Assembly: GCA_001913845.2 (NCBI GenBank) | Contig: MKGP02000067.1 | Coordinates: 1 to 64,000 of the forward strand | From: Limnothrix sp. CACIAM 69d | Lineage (GTDB): Bacteria; Cyanobacteriota; Cyanobacteriia; CACIAM-69d | DNA length: 64,000 bases | Direction: 5' to 3' | In this document: piece after piece, positions 1 through 64,000 of the stretch | How the letters are laid out: each line of letters opens with the position of its first letter | Position numbering within the stretch: position 1 is the stretch's first letter | Made by a program: the position numbers and the translations under genes | The notes under the pieces: model-generated | Database searches by the model: none | What the model saw: the letters and a program-made list of their open reading frames with translations, nothing else | What the model was told of the DNA's origin: nothing

Positions 1-330
1 TGGGGGATGAGGGCTTCTAGCTGATTCGTGCAGGAGGTCTATTGATTGATCACGCAAACTGCGGCTTTGCAAACCTCCTCGGAGCCAAAAAATTTGGTTC
101 TCTGAGCACAATTGGGATATCAGTTGGGATGAAAATTGACAGAAATTCTCTATAGGAATCTGGATTCATAAACGAATCCCAGGGCTGCTTTGGGTAATTT
201 TTCAATTATTTTGAAGCTGAAAATTGCGATCACAATCCTCTAAAAAATATTCAACAAGCTGACTGATGTTGTCCTGAAATCTAGATTGTTTTAATCCAAT
301 CCTTTTGGAAAGACTTGATAGAATTAGGGC
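1..330. other. Intergenic region upstream of the DUF5132-like gene
   Basis: No convincing gene is seen here. The stretch is richer in A+T than the genes to its right. An extended -10-like sequence, TGATAGAAT, lies at 316-324 and would start transcription near 331 toward the DUF5132-like gene. No -35 element at the right distance is evident. A 69-codon minus-strand frame (202-411) overlaps the start of the next gene and has no recognisable domain, so it is not called. Confidence 0.4.
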
Positions 331-711
331 ATGTATCGTCGGTGGCGAGTAACTCCCATGATGAATCTTGGCGAACTTCGTCTGAGATCGCGCATTATCG
401 GTTTGGCTCAAGAACCTGCGGCTAAGGTGGCCTTGGCCGGTGTGGCAACGGTGGTGGTTGCCCCGATTATTTTGCCTCTGTTGAAACCAGCGCTCAAGGC
501 AGGGTTGAAAACCGGGGTTGTGTTGTTTGAAAAGACAAAAGCGGCGATCGCGGAAACCGGCGAAATGATCGCGGATATTGCGGCGGAGGCCCGTGCTGAA
601 GCCCTCGCGGAGGCCCGGGTGCCGTTGGGTTTAACGGCCAGTGCGCCCGGCTCGGAGGTGACCCCGGCGTTGAACGCAACTTCGCCGGAAGAAGAACACC
701 GACTGGTCTAA
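331..711 (+). CDS. DUF5132-like small protein with one hydrophobic segment
   Basis: A protein of up to 126 residues. The N-terminal part is basic (LRLRSRIIGLA). A hydrophobic, Gly/Ala/Val/Pro-rich segment follows (residues about 33-55, containing VVVAPIILPLL), then a long Lys/Ala/Glu-rich helix (about 60-100) and a disordered acidic tail. This layout fits the DUF5132 family as I recall it, often found next to metal-transporting P-type ATPases in cyanobacteria. The gene points toward the ATPase operon. Possible starts are ATG 331, 358 and 361. None has a Shine-Dalgarno, and the -10-like box at 316-324 would place the transcript start at the first ATG, so the later ones are equally possible. 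Function is unknown; a membrane-anchored partner of the ATPase is an inference from position only. Confidence 0.6.
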   Translation: MYRRWRVTPMMNLGELRLRSRIIGLAQEPAAKVALAGVATVVVAPIILPLLKPALKAGLKTGVVLFEKTKAAIAETGEMIADIAAEARAEALAEARVPLGLTASAPGSEVTPALNATSPEEEHRLV

Positions 712-866
712 TGGGAAGGGTGAGCGATCGGGCTGGATGCGCCAGCCGATCCACTCACTGCCCAGTCCCATCCCGATGTCATCAACCAATGAGCGCCCAA
801 AAATAAACACCCAGAAGCAAACGCCTTGGTGTTCCTGCCGAGTCCGATCGAGCGGTTAACGCTCTC

Positions 867-1199
867 CTAAGCGGCGTTGTTGGTTTGTGCTGTGCCCTGA
901 ACTGAATCTTGCTGAGAAGCCCCAATTGCCATTGCGCGGTTGGGGCGTTGGTTTTGGGCTGCGGGAGCCAGGCGCAAGGTGGGAGCGGGGGCCGTTTGTT
1001 GGGCTTGGGTAATCCAATCGCTCAGGGAGATCGGGCGTTGGCGCTGGTGCAAGGATTGCAGGAGCGATCGCACCACCACGGGCCCCACCAGGACGGCCCC
1101 CAACCCCAGCAAGGCAGTCAAGTCCTGTTGACAGCCATCCTCGATCATTTCCTTGATGTGAAAGGTGACAACGGATTTATCCAGATGAATCCAAGCCAT
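867..1199 (-). CDS. Small membrane protein downstream of the P-type ATPase
   Basis: A 110-residue protein and last gene of the minus-strand metal operon, starting 95 bases after the ATPase stop. One hydrophobic segment at about residues 29-46 (ALLGLGAVLVGPVVVRSL) is followed by a Gln/Ala/Pro-rich, probably disordered tail. A second possible start is Met18, just before the hydrophobic segment. The hydrophobic part resembles that of the DUF5132-like protein at 331-711 (a small-residue helix with a Val-x-x-Pro or Gly-Pro break), so the two may be distant relatives. I know of no function. A short single-span protein coded beside a P1-type ATPase recalls the mycobacterial PacL (DUF1490) chaperones, but the resemblance is of layout, not of recognisable sequence. 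Confidence 0.55.
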   Translation of the reverse strand: MAWIHLDKSVVTFHIKEMIEDGCQQDLTALLGLGAVLVGPVVVRSLLQSLHQRQRPISLSDWITQAQQTAPAPTLRLAPAAQNQRPNRAMAIGASQQDSVQGTAQTNNAA

Positions 1200-1294
1200 G
1201 GGTCTGAAGGGGGTGAGGGGTTTGCAAATCGAGGCAGTGAAAACAGGTTGAACGGCGGGGTGAACAGGGGCGAGCGGTGGGCAGCCAGGGAAGG

Positions 1295-3577
1295 CTAGCG
1301 ATCGCGGGGCCGCTCAAAAAAGTGGTGCTGAATCAGGGGGCGCAAACTGTTGAGGCCGGCGGCGATCGCGGAGCCGTTGTGGATGGCGGTGGCGATCGGG
1401 GGGCTGAGGCCGCGAGTAGTGGCCAAGCCGAGGGCAATCAGGTTTGGTAGCACCACCAAAGCCGTGTTTTGTTCAATCAACCCTTGGGTTTGGCGGGCGA
1501 TGGTTAACACCTCCAGCAGATCCAGCAAATGGTTATTCATCAACACCACATCGGCGGTTTCGCGGGCAATTTCCGACCCCTGCTCAAAGGAAATGGACAC
1601 ATCCGCATAGGCCAGGGCCACGGAATCGTTGAGGCCATCGCCCACAAAGGCCACGGTGCGCCCCGATCGCCGCAGGTCGCGAATGATCGTGGCTTTGCGA
1701 TCGGGAAAGGCTTCCGCATAGACCCGATCAGTGGGAATTTCCAGGGCCCGAGCCACCTGGGCCGCGCGGGCAGGCGTGTCACCGGTCAGCAACCGCACAT
1801 CCAACCCCAATTCCGTTTGCAGGGTTTGCACGAGGGCGGCGCTTTCGGGCCGCAGGGGGTCGGTGTAGCGCAGTTCGCCCATGAACCGGCCGTCCACGGC
1901 CACATAGATCGAAGGCTGGGCGATCGAGGGTTGGCTGCTGGCCTGTTGATCCAGGGTGGTCAGCCATTCGCCCAAACCCGTCACACCCTGCTGAATTAAA
2001 AATCGCGCACTGCCCACCAGCACATTGCCCGCCGCCAGTTGGGCCCGCACCCCCAAGCCCACTTCGTAGTTCCATTCGCCCCGATCGCTCAGGGTCAGGC
2101 CCCGATCGGCCGCTGCCCGCACGATCGCCTCGGCCACCGGATGGGTGAGCCGTTGCTCTGCCGAAGCGGCCAGTTGCAGGAGCTGATCGGGGGTGATGTC
2201 CGGCTGGGCGGGCAACACTTGCTCTAAAACGATGTCACCCTGGGTGAGGGTGCCCGTTTTGTCGAACACCACCGTATCGATCGCCGCCAACTGTTCCAGG
2301 GTTCGTCCACTGCGCACCAACACGCCGTGACGGGTAGTGTGGTTCAAGGCTCCCAGAAACGCCGTGGGAATCGATAGCCGAATGCCGGTCACAAAGTCCA
2401 GGGTCAAAATCGCCGCCGCCCGGGCCGGATCGCGGGTGGCAATCAGCACCACCAGGGCCAAAATCAGGGCCGGGCCGATCGCCCTGTCCGCCAGCCGTTC
2501 GGCATAGTTGGCCATCCGGGTGTCATAGACCGGGGCCTGTTCCAACAGGGCCAAGCTGGCGGCGGCGCGGGTTTGGTTGCCCACCCGTTCGGCTCGCAGG
2601 TAAATTTGCCCCGATCGCACCAAGGTTGAAGCATGAACCCAACGGCCGGCACTGGCGGCCACCGGCAAGGGTTCCCCGGTCAGGCTTTTTTCATCGATCG
2701 TGGCTTCACCGGACAGCACCGGCCCATCGGCGGGAATTTGCTCACCGGGATAGACCACCACCAAATCGCCCACCTGGAGCTGGTCACTGGGAATTCGTTG
2801 GGGCGGCCCGTCGTTCATTTTCACCCAAGCAAACCGCCCGATCGCGTCGGACAGATTAGCCGTTCGCAGGGCCGTGGCCCGAGCGGTGCGATCGCGAATC
2901 GCATCCCCCAAGGCGTGCAGGGTCAAAACCATGGACGGCACCACCACGGAGCCACCGCTGCTGCTGAGGCCGATCGCCAACAGATCCATACAGTCAATGT
3001 TCAAGCGGCGATCGACCGTCACACTTTGCCAAGCCCGCTGGGCCACGGGCCAAACGGCCCGCAACAGGGCCACCGTCGCCAACACCCGCAACGGCAACAG
3101 GGGCCGCCACCGGGCCAACCCCGCCAAGGCCAAGGCCGTTAGGGTTTGGGGCAAGGAGGCTTCTTCCTCGTCCTCGTCCTCGTCCTCGTCTTCCGCCGTT
3201 TCCGCCGGGGCCCCGACCGTGGCAGGAGCTGGCAGGTCTGGGGCCGGTTGCAACAGCAGGGCCCGATCGGGCCAAGCCAGGGCCAACCAGTCATCCAAGC
3301 GCGATCGCAGGCCGGCCATCGGCAACTGGCGATCGTGATACACAATCGTCACCGAAGCGGCCGCCCGCACCACCCGCACCGCCGCCACGTCCGATCGCGC
3401 CGCCAAGGCCGTTTCCAACCGTTCCACCGCCAGGGCCGAAGACCGCGCCGGCCACCAACGCACCCGCACCCGGCCTGGCTGCCAATGGATCAATTCCCAA
3501 TGGGTCCAGGCCGCCGGTCGTTCCCAGCGCCAGGTGCGATCGTCCGTCACGGTCTGCCCCATGTTTGCCATTGCCAT
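1295..3577 (-). CDS. P1-type (heavy-metal family) cation-transporting ATPase lacking the CPC motif
   Basis: A 760-residue P-type ATPase. Residues about 25-105 look like an HMA fold without a CxxC metal site. A strongly acidic linker (Glu/Asp alternating, about 128-141) precedes the membrane helices. Catalytic motifs are intact: SLTGEP near 300 (actuator), the phosphorylated aspartate D439 in DKTGTLT, a THPVAEAI motif typical of P1B pumps, and GDGLND near 648. In the helix just before D439, where P1B pumps carry CPC, SPC or similar, this protein has SIP (402-404) and no cysteine. The transported ion therefore cannot be read from sequence. It lies 28 bases downstream of the HMA-like membrane protein gene and was probably co-transcribed with it. 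Export from the cytosol is the usual role of the family. Confidence 0.88.
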   Translation of the reverse strand: MAMANMGQTVTDDRTWRWERPAAWTHWELIHWQPGRVRVRWWPARSSALAVERLETALAARSDVAAVRVVRAAASVTIVYHDRQLPMAGLRSRLDDWLALAWPDRALLLQPAPDLPAPATVGAPAETAEDEDEDEDEEEASLPQTLTALALAGLARWRPLLPLRVLATVALLRAVWPVAQRAWQSVTVDRRLNIDCMDLLAIGLSSSGGSVVVPSMVLTLHALGDAIRDRTARATALRTANLSDAIGRFAWVKMNDGPPQRIPSDQLQVGDLVVVYPGEQIPADGPVLSGEATIDEKSLTGEPLPVAASAGRWVHASTLVRSGQIYLRAERVGNQTRAAASLALLEQAPVYDTRMANYAERLADRAIGPALILALVVLIATRDPARAAAILTLDFVTGIRLSIPTAFLGALNHTTRHGVLVRSGRTLEQLAAIDTVVFDKTGTLTQGDIVLEQVLPAQPDITPDQLLQLAASAEQRLTHPVAEAIVRAAADRGLTLSDRGEWNYEVGLGVRAQLAAGNVLVGSARFLIQQGVTGLGEWLTTLDQQASSQPSIAQPSIYVAVDGRFMGELRYTDPLRPESAALVQTLQTELGLDVRLLTGDTPARAAQVARALEIPTDRVYAEAFPDRKATIIRDLRRSGRTVAFVGDGLNDSVALAYADVSISFEQGSEIARETADVVLMNNHLLDLLEVLTIARQTQGLIEQNTALVVLPNLIALGLATTRGLSPPIATAIHNGSAIAAGLNSLRPLIQHHFFERPRDR
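3165..3188. repeat. Hexanucleotide tandem repeat (TCCTCG x4) inside the ATPase gene
   Basis: Four exact copies of TCCTCG on the + strand, with degenerate copies on both sides. On the coding strand they give alternating Glu-Asp in the linker between the HMA-like domain and the first membrane helix. A change of copy number keeps the frame, so linker length could vary between strains. Confidence 0.85.
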
Positions 3578-3605
3578 GCCCTTTTCGCTGAAATCCTGAT
3601 GGTGG

Positions 3606-4478
3606 CTAATCCTGGTTAGCGCGATTCAACACCTGCAACAATCGCAACCCCAACTCCAAATCCGAGAGGCCCGTGGAGTCGTATTGAATCGCCAAGGAAG
3701 CCGCCGCCTGATTAATCCGCGTGCCCAACACGATCGACTCATCCTTCAGCAGGGTTTCCAGCCGCTTGCCATAGGCGCGATCGGTGCGGAGGCGATCAAT
3801 CCGCAACCGAATCCGCCCCGGCACGGAATGGATGATCGTGCAATCTTCGCAACCTAAACCAATGCCCAAATTACTGCCCAGCTCAGTGAGAGAAATGGGA
3901 CTCGTTTGGGCGGAGGCTGCGGATTGGTTGCTGGGGGCCGACGTTGTGGCCACCGTGGCCAAAGCCGCCCCCGCAGTCACCATTGCCAACGTGCCCGCCG
4001 AGCTATTGGCCTGCTGTTTGAAGTACAGAATGATTTGGCGCACCACCGCCGCGATCGCCAGGTTGGTCAACAGGGCCCGTGAACCGCGCAGTTGAAACCG
4101 GGTTGTGACAAACAAGCCCGCCAGCACCGGCAAAATCGTCGTAATTTCCCCGTATTCCTGCAACCATTGCCCCAATTGGGCAGACAGGGTGAGGTTGCTT
4201 AATGCAGAGTCAGGGCCCGGCTCGATCGCACCGGATGGGGTGGATTGCGCCAACGCGCCCGTTGCTGTTTCGGCCAGATCAGAATCAGAGTTCACAGGTT
4301 GGGATTGAGGAGAGGCAGAGGAAGCATTGATCGCCAGTCGATCGGACTCGGGAGGCTGCTCCTGGAAGGCTGGGGCGATTGGAGAGACCTCAGCGGCCGA
4401 GTCCAACCCTGAATTAGCCAACGGTTGCGGCTCAGGGGTTGTGGATGGCTCGCGATCGGGGTTTGAGGAATGACTCAT
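3606..4478 (-). CDS. HMA-like domain membrane protein
   Basis: A 290-residue protein if translation starts at ATG 4478 (MSHSSNPDRE). The open frame reaches back to 4658, but those extra 60 codons look non-coding and cysteine-rich. Residues about 1-95 are low-complexity (Ser, Pro, Gln, Glu). Two or three hydrophobic stretches follow (about 115-190; for example ILPVLAGLFV and the helix before ILYFKQQ). The C-terminal 70 residues (from about 220) form an HMA_2-like fold beginning IHSVPGRIRLRI, again without a CxxC site. It is the first gene of a three-gene minus-strand unit with the P1-type ATPase. Such proteins pair with P-type ATPases in other cyanobacteria as I recall. The role, perhaps a membrane-bound accessory or ion-delivery subunit, is inferred from position. 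Confidence 0.7.
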   Translation of the reverse strand: MSHSSNPDREPSTTPEPQPLANSGLDSAAEVSPIAPAFQEQPPESDRLAINASSASPQSQPVNSDSDLAETATGALAQSTPSGAIEPGPDSALSNLTLSAQLGQWLQEYGEITTILPVLAGLFVTTRFQLRGSRALLTNLAIAAVVRQIILYFKQQANSSAGTLAMVTAGAALATVATTSAPSNQSAASAQTSPISLTELGSNLGIGLGCEDCTIIHSVPGRIRLRIDRLRTDRAYGKRLETLLKDESIVLGTRINQAAASLAIQYDSTGLSDLELGLRLLQVLNRANQD

Positions 4479-5164
4479 GGCTTTAGTTCCCCATAACAAG
4501 GATGGGGGGCACAAACAATCCCAGCCAGTGGCCCACGACCCGGCGGGACAAGCCCCCAGGAGCGCGGTGGCTTCAAGGATCTTAGGGGAAAAGCTTTTGG
4601 AGGAACAGAATTGTCCCAACTCATTAGCAGTGTAAGTGCAATAGACGGATATTTTCAATAAAATTGCTGATTTTTCTTAATAGAGTGGCATTACTCCCGG
4701 GAGGCTAATGGCCAAAATGACAGAATTTAACCCTCCATGGTTTGTTGGCAACGGGCGAAAGTTTCACTATTTTTCATACCCACCTAATCGCTGTAATTAT
4801 TGAAAATTCTGAATTTTTTGAACTTAACGGTCTCGGTTTGCACTTTTTAGATCGGCCCGGCCGCTTCCCAAATTTCAGCATAGATCAGGGCAGATCGGCC
4901 CACCCCAGCACCAGTTCTCTAGACTCTAAATCGCTCAAGAACTACAATCAGGATTATTGAGAAAGTCTTGCAGATTTCTAGTAAACTATCCTGCCACTCC
5001 TAAAATGAGAGCGACCGTCTCAGAATGCTCTCAGTCCGGGGCTGGCGTTGGCATTGGCTGCTTGCAGGTGTTTGAGCACTTGGGTTTGAGCACTTTGGGA
5101 TAGCGTCTTGAAATAGCGTCTTCAAATTACGTTGCCCGGCAAGATTGCCAGGGAGAGTTGGGTC
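4479..5164. promoter_or_regulatory. Divergent intergenic region between the metal operon and feoB
   Basis: About 690 bases between divergently transcribed metal genes, so both promoters should lie here. The middle part (about 4640-4850) is A+T-rich. Features visible are an inverted repeat TGAGAGC (5006-5012) / GCTCTCA (5027-5033) and a run of tandem direct repeats at 5071-5126. I see no match to the classical Fur box. A 72-codon plus-strand frame (4742-4960) has no domain or good start and is not called. Confidence 0.45.
5071..5126. repeat. Two adjacent tandem duplications upstream of feoB
   Basis: TTTGAGCACTTGGG (5071-5084) is repeated at once as TTTGAGCACTTTGGG (5085-5099). Then ATAGCGTCTTGAA (5100-5112) is followed by ATAGCGTCTTCAAA (5113-5126). 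The block ends 38 bases before the feoB start codon, where an operator or leader element would be expected. Slippage duplication without a role is the alternative. Confidence 0.75.
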
Positions 5165-5794
5165 ATGGATTGTCATCAGTGCCATCAAAACAACGGGAGT
5201 TGTGGGTCTAAGCGATCGCTGCGGTGGTTGCCCTTTGGCGAAAACTTCAACCGGCTCCCGATCGAACCGAGCGGGCCGCAAATTGCCCTGGTGGGAATGC
5301 CGAATGTGGGCAAATCCGTCCTATTCCATGCCCTGACTGGCACTTACGTCACGGTGTCTAACTATCCCGGCACAACGGTGGAAGTGACACGCGGGGCCAT
5401 GACTCTGGACGATCGCGCCGTCAGTGTGATTGATACGCCGGGAATGTATTCCCTGTTGCCAATTAGCGAAGAAGAACGGGTGGCCCGAGATTTGCTGATG
5501 TCGGAACCCTTTGGGGCGATCGTCCATGTGCTGGATGCCAAGAATTTAGGGCGGATGTTGGCGCTAACGGTGCAGTTGCTTGAAGCAGAGCTGCCCGTGA
5601 TTGTGGCGGTGAACATGATGGACGAAGCCCAGCGTTGGGGCCTGACCATCGATCGGGAAGCCCTAATCGAAAAGTTGGGCGTGCCGGTGGTGCTGATGGC
5701 GGCGGCCCGCAATTGGGGCGTGGATCAATTGCGAGAAACCCTGGCCGATCGCCTAGCCAGCACCCCAGCCCCAGTCTTGGCTGCGGTGGGCTAG
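5165..5794 (+). CDS. feoB: Ferrous iron transport protein B, separate GTPase domain
   Basis: A 209-residue FeoB-type G protein without the membrane part. G1 is GMPNVGKS (44-51), the switch region contains the FeoB-typical NYPGTTVE, G3 is DTPGMYSL (about 93-100), and G4 is NMMD (about 150). The start is ATG 5165, with AGGGAGAG at 5150-5157 as ribosome binding site; the frame is open to a TTG at 5132. The N-terminus carries three cysteines in 13 residues (MDCHQCHQNNGSC), which may bind a metal. The frame ends in a stop after the G domain, and the membrane part follows in a different frame 68 bases later. The pair should act together to import Fe(II) across the plasma membrane. Separate FeoB halves are, as far as I know, common in cyanobacteria, so this is probably not a recent frameshift. 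Confidence 0.9.
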   Translation: MDCHQCHQNNGSCGSKRSLRWLPFGENFNRLPIEPSGPQIALVGMPNVGKSVLFHALTGTYVTVSNYPGTTVEVTRGAMTLDDRAVSVIDTPGMYSLLPISEEERVARDLLMSEPFGAIVHVLDAKNLGRMLALTVQLLEAELPVIVAVNMMDEAQRWGLTIDREALIEKLGVPVVLMAAARNWGVDQLRETLADRLASTPAPVLAAVG

Positions 5795-5862
5795 GACATG
5801 CCCTCGCTGAACGATTGCTGAACTATCAAGGCCGCCCAGGAGCAGGCCAATAGAAAACAGAA

Positions 5863-7317
5863 ATGAGTCTAACAATCCAATATTTAGAGCCGATCGAAGT
5901 GGCGATCGCCCAAATTGAAACTTGGTGGCGATCGGGCTGGGGCCAAGACTTTGCCGATCGCCATTTGTCATCCCGCAGCTTTGCCCTGTTGTTACTGCAA
6001 AAAGACCCCAATTTGTGGGAGCAATTACCGGGCGATCGACAACAGGATCTAGAGCAATTAATCGCCACGACCCAAGCCCAACTCAACCGACCAATTTCGC
6101 TGGAAATTGCCCAAGCACGCCAAGGATTTGCCCAGGCGATCGAACAAAACACCTTAGCGGAACCGAACCCCAGCCAGCGCCGTTGGGGCGAGCGGATCCA
6201 CAAGCTAACGGTGAACCCCATTTCGGGTTTCCCCATTTTGGTGTTGGTGCTCTATTGGGGGGTTTATAAATTCGTTGGGGAATTCGGAGCCGGGGAACTG
6301 GTCGATCGAATCGAAACCTTCTTTGAGGGACAAATTAACCCCGTTGTAAACCATGTCACGGAGCAAGTGATTCCTTGGCCCGCTTTGCAGGATCTCTTTG
6401 CCCATGACTACGGGATTATTACCCTCGGAATTCGCTACGCTACGGCGATTGTGCTGCCGGTGGTGGCGACCTATTTTCTAATGTTTTCCCTGTTAGAAGA
6501 TAGCGGCTATTTGCCTCGGTTGTCCCTGATGCTCGATCGACTGTTTAAGGCGATCGGCCTCTCGGGCCGAGCCGTGATCCCGATCGTGTTGGGGCTGGGA
6601 TGCGACACCATGGCCACGATCGTTACCCGCACCCTGGAAACCAAGCGGGAACGACTGATCGCCACCTTTTTATTGTCCTTGGCCATTCCCTGTGCAGCTC
6701 AATGGGGCGTGATTTTGGGACTCCTGGCCCAGCGCCCAGCGGCCTTGGTCACCTGGGCTGGATTGATCGTGGGCATTTTCCTGCTGGCCGGCTTTTTAAT
6801 TGATAAATTTCTGCCCGGTTCTGCGGCTCAGTTTTATATTGAACTGCCCCCTCTACGCTTGCCCAAAATCCGCAATGTGATCACCAAAACTTGGGTGCGG
6901 ATGAAGTGGTATTTCTGGGAAGTATTGCCGCTGTTCATTTGGGCTTCGGCCATTATTTGGGTAGGTCGCTTAACGGGGATTTTTGATTGGCTGATTAGCG
7001 GCATTGAACCGATCGCCCTAGGTTTGGGTTTGCCCAAAGAAACCGCCCCCATTTTGCTCTATGGCTTCTTTCGGCGGGATTATGGCGCTGCGGGCTTGTT
7101 TGATTTGCAGCAGGGCGGCCAGCTCACGGGCGATCAACTGCTGATTTCGGCGGTGGTTCTGACGCTGTTTTTGCCTTGCATTGCCCAGTTGCAGATGATC
7201 ATCAAGGAGCGGGGTGTCAAAACTGCTCTGTTGATGGTGTCATTTATTTTCCCCTTCGCGTTGGCGGTTGGCTATGTTTTGAATTGGGGGCTAAATCTGT
7301 TTCATATTGCGCTCTAG
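5863..7317 (+). CDS. feoB: Ferrous iron transport protein B, membrane channel part
   Basis: A 484-residue protein matching FeoB after its G domain. Residues 1-125 resemble the helical linker (IQYLEPIEVAIAQIE and onward). From about 130 there are repeated membrane helices with two Gate/nucleoside-recognition regions. The family's conserved cysteines are present: C247 in GLGCDT, which replaces the usual GCN-x-P, and C277 in IPCAAQ, which replaces SCGAR. The gene lies between the separate GTPase and feoA, in the same direction. A likely start is ATG 5863; the ribosome binding site is weak. It should form the Fe(II) path, with the GTPase protein as regulator. The altered residues around both cysteines make it a variant of textbook FeoB. 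Confidence 0.88.
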   Translation: MSLTIQYLEPIEVAIAQIETWWRSGWGQDFADRHLSSRSFALLLLQKDPNLWEQLPGDRQQDLEQLIATTQAQLNRPISLEIAQARQGFAQAIEQNTLAEPNPSQRRWGERIHKLTVNPISGFPILVLVLYWGVYKFVGEFGAGELVDRIETFFEGQINPVVNHVTEQVIPWPALQDLFAHDYGIITLGIRYATAIVLPVVATYFLMFSLLEDSGYLPRLSLMLDRLFKAIGLSGRAVIPIVLGLGCDTMATIVTRTLETKRERLIATFLLSLAIPCAAQWGVILGLLAQRPAALVTWAGLIVGIFLLAGFLIDKFLPGSAAQFYIELPPLRLPKIRNVITKTWVRMKWYFWEVLPLFIWASAIIWVGRLTGIFDWLISGIEPIALGLGLPKETAPILLYGFFRRDYGAAGLFDLQQGGQLTGDQLLISAVVLTLFLPCIAQLQMIIKERGVKTALLMVSFIFPFALAVGYVLNWGLNLFHIAL

Positions 7318-7469
7318 GACAGTAATGTTTGAACGCTGGGTGTAGGGGTTATGATCCAATCCCCGAGGCTTGCATCCTGCCATTATCAAGATCTCGGGGG
7401 GCAAGGGGCTTAGGGCCTGTCGTCGTTTAGAGCGAAGCCCTAGATCTGCCGTTAGCGGCTCGTGGGGAG

Positions 7470-7489
7470 CAAGGGGCTTAAGCCCCTTG
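7470..7489. repeat. Perfect 20-base palindrome between feoB and feoA
   Basis: CAAGGGGCTTAAGCCCCTTG is fully self-complementary. A partial copy, GCAAGGGGCTTA, lies at 7401-7412. Palindromes of this type are scattered through cyanobacterial genomes. It could act as an mRNA hairpin separating feoB from feoA, but there is no T-run to mark a terminator. Confidence 0.7.
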
Positions 7490-7582
7490 TCTAGGACGAT
7501 TAGGCTATAGAAAATCAACCCTTTTAACTCTGAGCAATTGTATTCGTCCTAACCTGTTTTTTACCTCTGGAGACTGATTGCC

Positions 7583-7822
7583 ATGAATGCGTTGTCCACG
7601 ATTCGATCGAGCGATCCCCATTGGATTGCCCATTTGGAAACCCAGGATGATGCCATGCTCCGCAAACTCACGGCGCTGGGCATTTTGCCGGGAAATCAAA
7701 TTGCGATCGAGCAGCGGTTTCCGTCCTATATCGTCAGCATTGGTCGCACCCGGGCCGCCCTCGATCGGGAAACGGTGCAATGCATTTTTGTGACTCGGGA
7801 ACAACATCCAACCACCGCTTAA
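7583..7822 (+). CDS. feoA: Ferrous iron transport protein A (FeoA domain)
   Basis: A 79-residue protein with the SH3-like FeoA pattern: RKLTALGILPGNQIAIE followed by a hydrophobic strand (YIVSIG) and a C-terminal strand with basic residues. The ATG at 7583 has GGAG at 7569-7572 upstream. FeoA is a small cytosolic partner of FeoB. The 265-base gap from the feoB membrane gene, with a palindrome in it, suggests separate control or a processed transcript. Confidence 0.88.
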   Translation: MNALSTIRSSDPHWIAHLETQDDAMLRKLTALGILPGNQIAIEQRFPSYIVSIGRTRAALDRETVQCIFVTREQHPTTA

Positions 7823-7966
7823 CCCCTGCTGAACCCTAGCAACCTCGTGGCCCTTCCATTCGCCTCATCGGTTGGTGTTGCCATCTAGATCACAAGCACG
7901 CCGGTTTGTTAAGATTGCCCGGCTGCACTCAGACAAGCCGATCGGGGCGGGGAGCAACCAAGCCAT

Positions 7967-8932
7967 ATGGGGCCGATTTTGATCACGGGGGCGAGCGGCT
8001 GTGTGGGCCACTATCTGGTTGATCGCCTGTTGCAATTGACCGATCGCCCCCTGTGGTTGTTGGTGCGCAGTCCCGACAAGTTGCAATTTGATTGGCAAAA
8101 TCACCCGCAAATTGAGGTGCTGGCGGGCGATTTGCGCGAGCTTGATCGCTTTGTCGATCGCCTGAAACAGGTGCAAACGGCAATCCTGGCGGCCACCTGC
8201 TGGGGCGGGCCCGAAACCTTTGCGGTGAACGTGGGTCAAAACCAAGCGCTGATGGATGGGCTGGATCCCGATCGCTGCGATCAGATTTTGTATTTCTCCA
8301 CGGCCAGCGTTTTGGGGCGGAATGGGCATTTGCTTTCGGAAGCCCTGCAACTCGGCACAGACTACATTCGCAGCAAGGCGGAATGCACCCAGCAGTTAAC
8401 CGATCGCCCGCTGGCCGATCGAATCACCGCCGTTTATCCGACGATCGTGCTCGGGGGCGATCGCGATAAACCCTACTCAGAACCCACCAAAGGCCTACCG
8501 GAAGCCCTGCGCTACATCAGCTTAATCCGGCGGCTACAGGTGGACGGTAGTTTTCACTTTGTCCATGCGGCGGATATTGCCCGGGTGGTGGCCCACTTGG
8601 CCCTCAACCCACCAACGGAACCGGGGCCGCGCCACTTTGTGTTGGGTCAGCCGGCCCTGACTGCCAATGAACTGGTGGATATTGCTTCCACGGTGCTGAA
8701 GGGGCGACCGGCAAGGCTGAAAATTCCCCTGTCGGTGGGCTTGGCCGATCGGCTAATTGACTGGTTCAACATCCAGATGGGCCCCTGGGATCGGTTCTGC
8801 ATGGCCTACCGGCACTTTACCTATGACCAAGTTTGGTCGCCGGCCAGCTTTGGCCTGGAAACGGCCTATCCCACCCTGGCGGACATTTTGCGCCAGTACG
8901 GCCGGCCAGGAATCAGCGGAGCCAAGCGGTAA
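7967..8932 (+). CDS. NAD(P)-dependent epimerase/dehydratase family protein
   Basis: A 321-residue extended short-chain dehydrogenase. The N-terminal nucleotide motif is TGASGCVGHY (about 7-16). The acidic residue binding adenosine is in AGDLREL, the catalytic Ser region is YFSTASVLG, and the active-site pair is YIRSK. The start is ATG 7967 with GGGGAG about 15 bases upstream. The C-terminal half carries the substrate-binding region of the family but gives no clue to the substrate (sugar nucleotide, isoprenoid or pigment precursor). It stands alone between feoA and the peptidoglycan-binding protein. Confidence 0.8.
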   Translation: MGPILITGASGCVGHYLVDRLLQLTDRPLWLLVRSPDKLQFDWQNHPQIEVLAGDLRELDRFVDRLKQVQTAILAATCWGGPETFAVNVGQNQALMDGLDPDRCDQILYFSTASVLGRNGHLLSEALQLGTDYIRSKAECTQQLTDRPLADRITAVYPTIVLGGDRDKPYSEPTKGLPEALRYISLIRRLQVDGSFHFVHAADIARVVAHLALNPPTEPGPRHFVLGQPALTANELVDIASTVLKGRPARLKIPLSVGLADRLIDWFNIQMGPWDRFCMAYRHFTYDQVWSPASFGLETAYPTLADILRQYGRPGISGAKR

Positions 8933-8968
8933 TTGGCATCCCGTTTCGCCATCGGATTAAATCAAGGC

Positions 8969-9916
8969 ATGGAGTTGAAATATCGCGGTCTGGCCTATCA
9001 ACGCCCAGCCCCCAGCATTGCCCAGGACAGCCCTGATCGCCCATCGATGTTCCTATCCAGGGTCAGCGATTCCGTGACGATCAGCCCATATCTTGGCAAA
9101 TACCGAGGCTGTGAGTTTGTGCTGCAAGCGGGGCGATCAATGCTGGCGGCAGGGTTGGCGGCTTGGCCCTGGCCCCGATCGGTGGTGTTGAAATATCGCG
9201 GATTGGCCTACGGGCCCGGCTACGATCGCCCCTTGCCGCCGGACACAACGCCCGCCAGCGCCCAGCCCAACGCCACCCACAGCGCCAATCGCGCCGTCGA
9301 TCGCCTGGCCAAAACCCTTAGCCGCGATCGGCAAGCAACTCCCGCGCGTCCTTTGCCGGCCGACCCTTGGCCCCAAGGGCAAGCGCCTCCCAGCCGATCG
9401 ACCCTCTATCCCGGTCAGCGGGGCGATCGCGTGGCCATTCTGCAAACCGCCCTCCAACGCCAGGGCCTGTTGCGCGCACCCTATCAACCGGGTTATTACG
9501 GCCCCTTGACCGATCGAGCCGTTCGCAAATTGCAGCGGGCCTGGGGCGTGCCGATCACCGGCATTGCCGATGCCAGGGTTTGGCGTTGGGTGGAAGGCAA
9601 CCCCCAACGGCCCAGCCCACCTCCCAGACCCACCGTTGCGCCCATCCGGCCCGATCGGCCCCTGCAAACGGGCGATCGGGGGCCTTGGGTGGCCGAACTG
9701 CAAGCCCGGCTCCGCTGCCGAGGCTACTTTGACCACCGCATCACAGGTCACTTTGACGCAACCACCGCCACTGCCCTGCATCAGTTCCAGGGCGATCGGG
9801 GTTTGGCCCCCACCGGCCAGGCCGATGCAACCACCTGGGCCGCTCTAGCCCAGCGCAACCCAGCCACGAACGCCACCGCGCGATCGATAGCCCTGCACCC
9901 ACAACCGCTAGGCTAG
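8969..9916 (+). CDS. DUF4278 and double peptidoglycan-binding domain protein
   Basis: A 315-residue protein if it starts at ATG 8969 (MELKYRGLAY); the frame is open to a TTG at 8933 just after the epimerase stop. The first 85 residues hold three KYRG-type repeats (3-10, 43-51 and 74-81), typical of cyanobacterial DUF4278. A Pro/Ala/Arg-rich linker follows. Two PG_binding_1 domains come next, the first starting LYPGQRGDRVAILQ and the second LQTGDRGPWVAELQ, each with the LQ...GYYGPLTD or GHFDATT pattern and a closing W. No signal peptide is visible, so its location is unclear. The usual start MxLxYRG of DUF4278 supports the chosen ATG. A cell-wall-binding role is inferred from the two repeats. 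Confidence 0.78.
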   Translation: MELKYRGLAYQRPAPSIAQDSPDRPSMFLSRVSDSVTISPYLGKYRGCEFVLQAGRSMLAAGLAAWPWPRSVVLKYRGLAYGPGYDRPLPPDTTPASAQPNATHSANRAVDRLAKTLSRDRQATPARPLPADPWPQGQAPPSRSTLYPGQRGDRVAILQTALQRQGLLRAPYQPGYYGPLTDRAVRKLQRAWGVPITGIADARVWRWVEGNPQRPSPPPRPTVAPIRPDRPLQTGDRGPWVAELQARLRCRGYFDHRITGHFDATTATALHQFQGDRGLAPTGQADATTWAALAQRNPATNATARSIALHPQPLG

Positions 9917-10003
9917 GATTCAGGATTTCCAACCGACTCGATCAGCCCCTGGAGCTTGTTGCCATCCTGCTTTTTCCGTTCCTCCTTCCTTTTTTTCAGT
10001 CCC

Positions 10004-10696
10004 ATGTCTGCTCAATTGTTGTTAGTTGATGATGAACCCAGTCTCCGGGAAGCGGTGCAAGCCTACCTAGAAGACAGTGGTTTCACGGTGCGCGTTGCCC
10101 GCGATGCCACCGAAGGATGGGAAATGGTGCAGCAATTTGCCCCGGATCTCGTCATTTCCGATGTGATGATGCCCAAGGTAGATGGCTATCAGTTTTTGCA
10201 GCAGTTGCGGGATGATGCCCGGTTTCGATCGATTCCCGTGGTTTTCTTGACCGCCAAGGGGATGACGGGCGATCGCATCCAAGGCTATAGCGCCGGTTGC
10301 GATGCCTATTTATCCAAACCCTTTGACCCCGATGAACTGGTGGCGATCGTCGAAAACCTGCTGCGCCGACGGGACGAAGTGACCGCCCCGACCGGCGATG
10401 GTGAGCATGACATTGCTGATTTGGCTCGGCAAATTGCGGAAATCAAAGCCATCTTGACCCAACGCGGCGGCATCACCCCCACTCCGCCCCCGATCGCCGT
10501 GGATTTGACCCCTCGGGAACAAAGCGTTTTGAACTTGGTAGCCGAGGGGCTAATGAACAAGGAAATTGCCCGCCGGTTAGATACCAGCGTGCGCAATGTG
10601 GAAAAGTACGTCAGCCGCCTATTCAGCAAAACCGGCACTAACAGCCGCACCGAATTAGTCCGCTTTGCCCTGGAGCATGGTCTCACCAAAAACTAA
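10004..10696 (+). CDS. rre1: NarL/LuxR-family response regulator, Rre1 (Ycf29)-like
   Basis: A 230-residue two-domain regulator. The receiver (about 1-120) has LLVDDEP, the phosphoacceptor D53 in VISDVMMP, and LSKPFDPDEL. A helical linker (IADLARQIAEIKAIL) leads to a LuxR-type helix-turn-helix (about 162-225) containing LTPREQSVLNLVAEGLMNKE. The C-terminal part closely matches my memory of cyanobacterial Rre1, a conserved stress-response transcription factor linked to Hik2/Hik34. The start is ATG 10004; the frame is open to a TTG at 9956, but a pyrimidine-rich stretch lies between and MSAQLLLVDDE is a normal receiver start. No Shine-Dalgarno is seen. The two sensor kinases to its right lie on the opposite strand, so partnership with them is unproven. 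Confidence 0.82.
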   Translation: MSAQLLLVDDEPSLREAVQAYLEDSGFTVRVARDATEGWEMVQQFAPDLVISDVMMPKVDGYQFLQQLRDDARFRSIPVVFLTAKGMTGDRIQGYSAGCDAYLSKPFDPDELVAIVENLLRRRDEVTAPTGDGEHDIADLARQIAEIKAILTQRGGITPTPPPIAVDLTPREQSVLNLVAEGLMNKEIARRLDTSVRNVEKYVSRLFSKTGTNSRTELVRFALEHGLTKN

Positions 10697-10698
10697 AT

Positions 10699-10756
10699 TT
10701 GAGCACCGGTTGCCTATGCATGGGGGAACCACCCAAACCACGCATCTGGTGCTCAA
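10699..10756. terminator. Inverted repeat between convergent genes, possible bidirectional terminator
   Basis: TTGAGCACC (10699-10707) pairs with GGTGCTCAA (10748-10756) across about 40 bases. It starts three bases after the rre1-like stop and lies 31 bases beyond the end of the convergent kinase gene. There is no clear T-run, so termination is an inference from position. Confidence 0.4.
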
Positions 10757-10786
10757 CAATTCCTCAAATTCCCAGCAACCCAGCCG

Positions 10787-12076
10787 TCAAGCAGGCTCAG
10801 ATTCAACGTCTAGCTGAGTGGGCAAGCGAATTTCAAACTCAGTACCTTGCCCCACTTGAGACTCCACCGTCAAAGTGCCCAGGTGCTTTTCGGTCACAAT
10901 TTGATGGGCGATCGCCAGTCCCAAACCCGTTCCTTTGCCAATTTGCTTCGTCGTAAACAAATGCTCAAAAATTCGGGGCTTAATTTTCTCCGGAATTCCC
11001 TTACCGTTATCACCAATCTTGATAGACAAAAACTCGCCATCAACCCGAGTCTGAATTGTAATTTTCAGTACATCTGGTAGCGAATTAGCCTCTTGCCAAT
11101 CACTGACCATTTCATCCAGCGCGTCAATGGCATTCGCTAAAATATTCATAAAAACTTGATTTAACTGATCTGGAAAACACAAAATATCTGGGATTTCGCC
11201 ATAATTTGTCACCACTTCGATGACCGGACGGCCTTTCTTATAAATTAGTCGATGGCGCAAAATCATCAATGTGCTATCAATACCATCATGCACATTGAAA
11301 AGCTGTGGGCGATCGCTTCCCATTCTAGAAAAAGTTCGCAGACTACGACTAATTGTCGTAATTCTTTCACCACTGCCTTTAATCGAATTCAGCAACTTTG
11401 GCAAATCTTCCTGTAAATAATCCAAATCGATTTGAGCCAGCAATTTCGATAGCTCAAGACTCGGTTCCTTCAGCTCCTGTTGATAGCCTCTAATCACTTT
11501 GAATAAATCATTTAGCGCATCTTCTGCCAACTGAATATTTCCGAGAATGCAGCCCACAGGATTATTGATTTCATGGGCCACACCAGCAATGAGGCTTCCC
11601 AGTGCAGACATTTTCTCACTCTGCACAAGCTGCATCTGCGAGGCTCGTAGCTCAGTGGTCGCGTTTTCAACTTCTTGGGCTAACTTTTCTGTTAAATGAT
11701 AAAGCCTTAAATGGGTTCTAATTCGAGCCAGTACTTCTTTGGTATGAAACGGTTTTGTAATATAGTCAACGGCTCCAACTTCCAGCCCGCGCATTTTGCT
11801 TTTAATATCCGTGAGCGCGGTCATAAAAATAACCGGCACTTGAGCAGTTTCAGGATTTTCTTTTAACCGCAGACAGGTTTCAAATCCATCCAGTCCCGGC
11901 ATCATGACATCTAACAGAATCAGGCTGGGCAAACACCTGGCCACTTGCTGCAAAGCACGTTCACCACTCGTTGCGATCGCCACCTCAAATCCTGAATTAC
12001 TCAAGGTCAAAGACAACACATCTAAATTAGTAGGGGTGTCATCAACAATCAGCACAAGATCCGTCATAGTTAGCAT
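10787..12076 (-). CDS. Receiver-histidine kinase fusion protein
   Basis: A 429-residue soluble protein with an N-terminal receiver (about 1-122; acidic pocket DD near 12-13, phosphoacceptor D56 in LLDVMMPG, Lys in TKPFHTKE). A short coiled coil (about 130-155) is followed by a HisKA region with the phosphorylated histidine H168 in GVAHEINNP and a HATPase_c domain containing NAIDAL, GDNGKGIP and GTGLGLAI. No membrane segment is present. Starts are possible at Met1 (12076) or Met4 (12067, MTDLVLIVDD), neither with a Shine-Dalgarno. The order receiver then kinase suggests it is itself a phosphorelay target. The likely donor is the larger kinase 326 bases upstream on the same strand. The gene is visibly poorer in G+C than its plus-strand neighbours. 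Confidence 0.88.
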   Translation of the reverse strand: MLTMTDLVLIVDDTPTNLDVLSLTLSNSGFEVAIATSGERALQQVARCLPSLILLDVMMPGLDGFETCLRLKENPETAQVPVIFMTALTDIKSKMRGLEVGAVDYITKPFHTKEVLARIRTHLRLYHLTEKLAQEVENATTELRASQMQLVQSEKMSALGSLIAGVAHEINNPVGCILGNIQLAEDALNDLFKVIRGYQQELKEPSLELSKLLAQIDLDYLQEDLPKLLNSIKGSGERITTISRSLRTFSRMGSDRPQLFNVHDGIDSTLMILRHRLIYKKGRPVIEVVTNYGEIPDILCFPDQLNQVFMNILANAIDALDEMVSDWQEANSLPDVLKITIQTRVDGEFLSIKIGDNGKGIPEKIKPRIFEHLFTTKQIGKGTGLGLAIAHQIVTEKHLGTLTVESQVGQGTEFEIRLPTQLDVESEPA

Positions 12077-12402
12077 CAGGCAACCCAGCCAGTCAACAGT
12101 GATCTTTCAATCAAAAATAATTAATCAAAGCGTTAATTTACACCTAATTTACAATTTATATTTCTCTAATTGAGCTTCAATTTGATCAAACTCACATTTA
12201 GTCATGTATAATTTTTGACATTGAACGTTATCTTTGATACATCAAATGTCAATGCATGGATTTTTGGCTCATTGATCATAGCTTCAATTCCTCGAAGCTT
12301 TTGATCAATTAACGGATTGTTACTCATCAATGATATTTTGAGGCTTTCAAAGCCTTGATTTAAAATTCTCACTAATCCCTGTGAGCAGTAGCGATCGGGG
12401 GA
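12077..12402. promoter_or_regulatory. A+T-rich region between the two sensor kinase genes
   Basis: No gene is visible. The stretch is A+T-rich and should contain the promoter of the receiver-kinase gene if that gene is not read from the upstream kinase. An inverted repeat TTGACATT (12215-12222) / AATGTCAA (12245-12252) is present. On the minus strand it supplies a perfect -35 (TTGACA at 12252-12247) with only a weak -10 (TAACGT) 16 bases later. Confidence 0.4.
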
Positions 12403-15228
12403 TCAATCCCGGGCATTAACAATCGCATTCTGAATCATTTCTTCAAGCTCTTCTAATTTAAACCGCTCAGCTAAATGCAGCACATCTCGCGCAAAAGGCT
12501 CATAGGAACCGGAATTCAGGTGCTCATCTTGGGTTGTGGCAGATTTTTGCAGCAGTGATTCCACCGCCGTGACCAACTTTTGAAGACGGCCAACCTGCAC
12601 CAAATACAACCAGGATTGTAGTTCCGTGAGGGGGGGCGCGATTCGGTCTTGTGGGTTATCGAATGAAGCAGGCTGCACCGAGTCTTGCTTTTCCAGTTGC
12701 CAAATCACATCCAAATGTTGAGCCAGAAGACTAAAGAGGCGATCGGCCTTGACGGGCTTTTCCAGAAAATCATCACCACCAACATCTAAACTCATTTGTC
12801 GATCGAGCTGGGACACGGAGGCCGACGAAACAATGACCTTTAAGCTAGCCCATTGTTGATGACGACGGATCTGTCGAATCAGTTCAAATCCATCCATCAC
12901 AGGCATGGACAAATCCGTAATGATCAAGTCAGGTAGTTGACGTTCCAATGCTCCTAAAGCTTGTTGCCCTTGATCCGCTTCTGTGATTAAAAAGCCGACT
13001 GGCTCTAATAAATTCCGCAAAACAGCTCGATTATCTGAAACATCATCAACAATCAAAATAGAGCGTTGCAGACCTTGATAACCCACCACTTCACCCATGG
13101 ATTGCACCGACTCCTGCAACCAATCTGTCGCCAGGGGAACATTCAGTTGAAAGAAAAACTGACTTCCTGCGCCCAGTTGGCTCTTAATTTGAATCATTCC
13201 ACCCATGAGGGAGACGATTTTTTGGCTAATCGCCAGGCCTAAACCGGTGCCTGCTGTTTTTCGCCCTGATTCACCCACTTGCTCAAAGGATCGAAATAAT
13301 TTCTGGATATCTTTTGGTGCAATACCAATTCCTGTGTCAATAATTTTAAATTCTAAACAGCAGTGATCTTGAGTGATTAAATCAAGCTGAGACTGATGGG
13401 ATGAGCCAGAAACCACTCGATTAATCATGAAGGTCACGGAACCATGATCAGTAAATTTAATAGCATTACCAATTAGATTAATGAGTACCTGTCTTAAGCG
13501 TTTTTCATCTACTAAAATTCCTGTTGGTAGATTAGGGTCTGGTTGATAATAAAATTCGATATTTTTTTGATCTGCACGAACTCGACAAATTTCAATCACC
13601 CCCTGGAGGAAAGTCTCCAGGTGAACTGGTTTTGGGTCAAGTTCTAGCTTTCGAGCTTCAATTTTAGCCAGATCCAGAATGTCCTCAATGAGAGTCAGCA
13701 AATGAGAACCACATTGATAAATAACATCAATGCTATGTAGATCTTTATCGGTGAGCGCTTTCGATCGCGCCAAAATTTGGGCATAGCCTAAGATGCCATT
13801 CAGTGGCGTTCGCAGTTCATGGCTCATATTTGCCAGAAATTCACTCTTGGCATGATTGGCTGCATCGGCCGCAATTTTTGCAGCTTCTAATTCCGCAGTT
13901 CTTTCCGCCACGCGATCCTCTAAAACTTCAAAGGAATGTTTTAGCTGAGTTGCCATTTGATTAAAAGATCTCGCCAAGCCTTGAAGCTCAACAATCTTAC
14001 TCTCCTTAATCAGTAAATTAAGATTGCCACTGGCGATCGCGTTACTTGCCCTCTGCAAGCTAAAAACAGGATTAGTAATCCAATTTGCCGTGCAGATGCT
14101 CAAGACCGTGACGATTACAGCCGTCCCAAAACAGAGCCATAGGCTCATGCGTGTGTTGGCATCAATGGTCTCCATGAAATCTGACTCTGGAACTGTGATA
14201 ATGATGAGCCAATCGATACCATCCGGATCCTGCCAGGGGGTTACTTGCACAAATTGCTGACGCTGGTTAATTGAGGCCATGAATGTATGACCCTGATGAA
14301 TGGTTTGAAAGTTGCCAAATTTTTGTTGAACTTTTTGAGCCGTATTCCGAATGATTGCATCGGGAATATTATTAACGTTATAGCGAAGTGTTTTTTGATC
14401 GCCTAACTTTGCAAAGACCAGTTGCCGACCAGAGCTAGCAATTAATTGACCATTGCGCTCAACAATAAAGATATAACCAGATGGACTGATTTTTAGATTC
14501 TGCAAAAATTTGCTGATATGATCTAATTGCAGGTCAACTGACAACATTCCTGAGATTTTATTGTTTTTATCAAATAGCGGATAAATCGCACCAAGAGCAA
14601 GGTAATAATTAGAATCAGTGATCGCCTGAGCAACCTCAGAAGATAAATTCGGATTAATGGTTAGGTTTTTCCCTGCATATTCATAAACTGTTCCCCAAGA
14701 GAATCCTCGTCTATATTTGACTTCCGCATAGGATTGATTAATATCAAGAGAATCAGCAAAATAACGCTGCAATTCTTGAGAACGGCGACCATACTGATCG
14801 CTACTATATTCTTTAGCTAAATTGATTTTTGCATGATGCTCATATAGGGTAACCTCTTTGGGATTAATCCATCTTCCAGCCCCAGCCGCTGAACCGTCTG
14901 GCAACAAGTAGCCAATATAGCTAATAGATTCAAATGCGGAGGATTGCCGCCAAAAATAGAGTTCTCTTGCTCGTGGATTAGACAGATCTAATTGATTGGT
15001 CAGGACGGCTTTGGCAGTGGCATCCAACAATTGCTTAGGTAGTTTCAGATAAGACTTGAGTTCTGAGTCAACTCGCTGGGTGGTGCTATCCATGAGCTGA
15101 CTGGCTAAGTTTCGTACTGCTTGCTGAGCATTTTTAAAAGAAAAGAAAGCAACGAGTCCCACGGCCGTCAGAATTTGCAGCACAAATGGCACAACTAAAA
15201 TGACTCGCAGGGACAGTCGCAAGCTCAA
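12403..15228 (-). CDS. Membrane-bound hybrid sensor histidine kinase with dCACHE-like sensor
   Basis: A 941-residue kinase. A membrane helix at about 8-30 is followed by an extracytoplasmic sensor of about 320 residues with the dCACHE pattern (region around YIGYLLPDG and later [12 protein letters not shown]). A second helix (about 362-385) precedes HAMP ([18 protein letters not shown]), a coiled coil, HisKA with H470 in MSHELRTP, and HATPase_c with GTGLGLAI. A receiver follows with D772 in ITDLSMPV. The last 100 residues are helical and might be a degenerate Hpt-type end, but I see no clear phosphorylatable His motif. It probably senses a small extracellular molecule and starts a phosphorelay; the receiver-kinase encoded next is a plausible partner. 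The gene is poorer in G+C than its surroundings. Confidence 0.9.
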
Positions 15229-15441
15229 GTTTTTGATCCTTCAGTCCTAGTCATGTAGGAAGATATAATGCAGAAAAATGAGTAAAAACTCGTAACAACA
15301 ATTTGGAAGTTTAGATCAGTCAGAAATTGTAGGATTTTCTGTAGGACTGTTTTTACATTCGATGAGTGTCACTTGGTTTGTTTTCCATGCACCATCGATC
15401 TGCGTCACAGGTAATTGGGTAGGAGCGCACCGCTACTATTG

Positions 15442-15565
15442 GCTTCAACTTAAGACCGAGAAGATCCGGGTAGGGGCGTACGGCCGTACACCCCTACAAG
15501 AGTTGATGGGTTTCGATCAATGTTGACTGGGATAATTTTGAACACGTTAACCGTTAAGTTGAAGC
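15442..15565. repeat. 124-base segment framed by 12-base inverted repeats
   Basis: GCTTCAACTTAA (15442-15453) is the exact reverse complement of TTAAGTTGAAGC (15554-15565). The segment contains the 28-base palindrome at 15470-15497. It might be a miniature inverted-repeat element. No target-site duplication is apparent. Confidence 0.4.
15470..15497. repeat. 28-base near-perfect palindrome
   Basis: Runs from GTAGGGGCGTACGG to the matching CCGTACACCCCTAC, with one mismatched pair. GTAGGGGCG...CCCCTAC palindromes are, as I recall, a common dispersed repeat in cyanobacterial intergenic regions. Confidence 0.65.
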
Positions 15566-15651
15566 ACATGACCGCTGGACACCCTCTGCCAGGGTCGATC
15601 GCTGGGCATGAATGAATTAATGAATTGGTTTGCGGAGGTCTCGCTTGCCGG

Positions 15652-15673
15652 AGGGCGCATGGCGATGCGCCCT
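15652..15673 (-). terminator. Hairpin downstream of glmS
   Basis: AGGGCGCAT (15652-15660) and ATGCGCCCT (15665-15673) form a 9-base stem with a GGCG loop. It lies 54 bases beyond the glmS stop in the direction of transcription. There is no T-run after it, so it may be a dispersed repeat rather than a true terminator. Confidence 0.4.
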
Positions 15674-15726
15674 GATGGGATTTGGGGGCTAATTAGTCGA
15701 TCGGGCGGGCAGCAAAGCGATCGGGA

Positions 15727-17640
15727 CTATTCCACGGTGACGGATTTGGCCAAATTGCGCGGTTGATCCACATCCAAGCCCCGACGGGCAGCGATGTAGT
15801 AGGACAACAGTTGCAGGGGCACAACGTTCAAGACCGGGAACAGCCACTCATCGGTGACAGGAACTGAGATGGCTGGGTTGAACAGATCGGCCCCGAGGGC
15901 ATCCCCTTCCGCCACCACGCCAATGAGCCGAGCATCGCGGGCCCGGGCCTCTTGGGCGTTGGATATCACTTTGTCGTAAACCTTGCCAGGGGTGGCGATC
16001 GCCACGACGGGCACTTTGTCATCCAACAGGGCGATCGGGCCGTGTTTCAGCTCGCCGGCCGGGTAGCCTTCCGCGTGGATGTAGCTGATTTCCTTCAGCT
16101 TGAGGGCCCCTTCCAGGGCGATCGGGAAATTGAGACCGCGCCCAATGAAAATAAAGTCGCGGGTTTCGCTGAATTCGTGGGCCAGGGCTTCAATTTTGGC
16201 GTTTTGTTTGTCCAGGATATGTTCAATGTGGCGGGGCAGTTGGTGCAGTCCTTCGATGAGGGTGTTGGCGCGATCGACCGCCAGGGTTCCCCGTCGCACA
16301 CCTAAATCAATGGCCAGGGCATAGAAGGCGAGCAACTGCGTGACAAAGGTTTTGGTGGCGGCCACACCGATTTCAATGCCCGCGTGGGTCGGAATCACGT
16401 AATCGGCAATCCGCCCGATCGTGTTTTCCGGTCGGTTGCTGATCCCAATCAATCGCGCCTGGAATTCTGGGGCCAACGGGGCCCGGCGCTCGCGATCGAC
16501 CTCCAGGGCTGCCAAGGTGTCGGCCGTTTCGCCCGATTGGGTCACCCCGATCGTCAGGGTGCAAGGGCCCGCTGGGGATGGGGCCGATCGAAACTCCGAG
16601 GCATATTGCACCGAGGTGGGCACACCGGCCAACCCTTCCAACAGATACTTACCCACCAAGCTGGCGTGCCAACTGGTGCCACAGGCCAGGATTTGAATTT
16701 GCTGCACATCCTGCAGCCATTCTGCGGGCAGCCCCAAGGTGACCGGCGACCCGTCGGCGGAACAATTCGGGGTGGGAGTAATGCCGCCAAAATAAGCCGC
16801 GAGACAATCGCGCACCACGCCCGGTTGCTCAAAGATTTCCTTGAGCATGTAGTGGCGATAGCCGCCTTTTTCAACTTGGGTGGAACTCCAGTTGAGCAAA
16901 TGGGGATATTTCACCCGGCGATCGCCCTCAAAGCCGTAGATTTCGACCCCCAGCGGAGTCAAGCGGGCAATTTCGCCATTATCCAGATGCAAAACGGCGC
17001 GGGTGTAGGGCACGATCGCCGGAGTATCCGATGCACAGAAAAATTCCCCCTGCCCAAACCCGATCGAGATGGGAGCCTGTTGCCGCACCACAATCAACTC
17101 ATCGGGTGCATCGGCCGCCACGATCGCCAGCGCAAAAGCCCCTTTCAACTGCCCGATCGCCCGACGAGTAGCCTCCATCAGGCGCGACCCACTCAACCAA
17201 CCACTGGCCGACTCCTGGGCCAACTCCCGCCAACAACGGGCAATCAGATGGGGAACCACTTCCGTGTCCGTCTCGGAACTGAAGCTGGCCCCTTCGGCAA
17301 TCAACAACTCTTGCAGTTCGCGGTAGTTTTCAATAATTCCGTTCTGCACCACCGCAATGGTTTGGGTCGGATCCATGTGCGGATGGGCGTTGCGCTCCTC
17401 GGGCTTGCCGTGGGTGGCCCAGCGCGTGTGCCCAATGCCCAAGCGGGCGGGCATTTCCCAGCCCTCAAGCTTGGCCTGGAGGTTGTAGAGTTTGCCCTGG
17501 GCCCGAACGGTGTGTAGTTGCCCTTCCCAAACGGTGGCAATTCCCGCCGAATCGTAGCCGCGATATTCCAGTTTGCGCAGCCCTTCAAGCAGAATGCTGA
17601 CCGCAGGTTGGGTTCCGATATAGCCGACAATACCGCACAC
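15727..17640 (-). CDS. glmS: Glutamine-fructose-6-phosphate aminotransferase (isomerizing)
   Basis: A 637-residue enzyme converting fructose 6-phosphate and glutamine to glucosamine 6-phosphate, the first step toward UDP-GlcNAc for peptidoglycan and lipopolysaccharide. The N-terminal glutaminase begins MCGIVGYIG, so Cys2 becomes the nucleophile after Met removal. HTRWATHG and the RGYDSAG loop are present. Two SIS domains follow, with LACGTSWHAS (about 315), a TQSGETADT phosphate loop, and the C-terminal KSVTVE tail that closes the active site. The start codon is GTG at 17640, supported by AAGGAGT seven bases upstream. It is transcribed alone and divergently from rsmE. No glmS ribozyme is recognisable upstream. 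Confidence 0.96.
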   Translation of the reverse strand: MCGIVGYIGTQPAVSILLEGLRKLEYRGYDSAGIATVWEGQLHTVRAQGKLYNLQAKLEGWEMPARLGIGHTRWATHGKPEERNAHPHMDPTQTIAVVQNGIIENYRELQELLIAEGASFSSETDTEVVPHLIARCWRELAQESASGWLSGSRLMEATRRAIGQLKGAFALAIVAADAPDELIVVRQQAPISIGFGQGEFFCASDTPAIVPYTRAVLHLDNGEIARLTPLGVEIYGFEGDRRVKYPHLLNWSSTQVEKGGYRHYMLKEIFEQPGVVRDCLAAYFGGITPTPNCSADGSPVTLGLPAEWLQDVQQIQILACGTSWHASLVGKYLLEGLAGVPTSVQYASEFRSAPSPAGPCTLTIGVTQSGETADTLAALEVDRERRAPLAPEFQARLIGISNRPENTIGRIADYVIPTHAGIEIGVAATKTFVTQLLAFYALAIDLGVRRGTLAVDRANTLIEGLHQLPRHIEHILDKQNAKIEALAHEFSETRDFIFIGRGLNFPIALEGALKLKEISYIHAEGYPAGELKHGPIALLDDKVPVVAIATPGKVYDKVISNAQEARARDARLIGVVAEGDALGADLFNPAISVPVTDEWLFPVLNVVPLQLLSYYIAARRGLDVDQPRNLAKSVTVE

Positions 17641-17995
17641 GGTTGCTACTCCTTAAAAGACCAACAGGAAATCTTAGCGGGACAGTTCTAGCTGGATCAG
17701 ACAGTGGGTTGAGGCGATGTTGCGCATAATAGCGCGACGAGTTGAAGCATAACCGCTCCCCGATCGGCTGCTGGGGTCAGTCCCAAATTGAGTTGGCAAT
17801 CATTTTCAATCTCTTTTCGCTCGATCTTTTTCTCATCAACGCCTTTTCAGGCATTTTCCAACGATTCAATCCCGTTTCACCCCCTGTGCAATCAACGTTC
17901 GATCGATGGGCAATTAACTGCAATTAACGTGCAATCAGCACTCAATTAGCGTTCAATCCACCTTCAAGACAACGCCCAATTAGCCCTTTTTCAGC
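17641..17995. promoter_or_regulatory. Divergent region between glmS and rsmE with short repeated units
   Basis: About 355 bases without a gene. AAGGAGT at 17648-17654 is the glmS ribosome binding site; it fixes the GTG start. From 17888 to about 17964 units of the form CAATTAACGT or CAATCAGCACT recur every 10-12 bases (17910, 17920, 17931, 17943 and 17954). Such spacing, about one helical turn, could present repeated protein-binding sites next to rsmE. No -10/-35 pair stands out. Confidence 0.45.
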
Positions 17996-18793
17996 ATGAA
18001 GGCACTCCAACGCTTGGCGATCGACCCGGCCCAATGGCATGAGGGCGAAATTCAGTTCACCGCCGACCAAGATCGCTATCTGCGGCGGGTGTTGCGGTTG
18101 GAACCAGGCGATCGACTGGTGGCCCTGCTGCCGGAGCCGATCGGGGAAAGCCGCTGGTGGTTGGTTGGTCTTGGGCCCACGGGAGCCACCGCCCTGAAAC
18201 CCCTGCCGGAGCCGATCGAGCCGATCCAAACCCTCACGCTGTTGGCGGCTTTGCCCAAGGGATCGGGGTTTGATGAGGTGGTGCGACAGGCGACGGAGTT
18301 AGGCGTAACGGAGATTGTGCCGGTGTTGAGCGATCGCACCCTAATGCAGCCCAATGGCAACCGGCTGGAGCGGTGGCGACGCATTGCCCGGGAAGCCGCC
18401 GAGCAATCCGAGCGGGCCGCAATCCCGACGGTGACCGATCCCCTGGCTTGGCCCGCCGCGATCGCCCAGATGGTCAAACACGACGGGCGGTTTCTTTGTG
18501 TAGCCAGGCGATCGGCTCCGCACCTTTGGCAGGCTTTGCAATTGCTGGCTGATTCTGACCCCACCCCCACCTCAGCCCAACCTCGGTCTCCACGGGCGAT
18601 CGCCCTGGCAGTGGGGCCAGAGGGAGGCTGGACTCCAACGGAGGTAGACCAGGCCTTGGCGGCCGGTTGGCAGGTGGTTTCCTTGGGTGGGCGGGTTTTG
18701 CGGGCCGTGACGGCTCCATTAGCGGCCCTGGCGGTTGTGAATGCTTGGGGCGAAACGATCGCCCATGAGCTGGCCCCCTCAGCCGTTGATTAA
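17996..18793 (+). CDS. rsmE: 16S rRNA (uracil1498-N3)-methyltransferase
   Basis: A 265-residue SPOUT-class enzyme that methylates N3 of U1498 in 16S rRNA in the small ribosomal subunit. The N-terminal PUA-like part contains DRYLRRVLRLEPGD. The catalytic half has KGSGFDEVVRQATELGV, the RWRRIAREAAEQSER helix, and the SAM-binding knot GPEGGWTPTE near 205 with LGGRVLRAVTAPL close to the end. All hallmark motifs are intact and the length is normal. The ATG at 17996 gives the expected start. Confidence 0.92.
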   Translation: MKALQRLAIDPAQWHEGEIQFTADQDRYLRRVLRLEPGDRLVALLPEPIGESRWWLVGLGPTGATALKPLPEPIEPIQTLTLLAALPKGSGFDEVVRQATELGVTEIVPVLSDRTLMQPNGNRLERWRRIAREAAEQSERAAIPTVTDPLAWPAAIAQMVKHDGRFLCVARRSAPHLWQALQLLADSDPTPTSAQPRSPRAIALAVGPEGGWTPTEVDQALAAGWQVVSLGGRVLRAVTAPLAALAVVNAWGETIAHELAPSAVD

Positions 18794-18869
18794 CCCCTGA
18801 TCATTATTCCCCGCTGGGTCGCTCACTCCATATCATTGCGGGATATCTAGACTTGGGTGGAAATTTGCC

Positions 18870-19811
18870 ATGTGTGCTGCTGCGATCGACCGAGGCCATT
18901 TGCTGACGGAGCAGGCCAACCCCAACAGCGAGGCGCTGGATCAACTGTCTTCCCTGGAACTGGTGGATTTGTTTAACCAGGAAGATGCCAAAACCCTGGC
19001 GGCGATCGCCCAAGCGCGGGAACCCCTGGCCCGGGCGATCGACCTCGCGGCAGCGGCCTTGGCCCAGGGCGGGCGACTGTTTTATATCGGCGCAGGCACC
19101 AGCGGCCGGCTGGGAGTGCTGGATGCGTCGGAATGTCCGCCCACCTTTTGCACGGATCCCGAACGGGTGCAGGGCATCATTGCCGGGGGGCCGCCAGCCC
19201 TGTTGCGCAGTTCCGAAGCCTTGGAAGATCGGGCCGAAGATGGAGCCGCGGCCATGGCCGAGCGATCGGTGGGCGATCGGGATTTGGTGGTGGGCATCAC
19301 GGCCGGCGGCACAACCCCCTACGTCCAAGGCGCGTTGATCGAGGCGGCCCACCGAGGGGCGAAAACAGTCTTTTTGGCCTGCGTCCCGATCGACCAAGTG
19401 CCGCCGCCCGGTGGCTCGGTGGATGTGGATTTGCGACTGCTGGTGGGGCCAGAAATCTTGGCCGGTTCCACCCGGCTGAAATCGGGAACCGTGACCAAAA
19501 TGGCCCTGAATATCCTGTCCACCGGGGCCATGGTCAAGCTGGGTAAGGTCTATGGCAATCGGATGGTGGATGTGTCCGTCACCAACAGCAAGCTCCGCGA
19601 TCGGGCAGTGCGCATGGTGCGCGACTTGGCAAACCTGAACCGTGCCGAGGCGGAAGATCTGCTGGATCGATCGGGCAACCGCGTCAAAACCGCCCTGTTG
19701 ATGCATTGGGCCGGAGTCGATCGGCCCCAAGCAGAGCAGTTCCTCACCCAAGGGGGCGGCCAACTGCGGCAGGCCTTGACCTTAGCCCAAAGCGCCAGCA
19801 GCCCCGCGTAA
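18870..19811 (+). CDS. murQ: N-acetylmuramic acid 6-phosphate etherase
   Basis: A 313-residue SIS-domain lyase that cleaves the lactyl ether of MurNAc 6-phosphate to GlcNAc 6-phosphate and D-lactate during cell-wall recycling. Diagnostic motifs are present: LTEQANPNSEALDQ near the N-terminus, YIGAGTSGRLGVLDASECPP, the glutamate region EDRAEDG, GITAGGTTPYV, and the C-terminal NRVKTALLMHWAGVD. It follows rsmE by 76 bases in the same direction. No anhMurNAc kinase or transporter is adjacent, so the source of its substrate is not shown here. Confidence 0.93.
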   Translation: MCAAAIDRGHLLTEQANPNSEALDQLSSLELVDLFNQEDAKTLAAIAQAREPLARAIDLAAAALAQGGRLFYIGAGTSGRLGVLDASECPPTFCTDPERVQGIIAGGPPALLRSSEALEDRAEDGAAAMAERSVGDRDLVVGITAGGTTPYVQGALIEAAHRGAKTVFLACVPIDQVPPPGGSVDVDLRLLVGPEILAGSTRLKSGTVTKMALNILSTGAMVKLGKVYGNRMVDVSVTNSKLRDRAVRMVRDLANLNRAEAEDLLDRSGNRVKTALLMHWAGVDRPQAEQFLTQGGGQLRQALTLAQSASSPA

Positions 19812-19897
19812 CGGTTCGGCAATCCCGATCCGCCCCGGCCAAGCAACTGCGATAGGATGGGGCGTACTGCATTCCTGAACTGAGACCGGAAACCGCC

Positions 19898-21409
19898 ATG
19901 CCCCTTGCCTCCGAAAATTTGGCAACCAGCGCGATCGCCCTCGCCGCCCTTGTCATTCTCGGCTGGGGGTTTTACCGGGCCCGCCCCTTCGGCAAGCTGG
20001 GCATTCTGGCTTGGCTGCAATCGGTGGCGCTGATGTTGCCCTGGTTGGCCTTCTTTGCGCTGTTTGCGGCCGGCGTTTATCTCAACCTGGCGGGCATTTT
20101 GTTGGTGTTGGCCCTGTCCACGGGGTTGTATATCTTCCTGGGCAACCGACTGCGGGCCGCAGCGAAGGAGTTGCCGCCGCCGAACCTTTCGGCCTTGGCC
20201 CATCCGGAAACCACCCCCGACGCGGAATCGGCCGCGATCGAAGGGGCCGCCGCCCCCAAACCGCCCACGCCGCCCCTGCCCGGAATGCCGGAGGTGGTTC
20301 CCATCCCCGCTGAAGACCTGAAAACCATTCAAGGCATCTTTGGCATTGACACATTTTTCATCACCGAAACCGTGCCTTACCAAGAAGGCGCAATCCTCAA
20401 GGGCAACCTGCGCGGGGAACCGGCGAAAGTCCATGCCAACTTAAGCCAAAAACTGACGGAGCGCCTGGGCGATCGCTACCGGCTGTTTTTGGTGGAAGGG
20501 CCCGACGAGCGGCCAACCTTTGTGGTGTTACCCAGCAGCACGGATCCTAAACCCGCTTCCCTGGGGCAAAAGCTGTTTGCGGTGGCCCTGATGATCGCCA
20601 CGATCGCCACCTGCCTGGAGTCGGCCGGGTTGCTGCAAGGGTTTGACCTGTTCTCCACGCCCGATCGGGTGATGGATAGCCTCCCGATCGCCCTGGGGCT
20701 GCTGTCAATTTTGGGCGTTCATGAACTGGGTCACCAAATCCTGGCCCGCAAACTGAACGTCAAACTCAGCTTGCCCTACTTCCTCCCCGTTTGGCAGATT
20801 GGCTCCTTTGGGGCCTTTAACCGGTTTGAATCTTTGCTGCCCAACCGCCAAAGCCTTTGTGATATTGCCTTGGCGGGGCCGGTGGCGGGTGGAACCCTGT
20901 CCCTGTTGCTGTTGTTGGTGGGGTTGGAGCTGTCGGGGCCGGGCAGCCCCTTCCAAATTCCCTCGGAATTTTTCCAAGGCTCCATTCTGGTGGGAACCCT
21001 GGCCAAGCTGGTGCTAGGGGCCAAGCTCCAGGCTTCCTTGGTGGATATTCACCCCCTCGTGGCGATCGGGTGGCTAGGGTTGGTGATTACGGCCATTAAC
21101 CTGATGCCCGCCGGTCAATTGGATGGGGGCCGCATTGTTCAAGCGATCTACGGCCGCAAAACCGCCCGCCGCACCACGATCGGGACAGTGGTGGTGTTGG
21201 CTTTGGCTTCTTTGGCCACGCCGTTGGCGCTCTATTGGGCCTTGGTGATTGCCTTTTTGGTACGCGACTTGGAGCGGCCCGCCCTGGAAGAACTGTCGGA
21301 GCCGGACGATGCCCGCGCGGCCTTGGGGCTGTTGATGTTGTTTTTGATGGTGGCGACCCTATTGCCCCTCACCCCCAGCCTGGCCGGGCGGTTGGGCATT
21401 GGCGGCTAG
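19898..21409 (+). CDS. Site-2 protease family (M50) metalloprotease, EGY-like
   Basis: A 503-residue integral membrane protein. The N-terminus has two membrane helices and a Pro/Ala-rich linker (about 100-130). A soluble region then carries the GNLRG motif typical of plant EGY and cyanobacterial relatives, in GAILKGNLRGEP (about 166-177). The zinc site is HELGH (H275 and H279), and the third ligand is in NLMPAGQLDGG (D near 409). Several further helices follow. Such proteases cut membrane-bound substrates within or near the membrane; targets of this branch in cyanobacteria are little known. It starts 86 bases after murQ on the same strand. Confidence 0.88.
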   Translation: MPLASENLATSAIALAALVILGWGFYRARPFGKLGILAWLQSVALMLPWLAFFALFAAGVYLNLAGILLVLALSTGLYIFLGNRLRAAAKELPPPNLSALAHPETTPDAESAAIEGAAAPKPPTPPLPGMPEVVPIPAEDLKTIQGIFGIDTFFITETVPYQEGAILKGNLRGEPAKVHANLSQKLTERLGDRYRLFLVEGPDERPTFVVLPSSTDPKPASLGQKLFAVALMIATIATCLESAGLLQGFDLFSTPDRVMDSLPIALGLLSILGVHELGHQILARKLNVKLSLPYFLPVWQIGSFGAFNRFESLLPNRQSLCDIALAGPVAGGTLSLLLLLVGLELSGPGSPFQIPSEFFQGSILVGTLAKLVLGAKLQASLVDIHPLVAIGWLGLVITAINLMPAGQLDGGRIVQAIYGRKTARRTTIGTVVVLALASLATPLALYWALVIAFLVRDLERPALEELSEPDDARAALGLLMLFLMVATLLPLTPSLAGRLGIGG

Positions 21410-21547
21410 GGCCAATCTCAAGACCTCCCAATCTCAAAACTTCATGGGTTCGAGCAATTCACAAGCACTTCATTGATTGCTGATTGCTGATACTGGTTGC
21501 TGGTCTCGAAATGCTTCTCCAGATGATCCATTCACAGGAGACCCCCT

Positions 21548-21841
21548 ATGACCCTGTTGCAACGACTGGAACACTACACCCAAGGGCGATCGACCGAAGT
21601 TTGGATTGTCCATGCGATCGTGGATGGCGAGCCGGATCAGGTGATGGTGTTTAAGGGCTTTTCCAGCTCCCTGATGCGCCCCACGGCCTTTGATCCGGAT
21701 GTGCCGGTTTTGCCGCCCGATGCCACGATTACAGCGGTCGATCAGGCCATGGCCCCTTTCAAGCCCACGGAGCCGCGCTATCTTGACCAGGGCCTCTCGA
21801 TCGACCATGTGGATGCGCTGCTGGCGGCGGCCGATTGCTAG
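21548..21841 (+). CDS. DUF7734-like conserved cyanobacterial protein
   Basis: A 97-residue soluble protein. The N-terminal half contains alternating strands (EVWIVHAIVDGEPDQVMVFKG), and the C-terminal half has FDPDVPVLPP and a helix ending in HVDALL. I recall this pattern from a small protein family conserved in cyanobacteria and plastids and now called DUF7734; function unknown. The ATG has AGGAG at 21537-21541, a good ribosome binding site. It lies between the M50 protease (same strand) and dgkA (opposite strand). Confidence 0.75.
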   Translation: MTLLQRLEHYTQGRSTEVWIVHAIVDGEPDQVMVFKGFSSSLMRPTAFDPDVPVLPPDATITAVDQAMAPFKPTEPRYLDQGLSIDHVDALLAAADC

Positions 21842-21868
21842 TTGTTCGGCCAGCGATTGGTTAGCCGC

Positions 21869-21916
21869 TGGTTTTGGGAATTACTGGTTTTGGAAATTAC
21901 TGGTTTTGGAAATTCA
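21869..21916. repeat. Three tandem copies of a 16-base unit
   Basis: TGGTTTTGGGAATTAC (21869-21884), TGGTTTTGGAAATTAC (21885-21900) and TGGTTTTGGAAATTCA (21901-21916). The array lies between two convergent genes, 27 bases after the DUF7734-like stop. Confidence 0.85.
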
Positions 21917-21930
21917 TAGTCTGAAATTCA

Positions 21931-21975
21931 GAGTCTGATCGTGGCGCTTTGAGCGCGAGACTTGTTTTCAGACTC
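21931..21975. terminator. Nested inverted repeat between convergent genes
   Basis: GAGTCTGA (21931-21938) pairs with TCAGACTC (21968-21975). Within it GCGCT (21944-21948) pairs with AGCGC (21952-21956). The right arm overlaps the dgkA stop codon. The position suits a shared terminator for the DUF7734-like gene and dgkA, but there is no T-run. Confidence 0.4.
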
Positions 21976-22411
21976 CCCACCAGCCCAAGGTGACCAGCAG
22001 CGGCGGCACCAGCAACACCACTCCCACCAACACCGCCACGATCGCCGCCATCAACACGGCCGCCGCTGCACAGTCCTTGGCGACCTTAGCCAAGTCGTGG
22101 TAGGTCTTGCCCACGGTCAGATCCACCACCGACTCGATCGCTGTATTCAACAACTCCAGCGCCAACACCAGCCCGATCGTTAAACCCACCAAGGCCAGCT
22201 CAACCGGGGGCCGCTGCAACCCCACTCCCAGCCCGATCGCCACCACCGCCACCACCGTATGGAGGCGGAAATTGCGTTGGGTCAAAAACGTATGCACCAA
22301 CCCCGCACCGGCATAGCGAAAGCTAATCAGCAAATTGGGGGCAATTTTCCAAGCTTGGTCGCGGCGGGTGGCGGATGGTGAAGGTTTTTGGGGTTTCTGT
22401 GAATCGTTCAT
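21968..22411 (-). CDS. dgkA: Diacylglycerol/undecaprenol kinase family protein
   Basis: A 147-residue membrane protein if it starts at ATG 22411 (MNDSQKPQKPS). The frame is open to 22519, but those extra residues are Arg-rich and look non-coding. Three hydrophobic helices are visible. The family signature lies between helices 2 and 3, in ALELLNTAIESVVDL, with the conserved Glu and Asn of the catalytic site, and AKDCAAAAVL follows. In Gram-positive bacteria this family phosphorylates undecaprenol; the cyanobacterial substrate could be either lipid. It is the last gene of the DUF3285-ybeY-dgkA unit; ybeY next to dgkA is a widespread pairing. No Shine-Dalgarno is seen. Confidence 0.85.
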   Translation of the reverse strand: MNDSQKPQKPSPSATRRDQAWKIAPNLLISFRYAGAGLVHTFLTQRNFRLHTVVAVVAIGLGVGLQRPPVELALVGLTIGLVLALELLNTAIESVVDLTVGKTYHDLAKVAKDCAAAAVLMAAIVAVLVGVVLLVPPLLVTLGWWGV

Positions 22412-22602
22412 CAAAGCTGACGACGGATGACGGGGAACCCGACGGGCACGCGGCGGAACATCCAAGGCGGCGCGACGGAAAACAGACAGCAGGAGTCGGC
22501 GGAATCTCAACAACATCAAAAATTCAAAAGATCAACCAGTTGGTGATCAACCCAGCGGTCAACCCAGCGTCGAGATCCGTCCGGGCCTCGACGCATAGGT
22601 TT

Positions 22603-23238
22603 TTATCCGGCCAATAGCTTGGCGCGATCGACCTGTGGGGTCAATCCAACCGCTTGGAGCAGGGCCGTTTGCCGATCGAGCATTTGGTTGAGTTCCGGCT
22701 CCGTGGGGTGATCCCAACCCAACAGGTGCAAGAATCCATGGGCCGCCAACCAGGCTAACTCCGTGGTCAGGTCATGGCCCGCTTCGGTGGCCTGGCGTTG
22801 GGCCGTTTCCACGGAAATCACCACATCGCCCAGCTCGATCGCCCAGTCCCCCAATTCTGCATCGTCCACCTCTTCAAGATCGGCGAAATCCACCTCGGGC
22901 GCTTCCCACTCCAAGGCCGCAAAGGCCAGCACATCCGTGGGCCGATCGACCTGGCGAAACTCGGAATTCAGTTGATGGATTTCCCGATCGCCCGTTAACC
23001 GCAAGCTCAATTCCAGCGAGGGCAGTTGGCCCGCTTCATCCGCCTGATCCGCCAGATAGGGCATGTCCTGGGGCGATCGGGCATCCAACTGAGCCAACCA
23101 GGTTTCAAACCAACCTTGCCAAGTGCTGTCCGCGATCGCCACGGTTAGGGGACTGTAGCCCGTTGGCTGATCCTGCACACAGACGTAAATCGGTGCGTCG
23201 TCGTCCACTTCCGCCAGCTCCATTTCAAATTCGCGCAT
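22603..23238 (-). CDS. ybeY: Endoribonuclease YbeY, rRNA maturation factor
   Basis: A 211-residue zinc endoribonuclease for 16S rRNA 3'-end processing and ribosome quality control. The zinc triad is in HGFLHLLGWDH (H167, H171 and H177). Upstream conserved parts are LNSEFRQVDRPTDVLAF and GDVVISVETA. It is longer than the E. coli enzyme (about 155 residues) because of an extended N-terminus and an acidic insert (EAPEVDFADLEEVDDAELG), as often seen in cyanobacteria. Met1 and Met6 are both possible starts. It lies 26 bases downstream of the DUF3285 gene. Confidence 0.92.
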   Translation of the reverse strand: MREFEMELAEVDDDAPIYVCVQDQPTGYSPLTVAIADSTWQGWFETWLAQLDARSPQDMPYLADQADEAGQLPSLELSLRLTGDREIHQLNSEFRQVDRPTDVLAFAALEWEAPEVDFADLEEVDDAELGDWAIELGDVVISVETAQRQATEAGHDLTTELAWLAAHGFLHLLGWDHPTEPELNQMLDRQTALLQAVGLTPQVDRAKLLAG

Positions 23239-23264
23239 AGTTTTGGGCCCCGGGAGAGCGGATC

Positions 23265-23441
23265 CTAGCGGGTGAGATAAGCCAAGCCCACCAACGCCCC
23301 CAACAGGACGATCGTGGTGAGGGCAAAGTGCTGGAGGGATTTGCCCCCCTTGCGCACCATGTTCCGCATGGCCAACTTCACGTAGCTGGGCGGTGGTTCC
23401 AAGGGGGAAAGGTTGGGGGGCGTTTCGGTTTCGGGAGCCAT
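23265..23441 (-). CDS. DUF3285 small membrane protein
   Basis: A 58-residue protein starting MAPETETPPNLSP at ATG 23441. The conserved core PPPSYVKLAMRNMVRKG is followed by one C-terminal membrane helix (about 38-57) ending LAYLTR. This matches the cyanobacterial DUF3285 family; function unknown. The frame is open to 23600, but the longer version would overlap trmH and contains a low-quality N-terminus. It heads the minus-strand unit with ybeY and dgkA. Confidence 0.8.
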   Translation of the reverse strand: MAPETETPPNLSPLEPPPSYVKLAMRNMVRKGGKSLQHFALTTIVLLGALVGLAYLTR

Positions 23442-23574
23442 GGAAAAACTCTGGAAAAGCTTGCGGATTGGGAAGAAATTGAATCGAGTGGCGTTGCGGG
23501 TGGCCCTGGGGTCACCGCCCCGCTCGATCGTCAATGGTACAGGAGCAAGATTGGCCACAACCGATCGACCTCCC

Positions 23575-24312
23575 CTAAATCCATCCCCGATCGCGCCCAA
23601 ATTGCATCACCAATTGATCGCCCGCCTTCAGGGACTTCACAAGCCAATCCAGTTGCAATCGGGCCTGGGCTGCCGCATCCAAGGCCCAATCAGGGCGATC
23701 GGCCCGCAACCGTGTGGTCAGGTCATAGAGGCACAGGGCCACGCTCACGGAAATGTTGAAACTTTCGCTGAAGCCAAACATCGGAATCACCGCGTAGTGA
23801 TCCGCCAGTTCCAAGGCTTCCGGCGTGAGGCCCGTTAACTCTGTGCCAAACAAAATGGCCAAGGGCCGATCGATGGGCACGGCCTGAATGGTGGTGCTGC
23901 GTTCGTGGGGCGTGGTGGCCACCAGGGTATAGCCCTTGGCTTTGAGATCTTGCAAACAGCGGGCCGTGTTTGAGGGGCCAGGAGTTGGCGCGGCTTCTCG
24001 GTAATGCCGCAGGGTTAACCAGCGATCGGCCCCAATGCTCACCCCCCGGTTCGGTGCAAACTGATTGCGCGTTTCAATCACATGCACGTCTTGAATGCCG
24101 AAGCCATCGCAACTGCGCAGCACAGCGCTGGCGTTGTGAGGTTGATAAAGATCCTCCAGCACCACGGTGATTTGGCGGGTGCGCTGGGCAATGACCGACT
24201 GAATGCGCCCCCAGCGATCGGGCGTGACAAAGGTGCAGAGATGATCGATCAAAGCCTGGCGATCGGTCGGGGTCAAACGGTCAAGATCAATGGCAGCAGC
24301 GGGCATGGGCAA
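23575..24312 (-). CDS. trmH: tRNA (guanosine(18)-2'-O)-methyltransferase
   Basis: A 245-residue SPOUT enzyme for 2'-O-methylation of G18 in tRNA. Motif 1 is LYQPHNASAVLRSCDGFGI, with the catalytic Arg and the Asn of NASA. Motif 2 is FGTELTGLTPEAL. Motif 3 is PMFGFSESFNISVSVALCLY. The C-terminal helix (LQLDWLVKSLKAGD) is also typical. Its stop lies 134 bases before the DUF3285 start on the same strand, so read-through into that unit is possible. Confidence 0.92.
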   Translation of the reverse strand: MPMPAAAIDLDRLTPTDRQALIDHLCTFVTPDRWGRIQSVIAQRTRQITVVLEDLYQPHNASAVLRSCDGFGIQDVHVIETRNQFAPNRGVSIGADRWLTLRHYREAAPTPGPSNTARCLQDLKAKGYTLVATTPHERSTTIQAVPIDRPLAILFGTELTGLTPEALELADHYAVIPMFGFSESFNISVSVALCLYDLTTRLRADRPDWALDAAAQARLQLDWLVKSLKAGDQLVMQFGRDRGWI

Positions 24313-24413
24313 GCGATCGGCAGAACCTGCCCATCATAAGGCGATCGCCCCTGGCTTCGCCCCTCGCTAAAATGAAGTCAATCTGTGCCTATCTCCCAGA
24401 GGTTGCCATCAGC

Positions 24414-25247
24414 ATGGTTATCAGCACTGAGGTTTCCCAGGCTTCTCCCGCTCATCGGCCGGGCGATCGCCCAGATCCACCCTTCAACCCAAGCTCCGCC
24501 GAGCACCGAGCGATCGAACAGCAGTACCCTTCCTGCGATGGACAGCCCATGGCCGAAAACACGGAGCATTTTGACTGGATTGCCAAGTTCAAAGCCAACC
24601 TAGAGCTGCTGTTTGCGCAAGATCCACAGGTGTTTGTGGCCGGCGACTTGCTCTGGTATCCCGTGGAAGGCGACCCCAAACAGCGCCAAGCCCCCGACAC
24701 CATGGTTGTGTTTGGGCGGCCCAAGGGCCCGCGCAGTTCCTATTTGCAATGGCGAGAAGCGGGAATTGCGCCGCAGGTGGTGGTGGAAATTCTGTCGCCG
24801 GGCAATCGGTTTGGCGAAATGCTCAAGAAATTTCAGTTTTACGATCGCTTTGGCGTTGAGGAGTATTACCTCTACGACTATGGACGCAATGAGTTAACCG
24901 TTTGGGTGCGATCGCCCGAAACCAGCCAACTGGCGGAAGTGGAGTTTGGGCAAACCTGGACGAGTCCCCGCACTGCGGTGCAATTCCACCTGAGCGCCGA
25001 TCGGTTGGCTTTGATTCGCCCCGATGGCCGGCCATTTTTGAGTTTTGTGGAACTCGACCAGGAACGACAGGCGGCGGTGGACTTGGCCAGCCAAGAACGC
25101 CAACGGGCAGAACAGGAGCGCCAACGGACGGAACAGGAACGCCAGCGAGCAGAACAAGAACGCCAACGGGCAGAACAGGAACGCCAACGGGCCGATCGCC
25201 TGGCGGCCCTGCTGCGGGCCCAAGGAATCAACCCCGACCAGCTTTGA
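24414..25247 (+). CDS. Uma2-family endonuclease-like protein with heptad-repeat tail
   Basis: A 277-residue member of the Uma2 (DUF820) family, abundant in cyanobacteria and assigned to the PD-(D/E)XK nuclease fold. The fold is seen in QAPDTMVVFG (catalytic Asp) and VVVEILSPGNRFGE (catalytic Glu), followed by YDRFGVEEYYLYD. The C-terminal 50 residues are a coiled coil of repeated QERQRAE heptads ending in RADRLAALLRAQGINPDQL. The chosen ATG 24414 has AGAGG about 11 bases upstream; an earlier ATG at 24372 in the same frame is possible. Cellular role and any target are unknown; many copies usually exist per genome. Confidence 0.82.
   Translation: MVISTEVSQASPAHRPGDRPDPPFNPSSAEHRAIEQQYPSCDGQPMAENTEHFDWIAKFKANLELLFAQDPQVFVAGDLLWYPVEGDPKQRQAPDTMVVFGRPKGPRSSYLQWREAGIAPQVVVEILSPGNRFGEMLKKFQFYDRFGVEEYYLYDYGRNELTVWVRSPETSQLAEVEFGQTWTSPRTAVQFHLSADRLALIRPDGRPFLSFVELDQERQAAVDLASQERQRAEQERQRTEQERQRAEQERQRAEQERQRADRLAALLRAQGINPDQL
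25092..25196 (+). repeat. 21-base tandem repeat (5 units) coding the Uma2 coiled coil
   Basis: Five in-frame 21-base units starting at 25092, 25113, 25134, 25155 and 25176, each coding a close variant of QERQRAE. The copies differ at a few third positions. Units 4 and 5 are most alike. Confidence 0.85.
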
Positions 25248-25353
25248 CATCTTCTCAGTAATAAATCAACGGGAATAAATCAACGGGCATTCTCCAAGGA
25301 TGTATGGGCCGATGGTGATACCATCGGACAGCCTTCTTTGTCCCTTGTTTGCT

Positions 25354-26274
25354 ATGCCCTTGAAGGATTTTGAGCAAGACTCAGCCGGCCGTCACTTCAG
25401 TTCCTCGCCGGCCACCCTCACTACCGAGGCAGACTCCTCGATCGCCCGAGAATGGTGGGTGGAGCGTTGGCTAGATCTGCTCAATGGCTATCGCTTCAAG
25501 AAGCGGCTGGAACGGGCCCGGGACTATGCTCGCCAAGGCCATGTGCTGAGTATTGATTTTAAAAATGCCAAGGTGATTGCCCGCGTTCAGGGCACGGAAC
25601 CGGAACCCTATCGCGTGTCCCTGTCGATCGACCCGTTCACCGATGAGGATTGGGCGGCGGTGGCAGAAACCCTGGCCCAACAGGCGGGTTTTGCGGCCAA
25701 GCTGTTGGCGGGTGAAATGCCCCAGTCGATCGAGCGGGCCTTTGCCACTAATGGTCTGTCCCTGTTTCCCTTTGCCTTGGGCGACATTCACAGCCAATGC
25801 ACCTGTCCGGACAAGGCCAACCCCTGCAAGCACATCGGCGCGGTGTATTACCGGCTGGGCGATCGGTTCAGTGATGATCCCTTTGTGTTGTTTCAACTGC
25901 GGGGCCGCACTCAGCAGCAGTTGCTCCAAGCATTGCGGGAGGTGCGATCGCGCCTGGTGGCGGAACTGCCTGAACCCATTGTCGCCAGTGAGCCGATCGC
26001 CCTGGAGCCGATCGACCCGCAAACCCCGATCGCCCCGGCCACCGTCCCCGTGAACCTCCAGCAGTTTTGGGACTATGACCAACCCTTGGAACCATCCCTG
26101 GTGGTAATTACGCCGCCGGCCGATGGTGACACCCCCCTCAGCCTCCTGGGGCCCTTGCCCTTACCGACGGACGGCACCACGGACAATCGATCGACCCAAA
26201 AAGTGGTGACCCAATACCTGGAAGATGTGTATCGGACGGCAGGCCAGGCGGCCACCGTGGCGGCCCTGTCCTAA
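25354..26274 (+). CDS. SWIM zinc-finger protein
   Basis: A 306-residue protein if it starts at ATG 25354 (MPLKDFEQDS); an ATG at 25300 in frame is possible. The zinc motif CxCx(7)CxH is seen in CTCPDKANPCKHIGAVYYRL (C near 149). An upstream strand-rich region (YRVSLSIDPFTDEDW) is the usual companion part. The C-terminal half has Ile/Pro-rich repeats and no known domain. SWIM proteins of this kind are often encoded near SNF2-type helicases, but none is adjacent here. Nucleic-acid or protein binding is inferred from the motif. It sits between the Uma2 gene and cbiET, both on the same strand. Confidence 0.78.
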   Translation: MPLKDFEQDSAGRHFSSSPATLTTEADSSIAREWWVERWLDLLNGYRFKKRLERARDYARQGHVLSIDFKNAKVIARVQGTEPEPYRVSLSIDPFTDEDWAAVAETLAQQAGFAAKLLAGEMPQSIERAFATNGLSLFPFALGDIHSQCTCPDKANPCKHIGAVYYRLGDRFSDDPFVLFQLRGRTQQQLLQALREVRSRLVAELPEPIVASEPIALEPIDPQTPIAPATVPVNLQQFWDYDQPLEPSLVVITPPADGDTPLSLLGPLPLPTDGTTDNRSTQKVVTQYLEDVYRTAGQAATVAALS

Positions 26275-26330
26275 CCCTCTGCCCTAACCGTCTGTCCTCG
26301 CGCTGGTTCTATCGCCCTGGAGGCAATGCC

Positions 26331-27656
26331 ATGACCACCCCCCTGAATGGTTCAGTGCGCGGTGAACGCCCGATCGGGCCGCCCGCGCCCGTGCAGGTGG
26401 TGGGCATTGGCTTGGACGGGGCAGCCGGTCTGAGTGAGCAGGCCCGATCGCTGATTGCGGAAGCCACCTTGCTGGTGGGCAGTGCCCGACAATTGGCCCT
26501 ATTTCCCCAAGCCACCGCTGAAACCGTTGTGCTGGGGGATTTGGATGATGTGGTGGCCGTCATTCGGGCCCACATGATCACCCAAGCAACGGAATCGGAG
26601 CCTCGGTTGGTGGTGGTTTTGGCTTCCGGCGATCCGCTCTTTTTCGGGATTGGTCGGTTTTTGTTGGAAAAACTGCCGGCCCACTGGCTGGATTTCACCC
26701 CCCACCCCAGTTCCGTGCAGCTCGCATTTGCCCGAGTCAAGCTCCCTTGGCAAGATGCAGTCGTGTTCAGTGCCCATGGACGATCGCTCGATGGGGCCGT
26801 GCGCCTGTTGCGCCAGGGCGTGGAAAAACTGGCGGTTTTGACCGATGGGGTCAGCCATCCAGGGGCGATCGCTCGATTGGTGCTGAGTTTGCGGCTGCCC
26901 GTGCGCTATCGGCTTTGGGTTTGTGAAAATCTGGGAGCACCCGAAGAACGCACCCAATCATGGGTTCTGGACGAAGCAGCCCTCACGGAAATTAGCGGCG
27001 AGCTGTTTGCCAACCTCAACGTGGTGATTTTGGAGCGGATTCCCAACGCCGAGGGGATCGATCGCGCCGCCCTGCCCCTCTTGGGCATTGCCGACGGCGA
27101 CTTTTGCAGCTTTCCCGATCGCCCCGGACTGATGACCAAGCGAGAAGTGCGGGTGCAAATTTTGGCGGAATTGGCCCTGCAACCGAACCAAACCGTTTGG
27201 GACATCGGCGCGGGAACCGGTTCCGTGTCGATCGAAATGGCGCGGCTTTGCCCCAACTCCCGCATCTACGCGATCGAGCAAACCCCCGCCGGCATCAGCC
27301 TCATTGAGCGCAACATTGAACGGTTCCAAACCAGCAACCTCACCGCCATCAAAGGCAAAGCCCCGGAAGCCCTGCGGCCCCTGCCCGCCCCCGATCGGGT
27401 CTTCATCGGGGGCAGCGATGGCCGCCTTGGTTCAATTCTGGACTGGTGCGCTCCCCGCATGGCCGTTAACGGGCGCATGGTGGTGGCCCTGGCCACCCTC
27501 GACAACCAAGCCACCCTCCTCGATTGGGTGTCGCACCAAACCGGTTGGCAAGTGCGCTGGCTTCAGGTCAGCCTCGCCCAAGCCGTCCCGATCGGGCCGC
27601 TCTGTCGCTGGTCGCCTCTGAACCCGGTGATCTTGGCCACCATCACGCCGCGCTAG
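26331..27656 (+). CDS. cobL: Precorrin-6Y C5,15-methyltransferase (decarboxylating), CbiE-CbiT fusion
   Basis: A 441-residue fused enzyme of cobalamin biosynthesis. It methylates C5 and C15 of the corrin ring and removes the acetate carboxyl at C12. The N-terminal CbiE part (about 18-225) has VQVVGIGLDG and the SAM loop LASGDPLFFGIGRF. The CbiT part (about 255-441) opens with PGLMTKREVRVQILAEL and has the class I methyltransferase motif WDIGAGTGSVSIEMA near 293 and FIGGSDGRL. The ATG at 26331 follows a GGAGG ribosome binding site. It ends tail-to-tail with the first FkbM gene, sharing 14 bases, which marks the left edge of the secondary-metabolite region. Confidence 0.93.
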   Translation: MTTPLNGSVRGERPIGPPAPVQVVGIGLDGAAGLSEQARSLIAEATLLVGSARQLALFPQATAETVVLGDLDDVVAVIRAHMITQATESEPRLVVVLASGDPLFFGIGRFLLEKLPAHWLDFTPHPSSVQLAFARVKLPWQDAVVFSAHGRSLDGAVRLLRQGVEKLAVLTDGVSHPGAIARLVLSLRLPVRYRLWVCENLGAPEERTQSWVLDEAALTEISGELFANLNVVILERIPNAEGIDRAALPLLGIADGDFCSFPDRPGLMTKREVRVQILAELALQPNQTVWDIGAGTGSVSIEMARLCPNSRIYAIEQTPAGISLIERNIERFQTSNLTAIKGKAPEALRPLPAPDRVFIGGSDGRLGSILDWCAPRMAVNGRMVVALATLDNQATLLDWVSHQTGWQVRWLQVSLAQAVPIGPLCRWSPLNPVILATITPR

Positions 27657-28485
27657 ATCGAGTCGCATAGAGCAAGTAAACCCGAGACCCTTTCAGAATA
27701 TCCATCTGATCACAATCAACATGCGCAAACCCTTGGGATGTGAGGTGGTTGCGCAGTCGGTCTAGTCGCCCATCGAAATCATGCACTTCTACCACAACCT
27801 GTTGAATCACGCTCCAAAGTTGTTCCAGTCCCTGAAAAATCAATTCCTCTGACTTTTCCGCATTGATTTTGAGGAGATCAATCCTAGGAATGGACTGCAT
27901 TTCAGGAATCTGATCTAGGCGATCCACAGAACAACTTAAGCGTTCATGATGAAAATGCTTTTTAAGCGTTTGGTCGAGCAAAAAGCCCCGCAGAAACCGA
28001 GGGATTTTGCTGAGTGCCTGCAATCGCTCCGGCACATCAGGGCCGCTGGAATTGCGAATCAAGGTTTCCCGCAAGTCGAGATATTCCCGATCGGTTTCGT
28101 CAGGAAAAGCACTGGACAGCATAGGCGTTTCGGGATGAAAGGCAAACTCCGCCGTTCCCGTTTCACTTCCCAAAGCGCAGTTATAAATCTGCACATTAAC
28201 TGGCTCCAACTGAGCCATGTTTTGTGTCAGCAATGAGGCGAGCTGTGGGATAGGTTCAAAGACATAGGCAGTCATTTTTCGCTGGCAAAGTTCAGCGGCA
28301 ATGCTCGTAAAAATGCCCACATGTGCGCCAACATCCACCACCGTTGAACCCGGTTCTAGCTTAATTCCATGCTTGAAATACCATTGGCAATCTTCATAAA
28401 TAGCCAGGGCTTCTGCCGCATTTGGACATTGCAACTGCACCTGATTTGGCAGGGCAGCCGTCGCGATTTTCATCACTGCTGTCAT
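27643..28485 (-). CDS. FkbM-family methyltransferase, copy A
   Basis: A 280-residue class I SAM-dependent methyltransferase. Motif I is VVDVGAHVGIFTS (49-61), the acidic motif II is VFEPIPQL, and FkbM-type features are IDLLKINAEKSEEL and VVVEVHDFDGRLDRL. It is clearly related to copy C (29676-30476): both have FEP-x-P, a His-Pro with a Met-Ser or Leu-Ser a few residues on, and a VEVHD or IEVHD block at the same place. FkbM enzymes usually methylate hydroxyl groups. It is last in a run of three minus-strand methyltransferase genes following the polyketide synthase, so O-methylation of the polyketide is a reasonable inference. Its last codons overlap the cobL end. Confidence 0.82.
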   Translation of the reverse strand: MTAVMKIATAALPNQVQLQCPNAAEALAIYEDCQWYFKHGIKLEPGSTVVDVGAHVGIFTSIAAELCQRKMTAYVFEPIPQLASLLTQNMAQLEPVNVQIYNCALGSETGTAEFAFHPETPMLSSAFPDETDREYLDLRETLIRNSSGPDVPERLQALSKIPRFLRGFLLDQTLKKHFHHERLSCSVDRLDQIPEMQSIPRIDLLKINAEKSEELIFQGLEQLWSVIQQVVVEVHDFDGRLDRLRNHLTSQGFAHVDCDQMDILKGSRVYLLYATRSSAA

Positions 28486-28554
28486 GGCTGGTTGATCAAC
28501 GGGTTATCGACAATTCATGAAGACCTTAGGGATTTGGGCCAATGCTTCACATCT

Positions 28555-29592
28555 TCATAGATACTCCGCGTCTTGCTTGGACAGAACTAGATCGATTTGT
28601 CCCGTGAGTCGATGCCCCCGAATTGCGCCATGGATTCGCTGGGGACGGGCCACTCGATCGGGATTCAAAAATCGCCAAGGCCCATAGTTATTGTGGATGT
28701 GATACGGGTAAAAGCCCCGCTCCAAGAAAGGACTCAACACCTGTTCATGGGTCATTTTTGCAGCGCGATCCCCCTCTGGCCACAGCAACGGTGTTAACTC
28801 AATTAGAATCAAAACATCGTCACGAAGTTGATCCAAAATTGATGCCATCCCCCGCAGCGCTGCGGCCTCCGCACCTTCCACATCAATCTTGATCATCCGA
28901 GCAGTTCTGAGTTCTTCCACAGTCAGCAATGTTGACAACGGCTCCCCAGGAATCACGCACTCTTCACTCAGCGAGCGATGGGGAATCGTGCTAGACCAAC
29001 CTTCAATTCCCTCCGCGCCTAAATAGAGAGGAATCAGCCCTTGTGTTTCCGTCACAGCCACATTCAGCGCACGGATATTGCTGCTTTTGGGGTTGAGTTT
29101 CAGGTTTTCTTGAAGTTTGAGAAATGTTCTCGGTGATGCTTCAATGGCCACCACGTGACCTTCAGCGCCAACCATTTCGCAAGCCAACAGGGCGTGATAG
29201 CCCACGTGACACCCCACATCAATAAATGTTTCTGTGGGTGCCATTTCAGACGCAATAAACGCAGAAATATCTGGCTCCCAAACGCCATATAGGAAAATAC
29301 AGACCTGAATGGAATCGGGAAAATGACACAGCATCTTACTGCCGTATCGGGTGACAACGGGTAGGGCGAGGTTGGTTTTCAGGGCAGCCGCTAAACGAAT
29401 TCCGCCATACAAAACAAGCTGAAGGGGAAACACCAGCAGACAATACAGGGGATGGAGCCATGGAAAGAGACCCTGAGCTGTCGTTTGCAGAAATTGGGCT
29501 ATTTTCTGGATGTAACCGAGCAATCCAAGAGTCCAATCTTGATCTTGGGTCTGGTCATCTTGAGAAAAGGATTCTTGTTCCGACAGACTCAT
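28555..29592 (-). CDS. FkbM-family methyltransferase, copy B, with hydrophobic N-terminus
   Basis: A 345-residue protein from ATG 29592 (MSLSEQESFS), chosen because AGGA lies about eight bases upstream; the frame is open to 29685, where it would overlap the copy C stop. Residues 42-64 are hydrophobic (LFPWLHPLYCLLVFPLQLVL), suggesting a membrane-anchored or lipid-associated enzyme. The methyltransferase domain starts near 120 with TFIDVGCHVGYHAL (122-135), then VVAIEASPRTFLKL and MIKIDVEGAEAAAL, the FkbM hallmark. It is a more typical FkbM protein than copies A and C and not closely related to them. The hydrophobic segment is unusual for a polyketide tailoring enzyme and leaves open a role in surface glycan or lipid methylation. 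Confidence 0.82.
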   Translation of the reverse strand: MSLSEQESFSQDDQTQDQDWTLGLLGYIQKIAQFLQTTAQGLFPWLHPLYCLLVFPLQLVLYGGIRLAAALKTNLALPVVTRYGSKMLCHFPDSIQVCIFLYGVWEPDISAFIASEMAPTETFIDVGCHVGYHALLACEMVGAEGHVVAIEASPRTFLKLQENLKLNPKSSNIRALNVAVTETQGLIPLYLGAEGIEGWSSTIPHRSLSEECVIPGEPLSTLLTVEELRTARMIKIDVEGAEAAALRGMASILDQLRDDVLILIELTPLLWPEGDRAAKMTHEQVLSPFLERGFYPYHIHNNYGPWRFLNPDRVARPQRIHGAIRGHRLTGQIDLVLSKQDAEYL

Positions 29593-29675
29593 GACATTTT
29601 CCTGAAGGAAGAGAAGGAGTAATGAACTAGCCCCTTGATTATTTGAGCGATGATTTGAGCGCCAATGAGCACCCA

Positions 29676-30476
29676 CTAACGCCAAGCATGGAGGTTATAG
29701 ATGTTGGATCCAGCAAGGCCCGGCTCTTGTTCAATTTCAATGTTTTGAAACTGATTTTGGGTGAGCAATTCCTGAATAGTTTGCAGTCGATGATCAATAT
29801 CGTGAACTTCAATCACCAAGCGCTGCACTTTTGCTAGATCTTCGGGAGTGAAACCCAGTAACACATCCAATTCAGCCTTTTCCACGTCGATCTTGAGCAA
29901 GTCAATCTTCGGAATTTGTTCCGATTCGATGATTTCGCTAGCGGTTTTAATCTGGCATTCAATGAGTTGGTATTCAAAGAAGCGATCGAGCACTGGCTTA
30001 AAAGCTTCTAATTGATCGGGAGGCAGATTTTGTCCAATAGTGGTCTGAAGCTCCAGCCGCTCTTCGGGCGTGTAGGGATATCCCGTGGACATGGCGGTTG
30101 CATGGGGATGATAGGCGAAGGAAACGATTTTTGCTTCACGCCCCAACCCAAAGGGAAAACATTGAATATTGGTTGAGTCAATATTAGGAAGGTTTTGTTG
30201 TAATGCTTGAAAAAGGATTGGAACCGGCTCGAAGGAATAAATTTGAACGCCGGGATAGGTTTGTTGCACCCAAAAGGCGAACAAGCCAACATTTGCACCC
30301 ACATCCCAAACCACGGATCCCGGCTCTAGGGCCAGATTGTAGCTGAAGTATTGTTGAACCTGACTGTAGACAATGGGAACTTCTTCGGGGTTAACACAAT
30401 AGAAGGTTTTATTGTCTAGTTCAGCGGTTTGGAGGGTAAAACCTGGGCTAGACTCTGACAATTGATCGCTGGGCAT
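29676..30476 (-). CDS. FkbM-family methyltransferase, copy C
   Basis: A 266-residue methyltransferase, first in the three-gene FkbM run. Motif I is VVWDVGANVGLFAFW (55-69), motif II is YSFEPVPILF, and the FkbM block is IDLLKIDVEKAEL followed by LVIEVHDIDHRLQTI. It is paralogous to copy A. The start ATG 30476 has no Shine-Dalgarno. The stop lies 83 bases before the chosen start of copy B. The gene is poorer in G+C than the polyketide synthase, like the other two FkbM genes. Predicted substrate: a hydroxyl on the polyketide product (inference from position). Confidence 0.82.
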   Translation of the reverse strand: MPSDQLSESSPGFTLQTAELDNKTFYCVNPEEVPIVYSQVQQYFSYNLALEPGSVVWDVGANVGLFAFWVQQTYPGVQIYSFEPVPILFQALQQNLPNIDSTNIQCFPFGLGREAKIVSFAYHPHATAMSTGYPYTPEERLELQTTIGQNLPPDQLEAFKPVLDRFFEYQLIECQIKTASEIIESEQIPKIDLLKIDVEKAELDVLLGFTPEDLAKVQRLVIEVHDIDHRLQTIQELLTQNQFQNIEIEQEPGLAGSNIYNLHAWR

Positions 30477-31236
30477 AAATTGTAGAACTGACTGAGATCA
30501 CCTAAAGGTCAAAACACAAGCAACTGATCAACACAGACCCTGTCCATTCTCTATGACCACATTCCATGAGCATGATTCATGGAAACATTGGATGAGTCCG
30601 TTACCAATCGAAGTCAGGATCGCTAGTGGGGGTAAAGTCCAAATCTAAACTCAATTTAAAATCTAAATTGAGCTAAATTTGAATCCAGCTCTGAATTTTA
30701 AATTCAAAATTCAGATTCAGACTCGATCTTTAGTACAAATTTAGATCAGAATTCAAGTCAAGATTCTAATTAAGATCCTGATTAATCAAATAGATTTGAC
30801 AATGACAGTAAAAGTATACGCAATATTTGAAAAATTGTGGGCAGAAATTAGATTAATTTTGTTTGAGAGTATTCTGAAATAATTGATCTGCAAATTTCAT
30901 CAAATGTTATGTTTGATACTTTAAAAACTCAGATCTCGAAGTTGTTTCTGAGGTTCAGGCAATGATCGCAACCAGGAGTAATTTTCAGGCGATAACCTAT
31001 CCTTGGAATGGGATTTGAAATCGATAATTCTGTATCCTGTTTTTGGATGCTTTGGTTGCCAGCGTTGCCAGATTCAATCAATCCCAGTCCCTACCTCCAT
31101 CACCCCATGGAGATCGGGCGATCGGGAGGTAGGCAACTTGCGAGTTAAGTATTAATTTCCGGCTCCACGGATGACGAGCATTTGGGTTTGTTTTTCAGGG
31201 GTGACGTTGGAGGATTGATGGTGGAGGATTAGTGTT
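30477..31236. promoter_or_regulatory. A+T-rich spacer between the PKS and the FkbM genes
   Basis: About 760 bases with no gene. It is the longest gene-free stretch in the window and sharply A+T-rich at 30630-30940, in contrast to the G+C-rich PKS. Two perfect 9-base hairpins and several weaker ones lie at 30650-30790. Toward the PKS end, GGAGGATT occurs twice (31209 and 31223). Because both flanking units are on the minus strand, this region should hold the PKS terminator and the promoter of the FkbM genes. I cannot point to a definite -10/-35 pair. Confidence 0.5.
30650..30714. repeat. Two adjacent perfect 9-base-stem hairpins in A+T-rich DNA
   Basis: CTCAATTTA (30650-30658) pairs with TAAATTGAG (30664-30672), loop AAATC. 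CTGAATTTT (30691-30699) pairs with AAAATTCAG (30706-30714), loop AAATTC. The same words recur in degenerate form to about 30790. Confidence 0.75.
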
Positions 31237-34200
31237 TTAGCTGGATTTTGGCAGCGCGGTTTCCGCAAAGCCCGTGGCGATCGGGCGGTGGCCGAGCAGG
31301 GTTTTAAGCTGATGAGCCACCGATTGACCAGCCACACCCGCGAGCAACCCGAAGTGATCGCTGGCGATGTCGTGGGTGGTGATGGGGGTTTGGAGCAGGG
31401 TTTGCCAGATGGCGGGGGAGTCGGCCAGGTCTACCTGAATGGCCGGCAAGGCGAGGGGATTGTCGGCCGCTGTGAACCCCAAGGTGCTGCGGAACAGGGT
31501 GACCCGAGCACGACAGGCAAAGGGTTCCGGGTGATAGGCGCTGAGTAGGCGATCGTGCCGAGCGGCCAACCGCAGATTTTTATCCAAAAGTCGCCGTAGT
31601 TGCTCTGGGCGCAGGGGAGAACAGGCCGCCAGGTGATCAGTCATCAGGCTGGCATAGTCCGCCGGGGCGACGGTTTGGAAATCATCGAGACTCAGGGGGC
31701 GAGAGCCACGCCAGCGGTGAACCAGCAGGTTGGTGATCAGCAGGGGAGCAAAGGCCGGATCGACGATCGCGGGGTGCTCCTTGATCGATCGCAAGTCTTC
31801 GGAGCCGGGCGCATAGGTATCCAGCAGGATCAGATCGGTCACGGATTGGCCCCGCTGCTCCAGCAGGCGACACATTTCCACGGCCACCGTTCCACCGAAT
31901 GAGTATCCCCCCAAGCGATAGTCGATCGCGGGGTGAAAGGTTTCAATCAGCGACAGGTAATATTCGGCCATCGCCGTGATGCTCTCTTGGGCAACGGATT
32001 CATTGGCTTCAATGCCCATCAGGGGGAAATCTGGCCCCAGGTATTGGCTGAGGGACTGGAGCCAGTTGGTATCTCCCGGCGCACCGTGGATCCAGAAGGA
32101 AGCGGGCTGGGATCCTTGGTCATGAAACACCATTAGGGGGCTGGTTCCGGCGGGCGCGGCCGGCGCGGGTGGGGGGCCAAGGGCCCCTTGCAGTTGCGCC
32201 AAGGTGGGATGCGCCAAGAACAGATTGGCGGGCAGCGATCGCCCCCATAGCCGTTCGAGGGATCGCCGCAAATCCGCTTGCACCAAGGAATCGACCCCCA
32301 CGGTGCTCAGATCGGTGTCTTCGGTGAGCAACGCCGGATCCAGGCCCAGGGTCTGGCTGAGGAGCGATCGCAGGGTGGCCATGGCAGTGGAAGCGGGCGT
32401 GGCCAAACCGGCGGGGGTCACCAGGCCAGCGGAAACCGCCGTGGAAACCGCTGCGGAAACCACCTCCGAAACCGCCTCCGAAACCACTTCAGCCCCCGTT
32501 GTCGCAGCCACACCGGTCGATCGGGGAATCCAATGGCGGGTTTGGCTAAAGGGATAGCCGGGAAGGGAGACTTTTTGGGGAGGAATGGGGCGATCGCTGG
32601 CCTGGGCGATCGCGCTGAGTTCCACCTGACCGGCTTGCCAGGCTTGGGCCAATTGCGCGAGGGGCGATGTTTCAATCAGCTCCCCGATCGGCCATTGTCC
32701 CTGTTCCAGCCAGGTTTGCATCTGGTCAAACAGGGTCGGGTAATCGGGGGCCACAAAGGCAACCCGCTGGGCCAAGGCCTCCCGGCCGGTTTGCAGCGTA
32801 TGGGCAACATCCGCCAAAGCAGAGCGCTCGCCTTCGGTTTGCAAGGCATCGCGCAGGGCCACCACGGCGCTGCGGAGGGCTTGGGGCGTTTTGGCAGACA
32901 GGGAAATCACTTCCGGCTGCGGCTCGCCCACGGCCGGCGCGGGGGTGGCCGCCGAATCCAAGACACGCTCTAGCAACAGGTGGCAATTTGCGCCGCCAAA
33001 GCCGAAGCTACTGACCCCAGCCCGCAACACCGCTTGCCCGGAGGGGTCGATCGCCGGTTCCCAGGGCTGCGGGGTGGTCGCAATTTGGAAACCGCCCCGT
33101 TCCAGGTGCAGCAACGGATTCAGGGATTGTTGATGGAGTGTGGGCGGAATTTGGCGGTGTTGCATCGCCAGCACCACCTTCAGCAGTCCCGCAATGCCGG
33201 AAGCCGGCTCCAGGTGACCAATGTTGGTTTTGACCGATCCCAGCCAACGGCGGGGCGCGGGTCGATCGACTCCCTGGGGTGCGGCCGGGCCCGTTAGCCG
33301 ACCAAAGGCCTCCGCAAGAGCATCCACCTCGATCGGGTCTCCAAGGGCCGTCCCCGTGCCGTGGGTTTCAATCAAGGTAATGGAAGCCGGATCCACCGCC
33401 GCTTGCTGATACACCTGGGCGATCAAGTCAGCCTGAGCCTGAGGGTTCGGAGCCGTCAGGGACATGCCATGGCCACCATGGTTCACCCCAGAAGCCCGAA
33501 TCACGCCATAAATATGGTCGCGATCGGCCCGGGCCTGGGCTAAGGATTTGAGGCAGACCACGCCCACGCCTTCGCCCTTCACATAGCCATTGGCCCGCGC
33601 ATCGAAGGTGTAGCAGCGTCCCTCCGGCGACAAAACCCCCATCCGCGCCGCCATCATCACAGCCGTGGGAGACAGGAGCAAATGCACACCCCCCGCGATC
33701 GCCAAGGAAGCCTCGCCGGAGCGGATGGCCTGCGCTGCCCGATGGACGGCCACCAGGGAGCTAGAGCAAGCGGTGTCAATAATTTCGCTGGGGCCACGCA
33801 GATCGAGCAGGTAGGACAGCCGGTTGGCAATCATGGCGTGGGCGTTACCCGTGGCCACCTGGGGGCCCGCATCGGGGCCAAACCGCTCCACGTATTCATT
33901 CATCTGCACCCCCACAAACACGGCGGTACGGCTGCCGGCCAGGGAGGAAGGCCGAATGCCCGCATCTTCCAGGGCGTGCCAGGCCTGCTGCAAAAACAGC
34001 CGATGCTGGGGATCCATCTGCTCCGCTTCCCGAGGGGAAATCCCGAAAAATAGGGGGTCGAAGGTGGCCACCTCCGTTAGGAACCCACCCCAGCGAGCGG
34101 CCGCTTCCCGACCCGTGCCGGCCAGTTGGGCAGCGCAGTCTCGCCAATCCCAACGCTCCGGCGGGGTTTCCACAATCAAGTCCTTGCCCGCTGCCAGGTT

Positions 34201-34273
34201 TTGCCAAAAGTCCTGCAAGCTGGGAGAGCCGGGGAACAGGCCACTGATGCCAATGATCGCCACGCCGGAATCT
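31237..34273 (-). other. PKS terminal module KS6-ACP7-TE
   Basis: KS6 has IDTACSSS (C8773), HGTGT and NIGH, so it looks able to extend the chain. No KR lies between it and ACP7 (S9266). The thioesterase has GYSFGG (S9395), an Asp in LILLDTYAP and SDHFGLL (H9577). If KS6 extends, the chain ends as a beta-keto ester or acid; if it only transfers, release follows directly. Confidence 0.82.
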
Positions 34274-37200
34274 TGATCGGGCAAGGCCGGAGCCAAGGGC
34301 AAGGTGGGCGATTGGGGCATGGCGACCACAGTTCCATCATTCAGCTCCGCCCCATCAACCGCAGGGGGAACCAACACCGCCGCGATCGCGCTGGCATAGT
34401 CCGTTTGCAAATGCTCAGCCAAGGCAGCCAAGGTTCCCACCCGGAAGAAGAGGGCAGGACTCAGATCGATCGCATAGCGCCGGTTAATGCGCGTGGCAAA
34501 TTCCCGCAGCAACATCGAGTCAAACCCGTATTGACTGAAGGGAGTCTGGGGCTGGAGTTTGTGGGGGGCGATCGCCAAAACCGCTCCCGCCATCTCGGCC
34601 AATTCTTTGGTTAATTGCTCGTTGGTTAATGGGTTGGTGGTTAATGGATCGGTTAAATCACGGGTGACCCGAGCAGCCGTGGGTGGAGCGATCGCCGGGG
34701 CCTTCTGCTCGGAAATCGTTGCCGCGATCGGGGGTGGGGTGGTGGCCGCCGGAACCGCTCCGGACAGCCAAGGCCGCAACAACCGCTCCAGGGCGGGCGG
34801 CTCTCCATCGCAAATCACCACCCGGGGATGTTCCGAGGTGAGTAGCCCCGCCAAGATATTTAGGGCATCGGATGTTTGCAGGAGCCGCAGCCCCGTGGCC
34901 GCGAGGTAGAGATCTTGGGCCTGGGCATCCAGAGACATGCCCCCTTCGGCCCACAGGGGCCAGGCGATCGCCACGCCGCCGCTGGCCTCCGCGACTGCAT
35001 CAAGATAGCGATTGGCACAGGCATAGTTACAACTGCCCAAGTCTCCCGCTACGGCTGCCAAAGATGAAAACAGGATTCGCAACGAAAGCGACGACCAATT
35101 CAAAACAGTTTGGAGCACCTGAACGCCCAGGATCTTGGGTCGCAATACCGCCGCAAACTCCGGCCAACTGAGGGATTCCAAGGCCGCCTGCCCCTGAAGA
35201 CCCGCACAGTGAACCAAGCCCTCGATCGCCCCCCATTCCGTGGTCACATGGGCCACCATCACTTCCATGCTGATCAAGTCGGTGAGATCCACCGCGTAGT
35301 AGCTCGCTTCACCGCCGGCCCGACGAATGGCGGCCAACTGCGCCTCGATCGCTGGAGACAGGGGCGATCGCCCGGTCAGCACCAACCGCGCCTGATGGTG
35401 TCTGGCTAAATACAGCGCCACCTGAGATCCCAAGGCCCCGGCCCCGCCGGTCACCAAAATGACGCTGCGAGGGCGCAAAGTCACCGCAGGTGCAGCGGCA
35501 GCCTCCCAGGCCACCCAGTCTTCGCCGTAGCGTTTCCCCAGACGATAGAGAATGTCCGCATCCACCCAGGGGGTCTGCACCTCATCGGTCAGAATCCCGG
35601 CCCAAGCCTTGGCCTCCGCTTCCACCCGAATGGTGCGCAACCGCAGGCGAGCACAGGCGGCCGTGAGCGATCGCCGAAAACCAGCCACCGCCACGCGGCC
35701 CGGCACATCGCCCCCCGACCCGGAAAACACATAGTGAATATCCAAGGGTTCAGATTGGGTTTGCAGCAGGGCCTGACTGAGCAAAAACATGCGGTGCAAC
35801 GGAGTTTGCTGTAAATCCCGGTTCGATCGGGAGTCCGCGGCCAACTCCGTTAGATCCCAGGCTTGTAGATCCCAGGCTTGGATCAGGCATTGCACGGGCG
35901 GACAGGCCGCCAACAGCCGGCTATAGTGCTCGGCCGCATGGGGATCGATCCGAAAATCCATGGGCAATGGGTCGGCAGCCAACAGCTCAAAGGATCCTGT
36001 CCCTGGCAACACCCCAATCACCAGTCGGGGAGCCAGGCGATCGCGCACCGCCTGCAACACCTCTAGATTGGGGGCAAAGAACAACACCGCCGCCGCCGAG
36101 ACACAACGTTCCAGGGGAGCCGATCGCCAAATGGGATAGAACCGGGGGGGCAGCGGGGGCAAGGGCGCGGTGGTCGGCTCCGGCGTGAGAGCCAACCAGT
36201 AGCGCTCCGGCTCGAAGGAATAGCCCGGTAGGGGAACGGGGGATCCAGATCCCGCCCAAGGGGGCAGCGGGCCACCCGCCAACCAAGCTTGGGCAGCGGC
36301 GGGCAGGGCATTGGCCAGCGCACCGATCGACCAGCGCTTCAGGGCCTGGATTGCCGCTGGCACCGAATCGGCCATGACCGCCGCTCGGCACTCCATGGGC
36401 ACACGGCCCCGGTGGAGCGTGGCCGCCACATCCGCCAAGGCCAGGGTTGCGCCATGGGTTTCCAGATACTGAGCCAGGTTCCGCACTTGCCGTTCCAAGG
36501 CGGCAGGATGACGAGCCGACAGGGGCAACAGCAAGGGAACCTGGGGCCGATCGCCCGAGGCAGGGACTACTGCGGCGGGGGTTGGCTCGTAGCTGGCCAA
36601 AATCACATACACATTCGTGCCCCCCGCTCCAAAGGAACTGATCCCCGCCCGACGCTCACCCACCCAGGGCGATCGCGCCGTTTGCAACACAAAGGGGCTG
36701 TGGCTGAAGTCCAGGACTGGGTTAGGCGGTGTGCAATGGAGCGTGGGCACGAGGGTTTGGTGACGCATCTGCAACGCCACTTTGATCACCCCCGCCACTC
36801 CCGCAGCGGCTTCCAAATGACCAATGTTGGACTTCACCGATCCCAGCGCACAGAAATGCGATTGATCCGTGTAGCGGCGAAAGGCCTTGTCTAGCCCCCG
36901 CAATTCCAAAGGATCCCCCACGGTCGTTCCCGTGCCATGGGCTTCCACATAGCTCAAGGTGGCCGGAGAAATGCCCGCATCCTGGAGGGCCAGCTCAATC
37001 AGTTCCGCCTGGGCCTCGGGATTGGGAACCGTGTAGCCCGTGGTCAGGCCATCTTGATTGATGGCGCTGCCGAGGATCACCGCCTCAATTCGATCGCCGT
37101 CGGCCTCCGCCAACGACAGGGGTTTCAGCAACACCGCTCCCACCCCTTCACCAGGCACAAACCCGTTAGCTCCCTGGCCAAAGCTATGGCAGCGACCATC

Positions 37201-40200
37201 GGCCGCCAAGAAGCCCAAACCGCTCAGGGCAACGTACTTGCAGGGATGCAACAGCAGGTTCACTCCGCCCGCGATCGCAACGGCACATTCACCCCGCCGC
37301 AAGGACTGGACCGCCAAGTGAATGGCCGCCAAGGACGAGGAGCAGGCCGTATCCACCGCCAAACTGGGGCCCTTGCAATCTAAAAACCAAGACACCCGGT
37401 TGGCCACGGACCAATAGGATGAGGATCCGAGAATTTGGTTACTCCGCAACCATTCTTGGGCCGAGAGCAACTGATAACTGCCCCAGGTGATGCCCACAAA
37501 AACGCCCACCCGACGCGGGGAGCCATCGGCCGCTTGACGCAGGCGATCGGGGGTGTAGCCCGCATTTTCCAGGGTGTGCCAGGCGGTTTGCAGAAATAGC
37601 CGCTCTTGGGGATCCATGGAAACCGCTTCCCGGGGGGAGATCCGGAAAAACAGGGGATCAAATTGATCAACCCCATCCAGAAAGCCCCCCCAACGGCAGA
37701 CGCATTGGCTGGCGTATTGGTCAGGATTCCAGCGGCTGGCGGGCACTTCGGTAATGCAATCTGCGCCCGCCGCCAGGTTGTCCCAAAAGTCCTCCAGGGT
37801 GTTGGCTCCGGGGAAGCGTCCGGCCATGCCAATGATGGCGATCGGTTCCTGGGGGTTGAAACGGCGCGATCGGGTGGTTTGGGCTAACTCTCCCGGGCGA
37901 TCGGGCATGGATGGGGCGAAGGTTGGTTCCCCCGTCGAGGCTTCAGTTCTAGGGGATTGCCCCCCAGGAACTGCCGTCAGCCCCAAGGGGGACACCGAGG
38001 AATCGGTGAACTTCGGTGTCGGTTCCGGTGTCGGTTTAGGCGCTGGTTCTGGGGGTTTCGCCGGTTGATCTGATCGCAAATACGGAGTCAGGGCGGCCAC
38101 GGTGGGATTTTCAAACAGCAGGGCTGAATTGAAAGCCCGATCCGAGGGCTGTTTTTGAATGGCTTCACCCAGGCGCGCCAATTGCAGCGAATCAAACCCC
38201 AGTTCTCCCAGTCGGGCTTGGGGGTCAATTTCTTCGGGCCGCAAACCCAGCAGGTCGGAAATGATCGATCGCAAAACGGGCAGGGTATCCAAAGCCGTGG
38301 CCCGAGCAGCCACAGGCTCCGCAGGCATCGGATTGGCGGCCAAGGGTCGATCCGACTGAGCGGGCGTTGCGGAGTGGCCTTGAAAGCGGCCCTGAAGAAA
38401 CGCTTGGAATTTTTCCGGCTCCCCCGGGGCGATCGCCACTTGGGGATGGGGTTGGCGAATGGCCCAATGGATCAGTTCCAGACCCTGGGCGGGGGTTAGG
38501 GGTTGGAGTCCCGCCATGTCCGCCATCCAAGCCTGGGAAACCTCCGTCAAGGCCATGCCACCCCCTTGCCAGAAGGGCAAATTCAGGGTGCGGCTCACGC
38601 CCGATCGCTGCTGCCGTTGCCGCTGGGTTTCCCGTTGCTGAATCCAAGCATCCAAGAAAGCATTGGCGGCGGCATAATCGCCCTGGCCCGGGGCCCCCAT
38701 CAGGGCGCTGAGGGAAGACAGGCACAGGAAAAAGTCCAGCGGATCCTGGCGCGTGAGGTAATCGAGATAAACGGTTCCTTGCACCTTGGGCCGCAAGACT
38801 CGCCCGAAGGTGGGCCGGTCTTTGTTGATCAGCAGCGCGTCTTCAATCAGGCCGGCGGCATGGATCACACCGCGCAGGGGCCGGCCCGTTTGGCGGGCGG
38901 CGTTGACCACGGCGATCGCCCCGTCCCAGTCGCCCACATCGGCCGCCACGTAGGTGATTTGGGCCCCTTGGGCCCGCCAGGCTTCCAGACGCGCGGTTTT
39001 GCGATCGTCGAGGGGCGATCGACCCACCAGCACCAACGACACCGGAGCCGAGCCGATCGCGTTTTCCACCAACTGTTGGCCAATGGCCCCCAAACCGCCA
39101 GTGAGGATATAGCAACCGCCCCCTTGCCAGAGGCCGGACGGGGCCGGGTTTCCTGGCTCGATCGCGGGATCCAACAACTGCCAGGTGCGCACCCGGGATC
39201 CCGTTGCTTGGAACTGAAGATGGTTCAATTCTGGACGCTGCCACAGCAGGGCGATCGCCCGCAACAGCTCTCGGGAAGGTTGGTTCAGCTCCGTCACCCC
39301 CGACAGCACCGCCGGCCGCAATCGGGTGCTCTCCTGGCCCACGGCGGTACAGAAGGCCGCCGCCGCCGCCGTCCAGGGAGCAGCCGGGTCTTCTCCCAAA
39401 TAAATCCAGGACACCGGGCTAGGGATAACTTCGGGCGATCGCAACAGGGCCCGCAATCCATAGAACAGGGGGTAGAGCGTTTGGGTCAGGCCCTGGCGGA
39501 TTGCCTGCGGCGGTGCATCATCCGGGGCCGCCGTTGCCAGGCTCCGAAAGAGCACATGGGTGGGGGCGAGGCCTTGATCAGCGAGGTGAGCCAGCAGTTC
39601 GCCAAAATCCGATTCCCGCGAGCTGTTCAATCGGTAGCGATCGCCCGGTAGCGGTTCAAAGGCCAGGCCCGGGATCACCTGAATCACGCGCCGGAACCGG
39701 CAGCAATCGGGATGGGCTTGCACCGCTGCGGCCATGGCCGCTCCCTCGGCTTCGGGGCCAATCCAGAGGAGCACCTCACCCACCACAGGATCGGCCACGG
39801 TTCCCGAAGCGGCTTCAGGGGCGATCGCTTGCCAATCGGGAATCAAAACTCCTACCCCTCCCGGGAACGAGGGCGACGTTTTTGCCGAGGGTAAATCGGG
39901 AGAACTGGCTGGGGAACTCGCCGGGAGCGGCTCCGCTCGGCCGGTGTTGAGCGCAACGGTCACGGGTTGGGCCGGCCGGGGAAACCAACAGGGGCGCAAC
40001 TCAAACGGATAGGACGGCAGGGTGACGCGGGATGGTTTGGGCCCCAGCCACAGGGCTTCCCAATCCACCTCGGCCCCTTGAACCCAGGCGGTGGCCAGGG
40101 CAAGGGGGGAATCGGGCCGGGTGCGAATCACCCGATCGTCTGGCCCACAACGCCCCACCAGTCCTTGGGCGATCGGCCCGTCGGCCAGAAAGGCCTCCCA

Positions 40201-43200
40201 TTGGCTCAACAGGTCATTGGGATTTTTGGCCACCACGGCCAAGCGATAGGGGAGGGCAACGCGCCCGGTTTGCAATGTCCAAACCAGTGCCACCCAATCG
40301 ATCGGGGCTTCCGTTGCCAAGATTCCTGGGGCTGGGTTGGGGGTGGGGTCTGACTGGGGGGAATTGTGGGGTTGGATCAGCACCGATCGCAGTTGGCGCA
40401 CCCAAGCTTGGAGTCGTTCCCGATCGAGGGCCGAAACCGGCACTACGTATTCCCCCTCCGACACCATCAGCCCGCTCGCAGTGACCGGGGCTGCCGCCGG
40501 ATCAAGCACGAGGCGATCGAAGCCGTTGCGTTCAGTCCCCCCGGGGTGTAGGTCTCCCACACTCGATCCGTTGCGATCGATCCCTAGGCGATCCCACGGG
40601 GTTTGGGCCCTGGCCGGGTCGGGATTCGATCCCGATCGCCCCGACTCCGATCGATATTCCTCCACAATCAGGTGCGCATTCACTCCACCGGCCCCAAAGG
40701 AACTGATGCCCGCCCGCCGAGGCACACCGGGCCGGGCTGGCCAGGGCATGGCCTGGGTTTGCACCCGCACCGGGGCTTGGTCAAAGGCAATGTGCGGATT
40801 GGGATCGGTGGCATACAACGAGGGAGCCAACTGGCCATGGCGCATTTGCAGGAGCACTTTGGTGAGTCCCGCAATGCCCGCCGCCGCCTCCAGGTGGCCG
40901 ATGTTGGCCTTCAACGACCCGATCGCACAGTAGGGCTGGTCATGGACACCGAGGGCTTCGGTTAGCCCCGCCACCTCGATCGGGTCTCCCAAGGTCGTGC
41001 CCGTGCCGTGGGCTTCGATGTAGGACAAGCTGTGCGGATCCACCATCGCATCCTGAAGGGCCGATCGAATCACCGCCGCCTGGGCCGTGGGGTTGGGCAC
41101 GGTGTAGCCCGACACCTTGCCGCCACTGTTGACCGCCGAACCGCGAATGACTCCCCAGATTCGATCGCCATCCCGCTCTGCGTCGGCCAAGGGTTTGAGC
41201 ACCACCACGCCCACCCCTTCGCCGGGCACCATGCCCGAGGCCCCGGCCCCAAAGGGCCGGCAAATCCCATCATTCGCCAACATCTTCAGCCGGTGCAGGG
41301 CCAGCAAATGCCGAGGATGCAAAATCAGATTCACCCCACCGGCCAAGGCCGCTCGACATTCTCCCCGCCGCAGACTTTGCACCGCCAGATGAATGGCCAC
41401 CAGGGAGGAAGAGCAAGCCGTATCCACCGCCAAGCTGGGGCCTTGGAAATTGCAAAAATAGGACAAGCGATTGGCGATCGAGGAAGGAGAAGCACCGGTC
41501 AGCACAAAATCGCCTTGCAGTGCAGCCTCGGCGGCCAGGAGCTGATATTCGCCGTACATCACCCCCGCAAACACCCCAACGGCTCGCTTGGCGGCCGGAT
41601 CGGGCGATCGCACCAGGGTATTGGGGGTTAAGCCCGCATCTTCCAACGCGGCCCAGGCCACTTCCATAAACAGCCGCTCTTGGGGATCAATCCCCGTCGC
41701 TTCCACGGGCGAAATGCCGAAAAAGCGGGGGTCAAAGGTATCGATCGCCCCTAACCAGCCCGCCCGCCGCGCCGTGGGATGCTCGGCCAATTCAAATTCA
41801 GGGGACTCAAATTGACGACCGGACGGCGGTTCACTAATTACATCGCGCCCGGTGATCAGGGTTTCCCAAAAGGCCGCCAAGTCCGCACCGCCCGGGTAAC
41901 GACCCGCTAACCCCACAATGGCGATCGCCCCATCCTCCACAACCTGGTTCGTCGGGGCGATCGATCGAGCTGGGCTGGGGCCCTGGCTCGATCGGCCCGT
42001 GGGAACTGGGGCGATCGGCTCCGCAACCGGCTGGCCACCGCCCGCCAATTCCGGTGCAGGCGTTGTGGGCGTGAGCGAGGTTGTTGAGACTGAGGTTATT
42101 GAGGCTGAGGCTGAAGTGGTCGATCGGGGCGCAGGTGTCAGCGGTGCTGGGAGCGGTGCGGGAACCGGCGCGGGCGGCAACCCGGGGGAGGGCGGTGACA
42201 GTTCCCCAGAAGACCCAGGGGCAGCCACAGCCGACGGAGCCACCGAACGAGCCGCCGCCACCAAATTGGCGATCGCCTCAGACTTATTCGCCTCCAGCCA
42301 TTGGGTCAGCGCATCCAGCGAAGGGCATTGGAACAGCAGCGTTTGGGGCAGCAGGCCAAAGGTTTGCTCTAAGGCGCGAATCAATTCCAAGGTCACCAAC
42401 GAGTCCACCCCGTAGGTCTCGAAGTTGGCTTGGCGCGATAGGGTTGTTCCCTCCAGGCGCAACACTTGCCCAAACACCTGCCGTAAATGGGCCAAGACCA
42501 CCGCTCGGGAATCCCCTTCAGCCAGGGTCGGGGCCGCCGACAAGGGCGTAGCGGACGGAGCCGATGGAGCCACCGGCCGATCGGGCACAACAGGGGCCCC
42601 TTGGGGAGTCGCCGCCGTGGGGCACTCAATCCAACCATCGCTCGCCCCCAGAATGATCGTCTCGATCGGGAATCCCGCATCGGGCCGGGCAGGACTCGCC
42701 AGGTGAATGGATTGGAACCCGGCCGCCCGGAACAGAGCTTCCCATTGAGCGGGACTCAGAAGCGGCGCATGGGGCAAGCGCCAATCCCCATCCCCAAACA
42801 GCCACCATCCCTCCGTGAGTCCAAAGGTCAGGGTGGCAAAGTCCTGAACCCGGGTTCCTTCGTTGAGCACCAACAGGCCGTGGCGCTTCAGCAGCCGTTT
42901 CGCCTCGCGCACGGAAGCGGTCACACTCTCCGTGGCATGGAGCACGTTGGCCGCCAACACCAGGTCATAGCTACCGGGCGCAAAGGACTGGGCCGCCACA
43001 TCTTGGGCAATATTCAACACCCGAAATTCACAGAAGGAGCGGCCTTGATCCAAGGTCTGCTGGGCTTGGTATACCAGGGTGGGCGAAATATCAGTGAAGG
43101 TGTAATGAACGCTGGCTGCATAGGCATCCAAGGCCTTCAGCACCGCAAAACTGGTTCCCCCCGTGCCGCCACCAATCTCCAAAATTCGGAAGGGCTGTTG

Positions 43201-46200
43201 GGGTGTGGGTTGGGCGGCCACCACCGCCGCGGCCACCGTGGCGGCGGTCAAGTCGTTGTAGTAATCCATCAGGGGATTGCCACGATAGATCCCTTCCACC
43301 TGGGCAGCGGATCCCCGAGGAAAGAGGATCTCTAGGGGATCGCAGGCTCCGCGCAAAATATCGCCATAGCGTTCTAAGCAGCGATCGAGCAGGGTTAAGC
43401 AAGGATCAATGCCCACGTAGCGCGATCGCAGTCGATCGGCCTCGGCGGGGCTGTTGGCAATCCGGCGATCCATTTCCGGCGTGAGGCACAGGGGCGTTAA
43501 GCCCAACCCATCCCCCTGTTCCGCCAAGAATCCGGCTCGGGTCAGCAAATCACCCAAGGCCCAAATCAGGCGTTCATAACGGGGCAGCACCGCCAGTTGC
43601 GTCATCACCGATCGCACGGACCAGCGATCGGCGGCCGATCGCAGCAACCCCAGTTGGCGTAGGGTGGCCAGCAGTTGCCCATGGGCATAGGCCTCAAGCT
43701 GTTGGAAAGCCTCGATCGACTCAGGCGCGATCGGGCGTTCCTGCACGAACCGAGTCATGGCCTGGGCCGCCGCCGCCGGGAGCATGGGCGAGGCGATTGC
43801 CCCTGCCGGTTCCGTAGTCCAGCCCGTTAGCTGCAACTGATCCAAAATTTCCGGCGCGACCAGCATGGGCAAACATTGGCGCACTTCCCAGCGCAACAGC
43901 CGTTCCAGGGTTTCCACTCCCTCGGCGGTGTTGATGCCCAAAATGCCTTGCTTTTCAATGCGTCGGCTATAGAACTCGGTGGCCACAATGCCCGTTTCGC
44001 GCCAGTAGCCCCAGTTAATGATCTGGATCCGAGGCCCCGTGGGCGGCAACGCCAAGGCAAAGGCATCCTGGAAGGTGCAACCGGCCGCGTAGTTACTTTG
44101 CCCCGCATTGCCCATCAAGGCATTGGCCGACGAGAAGAAGATCAGGAAATCCAGGGGTTGTTGGCGAGTCAGTTCCACCAGCAGCCAACTGCCCGCCACC
44201 TTGGGAGCCAGGGCCGCTTGCAGGGCCGCCGGGGTCATGGTGCGCAGGCTGGCATCTTGCAACACCAGGGCGGAATGGATCACCCCTCGCAGGGGCCCCC
44301 AAGTTTGCTGAATTTCTTGGATCAGACCGGCCATGGCGACGGGATCCGCCACATCGACCGCTCGGTATTGGGCGATCGCCCCCAAAGCCGTGAGTTCCCG
44401 CAGTTGGGCGGCTCGCCCTTCGGTGAGAGGGCGGCGACCCGTCAAAATCAACTTGACCCCGGTAATCGCCGCCAGACATTTGGCCGCTTCGTAGCCAATG
44501 CCGGTCATGCCACCCACGATTAGGTAGCAGCCACCGGGATCAATCGGTAGGGGCCGCGGATCCGGCGGCAAGGCCATGGGCTGAATGGCCCGCCGCAACC
44601 GACGTGTTCCCCGATAGGCCAGCTCCAAGCCCGGTTCCGCCGCTGGTTCCGTGGCAATTCGGCGGGCCAGGTGGGCGAATGGGTTCGTTAGATCAGTGAG
44701 ATCAAGGCGATCGATTGGCTCAACCAGTTCCAGATCCACCCGGCTGAGATCCAAGCAGGTCACTGCCAAATCCGTGAATTCCCGGGACAGGGCCTTGGTG
44801 AAGCCAATCACCGTGGCTTGCCAGGGCTGAATCGGCCCGACTCCCACGGCTTGGGCATCTTGGGTGATGACCCGCAGCCGCGCTCCCGATCGCCACAGTC
44901 GATGCCGATCGAGGCCTTGGATCAGATGAAACAGACTGACCACCCCTTGATCTTGCAGCGCCGTCAGTTCCGCCAGGCTGGCGGGCGCGATCCGGCTCCC
45001 CGCCGCCAGGAAATAGATGGTCTCTAAGGGGGGAAGTTGTGACCAAATCGGCTCCCAATCGCTGGCCGCTGCGCCCACTTGCCAATGGCTCGGGCCCAGG
45101 GATTGGCGGGATCCCGCAAGCTGCACTTGATAGATCGGAGCCGAGGGATGCTGTGCTTGCAAGGCCGCTGCCAAGGGCCGATCGCCCGGTGCATAGACCA
45201 TTAACACCGCCCCGGATTCGGGAGCGATCGGCTCCGGCCAAGGGGTTTCTTGCCAAACGGGCCGGTAGCAGGGCACGGCTTCAACGGCACTGGCTGGGGC
45301 CACAGCCGAAGAACCGGTCGGGGCGATCGCCCCCTCTGAGCCGATGGCCACAGGTGCGCCGTTGTGGGCAGGAACCGGCCCAGCCCCCACGGGCAGCCCC
45401 GATCGGGACAGCCCCTGACCATTGCCCCCCGGAACCAAAGGCGGAATTCCAGGATGGCCATTGGGCGACGTGCCCAGCAAGCTACCTTCCGTACGCAAGG
45501 GGCGGAGGGTAAAGGTGTTGATGCGAATCAAGTCCTCGCCCGCCAGGTTTGTGATCCGCAAATCAAAGGAATATTCCGAGATCGGCGCTTGCGAAGGCCG
45601 CACATAGACCCAGCAATCCTCCGTGAGGGGTTGCAGGATCTGCAAGGTGGCGATCGAGGCCGGCAGCAGCAGGGGCAAATCGGCCGCCCGAGGAGCCAGC
45701 AGGCCCATCACGCATTGCAAAGCCCCATCCAGCAACGAGGGGTGCAGCGCCATCCGAGGCAGCCAGGCCAATTCTGAGGCGGGCGCTTTCAGCTTGCCCA
45801 GGGCCTCAAAGGGGCCGGCCCACAATTGCTCAACGGTGCGATACAGCGGGCCATGAACCACATCGCGGCCATCCACCAGGTCGTAGAACGCCTTTTGCGT
45901 CCAGGTGCTGCCACAGCGTCGTTGCACGGCGACCGGATCGAAGTTGGGAGTTTCCGAGGACGATCGAGCGCTGGGGGTAGAGATCCAAACGGCGGTGGCA
46001 CAGGGGCGATCGAGCGATGCTTTGGCCCCGCTGGGATCCGGCTCCATCCTGGCTTGCAATTGCAGCAGCAACCGCGAATCCTGGGTTTGCCATTGGGGAA
46101 CCAAGGCCATGCCCCTCTGCACCGGGTGCAACCAACCGATATCTCGCAGTTCCCCGATCGGGTGGCCCGCCGCCTGGCCGGCTTCCAGCATCTGTTGCAA

Positions 46201-49200
46201 AATCGCCGCACCGGGTAAGACGGCTGTGCCCTGCACATGATGCTGACTCATCCAAAAGGTGAGATCTCGGGCGGGGGTGGGGGATAGGGGCGGGGGTGTG
46301 AGCTGGGGCGACCGTTGCACCCAATAGCGGGTGCGATCGAACGGATAGCGCGGCAGATCCACCAACCGGCCGGGTTCCGGGTAAAGCGCCGTCAGATCCG
46401 ACAGGGTTCCCGCCACAAAATCCGCCGCCAAAGACAACAGGAAGGGGCGATCGCTCCGGCCACTTTGGAGCAGTTGAGCCACCTGGGCCCGCTGGGTGTC
46501 GCTCAGTGCGCCATCGGGGGTGAGGATCGGATCGTCCGACGGGGTGATCAACCAGGACTGAGCAGGCGTGGCCTCCGGGGCGATCGCCCGAGGCGTGATC
46601 ACCAACAGGGCCTGGTGAATCTGCCGCAAGTTGGCCAGTTGTTCATCCCAACTGCTGGCCACCCAAGCCGCCCGCACCGCCAAGTGGCTGCGTTTGGTGG
46701 CCAGGGTCACGGCCAAGTCAGCCAGGGGCAGCGGCGCTTGGCTGGTCAGGTGTTGGAGCAAATCCGCCACCCGTTGTCGCAATTGGACCCGATCGCGCGC
46801 CGACAACACCAACAGATATTCCGGGCGGGCGGGCAGGGCCGGCGCGACCACCTCGGGAGCCGCCGCCAAAACCATGTGGCAGTTCGCCCCATTCGCCCCA
46901 AAGGAACTGATGGCGGCTAGGCGCGGGGTCTGAGTCCAAGGGCTACCGTAGGGATCCAACCGCAGAGGGCTGGCATCCAATTGGATATGGCCATTCAGAC
47001 CGGTGGAGAGGGGGCAAGGGGGTAGCGATCGATGCTTCAGGGCCAACACCACCTTCAACAGGGAAGCAATCCCGGCGGCGGTCAAGGAATGACCAATCAC
47101 CCCTTTCACGGAGCCGATCGGGATCGAAGCGGGCGGCAGGGCAGCGGCGCGGAGGGCATCGCTCAGGGCATGGAGTTCGATCGGATCGCCCAGGGGCGTG
47201 CCCGTACCATGGGTTTCCACATAGCCGATCGATCGGGGATCCAGGCCAAACCGCTGATAGACCTCCTGAATGAGGGTGGTTTGGGCCGGGCCGCTGGGGG
47301 CCGTGAGGCTGCTGGTTTTGCCGTCTTGATTGGTGCCTGATCCTTGAATCACCGCATGGATCCGATCGCCATCGGCCAAGGCCCGATCCAAGGGCTTCAA
47401 AATCACAACCCCTACCCCTTCGCTAATCACAATGCCATCGGCGCTGTGGTCAAAGGGTTTGCAGGTTCCCGTGGGCGACAGCATTCCCACCTTGCCCAGC
47501 AGCAGGTGCAGCCGAGGCGTGGCCAACACGCTCACCCCGCCCGCGATCGCCAAGTCGCAATGGCCCTGCTCGATACTTTCGCAGGCGGTATGCACCGCAA
47601 TCAGGGACGAGGAACAGGCCGAGTCGATCGCCAGGGTGGGCCCCTTCAGGTTCAACCAGTAGGCAATGCGTGCTGGCAACATGGCCCCCGCGTTACCCGT
47701 GAAGGTATAGCCATCCACCGGCAGCCCCGATTCCAGCAACAGTTCCCAATAGTCGCCGCTCGATGCGCCCACAAACACGCCCGTGCGGCTGCCATCCAAG
47801 CGCTGCTGCGGATAGCCCGCATCCTCCAGGGCGGCCCAGGTTTCCATCAGCAACAGGCGCTGCTGCGGATCCATGAACTCCGCTTCCCGGGGCGAAATTT
47901 GGAACAGGGCCGGATCAAACGCCCCCACATCGTCGAGGAAGCCCCCGTGGCGGCTGGGGGTTTTGTGGGGAGCCAGTCGATCGGGGTCATAGATGGCCCG
48001 CCAGTCCCAGCGATCGGGTGGCACTTCGCCCACCACCGGCTGGCCCCGCTGGATCACCTGCCAAAATTCCGCCAAATTCCGGGCCCCGGGAAACTGGCCG
48101 GCCATGCCAATGATCGCGATTTGACGACCGGGGGGCTTGGCCGCGGGCGAGGACACCGGGGGCGCGGCCGCTTGGGGCAAGGGCGCGGCCTCCGGAGCGG
48201 GAGCCGTCACGATCGGCGGTGCGGTGGGCCGTCGCCAATGGGGAAAGGCTTGCTCAATGTGGCGGGCCAATTGCTGCCCGGTGGGGTAGTTGAACAGATC
48301 CGTCGATCGCAACTCAATGGCCAATTCAGCATTGAGCAACTTGGCTAGCTCGATCGCCACGATCGAATCAACCCCCAAATCTGCAAAGGGACGCTTGGGA
48401 TCCAGGCGATCGGCCGGCACGTTCAGATAATTTGCCAACAATGCCACAACCCGTTGCTCACAGCGATCGGAACCACCGTGGGCCAAAACAGGCACGGCGG
48501 GCACGGGCTGGAAGGGCGGCTGAGGCAATTGATTGGGAAGTTGGTCAGGTGCTGGGCTGGGTAATGGATCCGACACCTGATGAGTCACTCGATCGGGCGA
48601 AGGGGAAACCCCATGGGCCGCAGACTGCGGACTACGTTGGGCCACAATCAAACTTTGCAGGTAAGTTTCGGGCGATTGGGGATGGCGCAACCCCAAGGTG
48701 CGCACCCGGGGAAACCCTTGGGCCGCCAGGCAACGCCGCCAATTCAACGGGGTCAACAACGGTGAGTGGGGAATGCGGTTGGGGGCATCCTCAAACAACC
48801 ACCAGCCCCGGGTTAAGCCAAAGGTGAGGGTCGCAAAAACCTCGAAGTGACAAACTTCACTGAGAATCACCAACCCGCCAGGGGCCAGGAGCTGATGCAC
48901 TTGGGCCAGGGTGTGATCAATGCGGCGTGTGGCATGGAGCACATTGGCCGCGCAAATAATGGCAAATTGACCGGGGGTAAATCCTTGGCTGGCCAAATCC
49001 GCTTCAATGTCCAGCGGAGCATAGCGGGTGAAGGGAAACTGCTCGCCCCAGCGATTGCGCCCCCGTTGGACAAAGGCCGGCGACAAATCCGTAAAGTGAT
49101 AGGTCACCTGGGAACCGAGGGGAGCCAAGGTTTGCAACACCGCAGCGGTGGTGGCTCCGGTTCCCGCACCAATTTCCAGAATTTGGATCGGTGCTGAGCC

Positions 49201-52200
49201 GGGCTGGGCCGCCCGATCACGCACGGCCGTGGCCACGGCGGTGGCCACCAATCCATTGAAGTGAGTCGCGAGGGGGGTTTCACGGTTAATCGCTTCCACC
49301 CAGGGCAAAACCTCGGGGGTGTAGAGCAAATCCGTGACGGCCAAGCGCCCGGCCAACAAATCCGGGTAATGGTTCAGGCACAGTTGCAGCAGATCGAGAT
49401 AGGGGCGGCAGGCGGGGCATTGGCTGCGCAGCTCCGCTTCCAGGCGCGATCGCGTGGCGGCTAACTGGGGAGCGATGCCTTCGGGGCGATCGGGATTCAG
49501 CGCCAGTTCCCCCGCCACCGCCACCAGCCATCCGGTGTTTTGGAGAATCGCCAACAGGCCCGCAAACAGCGCTTGATGGTCTGGGGAGAGCTGAATTAAG
49601 GTTTGCAAGGCTGCGGGGGCGATCGGGCGGTGGGCTTCTCGCAGGGCCCCCGCCTGTTGGAAGGTGGCCAACACCCCCAGCGCACCCAAATTATCCAGGC
49701 GCTCAAACACCATTTCCCAACCGACGAGCGGGTCTCCCTGCTGGCTGGCTTGGGCCTCCACCCGGTGCAAAGTGCGATCGAGCCAATCCTCAGCCGGTGG
49801 CTCCGACGCGAGAGGGGCTGGCCGCGTGGGTTCGATCGGGGCCACTGGGGTCACCGGGGTGGCCAGGGCCGGAGCCACTGGGGGCGTGAGGGCGCAAATA
49901 TCTCGCTCAAAGGCATAGGCCGGCAAGGAAATCCGCCGACCAGGCGGCCCCTCCCAAACCTCAGACCAGGCGATCGCCGCCCCCGACAGAAACTCCCGGA
50001 TCTGGGCCGCATGGGGCAAGGACGCAGGCACGGCCGCCGGATCCCGCAGGGGCGAGGCCGTCACCAAATCCGCCGTCCACTGCACCACCAACACCGCCCG
50101 ACAGTCGAAATGCTGCCGGCCAAAGGTCAACGTCCAGGCCACATCCGCCAAGGAAGCAGCCGAATGGCGATCGGCCCAGGCGGCCAACTGGGCCAAATTA
50201 CGCTCCAGGGCCGATCGAGATTGGGCCGACACCGGAATCACCCGCCAAGGCAAGCTAAACGAACTGGTGGGCAAGGGTTCCCGGGCCGGGCCTTCCTCAA
50301 TCACCACATGGGCATTCGTGCCGCTGAAGCCAAAGGCACTCAAGGCCGCCCGCCGGGGACGATCCCCCTGGCGCGGCCAGGGCTGCGGCTGCGTGGGCAC
50401 ATAAAACGGGGATTGCTGCCAATCAAAGGCCGGATTGGGTGTTTGCAGATGTAGTGAAGCGGGCAAGGCCTCATGCTTCAAGCTGAGGAGCACTTTGATG
50501 AAGCCTGCCATCCCTGCCGCTGCCATGGCATGGCCAATGTTGCCCTTCACCGAGCCGATCGCACAGAACTGCTTAGCATCGGTCCAATGCCGAAACGCCT
50601 TCGTCAGGGCTTGCAGCTCGATCGGGTCACCCAGTTTTGTGCCCGTGCCATGGGCTTCCACATAGCTCAGGGTACTGGGGTCAATTTGCCCCTTGGTGTA
50701 GAGGGCCTGTTCCAGTTCGGATTGGGCTTGGACATTGGGAGCCGTAATTCCATTGGAGCGCCCATCCTGGTTCATGCCCGAAGCCCGAATCACCCCATAG
50801 ATTGCGTCGCCGTCCCGCTGGGCCTCACTGAGGCGCTTCAACATCACCACCCCGCAACCTTCGGCCGGCACAAACCCATTGGCCGCCTGGTCAAAGGGCC
50901 GACATTGATTCGTGGCCGACAGCATTCCGCTGTAGTCCAAAAATTGATGCACCCTGGGCGAGAGCAACAGCAGGGCCACCCCGCCCGCCAGGGCCAAATC
51001 ACAATCCCCTTGCAGCAATCCCTGACAGGCCAAATGCAAGGCCACCAGGGAGGAAGAACAGGCGGTATCAACGGGAATTGCCGGGCCCTTGAGATTCAGG
51101 TGATAGGCAATCCGCGCAGGCAAGATGGCCATGGAGGATCCCAAGGAAGCCATGGCGTTGGGTTCACGGTTGGCAGAGCCGTTCTGGCTGTCCTGGCTAT
51201 CGAGGCCATAGAAGTTGTGGGCGGCTCCCACATAAACGCCACAGCGTGTGTCTGCGAGGGATTCGGGAGCATACCCGGCATCCTCGATCGCCTTCCAAGC
51301 CTCTTCTAGGAACACCCGCTGTTGGGGATCCATTTGGGCCGCTTCCCGAGGGGACAGCCGGAAAAAGAGCGGATCAAAGGCCAGGGCATCGGGCAGCAAT
51401 CCCCCTCGCAGGGGCCGATCGCTTGCAATTCCCCACCGTTCGGTCAGGTCTGAGAAGGGAGTTTGTCCCGATCGCAGCACGTCCCAAAATTCATCCGCAT
51501 TGCGGGCCCCGGGGAACCGGCAGGAGAGACCAATCACCGCGATCGCCTCCGTCCCGGCGCGATCGGGAGCGGTTCCGGCCGGGGTTTGCGGCGTGGCAAC
51601 CTGGGGAGTCCCGGAAGCCATACCCACCGGAGCGGCTGAAGTCAGCGCCGCCGCCCCCCCTAAACCCAGCGATGGATTGATCCGGGCTGGACTGATCACC
51701 GGATCCACCACTGGCGGCGGGGCCGATGCTGCTGGGGCCGGGGTTGCCGCCACCTGAGACTCCAAATAGGTGGCCATCTCCAGGGGCGTGGCATAGCGAT
51801 AAAAATCCGTGGGGGCGATCTCGCTGCCAAACCGGGCATTGATACGCCGGGCAATTTGGGAAGACAGGATCGAGTCCACCCCCAAATCCGCAAACGTTTG
51901 CTCAGGATCCGGCTGGCGATCCATCTCCAGCACCGCCGCGATCATGTGCCCCAACTCTTGACTAATGGCCAAAATGCGCGTGGGAGAGGGGCGATCGTCA
52001 GGGGCGATCGGGGCAGGAGCGATCGGGGCGGGGGAATCGGCGGCGGGGCCAACCAAGACAGGAGCCGCCGCCGGGGGGCTAGCGGCCGCAGTCCGGGCCG
52101 CAATAAAGAGCTGTTGATAGGCATTACCCAGGCCCGATTTTGCCGTTGAGCCGGGGGGGGAGCTGACCGTTAACCCGGCCTCCGCCAACAGTTGCACCCA

Positions 52201-55200
52201 GTTTTGGGGAGGCAGCAGGGGGGAATGTTCCCAACGCACCGCCGGATCCTCAAAGGCCCACCACCCATCCAGCAGCGCAACGGTGATGGTTTGGCAGTCC
52301 GATTTGCGGGTTAGCTCATTCAGCAGCAGCAGGCCACCGGGTTTGAGCAATTTGGCCAGGTGACTGAGCGATCGCTGAATTTGGCGCGTGGCGTGAACCA
52401 CATTGGTCGCAACGATCGCGTCGTAGACCCCCAATTCAAAGCCTTGGGCTTCGGCGGGGCGATCAAGATCAAACAGCCGGAACTGCATGAAAGGATAGGT
52501 CTGGCCAAAGGCCGCCTTACCCGCCTGCAAAAAGCTTTGGGACACGTCGGTGAAGTCATACACCAGCCGATCGGCCAAGGCGGCCACGGCCGGTAGCGTA
52601 AATTGCGTGGTGGAACCGGTTCCCGCACCCACTTCCAAAACCCGCAGGGGCCGCCCCGGTTGGGCTGTCATCCCGCCGCCCAGGGCCGCCGCCAACACCT
52701 GGTTGAAGTGATCCACCCAGGGATTGTCGCGATACATCCCCGTCACCAAATCCAGGGATGAGTCTGGGAACAGGATTTCCGTGGCCAATTTCTGCCCCTG
52801 AAGAACGGCCCCGTAGTCCGCCACGGTCAAACAGGCTTCGAGCACCCGAGTGAAGCCCACCATATCCGGGTAGCGCTGCACAAAATCCCGGTGGCGATCG
52901 GTCAAGGTTGTGAGGGCGGCCCGGATGGCCGGCAGGGCTGGGCCCGATCGAACCGCTTCCCCATCCCCCCGCAGTTCCAACACTTGCTGGGCCGCCAGCA
53001 AGTTGCAGTGGGCCTTCAGGAGGCGATCGTATTTAGGCGATCGATAGAGCCGTTGTCGCAACTGCTCCAGCGTCCGCCACTCTCCCGGGGCCGGAAACAG
53101 ATCAAACTCCACCCAAACCCGGATCAGATACCAGCGGCTGAGGTCGTCGAGTTCCTCAAGGGATTGGATATAGCGGGGCACATCCAGGGTCGATCGGGTC
53201 ACGTAGTCTTGGGCCGCCAACCGGGCTGATTGGCCCGGATCGGGCACCGTCGGCATCGAGTCAGCCCTGTGATCCGTCAAAGGGGCTGACGGGCGGAATC
53301 CCAGCAGATCCAGCACCTTGGCGGAAGCCCGCAGGGGAAGGGCCTGGCGCAGGCCCCGTTGCCAAACCATGGCGAACGATCGCAGGCCCAGGGCGCGCCC
53401 CATGGCCTGCACCCCCCATTGGGCGAGGCGGGCCCGGCCGACTTCCGTGGACAATTGGCCCACATCTCCCCAAAATCCCCAATTGATCACCGAGGAGGAT
53501 AGGCCTTGCACGTCTTGGAGATAGGTGGCAAAGGCATCTTCAAAGGCACAGGCGGCCACATAGTTGGCGCTGCCGGGCGTGGGCGCAAAGGAAGCCAGGG
53601 AGGAGAAGAATAGAACGAAGTCGAGGGGATCTTCGCGCAGGGCTTCGATCAGGGCCACGCTGCCGGCCACCTTGGGGGCGAGCACAGTGCGATAGGCCTT
53701 GGCCGGCATGGCGGTCAGGGGATGATTATCCAAAACCATGGCGGAATGGATCGCCCCGGTGATGGGGCCAAACTGTTGTCGGGCCTGGGTCAGGGCCGCC
53801 CGCAACGCCGCCCGATCGCTCACATCCGCCTGTAGATACAGGGCATCACCGCCCCGTTGGCGAATTTGGGCGATCGCCTGGGTTTGGCGCTCTCCTTGGG
53901 GCGATCGCCCGAGCAACACCAACCGGGCCCGCACCTGATCCGCCAGCCATTGGGCCACCTCCAGCCCCACCCCGGACGCACCGCCCACAATCAGGTAAAC
54001 ACCCCGATCCCGCAGGGTCGGCTCGGGATTCGCAGTTGCCGGGGTCGGTTCTGCCTCGGCCATGCCTCGCACCCAACGCTCACCCGATCGCCAGGCCACC
54101 TCCAGGGCCCCATCGCTCCCCAGTTCCCCGACAATTTGGGCCGCCGCTTGGGCGGGATCCGTTGCCTCTAAATCAACGCAAACCACGGGCAGGCTGGGAC
54201 ATTCAGCGCGGCAGGCCCGGCCTAACCCGATCGCCGGTGCGGCCCAAGGCTGCATGAGTCGATCGCCCGGAACCACCGATTGGGCCCTTTGGGTCACAAT
54301 TCGCAACAGGGGCAGCGGATCGTGACGGTGGGCCAGAACTTGAATGCCTTGCAAGAACGCCCAGGAATCATCCACCGCGTCCTGCCAGTCGCAGGCATCA
54401 ATCATCCCCAAAAAGTCAATGCTGGCGATCGGGGTTGTCTGGGCCAGCCAATTGCGCCACAGGGTTTCTCCCGCCAAGGGATTGAGGGTCAGCACCTGGC
54501 TGGTTTCCCCCAAGCTGCGATAGTGCTGGGCTAGGGCTTCTGCCCAAGGGGAGGACGATCGCTGAATAATCAAATGCAGCCCTGACCGTTGGGACGGGGC
54601 AACCGGCAGAGGAGCCGCAAACCAACGCGGCACCAACAGGCGAAAGTCTTCTTGATCAGTGGGCTGTTCAATAAACTGATCGATCGGCTGAGGGGCAGCG
54701 GACGATCCAGCAGACGATCCAGAGGGAGAAAACATCAACTCTTCATCCGCCTCCACGGGCCAGTAGCGCACTCGTTCAAAGGGATAGGTGGGCAGGGTCA
54801 ACAGACGGCGGGGCTGTGATCGGGGCAAGGCTTCCCAATCGGGATCTCCCCCTTGAACCCACCACCGGGCAATTTTGGCGTAGCGCCGCGCGGCCCAAAG
54901 GTCGGGCAAGGTGGGAGCCTCGGCCTCGGCGGCCTCCTGGCTTTGGGGCGTGACACGGTTCGCCCACCCCTGAGGCAGGGCCGCTTCGGTTAAAAAGGCC
55001 TGCCACTGTTCACAGCAGTCCGCCGCCGAGGCCGCCACCAGGGCCAAACGATGGGGCATGGCGGCCCGGCCCACCTGCAACGTCCAAGCAAAATCGCGCC
55101 AAGCATCGCCATCGGGGGATAAGTCCCGCAGGTATTGCAGCAGTTGCTCCACTTGGGCCCGCAAGGCGGCGGCGGATTTGGCTGAAACAACGATGATTTC

Positions 55201-58200
55201 CTCAGCGATTTCCTCGGTTGTTTTGGTTTCGCCAGTTCCGGCATCGGTTGCCCCGTCAACGGCTCGATCGCCTGCGGGAAGGGGGGTTGCTGAACCGGGA
55301 ACCGGCGACAGCTCCCGCCGGACGGACTCCGGCCCCTCTTGCACAATCAAATGCACATTGGCTCCCCCAGCCCCAAAGCTGCTGAGGGCCGCCCGCCTTG
55401 GGCGGTGAGTTTCGGTGGGCCAAGGGGTGCGATCGGTTTGCAAATAAAACGGAGTTTCCGCAAACGGAATCAGTGGGTTTGGCGTTTCGCTGTGGCGAGA
55501 AGGCACCAGTTCGCGGTGCTGGAACTGCAAGAGAATTTTGGTTAAACCGGCAATGCCCGCCGCCGATTCCAGGTGGCCAATGTTGGACTTGACAGAGCCG
55601 ATCGCACAAATTTGGTTGGCTTCGGTGTGTTTGCGCCAAGCCTCCGTTAGGCCCCGAATCTCGATCGGATCCCCGAGGGCGGTTCCTGTGCCATGGGCTT
55701 CCACATATTGAATCGTGGCGGGATCAACCTCCGCCTGTTCCAAGGCATCCAAAATCAAATCCGCTTGGGCCAGGGGATTGGGCACGGTATAGCCCTGGGT
55801 GCGGCCGGCGGAGTTCATGGCCGATCCCAAAATTACGCCCCGGATTCGATCGCCCGCCGCCAGGGCATCGGCCAGGGGACGAATCAGAATCGCCCCCACG
55901 CCTTCACCATCCACAAACCCGTTGGCCCCCGCCCCAAAGGCCCGGCATTGGTCACCGGGTGCAAGCATTCGCAACTGGCTGAGGTTCACCAGGTGCAGGG
56001 GATGCAAAATCAGGTTCACCCCTCCCGCGATCGCGGCTCGACATTCACCCCGCCGAATGCTTTCACAGGCCAAGTGAATCGCCGCCAACGAGGAAGAGCA
56101 GGCCGTATCCACGCTCACGCTGGGCCCTTGAAAGTCAAACAGCCAGGAGGTGCGATTAGCCACGGACCAAAAGGCCGCATGGGCCCCGGCCCGTTGCCCC
56201 CGTTGCCACTGCTCGATCGCGTAGAGCTGGTAGTTGCTGTAGGTAATTCCCGCAAAAACCCCCACATCATTGCGATTCCCCGACAACCGCCGACCCGCCG
56301 CCCGATCGCCCTCGGCCTTGGCCCGGCGAACGGCCGCTTTCAGGCGCTGGGGCGGATAGCCCGCATCTTCCAAACAGGCCCAAACGGTTTCCAAAAACAC
56401 CCGTTCTTGGGGATCCATATCCCGTGCTTCCCGGGGGGAGATGCCAAAGAAGGCCGCATCAAATTTATCCGCGTCCTGAATGAACCCACCCCAGCGGCTG
56501 TAGCTCTGGCGATCGCCCCCCTCGGGGTCAAAAATCTGCTGCCAATCGAAGCGATCGGCGGGCACTTCTTGAATGGCGCTGCGACCTTCGGCCAGGGTTT
56601 GCCAAAAGGCTGCCAAGGTTTCGCCCTGGGGATAGCGACCCGCCAGCCCCACGATCGCCAAGGGTTGGTCACCGTTGGCGGGTAGGGAGTCCAGGGCCAA
56701 AAGGGCCGCTGCCTCGGGGGCCACCGGAGGGCGATCGGGTTCCTCGGCGGTGAAGGGGGCCGCGCTGGGAGCAGCGGGAGCCACCGGGTCGATCGCGGGC
56801 ATTTCGGGGGCCAGGGAGTGAGTCGCCGGGGAGTCGATCACGATCGAAGGGGTTGACACCGAATGGCTGGACGGTGAGTGAGGGTGCGTTGGACTTGTTA
56901 ACGCGGGACTGGGGGCCGGGGGCAAGGAACTGGCATGGTTTTGATCGAAATAAGCCCCTAAACGACTGAGGGTGGGGTATTCATAGAGCAAGGTTTTGGA
57001 CAGGGCCCCGTAGTGACGCTCCAGGGCTTCGGTTAACTGCAACACCGTCAGCGAATCCACCCCCATCGCCTCAAAGGTGGCCTCGGTGGCCAGTTCGGCG
57101 GGATCCATTTTCAAAACTTGGGCAAAAATTCCCTTCAGGGTTGCCCGATGGCTGGTGACCGGTTGGGGCGATCGCCCGGATTCTGGGCCAGACAGAGCAT
57201 CTGTGTTGGCGCTGGCGCTCCCCGCGTCGGCATTCTTGGTACTGGTCTGGGTGCGCGGGTTCGCGCCGGGATCAGTGGCCAACCGGGGGGCGATCGGGAG
57301 CAAGGCCGTTTCGGGGATCCAACCGTCACTTTCCGCCACAATCACGTGATAGGGCGCACTGACCGGGCCGATCGCGCTGGCCGCCGGAGATCCGAGGGCG
57401 ATCGCCCGAACCCCCTGAAACCCTGTGCTAACCAAATGGGCTTCCCAACCTTGGGGATCCAACAGGGGGCCCCCGGGCAGGCGTTGTTGATCAGGATCAT
57501 GGGCCCACCAGCCCTTGGTGACCCCAAAGGTCATGGTGGAGAAAAGCTGGCTGGAGGTGGCTTCCGCCAAAATCAGCAGGCCATGGCTGCCCAGTAGCAA
57601 CTTCGCCCGACTCAGGGTGGCATCCATATTTGCCGTGGCATGGAGCACATTGGCCGCCAAGACCACATCGAAACTCCCCGGGGTGAATCCCTGGGCGATC
57701 GGATCCTGTTCAATGTTCAAGGTTTGGAACTGGCAGCCGCGATAGTGACCCAGGCGATCGGTGGCTCGGCGCACCAAGGCGGGGGAAATATCGGTGAAAA
57801 CGTAGCTGAGTTGCGGGTGATCTTGCAGGGCCGCCAACACGACGGCGGCCGTGGCTCCCGTACCTGCTCCAATTTCCAGAATTCGCAGGGGGCGATCGGG
57901 GCCCCGTTCCGCTTGCCAGGCCGCCAACACCGCCACCACCGTGGCATTCATTCGCTCGGCCAAAGACCCACTGGCATAGACCGGAGCCACCAACTCACTG
58001 GAACCCTGGGGAAACAGAATTTCATGGCCCGCCACTTCACCCCGCCACAGCCGGGGATATTGCGCCACGCAGGCGGACAGCAACTGGAGATGGGGAGTCA
58101 GTTCAGGGAACTGCTGGGCCACTCGATCGCGCACCGATTCCCACTGGGCGGCCTGGTCGCGCCACCCGGGTCGGGCCGCCGCCGCTTCCCACAGGGGAAA

Positions 58201-60084
58201 CAGGGCCAAGCTCAGGGCCCGGGCCCCTTCGTGGGTGGTGGCCAGGTCAGAGCGCTGGGGAAAAGCCGCCAACAACGCTAACTGACTCACTTCCTCCAAA
58301 ACCGCCAAGGATTCGGCCAGGGCCCGATCCGCCACCGGATCCGTCCGATCGCCCATGCGGGTCAGGGCCGCCGATAGGTAAGCTCCTTCACCGGGCAGTT
58401 GACATTGCAATGGGCGATCGCCCACTAACCCCAACTCCCGTTGCATCGCCGCCCCACAACGCAAGACCAGGGCCTGACGCAGACCACTACCCAGCATCCA
58501 AGCAAACCCCGCTAACCCGAGGGCGCAGTCAATGCCTGCCACTTCCAGTTGCGCCATCCGGGCCCGGTAGTCGGGGGAGGCCACAATGCCCACCTCTTCC
58601 CAAAACCCCCAATTCAGGCACTGCACTTGAATCAAACCGGAGCCGGCCAACTGACCCGCCCAGGCATCCTTGAACGTGCCACCGGCCACATAGTTGGCTT
58701 GGCCCGGCGTGCCATAGAACACATTGGCCGAGGAGAAGAAAACCAACAGCTTGGCCCCGAAGGCGATCGCCGCCTGAGACAAATACAGGGATCCCGCCAC
58801 CTTGGGAGCCAACACACGGGCCATAGCCGCCTCCGTCAACCGATGGAGGGCGCTATCTTCCAAAATCAGGGCCGAATGGATGACCGCATCGATTTGGCCA
58901 AAGCGATCGAACGCAGTTTGAAAAGCCTGATGCAGTTGCTGCGGATCGGTCATATCCGCCTGGAGATAGATCGCCTCGCCGCCCGCCTGTTGAATTTGGG
59001 TGAGTTGCTGTTGAATGGCCTCGTCCGGGGCCCGCCGTCCCAGCAACACCAACCGCGATTGGCACTGTTCCGCCAACCAGTGGCCAATGGTGCGCCCAAT
59101 GCCGCCCGTGCCGCCCGCAATCACCACCACCCCCCGAGGAATCAGCATGGGGCTGGGCTGGGAGCCGCCCTGGGTGGGGCTGGGGCCAGTGAGTTGGATC
59201 AGAGTTTGCACAAACCGCTGGCCCCGTCGCCAGGCGATCGCACGGCCCCAGGGATCCCCCGGATCCGCCAGCAGTTGCTGGAAGCCAGCGGCGGCCGTGG
59301 TGGCATCCTGCCAATGGGGATCGTGAAGATCGAGGTCAAAACCGGTGACCCGCAGTTTGGGATATTCCCGCCGCAGGACTTTGACGATCCCCGCCAGGAC
59401 GGCTCCCATGGGCAAGTTGGGGGGCGAGGCCTGTTCCGAATCCAGCACCCGGTGGGTGTTGAAGGTGATCAGCTTTAGGGTGAGGTTGGCGGCTTTGCCC
59501 TGGTGATGGATGGCCCGAATGAGGCGCAGCAGGGCGGGAATGGTTTCCGTTTGGAGGGTGGCCAAAGCCGGAGCGGGTGACTGCCAATCGGTGCTCGGCT
59601 CACGATCGACCCAAAGAATGGTGAGCGGCTCAATCGCCCCTTGCAGATCCGCCACCAAGGCCGCTTCTGACGCTGAATCAGTGGCCCACGATCGCAACTG
59701 AGCCGAGGGGCCCAGCACCGTCGCGAGTTGCTGAATCCATTGGTGCTGTAGGTCGCGGGAATTGGGGTCGGAGCGCTGGACATCCGGCTTGGCCCCGTTG
59801 ATCGAGGGGCGATCGCCCGAACTCCCCTGAGCCGCCTCAACCGTCGTTCCATAGATCCAGACCGGGGTAGCCGTTGTGGTGGCCGGCGGCATCGTCGGAG
59901 CCGGGAGCAAATGCCAAGCCGGACGATAGAGCACACCGGTTAGATCACAATCCGTCAAGGGTAATTGCGGAGCGCCCTGGGGTTGAACCTCAGCCTGCGT
60001 CTCCCCAACAGCCAGGCGACGAGCTGCCTCCTGGGGGGACAGTTGTCCCATTTGGACTTGTCTTAAAATCTCAACCCGGTTCAT
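31237..60084 (-). CDS. Giant trans-AT modular polyketide synthase, terminal protein with thioesterase
   Basis: One open frame of 9,615 codons, about 1 MDa. Domain order with landmark residues: KR1 (NADPH loop near 316), cMT1 (SAM loop near 735), ACP1 (S1011), KS1 (C1329), KR2 (near 2029), cMT2 (near 2482), ACP2 (S2738), KS2 (C3009), cMT3 (near 3634), ACP3 (S3907), KS3 (C4157), DH (H4615, D4786), KR3 (near 5186), cMT4 (near 5637), ACP4 (S5895), KS4 (C6224), KR4 (near 6990), ACP5 (S7299), KS5 (C7581), KR5 (near 8211), ACP6 (S8523), KS6 (C8773), ACP7 (S9266), TE (S9395 in GYSFGG, H9577). No acyltransferase signature (GHSxGE) occurs, and each KS is followed by a docking-like linker ending near LPxYPFE. 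cMT after KR is the trans-AT order. The N-terminal MNRVEILRQVQMGQLSPQEA is a docking segment. The ATG follows the upstream PKS stop by two bases (TAACCATG), implying coupled translation. Product unknown; chain release by the TE is as acid or lactone. Confidence 0.95.
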   Translation of the reverse strand: MNRVEILRQVQMGQLSPQEAARRLAVGETQAEVQPQGAPQLPLTDCDLTGVLYRPAWHLLPAPTMPPATTTATPVWIYGTTVEAAQGSSGDRPSINGAKPDVQRSDPNSRDLQHQWIQQLATVLGPSAQLRSWATDSASEAALVADLQGAIEPLTILWVDREPSTDWQSPAPALATLQTETIPALLRLIRAIHHQGKAANLTLKLITFNTHRVLDSEQASPPNLPMGAVLAGIVKVLRREYPKLRVTGFDLDLHDPHWQDATTAAAGFQQLLADPGDPWGRAIAWRRGQRFVQTLIQLTGPSPTQGGSQPSPMLIPRGVVVIAGGTGGIGRTIGHWLAEQCQSRLVLLGRRAPDEAIQQQLTQIQQAGGEAIYLQADMTDPQQLHQAFQTAFDRFGQIDAVIHSALILEDSALHRLTEAAMARVLAPKVAGSLYLSQAAIAFGAKLLVFFSSANVFYGTPGQANYVAGGTFKDAWAGQLAGSGLIQVQCLNWGFWEEVGIVASPDYRARMAQLEVAGIDCALGLAGFAWMLGSGLRQALVLRCGAAMQRELGLVGDRPLQCQLPGEGAYLSAALTRMGDRTDPVADRALAESLAVLEEVSQLALLAAFPQRSDLATTHEGARALSLALFPLWEAAAARPGWRDQAAQWESVRDRVAQQFPELTPHLQLLSACVAQYPRLWRGEVAGHEILFPQGSSELVAPVYASGSLAERMNATVVAVLAAWQAERGPDRPLRILEIGAGTGATAAVVLAALQDHPQLSYVFTDISPALVRRATDRLGHYRGCQFQTLNIEQDPIAQGFTPGSFDVVLAANVLHATANMDATLSRAKLLLGSHGLLILAEATSSQLFSTMTFGVTKGWWAHDPDQQRLPGGPLLDPQGWEAHLVSTGFQGVRAIALGSPAASAIGPVSAPYHVIVAESDGWIPETALLPIAPRLATDPGANPRTQTSTKNADAGSASANTDALSGPESGRSPQPVTSHRATLKGIFAQVLKMDPAELATEATFEAMGVDSLTVLQLTEALERHYGALSKTLLYEYPTLSRLGAYFDQNHASSLPPAPSPALTSPTHPHSPSSHSVSTPSIVIDSPATHSLAPEMPAIDPVAPAAPSAAPFTAEEPDRPPVAPEAAALLALDSLPANGDQPLAIVGLAGRYPQGETLAAFWQTLAEGRSAIQEVPADRFDWQQIFDPEGGDRQSYSRWGGFIQDADKFDAAFFGISPREARDMDPQERVFLETVWACLEDAGYPPQRLKAAVRRAKAEGDRAAGRRLSGNRNDVGVFAGITYSNYQLYAIEQWQRGQRAGAHAAFWSVANRTSWLFDFQGPSVSVDTACSSSLAAIHLACESIRRGECRAAIAGGVNLILHPLHLVNLSQLRMLAPGDQCRAFGAGANGFVDGEGVGAILIRPLADALAAGDRIRGVILGSAMNSAGRTQGYTVPNPLAQADLILDALEQAEVDPATIQYVEAHGTGTALGDPIEIRGLTEAWRKHTEANQICAIGSVKSNIGHLESAAGIAGLTKILLQFQHRELVPSRHSETPNPLIPFAETPFYLQTDRTPWPTETHRPRRAALSSFGAGGANVHLIVQEGPESVRRELSPVPGSATPLPAGDRAVDGATDAGTGETKTTEEIAEEIIVVSAKSAAALRAQVEQLLQYLRDLSPDGDAWRDFAWTLQVGRAAMPHRLALVAASAADCCEQWQAFLTEAALPQGWANRVTPQSQEAAEAEAPTLPDLWAARRYAKIARWWVQGGDPDWEALPRSQPRRLLTLPTYPFERVRYWPVEADEELMFSPSGSSAGSSAAPQPIDQFIEQPTDQEDFRLLVPRWFAAPLPVAPSQRSGLHLIIQRSSSPWAEALAQHYRSLGETSQVLTLNPLAGETLWRNWLAQTTPIASIDFLGMIDACDWQDAVDDSWAFLQGIQVLAHRHDPLPLLRIVTQRAQSVVPGDRLMQPWAAPAIGLGRACRAECPSLPVVCVDLEATDPAQAAAQIVGELGSDGALEVAWRSGERWVRGMAEAEPTPATANPEPTLRDRGVYLIVGGASGVGLEVAQWLADQVRARLVLLGRSPQGERQTQAIAQIRQRGGDALYLQADVSDRAALRAALTQARQQFGPITGAIHSAMVLDNHPLTAMPAKAYRTVLAPKVAGSVALIEALREDPLDFVLFFSSLASFAPTPGSANYVAACAFEDAFATYLQDVQGLSSSVINWGFWGDVGQLSTEVGRARLAQWGVQAMGRALGLRSFAMVWQRGLRQALPLRASAKVLDLLGFRPSAPLTDHRADSMPTVPDPGQSARLAAQDYVTRSTLDVPRYIQSLEELDDLSRWYLIRVWVEFDLFPAPGEWRTLEQLRQRLYRSPKYDRLLKAHCNLLAAQQVLELRGDGEAVRSGPALPAIRAALTTLTDRHRDFVQRYPDMVGFTRVLEACLTVADYGAVLQGQKLATEILFPDSSLDLVTGMYRDNPWVDHFNQVLAAALGGGMTAQPGRPLRVLEVGAGTGSTTQFTLPAVAALADRLVYDFTDVSQSFLQAGKAAFGQTYPFMQFRLFDLDRPAEAQGFELGVYDAIVATNVVHATRQIQRSLSHLAKLLKPGGLLLLNELTRKSDCQTITVALLDGWWAFEDPAVRWEHSPLLPPQNWVQLLAEAGLTVSSPPGSTAKSGLGNAYQQLFIAARTAAASPPAAAPVLVGPAADSPAPIAPAPIAPDDRPSPTRILAISQELGHMIAAVLEMDRQPDPEQTFADLGVDSILSSQIARRINARFGSEIAPTDFYRYATPLEMATYLESQVAATPAPAASAPPPVVDPVISPARINPSLGLGGAAALTSAAPVGMASGTPQVATPQTPAGTAPDRAGTEAIAVIGLSCRFPGARNADEFWDVLRSGQTPFSDLTERWGIASDRPLRGGLLPDALAFDPLFFRLSPREAAQMDPQQRVFLEEAWKAIEDAGYAPESLADTRCGVYVGAAHNFYGLDSQDSQNGSANREPNAMASLGSSMAILPARIAYHLNLKGPAIPVDTACSSSLVALHLACQGLLQGDCDLALAGGVALLLLSPRVHQFLDYSGMLSATNQCRPFDQAANGFVPAEGCGVVMLKRLSEAQRDGDAIYGVIRASGMNQDGRSNGITAPNVQAQSELEQALYTKGQIDPSTLSYVEAHGTGTKLGDPIELQALTKAFRHWTDAKQFCAIGSVKGNIGHAMAAAGMAGFIKVLLSLKHEALPASLHLQTPNPAFDWQQSPFYVPTQPQPWPRQGDRPRRAALSAFGFSGTNAHVVIEEGPAREPLPTSSFSLPWRVIPVSAQSRSALERNLAQLAAWADRHSAASLADVAWTLTFGRQHFDCRAVLVVQWTADLVTASPLRDPAAVPASLPHAAQIREFLSGAAIAWSEVWEGPPGRRISLPAYAFERDICALTPPVAPALATPVTPVAPIEPTRPAPLASEPPAEDWLDRTLHRVEAQASQQGDPLVGWEMVFERLDNLGALGVLATFQQAGALREAHRPIAPAALQTLIQLSPDHQALFAGLLAILQNTGWLVAVAGELALNPDRPEGIAPQLAATRSRLEAELRSQCPACRPYLDLLQLCLNHYPDLLAGRLAVTDLLYTPEVLPWVEAINRETPLATHFNGLVATAVATAVRDRAAQPGSAPIQILEIGAGTGATTAAVLQTLAPLGSQVTYHFTDLSPAFVQRGRNRWGEQFPFTRYAPLDIEADLASQGFTPGQFAIICAANVLHATRRIDHTLAQVHQLLAPGGLVILSEVCHFEVFATLTFGLTRGWWLFEDAPNRIPHSPLLTPLNWRRCLAAQGFPRVRTLGLRHPQSPETYLQSLIVAQRSPQSAAHGVSPSPDRVTHQVSDPLPSPAPDQLPNQLPQPPFQPVPAVPVLAHGGSDRCEQRVVALLANYLNVPADRLDPKRPFADLGVDSIVAIELAKLLNAELAIELRSTDLFNYPTGQQLARHIEQAFPHWRRPTAPPIVTAPAPEAAPLPQAAAPPVSSPAAKPPGRQIAIIGMAGQFPGARNLAEFWQVIQRGQPVVGEVPPDRWDWRAIYDPDRLAPHKTPSRHGGFLDDVGAFDPALFQISPREAEFMDPQQRLLLMETWAALEDAGYPQQRLDGSRTGVFVGASSGDYWELLLESGLPVDGYTFTGNAGAMLPARIAYWLNLKGPTLAIDSACSSSLIAVHTACESIEQGHCDLAIAGGVSVLATPRLHLLLGKVGMLSPTGTCKPFDHSADGIVISEGVGVVILKPLDRALADGDRIHAVIQGSGTNQDGKTSSLTAPSGPAQTTLIQEVYQRFGLDPRSIGYVETHGTGTPLGDPIELHALSDALRAAALPPASIPIGSVKGVIGHSLTAAGIASLLKVVLALKHRSLPPCPLSTGLNGHIQLDASPLRLDPYGSPWTQTPRLAAISSFGANGANCHMVLAAAPEVVAPALPARPEYLLVLSARDRVQLRQRVADLLQHLTSQAPLPLADLAVTLATKRSHLAVRAAWVASSWDEQLANLRQIHQALLVITPRAIAPEATPAQSWLITPSDDPILTPDGALSDTQRAQVAQLLQSGRSDRPFLLSLAADFVAGTLSDLTALYPEPGRLVDLPRYPFDRTRYWVQRSPQLTPPPLSPTPARDLTFWMSQHHVQGTAVLPGAAILQQMLEAGQAAGHPIGELRDIGWLHPVQRGMALVPQWQTQDSRLLLQLQARMEPDPSGAKASLDRPCATAVWISTPSARSSSETPNFDPVAVQRRCGSTWTQKAFYDLVDGRDVVHGPLYRTVEQLWAGPFEALGKLKAPASELAWLPRMALHPSLLDGALQCVMGLLAPRAADLPLLLPASIATLQILQPLTEDCWVYVRPSQAPISEYSFDLRITNLAGEDLIRINTFTLRPLRTEGSLLGTSPNGHPGIPPLVPGGNGQGLSRSGLPVGAGPVPAHNGAPVAIGSEGAIAPTGSSAVAPASAVEAVPCYRPVWQETPWPEPIAPESGAVLMVYAPGDRPLAAALQAQHPSAPIYQVQLAGSRQSLGPSHWQVGAAASDWEPIWSQLPPLETIYFLAAGSRIAPASLAELTALQDQGVVSLFHLIQGLDRHRLWRSGARLRVITQDAQAVGVGPIQPWQATVIGFTKALSREFTDLAVTCLDLSRVDLELVEPIDRLDLTDLTNPFAHLARRIATEPAAEPGLELAYRGTRRLRRAIQPMALPPDPRPLPIDPGGCYLIVGGMTGIGYEAAKCLAAITGVKLILTGRRPLTEGRAAQLRELTALGAIAQYRAVDVADPVAMAGLIQEIQQTWGPLRGVIHSALVLQDASLRTMTPAALQAALAPKVAGSWLLVELTRQQPLDFLIFFSSANALMGNAGQSNYAAGCTFQDAFALALPPTGPRIQIINWGYWRETGIVATEFYSRRIEKQGILGINTAEGVETLERLLRWEVRQCLPMLVAPEILDQLQLTGWTTEPAGAIASPMLPAAAAQAMTRFVQERPIAPESIEAFQQLEAYAHGQLLATLRQLGLLRSAADRWSVRSVMTQLAVLPRYERLIWALGDLLTRAGFLAEQGDGLGLTPLCLTPEMDRRIANSPAEADRLRSRYVGIDPCLTLLDRCLERYGDILRGACDPLEILFPRGSAAQVEGIYRGNPLMDYYNDLTAATVAAAVVAAQPTPQQPFRILEIGGGTGGTSFAVLKALDAYAASVHYTFTDISPTLVYQAQQTLDQGRSFCEFRVLNIAQDVAAQSFAPGSYDLVLAANVLHATESVTASVREAKRLLKRHGLLVLNEGTRVQDFATLTFGLTEGWWLFGDGDWRLPHAPLLSPAQWEALFRAAGFQSIHLASPARPDAGFPIETIILGASDGWIECPTAATPQGAPVVPDRPVAPSAPSATPLSAAPTLAEGDSRAVVLAHLRQVFGQVLRLEGTTLSRQANFETYGVDSLVTLELIRALEQTFGLLPQTLLFQCPSLDALTQWLEANKSEAIANLVAAARSVAPSAVAAPGSSGELSPPSPGLPPAPVPAPLPAPLTPAPRSTTSASASITSVSTTSLTPTTPAPELAGGGQPVAEPIAPVPTGRSSQGPSPARSIAPTNQVVEDGAIAIVGLAGRYPGGADLAAFWETLITGRDVISEPPSGRQFESPEFELAEHPTARRAGWLGAIDTFDPRFFGISPVEATGIDPQERLFMEVAWAALEDAGLTPNTLVRSPDPAAKRAVGVFAGVMYGEYQLLAAEAALQGDFVLTGASPSSIANRLSYFCNFQGPSLAVDTACSSSLVAIHLAVQSLRRGECRAALAGGVNLILHPRHLLALHRLKMLANDGICRPFGAGASGMVPGEGVGVVVLKPLADAERDGDRIWGVIRGSAVNSGGKVSGYTVPNPTAQAAVIRSALQDAMVDPHSLSYIEAHGTGTTLGDPIEVAGLTEALGVHDQPYCAIGSLKANIGHLEAAAGIAGLTKVLLQMRHGQLAPSLYATDPNPHIAFDQAPVRVQTQAMPWPARPGVPRRAGISSFGAGGVNAHLIVEEYRSESGRSGSNPDPARAQTPWDRLGIDRNGSSVGDLHPGGTERNGFDRLVLDPAAAPVTASGLMVSEGEYVVPVSALDRERLQAWVRQLRSVLIQPHNSPQSDPTPNPAPGILATEAPIDWVALVWTLQTGRVALPYRLAVVAKNPNDLLSQWEAFLADGPIAQGLVGRCGPDDRVIRTRPDSPLALATAWVQGAEVDWEALWLGPKPSRVTLPSYPFELRPCWFPRPAQPVTVALNTGRAEPLPASSPASSPDLPSAKTSPSFPGGVGVLIPDWQAIAPEAASGTVADPVVGEVLLWIGPEAEGAAMAAAVQAHPDCCRFRRVIQVIPGLAFEPLPGDRYRLNSSRESDFGELLAHLADQGLAPTHVLFRSLATAAPDDAPPQAIRQGLTQTLYPLFYGLRALLRSPEVIPSPVSWIYLGEDPAAPWTAAAAAFCTAVGQESTRLRPAVLSGVTELNQPSRELLRAIALLWQRPELNHLQFQATGSRVRTWQLLDPAIEPGNPAPSGLWQGGGCYILTGGLGAIGQQLVENAIGSAPVSLVLVGRSPLDDRKTARLEAWRAQGAQITYVAADVGDWDGAIAVVNAARQTGRPLRGVIHAAGLIEDALLINKDRPTFGRVLRPKVQGTVYLDYLTRQDPLDFFLCLSSLSALMGAPGQGDYAAANAFLDAWIQQRETQRQRQQRSGVSRTLNLPFWQGGGMALTEVSQAWMADMAGLQPLTPAQGLELIHWAIRQPHPQVAIAPGEPEKFQAFLQGRFQGHSATPAQSDRPLAANPMPAEPVAARATALDTLPVLRSIISDLLGLRPEEIDPQARLGELGFDSLQLARLGEAIQKQPSDRAFNSALLFENPTVAALTPYLRSDQPAKPPEPAPKPTPEPTPKFTDSSVSPLGLTAVPGGQSPRTEASTGEPTFAPSMPDRPGELAQTTRSRRFNPQEPIAIIGMAGRFPGANTLEDFWDNLAAGADCITEVPASRWNPDQYASQCVCRWGGFLDGVDQFDPLFFRISPREAVSMDPQERLFLQTAWHTLENAGYTPDRLRQAADGSPRRVGVFVGITWGSYQLLSAQEWLRSNQILGSSSYWSVANRVSWFLDCKGPSLAVDTACSSSLAAIHLAVQSLRRGECAVAIAGGVNLLLHPCKYVALSGLGFLAADGRCHSFGQGANGFVPGEGVGAVLLKPLSLAEADGDRIEAVILGSAINQDGLTTGYTVPNPEAQAELIELALQDAGISPATLSYVEAHGTGTTVGDPLELRGLDKAFRRYTDQSHFCALGSVKSNIGHLEAAAGVAGVIKVALQMRHQTLVPTLHCTPPNPVLDFSHSPFVLQTARSPWVGERRAGISSFGAGGTNVYVILASYEPTPAAVVPASGDRPQVPLLLPLSARHPAALERQVRNLAQYLETHGATLALADVAATLHRGRVPMECRAAVMADSVPAAIQALKRWSIGALANALPAAAQAWLAGGPLPPWAGSGSPVPLPGYSFEPERYWLALTPEPTTAPLPPLPPRFYPIWRSAPLERCVSAAAVLFFAPNLEVLQAVRDRLAPRLVIGVLPGTGSFELLAADPLPMDFRIDPHAAEHYSRLLAACPPVQCLIQAWDLQAWDLTELAADSRSNRDLQQTPLHRMFLLSQALLQTQSEPLDIHYVFSGSGGDVPGRVAVAGFRRSLTAACARLRLRTIRVEAEAKAWAGILTDEVQTPWVDADILYRLGKRYGEDWVAWEAAAAPAVTLRPRSVILVTGGAGALGSQVALYLARHHQARLVLTGRSPLSPAIEAQLAAIRRAGGEASYYAVDLTDLISMEVMVAHVTTEWGAIEGLVHCAGLQGQAALESLSWPEFAAVLRPKILGVQVLQTVLNWSSLSLRILFSSLAAVAGDLGSCNYACANRYLDAVAEASGGVAIAWPLWAEGGMSLDAQAQDLYLAATGLRLLQTSDALNILAGLLTSEHPRVVICDGEPPALERLLRPWLSGAVPAATTPPPIAATISEQKAPAIAPPTAARVTRDLTDPLTTNPLTNEQLTKELAEMAGAVLAIAPHKLQPQTPFSQYGFDSMLLREFATRINRRYAIDLSPALFFRVGTLAALAEHLQTDYASAIAAVLVPPAVDGAELNDGTVVAMPQSPTLPLAPALPDQDSGVAIIGISGLFPGSPSLQDFWQNLAAGKDLIVETPPERWDWRDCAAQLAGTGREAAARWGGFLTEVATFDPLFFGISPREAEQMDPQHRLFLQQAWHALEDAGIRPSSLAGSRTAVFVGVQMNEYVERFGPDAGPQVATGNAHAMIANRLSYLLDLRGPSEIIDTACSSSLVAVHRAAQAIRSGEASLAIAGGVHLLLSPTAVMMAARMGVLSPEGRCYTFDARANGYVKGEGVGVVCLKSLAQARADRDHIYGVIRASGVNHGGHGMSLTAPNPQAQADLIAQVYQQAAVDPASITLIETHGTGTALGDPIEVDALAEAFGRLTGPAAPQGVDRPAPRRWLGSVKTNIGHLEPASGIAGLLKVVLAMQHRQIPPTLHQQSLNPLLHLERGGFQIATTPQPWEPAIDPSGQAVLRAGVSSFGFGGANCHLLLERVLDSAATPAPAVGEPQPEVISLSAKTPQALRSAVVALRDALQTEGERSALADVAHTLQTGREALAQRVAFVAPDYPTLFDQMQTWLEQGQWPIGELIETSPLAQLAQAWQAGQVELSAIAQASDRPIPPQKVSLPGYPFSQTRHWIPRSTGVAATTGAEVVSEAVSEVVSAAVSTAVSAGLVTPAGLATPASTAMATLRSLLSQTLGLDPALLTEDTDLSTVGVDSLVQADLRRSLERLWGRSLPANLFLAHPTLAQLQGALGPPPAPAAPAGTSPLMVFHDQGSQPASFWIHGAPGDTNWLQSLSQYLGPDFPLMGIEANESVAQESITAMAEYYLSLIETFHPAIDYRLGGYSFGGTVAVEMCRLLEQRGQSVTDLILLDTYAPGSEDLRSIKEHPAIVDPAFAPLLITNLLVHRWRGSRPLSLDDFQTVAPADYASLMTDHLAACSPLRPEQLRRLLDKNLRLAARHDRLLSAYHPEPFACRARVTLFRSTLGFTAADNPLALPAIQVDLADSPAIWQTLLQTPITTHDIASDHFGLLAGVAGQSVAHQLKTLLGHRPIATGFAETALPKSS
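32432..32491. repeat. 12-base tandem repeat (5 units) in the linker before the last ACP
   Basis: Five units of the form GAAACCGCCGTG, degenerate at the last positions. On the coding strand they give a Val-Ser-(Glu/Ala/Thr)-(Ala/Val) repeat between KS6 and ACP7. Copy number changes would keep the frame and alter linker length. Confidence 0.8.
34390..37855 (-). other. PKS module KS5-KR5-ACP6
   Basis: KS5 has VDTACSSS (C7581), HGTGT and NIGH. KR5 has GGAGALG, SSLAAV and NYACAN, with LQG where B-type reductases have LDD, so the opposite hydroxyl configuration is suggested. ACP6 carries GFDSM with S8523. Predicted outcome: a beta-hydroxy unit. Confidence 0.82.
38074..41938 (-). other. PKS module KS4-KR4-ACP5
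   Basis: KS4 has VDTACSSS (C6224), HGTGT and NIGH. KR4 has GGLGAIG, SSLSAL and DYAAAN with an IED triad (B-type), and a long N-terminal structural part. ACP5 carries GFDSL with S7299. Predicted outcome: a beta-hydroxy unit. Confidence 0.83.
42276..48128 (-). other. PKS module KS3-DH-KR3-cMT4-ACP4
   Basis: KS3 has IDSACSSS (C4157) and HGTGT, but GVIGHS (H4332) where the other six have NIGH. DH has the HxxxGxxxxP motif (H4615) and LLDGALQ (D4786), so both catalytic residues are present. KR3 has GGMTGIG, SSANAL and NYAAGC with an LQD triad (B-type). cMT4 has ILEIGGGTGGT. ACP4 carries S5895. Predicted outcome: an alpha-methyl alpha,beta-double bond. Confidence 0.83.
48232..51556 (-). other. PKS module KS2-cMT3-ACP3 without reductive domains
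   Basis: KS2 has VDTACSSS (C3009), HGTGT and NIGH. The docking-like linker ends in LPAYAFER. cMT3 (ILEIGAGTGATT and NVLHAT) follows directly, with no KR or DH between. ACP3 carries S3907. Predicted outcome: an alpha-methyl (or gem-dimethyl, if the enzyme acts twice) beta-keto unit. Confidence 0.83.
51750..56672 (-). other. PKS module KS1-KR2-cMT2-ACP2
   Basis: KS1 has VDTACSSS (C1329), HGTGT and NIGH. KR2 has GGASGVG, SSLASF and NYVAAC, with LDN rather than LDD, so the hydroxyl configuration may differ from KR1. cMT2 has VLEVGAGTGST and NVVHAT. ACP2 carries S2738. Predicted outcome: an alpha-methyl beta-hydroxy unit. Confidence 0.85.
56930..60084 (-). other. PKS second half of the split module: KR1-cMT1-ACP1
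   Basis: KR1 has GGTGGIG, the catalytic Ser (FFSSANVF) and Tyr (QANYVAGG), and an LED triad in place of LDD, predicting a B-type hydroxyl. cMT1 has ILEIGAGTG and the NVLHAT histidine. ACP1 carries GVDSL with S1011. With the upstream KS-DH this completes a KS-DH-KR-cMT-ACP set, predicted to leave an alpha-methyl alpha,beta-double bond. Confidence 0.85.
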
Positions 60085-60086
60085 GG

Positions 60087-62950
60087 TTACGGCTCTATCT
60101 TGACTGCACGACTCAAAAGGGTTGCCAGTTGGCGATCGGTTTCTTCTAGGGATTGCTCTCCTTGGGCCAGTTCCGCGAGCACCGTGAGCAATTCCCGCTC
60201 CAGGCTGGGGGGTGGCAGGGCCGACGGAACCACCGCTTGCACCGGCTGAACGGCACTGCTGGCCTTCACGGCCTTGACACAGAAGTTGCGGATGATCGCC
60301 ACTAACTGCCCCTGGGGATCCAGCAGGGCCAAGTGAAACCGCCGTAGGGCCTGTTCATCGGCCGCCGTGGCCGAAGCTGAACCGAGGGGACTCGATCGAA
60401 CCAACACCGTTCCGGCGGCGGGCCAAGGGCCAAACCACTGCACCGACTCGACCATGAACGGCAGCCAGAGCTGATGGTGAGCGGTCTGGCGTTGCAGTTC
60501 CGCCTGTACCGTTTGCCAAACCATGTCCAGCCGTTGACCCATGGGGCTGAAAACCGGCGCGGTCAGCGGCGAGATCACCAGTTGGGCCCGCGTGCCGCCC
60601 GGGAGCCACTCAACTTGCTGAACGCCCCGGAAGTTGGCCCCATAGGCCACACCCGTTTGGTCAAAGATTTCGTAAAACGCCTGAATCGATAGCGGTTGCC
60701 CCTTGGCTCCCAACAAATCAGCAAACTCGGCGGGGAGGGCAGGGGGCCGCTCGATCGCCCGGAGGGCCTGACCCGAGGCATAGGCGATTCCTTGGGCATT
60801 CTCCACGGTGAAGCGAATCCGGTCGGCGCTGGCGGTCAAGGCAACTCGCAGCGTCAGGCCCTGGTCTGGCACTTCGGCCCGGCGCATCCAGGTAACCTCC
60901 GCAAACCCGCCGACGGTTCCCCAAGTGGCGGCTCCGTTCCCTTGGCGAATGGTCTCGGCCACCAGATCCAGCAAGGCAGATCCCGGCAAGGTGGGGCGGC
61001 CGCTCACCTGGTGCTCTTGGGCGATCGGGTTATGGGAGTCAATGGTGTAGCTCACGCCCCAGGGGCGATCGGGCGCGGGGGCCTGTTCCCCATTCGTGAT
61101 TGCGGACGACACCGGGAGCAACTCGGGGGCCAATGGCGGCGCAACCGTTGTGGGGAGCGGAATCCAGCAGCGCCGTCGATCGAACGGCGATCCAGGCAGG
61201 GCCAGGCGCACAGGCGGAACGGGCCGCGGCAGGGCAGTCCAATCCACGGAGCCGCCTTGGATCCAATGCTGGGCAAGGGTGGATAGGGCGGATCGATCCG
61301 CGAGATCAGCGGCAGCTAGCGGGGGCGGAGCGGGTTGACCGGGCTGCACTTCACCCAGCCACAGGTTGCTCGTCCCATCGCCTTGGGGTTGATCTTGGCC
61401 AAAGTCCGTTAAAACCCGCTGCAATTGGGCGATCGAATCAACCACAACTGCCAATCGATGGGCCGCGGGTCGCCGGCCCACCTGCAAGGTGAAGGCCAGA
61501 TCGGCCAGGTTGGCCGTGGGATCGTTCTGGAGGAAGTTCGCAAGGTTCCGGGCCGTGATTCGCAACAGTTGCGGCGTGCGGGCCGACAGAATGATCAGTT
61601 CCGGCTGTGTCGATCGCGGCGACTCTAACCCCGATCGAACATGGGCGGGAGCTTCCTCCACAATCACATGGGCATTGCTCCCACCTGCACCAAAGCTGCT
61701 GAGACCCGCGCGAAGCGGGGCGGGCCCTGCCCAAGGCGATCGGGTTCGTTGCAACCGGAAAGGACTGTGCTCAAAGTCGATCGCCGGATTGGGCCGATCG
61801 GAATGCAAACTGGGCACCAATTGGCGATGCTTCAGTTGCAGCAGGATTTTGCACAGCCCCGCAATGCCCGCCGCCGATTCCAGGTGACCAATGTTGGATT
61901 TGATCGACCCGATCGCGCAATGGCCGGGCTGCACCTGGGGATCCCGTGCAAAGGTCAGTTGCAAGCCGTCCATTTCAATTGGGTCGCCCAGGGAAGTGCC
62001 TGTGCCATGGGCTTCCAGGTAAGACAGATCATGGGCCGCGAGTTGGGCCCGCTCCAACGCCAGGCGCACCACTTGGGCTTGGGCTTGGGGATTGGGAACG
62101 GTGTAGCCGTTGGTTTTGCCCCCGTGATTCATGGCGCTGCCCCGAATCACGGCTTGGATCGGGTCTCGATCGCGCAGGGCCGCCGCCAGGGGCTTCAGAA
62201 TCACCGTGCCCACCCCTTCGCCGGGCACATAGCCATCACCACCGGCCCCAAAACTGCGGCATTTCCCATCGGTGGAGGCAAACCGCAGATGGGCCATTTG
62301 CACGTATTTCACGGGGTGGAGATAGAGATTCACACCTCCAGCGATCGCCAGTTGACATTCCCCCCGCCGCAAGCTTTCACAGGCCAAATGAATCGCGCTG
62401 AGGGACGCAGAGCAAGCGGTATCCACGGGCATACTGGGCCCTTGCAGGTTCAGGGTATAGGACACCCGATTCGCCACCGACCAAAAGGATGAGTTGGGGA
62501 AACTGGGCACCCCCGCCCGCCAAGCATCCAAGGCCAACAGGTGATAGCTGCCCCAGGTCACCCCGGCAAAAACGCCTGTGGCATGGGGGCGATCGGGATC
62601 GTCCGAATCGAGGGCATCCGGGCGATAGCCGGCATTTTCGAGGGCTAACCAGGCGGATTCGAGGAACAGTCGCTCCTGGGGATCGATCAGCTCAGCATCC
62701 TTAGGGGTGATGCCGAAAAAGAGCGGGTCAAACTGATCCACCTGCTCCAAAAAGCCTCCCCAGCGGGCATAGGTTTTGCCCAGTTGTCCCGGTTGGGGGT
62801 CATAAAACAGGGCGTGATCCCAGCGATCGGGCGGCACATCCGTGATGGACTCGCCCCCTTGGGCCAGCAATGTCCAAAGGTGATCAAGGGTTTCTGCACC
62901 GGGAAAACGGCCATGGCAACCAATGATGGCGATCGGCTCCGGGGTGGCTT
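60087..62950 (-). other. PKS first half of the split module: KS0-DH0
   Basis: KS0 carries CSAS rather than CSSS at the active site, with all catalytic residues kept. DH0 has the HxxxGxxxxP histidine and a D-x-x-x-Q motif. The partner KR, methyltransferase and carrier are at the N-terminus of the next protein. Confidence 0.82.
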
Positions 62951-64000
62951 CCCGTTCAACGGGAGCGGCCGCCAAGGTCAGCGGGTCGGGGTTGGCACTG
63001 GAGGCCGCCGGGGCGATCGCGGGTTGGGGCGATCGTGTTTGTAGGTGTTCCGCCAGCGATCGGAGGGTTCTGTGATGAAAGAGCAAGGTTTTGGGCAGGG
63101 GGCCAAACCGCGTTTCAAGCTGCGCCGTTAATCGCCGCACCGCCACGGAATCCAGCCCGTAGATATCAAGCCCCGCTTCCGGATCCAGCCGTTCGGGGGC
63201 AATTTTCAGCTCCCGACCAAACAGGGTTCGTAGTTCCGTTTGCAATTGTTCTTGGGCTGCCACCGTCTCCAAATGGGATCCCAAGCTATGGTTTGGGGCA
63301 TGATTTGGGGTCTGGACTAGCTGAGGGTTGGCTGCAAGACCCGATCGAGCCGTGGATTGCAGTGCTGATGGCGATTCCGGTTGCGATTCCGGTTGCGATT
63401 CCAGACCCAAAAACCGGCGCAACAACGCCCGATCGCCCCAGGCCGCCACCAACGCCGCTGGGCCCGCCGCCAGCCAGTCCGTCAACAGCGCCAACCCTGC
63501 CTCCGTCGGCATCGGAGCCAACCCCGTGGTTTGCCGCAGGTGGTGCAGGTGCTCAGCGGGAATCTGCATTCCGCCGTCCTGCCACAGGGGCAACCCAATC
63601 ACCCAGCGCCGAGGATCCTGAGCCGCAAACTCATTCAAAAATGCATTGGCTGCCGCGTAGTCTCCCTGGCCAGGGTTGCCCAAAACGCTGACCAACGATG
63701 AAAACAGCAAGAAAAAGTCCAGGGGATCCGTGGCCGTGGCCGCCGCCAACAGCCGAGTTCCCGTCACCTTGGGAGCTAACACCTGCCGGAATGAGGCTTC
63801 ATCCTTCAGGGCAATGGCCTGATCGGCCAAAACCCCGGCTCCATGAATCACCCCTTGCAGGGGGCCAAAGCGCTGGCGGGCCCGGCGCAGGGCTTCATCC
63901 AGGGACTCGGAACCGGTGAGGTCAGCACTCAGGTAAATGGCCTCGCCCCCCAAGGATTGGATCTCTTGGATGAAGCGCACCCGTTCCCGATCGAGCCGAT
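60087..64000 (-). CDS. Trans-AT polyketide synthase, penultimate protein (partial, continues past the right edge)
   Basis: About 1,300 residues are visible. The frame is open to the window edge; the GTG at 63980 is an internal valine inside a KR, not a start. In order: the second half of KR0 (LFSSLVSVLGNPGQGDYAAAN, LAD triad), ACP0 (GLDSV near 63160), KS0 (VDTACSAS near 62415, HGTGT, NIGH), a docking-like linker, and DH0 (HQVSGRPTLP near 61010 and RLDMVWQ near 60525). It ends with a helical tail (about 60087-60200, ELAQGEQSLEETDRQLATLL), a likely C-terminal docking segment. No acyltransferase is present. The protein stops between DH and KR of one module, and the giant protein supplies KR-cMT-ACP, so the two must associate. 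The stop is two bases before the next ATG. Confidence 0.93.
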   Translation of the reverse strand, partial: RLDRERVRFIQEIQSLGGEAIYLSADLTGSESLDEALRRARQRFGPLQGVIHGAGVLADQAIALKDEASFRQVLAPKVTGTRLLAAATATDPLDFFLLFSSLVSVLGNPGQGDYAAANAFLNEFAAQDPRRWVIGLPLWQDGGMQIPAEHLHHLRQTTGLAPMPTEAGLALLTDWLAAGPAALVAAWGDRALLRRFLGLESQPESQPESPSALQSTARSGLAANPQLVQTPNHAPNHSLGSHLETVAAQEQLQTELRTLFGRELKIAPERLDPEAGLDIYGLDSVAVRRLTAQLETRFGPLPKTLLFHHRTLRSLAEHLQTRSPQPAIAPAASSANPDPLTLAAAPVEREATPEPIAIIGCHGRFPGAETLDHLWTLLAQGGESITDVPPDRWDHALFYDPQPGQLGKTYARWGGFLEQVDQFDPLFFGITPKDAELIDPQERLFLESAWLALENAGYRPDALDSDDPDRPHATGVFAGVTWGSYHLLALDAWRAGVPSFPNSSFWSVANRVSYTLNLQGPSMPVDTACSASLSAIHLACESLRRGECQLAIAGGVNLYLHPVKYVQMAHLRFASTDGKCRSFGAGGDGYVPGEGVGTVILKPLAAALRDRDPIQAVIRGSAMNHGGKTNGYTVPNPQAQAQVVRLALERAQLAAHDLSYLEAHGTGTSLGDPIEMDGLQLTFARDPQVQPGHCAIGSIKSNIGHLESAAGIAGLCKILLQLKHRQLVPSLHSDRPNPAIDFEHSPFRLQRTRSPWAGPAPLRAGLSSFGAGGSNAHVIVEEAPAHVRSGLESPRSTQPELIILSARTPQLLRITARNLANFLQNDPTANLADLAFTLQVGRRPAAHRLAVVVDSIAQLQRVLTDFGQDQPQGDGTSNLWLGEVQPGQPAPPPLAAADLADRSALSTLAQHWIQGGSVDWTALPRPVPPVRLALPGSPFDRRRCWIPLPTTVAPPLAPELLPVSSAITNGEQAPAPDRPWGVSYTIDSHNPIAQEHQVSGRPTLPGSALLDLVAETIRQGNGAATWGTVGGFAEVTWMRRAEVPDQGLTLRVALTASADRIRFTVENAQGIAYASGQALRAIERPPALPAEFADLLGAKGQPLSIQAFYEIFDQTGVAYGANFRGVQQVEWLPGGTRAQLVISPLTAPVFSPMGQRLDMVWQTVQAELQRQTAHHQLWLPFMVESVQWFGPWPAAGTVLVRSSPLGSASATAADEQALRRFHLALLDPQGQLVAIIRNFCVKAVKASSAVQPVQAVVPSALPPPSLERELLTVLAELAQGEQSLEETDRQLATLLSRAVKIEP
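63020..64000 (-). other. PKS end of the preceding module: KR0 (partial)-ACP0
   Basis: The KR is cut by the window edge. Its catalytic Ser and Tyr are visible, and an LAD triad suggests a B-type hydroxyl. The carrier has GLDSV. Whether this module has a DH or methyltransferase cannot be seen, though a methyltransferase after the KR is absent. Confidence 0.78.

Follow-up and report, generated by a model that had tools for sequence, protein, structure and literature searches.

A four-gene cassette around a P1B-6-type ATPase often adjoins ferrous-iron uptake genes in cyanobacteria

Four neighbouring genes of a cyanobacterial genome, encoding a P-type metal ATPase, an HMA_2 membrane partner and two small single-span proteins, form one cassette that recurs close to the genes for ferrous-iron uptake (Feo), and we consider it probable that this cassette is a P1B-6-type Fe(II) pump system working with Feo. 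A gene annotated just as a heavy-metal ATPase, with three nameless neighbours, thereby becomes part of a testable iron cassette. Oxygenic phototrophs have a high iron need, and the storage and harmless keeping of Fe(II) are important to them. We met no description of the cassette in the open-access papers surveyed, a scope that does not show it to be unpublished.

A cassette conserved and lost as a unit

The window, that is, the whole stretch of 64,000 nucleotides that was analysed, opens at the left-hand edge of contig G000:C18 from a cyanobacterial genome. The four open reading frames (ORFs) of the initial annotation are real and lie where it had placed them. It had also put a small membrane protein on each side of the ATPase end; two single-span proteins are indeed encoded there, but both lie beyond the 3′ end of the ATPase gene. 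FeoB, divergent from gene 4, is present as two ORFs. The features discussed below are as follows.

331..711, plus strand: gene 1, DUF5132 protein, 126 aa, convergent with gene 2 (Pfam, hydropathy, kept near the ATPase)
867..1199, minus strand: gene 2, small single-span protein, 110 aa, in the same direction as the ATPase; diverged DUF5132 paralogue
1295..3577, minus strand: gene 3, P1B-6-type P-type ATPase, 760 aa, with an N-terminal HMA_2-like domain (TIGR01525, Pfam, tree, fold)
1376..1381, minus strand: H733-N734 in TM6, the HN hallmark (hallmark from PMC9374683, in excerpt)
2249..2263, minus strand: DKTGT phosphorylation site, residues 439-443 (read in the sequence)
2366..2374, minus strand: S402-I-P404, equivalent to the ATP/STP of CPCxxGLATP (alignment to CopA 3j08)
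2378..2398, minus strand: M4 motif D394-F-V-T-G-I-R400 (alignment to CopA 3j08)
3606..4478, minus strand: gene 4, HMA_2 membrane partner, 290 aa (Pfam PF19991, model, Foldseek)
3840..3851, minus strand: C210-E-D-C213 of the HMA_2 partner, genus-specific
4479..5131, no strand: intergenic region between the HMA_2 partner and the divergent FeoB, partly kept in the cassette-less sister G001
5132..5794, plus strand: N-terminal GTPase part of FeoB, separate ORF (PF02421, 191.1 bits)
5863..7317, plus strand: membrane part of FeoB, separate ORF (Pfam FeoB_Cyto, Gate and FeoB_C domains)

Within the close clade, which comprises six genomes among 59 relatives, all six have the four genes together, those of G008 being split between two contig ends. 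From a scan of named genomes, the best 80 of 242 confirmed places were taken, a choice that tilts the sample to close relatives; removing two duplicates (L118 and L119, which repeat G004 and G008) left 78 loci, and in 44 of them the ATPase has a flank of 4 kb or more to either side. In this survey of co-occurrence, of the kind that the initial annotation had proposed, 40 of the 44 well-flanked loci (from the best 80 of 242) carry an HMA_2 gene, 40 a DUF5132-family gene and 38 both near the pump, with two DUF5132-family genes in 30. The lack of a conserved neighbourhood, which that annotation had named as evidence against its reading, is not the case: the neighbourhood is conserved in cyanobacteria, and among the same best 80 of 242 the carriers include Picosynechococcus, Arthrospira, Microcystis and Crocosphaera.

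The sister species G001 captures the opposite state. A gene that we read from its sequence as hemE-like still stands there ~1 kb from FeoB; the four genes are missing, apart from an initial portion of gene 4, which persists together with the region upstream of it. Since both the flanks and this remnant are kept, the loss took the block as a whole.

Membrane motifs of the pump and its HMA_2 partner

Gene 3 scores 471.6 bits with TIGR01525 (cut-off 346.25) and so encodes a heavy-metal ATPase of P1B type, in agreement with the initial call of a P1-type pump, with the Pfam domains E1-E2_ATPase and Hydrolase and with DKTGT, TGE and GDGxND all intact. Its predicted structure (mean pLDDT 83) is closest in fold to the P1B structure 7qbz (Z 28.4, 593 residues, rmsd 11.8), followed by 7r0g, also P1B (Z 27.9, 607 residues, rmsd 6.2), with Z-scores so near each other that the rank is tied.

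None of CPC, SPC or TPC occurs in the gene 3 sequence. The earlier proposal that SIP stands where a CPC-like motif would set ion choice arose from a misalignment. When aligned to CopA (3j08) with HMMER, the pump segment TLD-FVT-GIRLSIPTA lies against VVA-CPC-AFGLATPTA, placing F-V-T (395-397) opposite CPC and S-I-P (402-404) opposite the ATP of CPCAFGLATP, a downstream conserved ATP/STP, and the same SIP/CPC offset is seen with M4 of ten canonical cyanobacterial pumps. This alignment rules out SIP as the metal site, and the ion argument built on it falls because SIP is not at the CPC position. In the model of the pump, the M4 helix breaks at L393-D394 despite there being no Pro at that place.

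The motif that replaces CPC is itself conserved: among the main ATPases of 87 loci, all 86 that could be read show D[FL]xTG[IVM]R, the remaining one, L045, being a fragment that lacks M4. The dipeptide HN in TM6 is found in 78 of 84 readable relatives (70 by pattern and 8 by reading the sequence ends) and is replaced by NN in 6 of the 84, all Nostoc-type rows; three of the 87 sequences in this TM6 survey are truncated, and L118 duplicates L043. HN in TM6 is a feature of P1B6-ATPases, and CtpC combines it with CPC (PMC9374683, in excerpt), the CPC making CtpC no more than P1B6-like. The window pump, with HN and without CPC in TM4, thus shows the P1B6 features stated in the excerpt, and in it a P-type core with DKTGT is joined to a P1B membrane domain. 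The exchange of CPC for D-F-V-T-G-I-R would amount to a natural experiment, a P-type pump binding a harder ion.

In a tree, a branch with SH-aLRT 94 separates the CPC, SPC and DUF1490-linked pumps from all D-motif pumps, with long branches for Arcobacter, Fusobacterium and Methylobacterium, support by SH-aLRT only and no certified P1B-6 reference among its rows. A second cyanobacterial pump group, 36-44% identical and with a DFGTGIR-type M4 and mostly NN in TM6, joins the first group in one clade (support 100); no DUF5132 or FeoB neighbour was found among those of these second-tier relatives that were examined. Outside cyanobacteria, pumps with D-x-S-C-x-x-K/R in M4 and HN in TM6 stand beside HMA_2 and small membrane proteins in Fusobacterium (L146), Arcobacter (L147), Priestia pBM400 (L159) and Deinococcus pDEIPE02 (L160, with DUF6110).

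The described P1B-6/DUF6110 systems (PMC9374683, in excerpt) share with the window HN in TM6, the absence of CPC, an HMA_2-like N-terminus and a small single-span partner gene. In the DUF6110-linked relative on the Deinococcus plasmid (L160), M4 reads VDISCVLK and TM6 reads LHN, and the Cys of D-x-S-C-x-x-K is Thr in the DFVTGIR of the window. The small partners differ too, belonging in the window to DUF5132 and not to DUF6110 (hhalign against one DUF6110 protein, that of L160: 0.2%); a DUF6110 neighbour is described as typical of P1B-6 and not universal (PMC9374683, in excerpt).

Gene 4 is an HMA_2 protein (Pfam PF19991, 32.6 bits; cut-off 30) with a disordered N-terminus, membrane helices at ~110-165 and a C-terminal HMA-like domain at 213-289. 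In the predicted structure this domain reaches pLDDT 87-97 over 211-290, and among its Foldseek matches, weak in E-value, are HMA domains, for instance the N-domain of PacS. Invariant residues are H217, G221, R222 and R224 in the HMA_2 domain of the partner and H31, R36 and R38 in that of the pump, a His and a GRxR strand.

C196 is the sole cysteine of the pump, and the earlier statement that its HMA-like domain has no CxxC holds. The membrane partner, which had been described as without cysteines, carries C210-E-D-C213, and with C196 in the pump and C23 in gene 2 the locus is not the cysteine-free set that it was taken for; given CEDC in gene 4, the argument from a cysteine-less partner falls. 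Of 73 partners, just two carry GCEDC, and these belong to this genus, which rules out CEDC as a conserved metal site; 42 of the 73 have no Cys whatever. The CxxC of HMA domains sits in a loop; the CEDC of the partner is not in that loop and, in the model, appears where the first strand of the HMA-like fold starts. With their invariant H...GRxR strand and no CxxC, the two HMA_2 domains may serve regulation or docking rather than soft-metal binding.

Two diverged small proteins of the DUF5132 family

Gene 1 is a DUF5132 protein (Pfam PF17195, 44.4 bits; cut-off 25), with one transmembrane segment at ~33-51 followed by an Ala/Glu-rich helix (IAETGEMIADIAAEARAEALAEAR). By hydropathy, genes 1 and 2 have one hydrophobic segment apiece. 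Gene 2 has no Pfam match; it and gene 1 are diverged paralogues of one family, DUF5132. When 67 DUF5132 proteins are compared by hhalign with 58 relatives of gene 2, the probability is 97.3% (E 2e-11), and these larger alignments rule out gene 2 as an unrelated protein; a smaller profile comparison with 5 sequences per family had shown no link (0.9%). Intermediates exist, as 24 ORFs in the loci match both seed HMMs and a gene-2 relative (L081) scores above the DUF5132 cut-off at 48.3 bits. Families were assigned with the seed HMMs, taking the best family per ORF; an iterated HMM drifts between both. DUF5132, of which we found no mention in the open-access papers surveyed, and the nameless gene 2 are in this way joined in one scaffold-like family. 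Gene 2 has an N-terminal motif, H5-H14-E17-E20, in which H5 and H14 are kept in 58 of 58 sequences, E17 in 57 of 58 and E20 in 55 of 58; these four residues are possible oxygen or nitrogen ligands for a metal.

The small proteins had been said to recall mycobacterial PacL chaperones, a comparison that survives as one of layout and finds no support as one of kinship. A Glu/Ala-rich segment together with a single transmembrane segment, the PacL-type layout, is present in gene 1; gene 2 is without the Glu/Ala segment. Pfam finds no DUF1490 match in genes 1 and 2, and the whole genome G000 has none, the latter result being weak by itself as none was found in 14 control genomes either. Aligned by hhalign, the 67 DUF5132 proteins and 4 PacL-like proteins give 7.1% over 20 columns. 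DUF1490 is alignable over just those columns, which confines the resemblance to layout, and we reject PacL homology as unsupported.

In CtpC-PacL1 of M. tuberculosis, as in the window, a P1B6-like pump is accompanied by an adjacent single-span Glu/Ala protein, and the Glu/Ala repeats of PacL1 are required for CtpC levels (PMC9374683, in excerpt). Unlike the window pump, the DUF1490-linked pumps L152 and L154 retain CPC. The DUF5132 proteins differ from PacL1 in having no C-terminal His-rich metal motif and no detectable DUF1490 homology; a PacL1-type motif (DLHDHDH) is absent from genes 1 and 2, the C-termini of which read SPEEEHRLV and GTAQTNNAA. By analogy with PacL1 and CtpC, DUF5132 proteins could be membrane scaffolds keeping the pump in an assembly, and their layout makes the earlier suggestion that the small proteins stabilise the pump plausible.

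Association with Feo and the proposed role

Any Feo gene is found in 20 of the 44 well-flanked loci (from the best 80 of 242), with FeoA in 18, FeoB in 19 and FeoC in 15; Pfam confirms one FeoA and one FeoC representative, and the order FeoA>FeoB>FeoC>HMA2>ATPase recurs. In an even draw of 214 genomes over the phylum, not picked by neighbourhood and with pump matches accepted at E up to 1e-160, the pump is present in 23 genomes and FeoB in 82. FeoB occurs in 19 of the 23 pump carriers (all except G147, G200, G228 and G235) versus 63 of 191 other genomes (Fisher p 5.8e-6), counts that take in related genomes and are not independent. A smaller draw gave FeoB in 6 of 6 carriers versus 15 of 53 others. 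FeoB lies at most 10 kb from the pump in 13 of the 23 carriers, against ~0.15 expected for random placement; these adjacent cases fall in nine genera and are thus not all independent. Some carriers do not conform: G026 has a broken ATPase frame, and its FeoB is 1.35 Mb off.

The FeoB beside the pump comes in three architectures: long, at ~790 aa (G004, G053); of 610-670 aa (G073, G093, G107, G126, G131, G212); and split (G000, G002, G154, G164, G192). The tie is therefore not just one inherited adjacency. The FeoB of the window is 60-72% identical to other split FeoBs and mostly 23-46% identical to the rest. One exception is a 92-residue FeoB end fragment in L097, 68% identical to the window FeoB.

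Upstream regions gave nothing clear for an E. coli-type Fur box. A motif found upstream of FeoA, ATTATTGAGAATAATTA, outscores 99% of shuffles in 13 of 22 FeoA regions, a circular count as the motif was built there, and does so for 13 of 56 gene-2 relatives, 9 of 74 HMA2 genes, 3 of 64 DUF5132 genes and 1 of 26 FeoB genes; in the control, 13 of 250 ORFs lay above the last threshold used. In the window's own promoter, the best ATTATTGAGAATAATTA sites are under threshold and no Fur-like box is demonstrable.

M4 offers Asp, Thr and Arg, and TM6 offers HN, in place of thiols, and Feo is a steady neighbour; from this we infer that Fe(II) is the likeliest ion. The hard ion suggested initially, one harder than Cu or Zn, fits the same three observations. 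The Asp, Thr and Arg of DFVTGIR, with HN, would stand in for the thiol CPC and provide oxygen and nitrogen ligands suiting Fe(II). Export from the cytosol is a property of P1B ATPases as a class (PMC10654040, in excerpt), and the ATPase would move Fe(II) from the cytosol to the periplasm or to an internal membrane compartment, perhaps on the thylakoid side or in a vesicle, alongside uptake by FeoAB(C). Transcription together with the uptake genes, which the gene order makes likely, would suit iron storage during scavenging; the fez genes of C. difficile are reported to be Fur-repressed (PMC12574912, in excerpt).

A more specific form of storage, which we regard as doubtful, is a ferrosome-like store in which Feo-imported Fe(II) would be pumped into membrane vesicles or domains scaffolded by DUF5132 proteins. 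Co-location with Feo, the HMA_2/Arg-rich strands common to fez-like loci and the presence of two putative dedicated scaffolds would serve the needs of such a store, which, if real, would give oxygenic phototrophs a second iron reserve, independent of ferritin. Set beside the window by description, ferrosome (Fez) operons likewise pair small membrane proteins with a P1B ATPase linked to iron, and FezB is said, after the 2022 Nature ferrosome study, to be a P1B-6 ATPase. A locus on an Arcobacter plasmid (L147) that looks fez-like contains HMA_2, DUF2202, small membrane proteins and a DYSCALK ATPase, with a weak DUF4405 match (E 6.8e-4, under the cut-off); the FezC of ferrosomes is DUF4405-like (PMC10979944, in excerpt). 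Unlike Fez operons, the cassette has no DUF4405 (FezC-like) gene beside it among the neighbours common to at least eight loci; the DUF4405 matches of G000 sit on other contigs (C49, C92), and NCBIfam offers no model naming fez-like loci.

P1B-4 iron exporters carry SPC, whereas the window pump has FVT at that site and HN in TM6. The P1B-4 proteins PfeT, PmtA and FrvA share with the proposed window pump a P-type mechanism and the reported movement of Fe(II) (PMC10654040, in excerpt), and the cassette might by the same token be an iron detoxification exporter which, like PfeT and PmtA, would send surplus Fe(II) to the periplasm and be induced by iron excess. P1B ATPases are export pumps, bacterial P1B-4 members export Fe(II) (PMC10654040, in excerpt) and the Feo tie is equally compatible with such a role. 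We nevertheless hold it unlikely: the likely transcription unit with Feo uptake genes suggests expression at low iron, whereas detoxification needs expression at high iron.

The Fe(II) pump working with Feo also has to be set against a pump for another divalent ion (Mn, Zn or Co) that has no more than its regulation or location in common with Feo. No characterised M4 site resembles this one, which leaves the ion unreadable from sequence, and CtpC, itself P1B6-like, exports zinc (PMC9374683, in excerpt). Against this, Feo genes are the sole metal-specific families among the neighbours common to at least eight loci, and not one but three FeoB architectures adjoin the pump, so that we consider another ion quite improbable. 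Very improbable, finally, is an accessory of FeoB (a sensor, regulator or stabiliser) using the ATPase cycle for signalling or for other cargo: the lack of CPC would allow it, and the broken DKTGT site of relatives L059 and L060 implies that the family puts up with loss of catalysis, but the catalytic motifs of the window pump are intact and its M4 motif and TM6 HN are strongly conserved.

Split FeoB and the region upstream of feoA

FeoB is encoded by two open reading frames, one for the GTPase and one for the membrane part, in the window, in four further cyanobacterial genomes (G002, G154, G164 and G192) and at two loci of pump relatives (L122 and L134).

Window 5132-7317: split FeoB (GTPase ORF and membrane ORF)

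The splitting is seen repeatedly and in different genera, and it appears to be a true fission of the gene, not a frameshift. A ATTATTGAGAATAATTA box, possibly a cyanobacterial Fur site, recurs 5′ of feoA at pump-relative loci L071, L124, L125, L130, L104 and others, and the region upstream of the window FeoB contains ATTATTGAGAAAGTC, which scores below the threshold (99th percentile of shuffles). At a further locus, where a cassette is present, a FeoC fusion gene is encoded upstream of HMA2.

L085:279-758: fusion of FeoC with a canonical, CxxC-bearing HMA domain

ATPase genes with a broken frame or DKTGT site

L046:8157-10575 (one-contig genome G026): cassette ATPase in two overlapping frames
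L059:7574-9388: second-tier pump relative, ~605 aa
L060:7446-9266: second-tier pump relative, ~605 aa

Because its reading spans two overlapping frames, the L046 ATPase either is a pseudogene or contains a sequencing error; the remaining three cassette genes are intact. The two ~605-aa proteins, which retain the M4 motif (LQLDFGSG) with a broken DKTGT site, are pseudo-P-type ATPases.

Loci outside the cyanobacteria

L147:3099-7573 (Arcobacter plasmid p133_LEO_107): fez-like operon

In this operon, HMA_2 and DUF2202 occur together with small membrane proteins and an ATPase of the DYSCALK type, and there is also a weak match to DUF4405. ChaN and TonB-receptor genes adjoin the operon. The 2.1-Mb Fusobacterium record (L146, NZ_CP084075.1), deposited as a plasmid, is probably a mislabelled chromosome.
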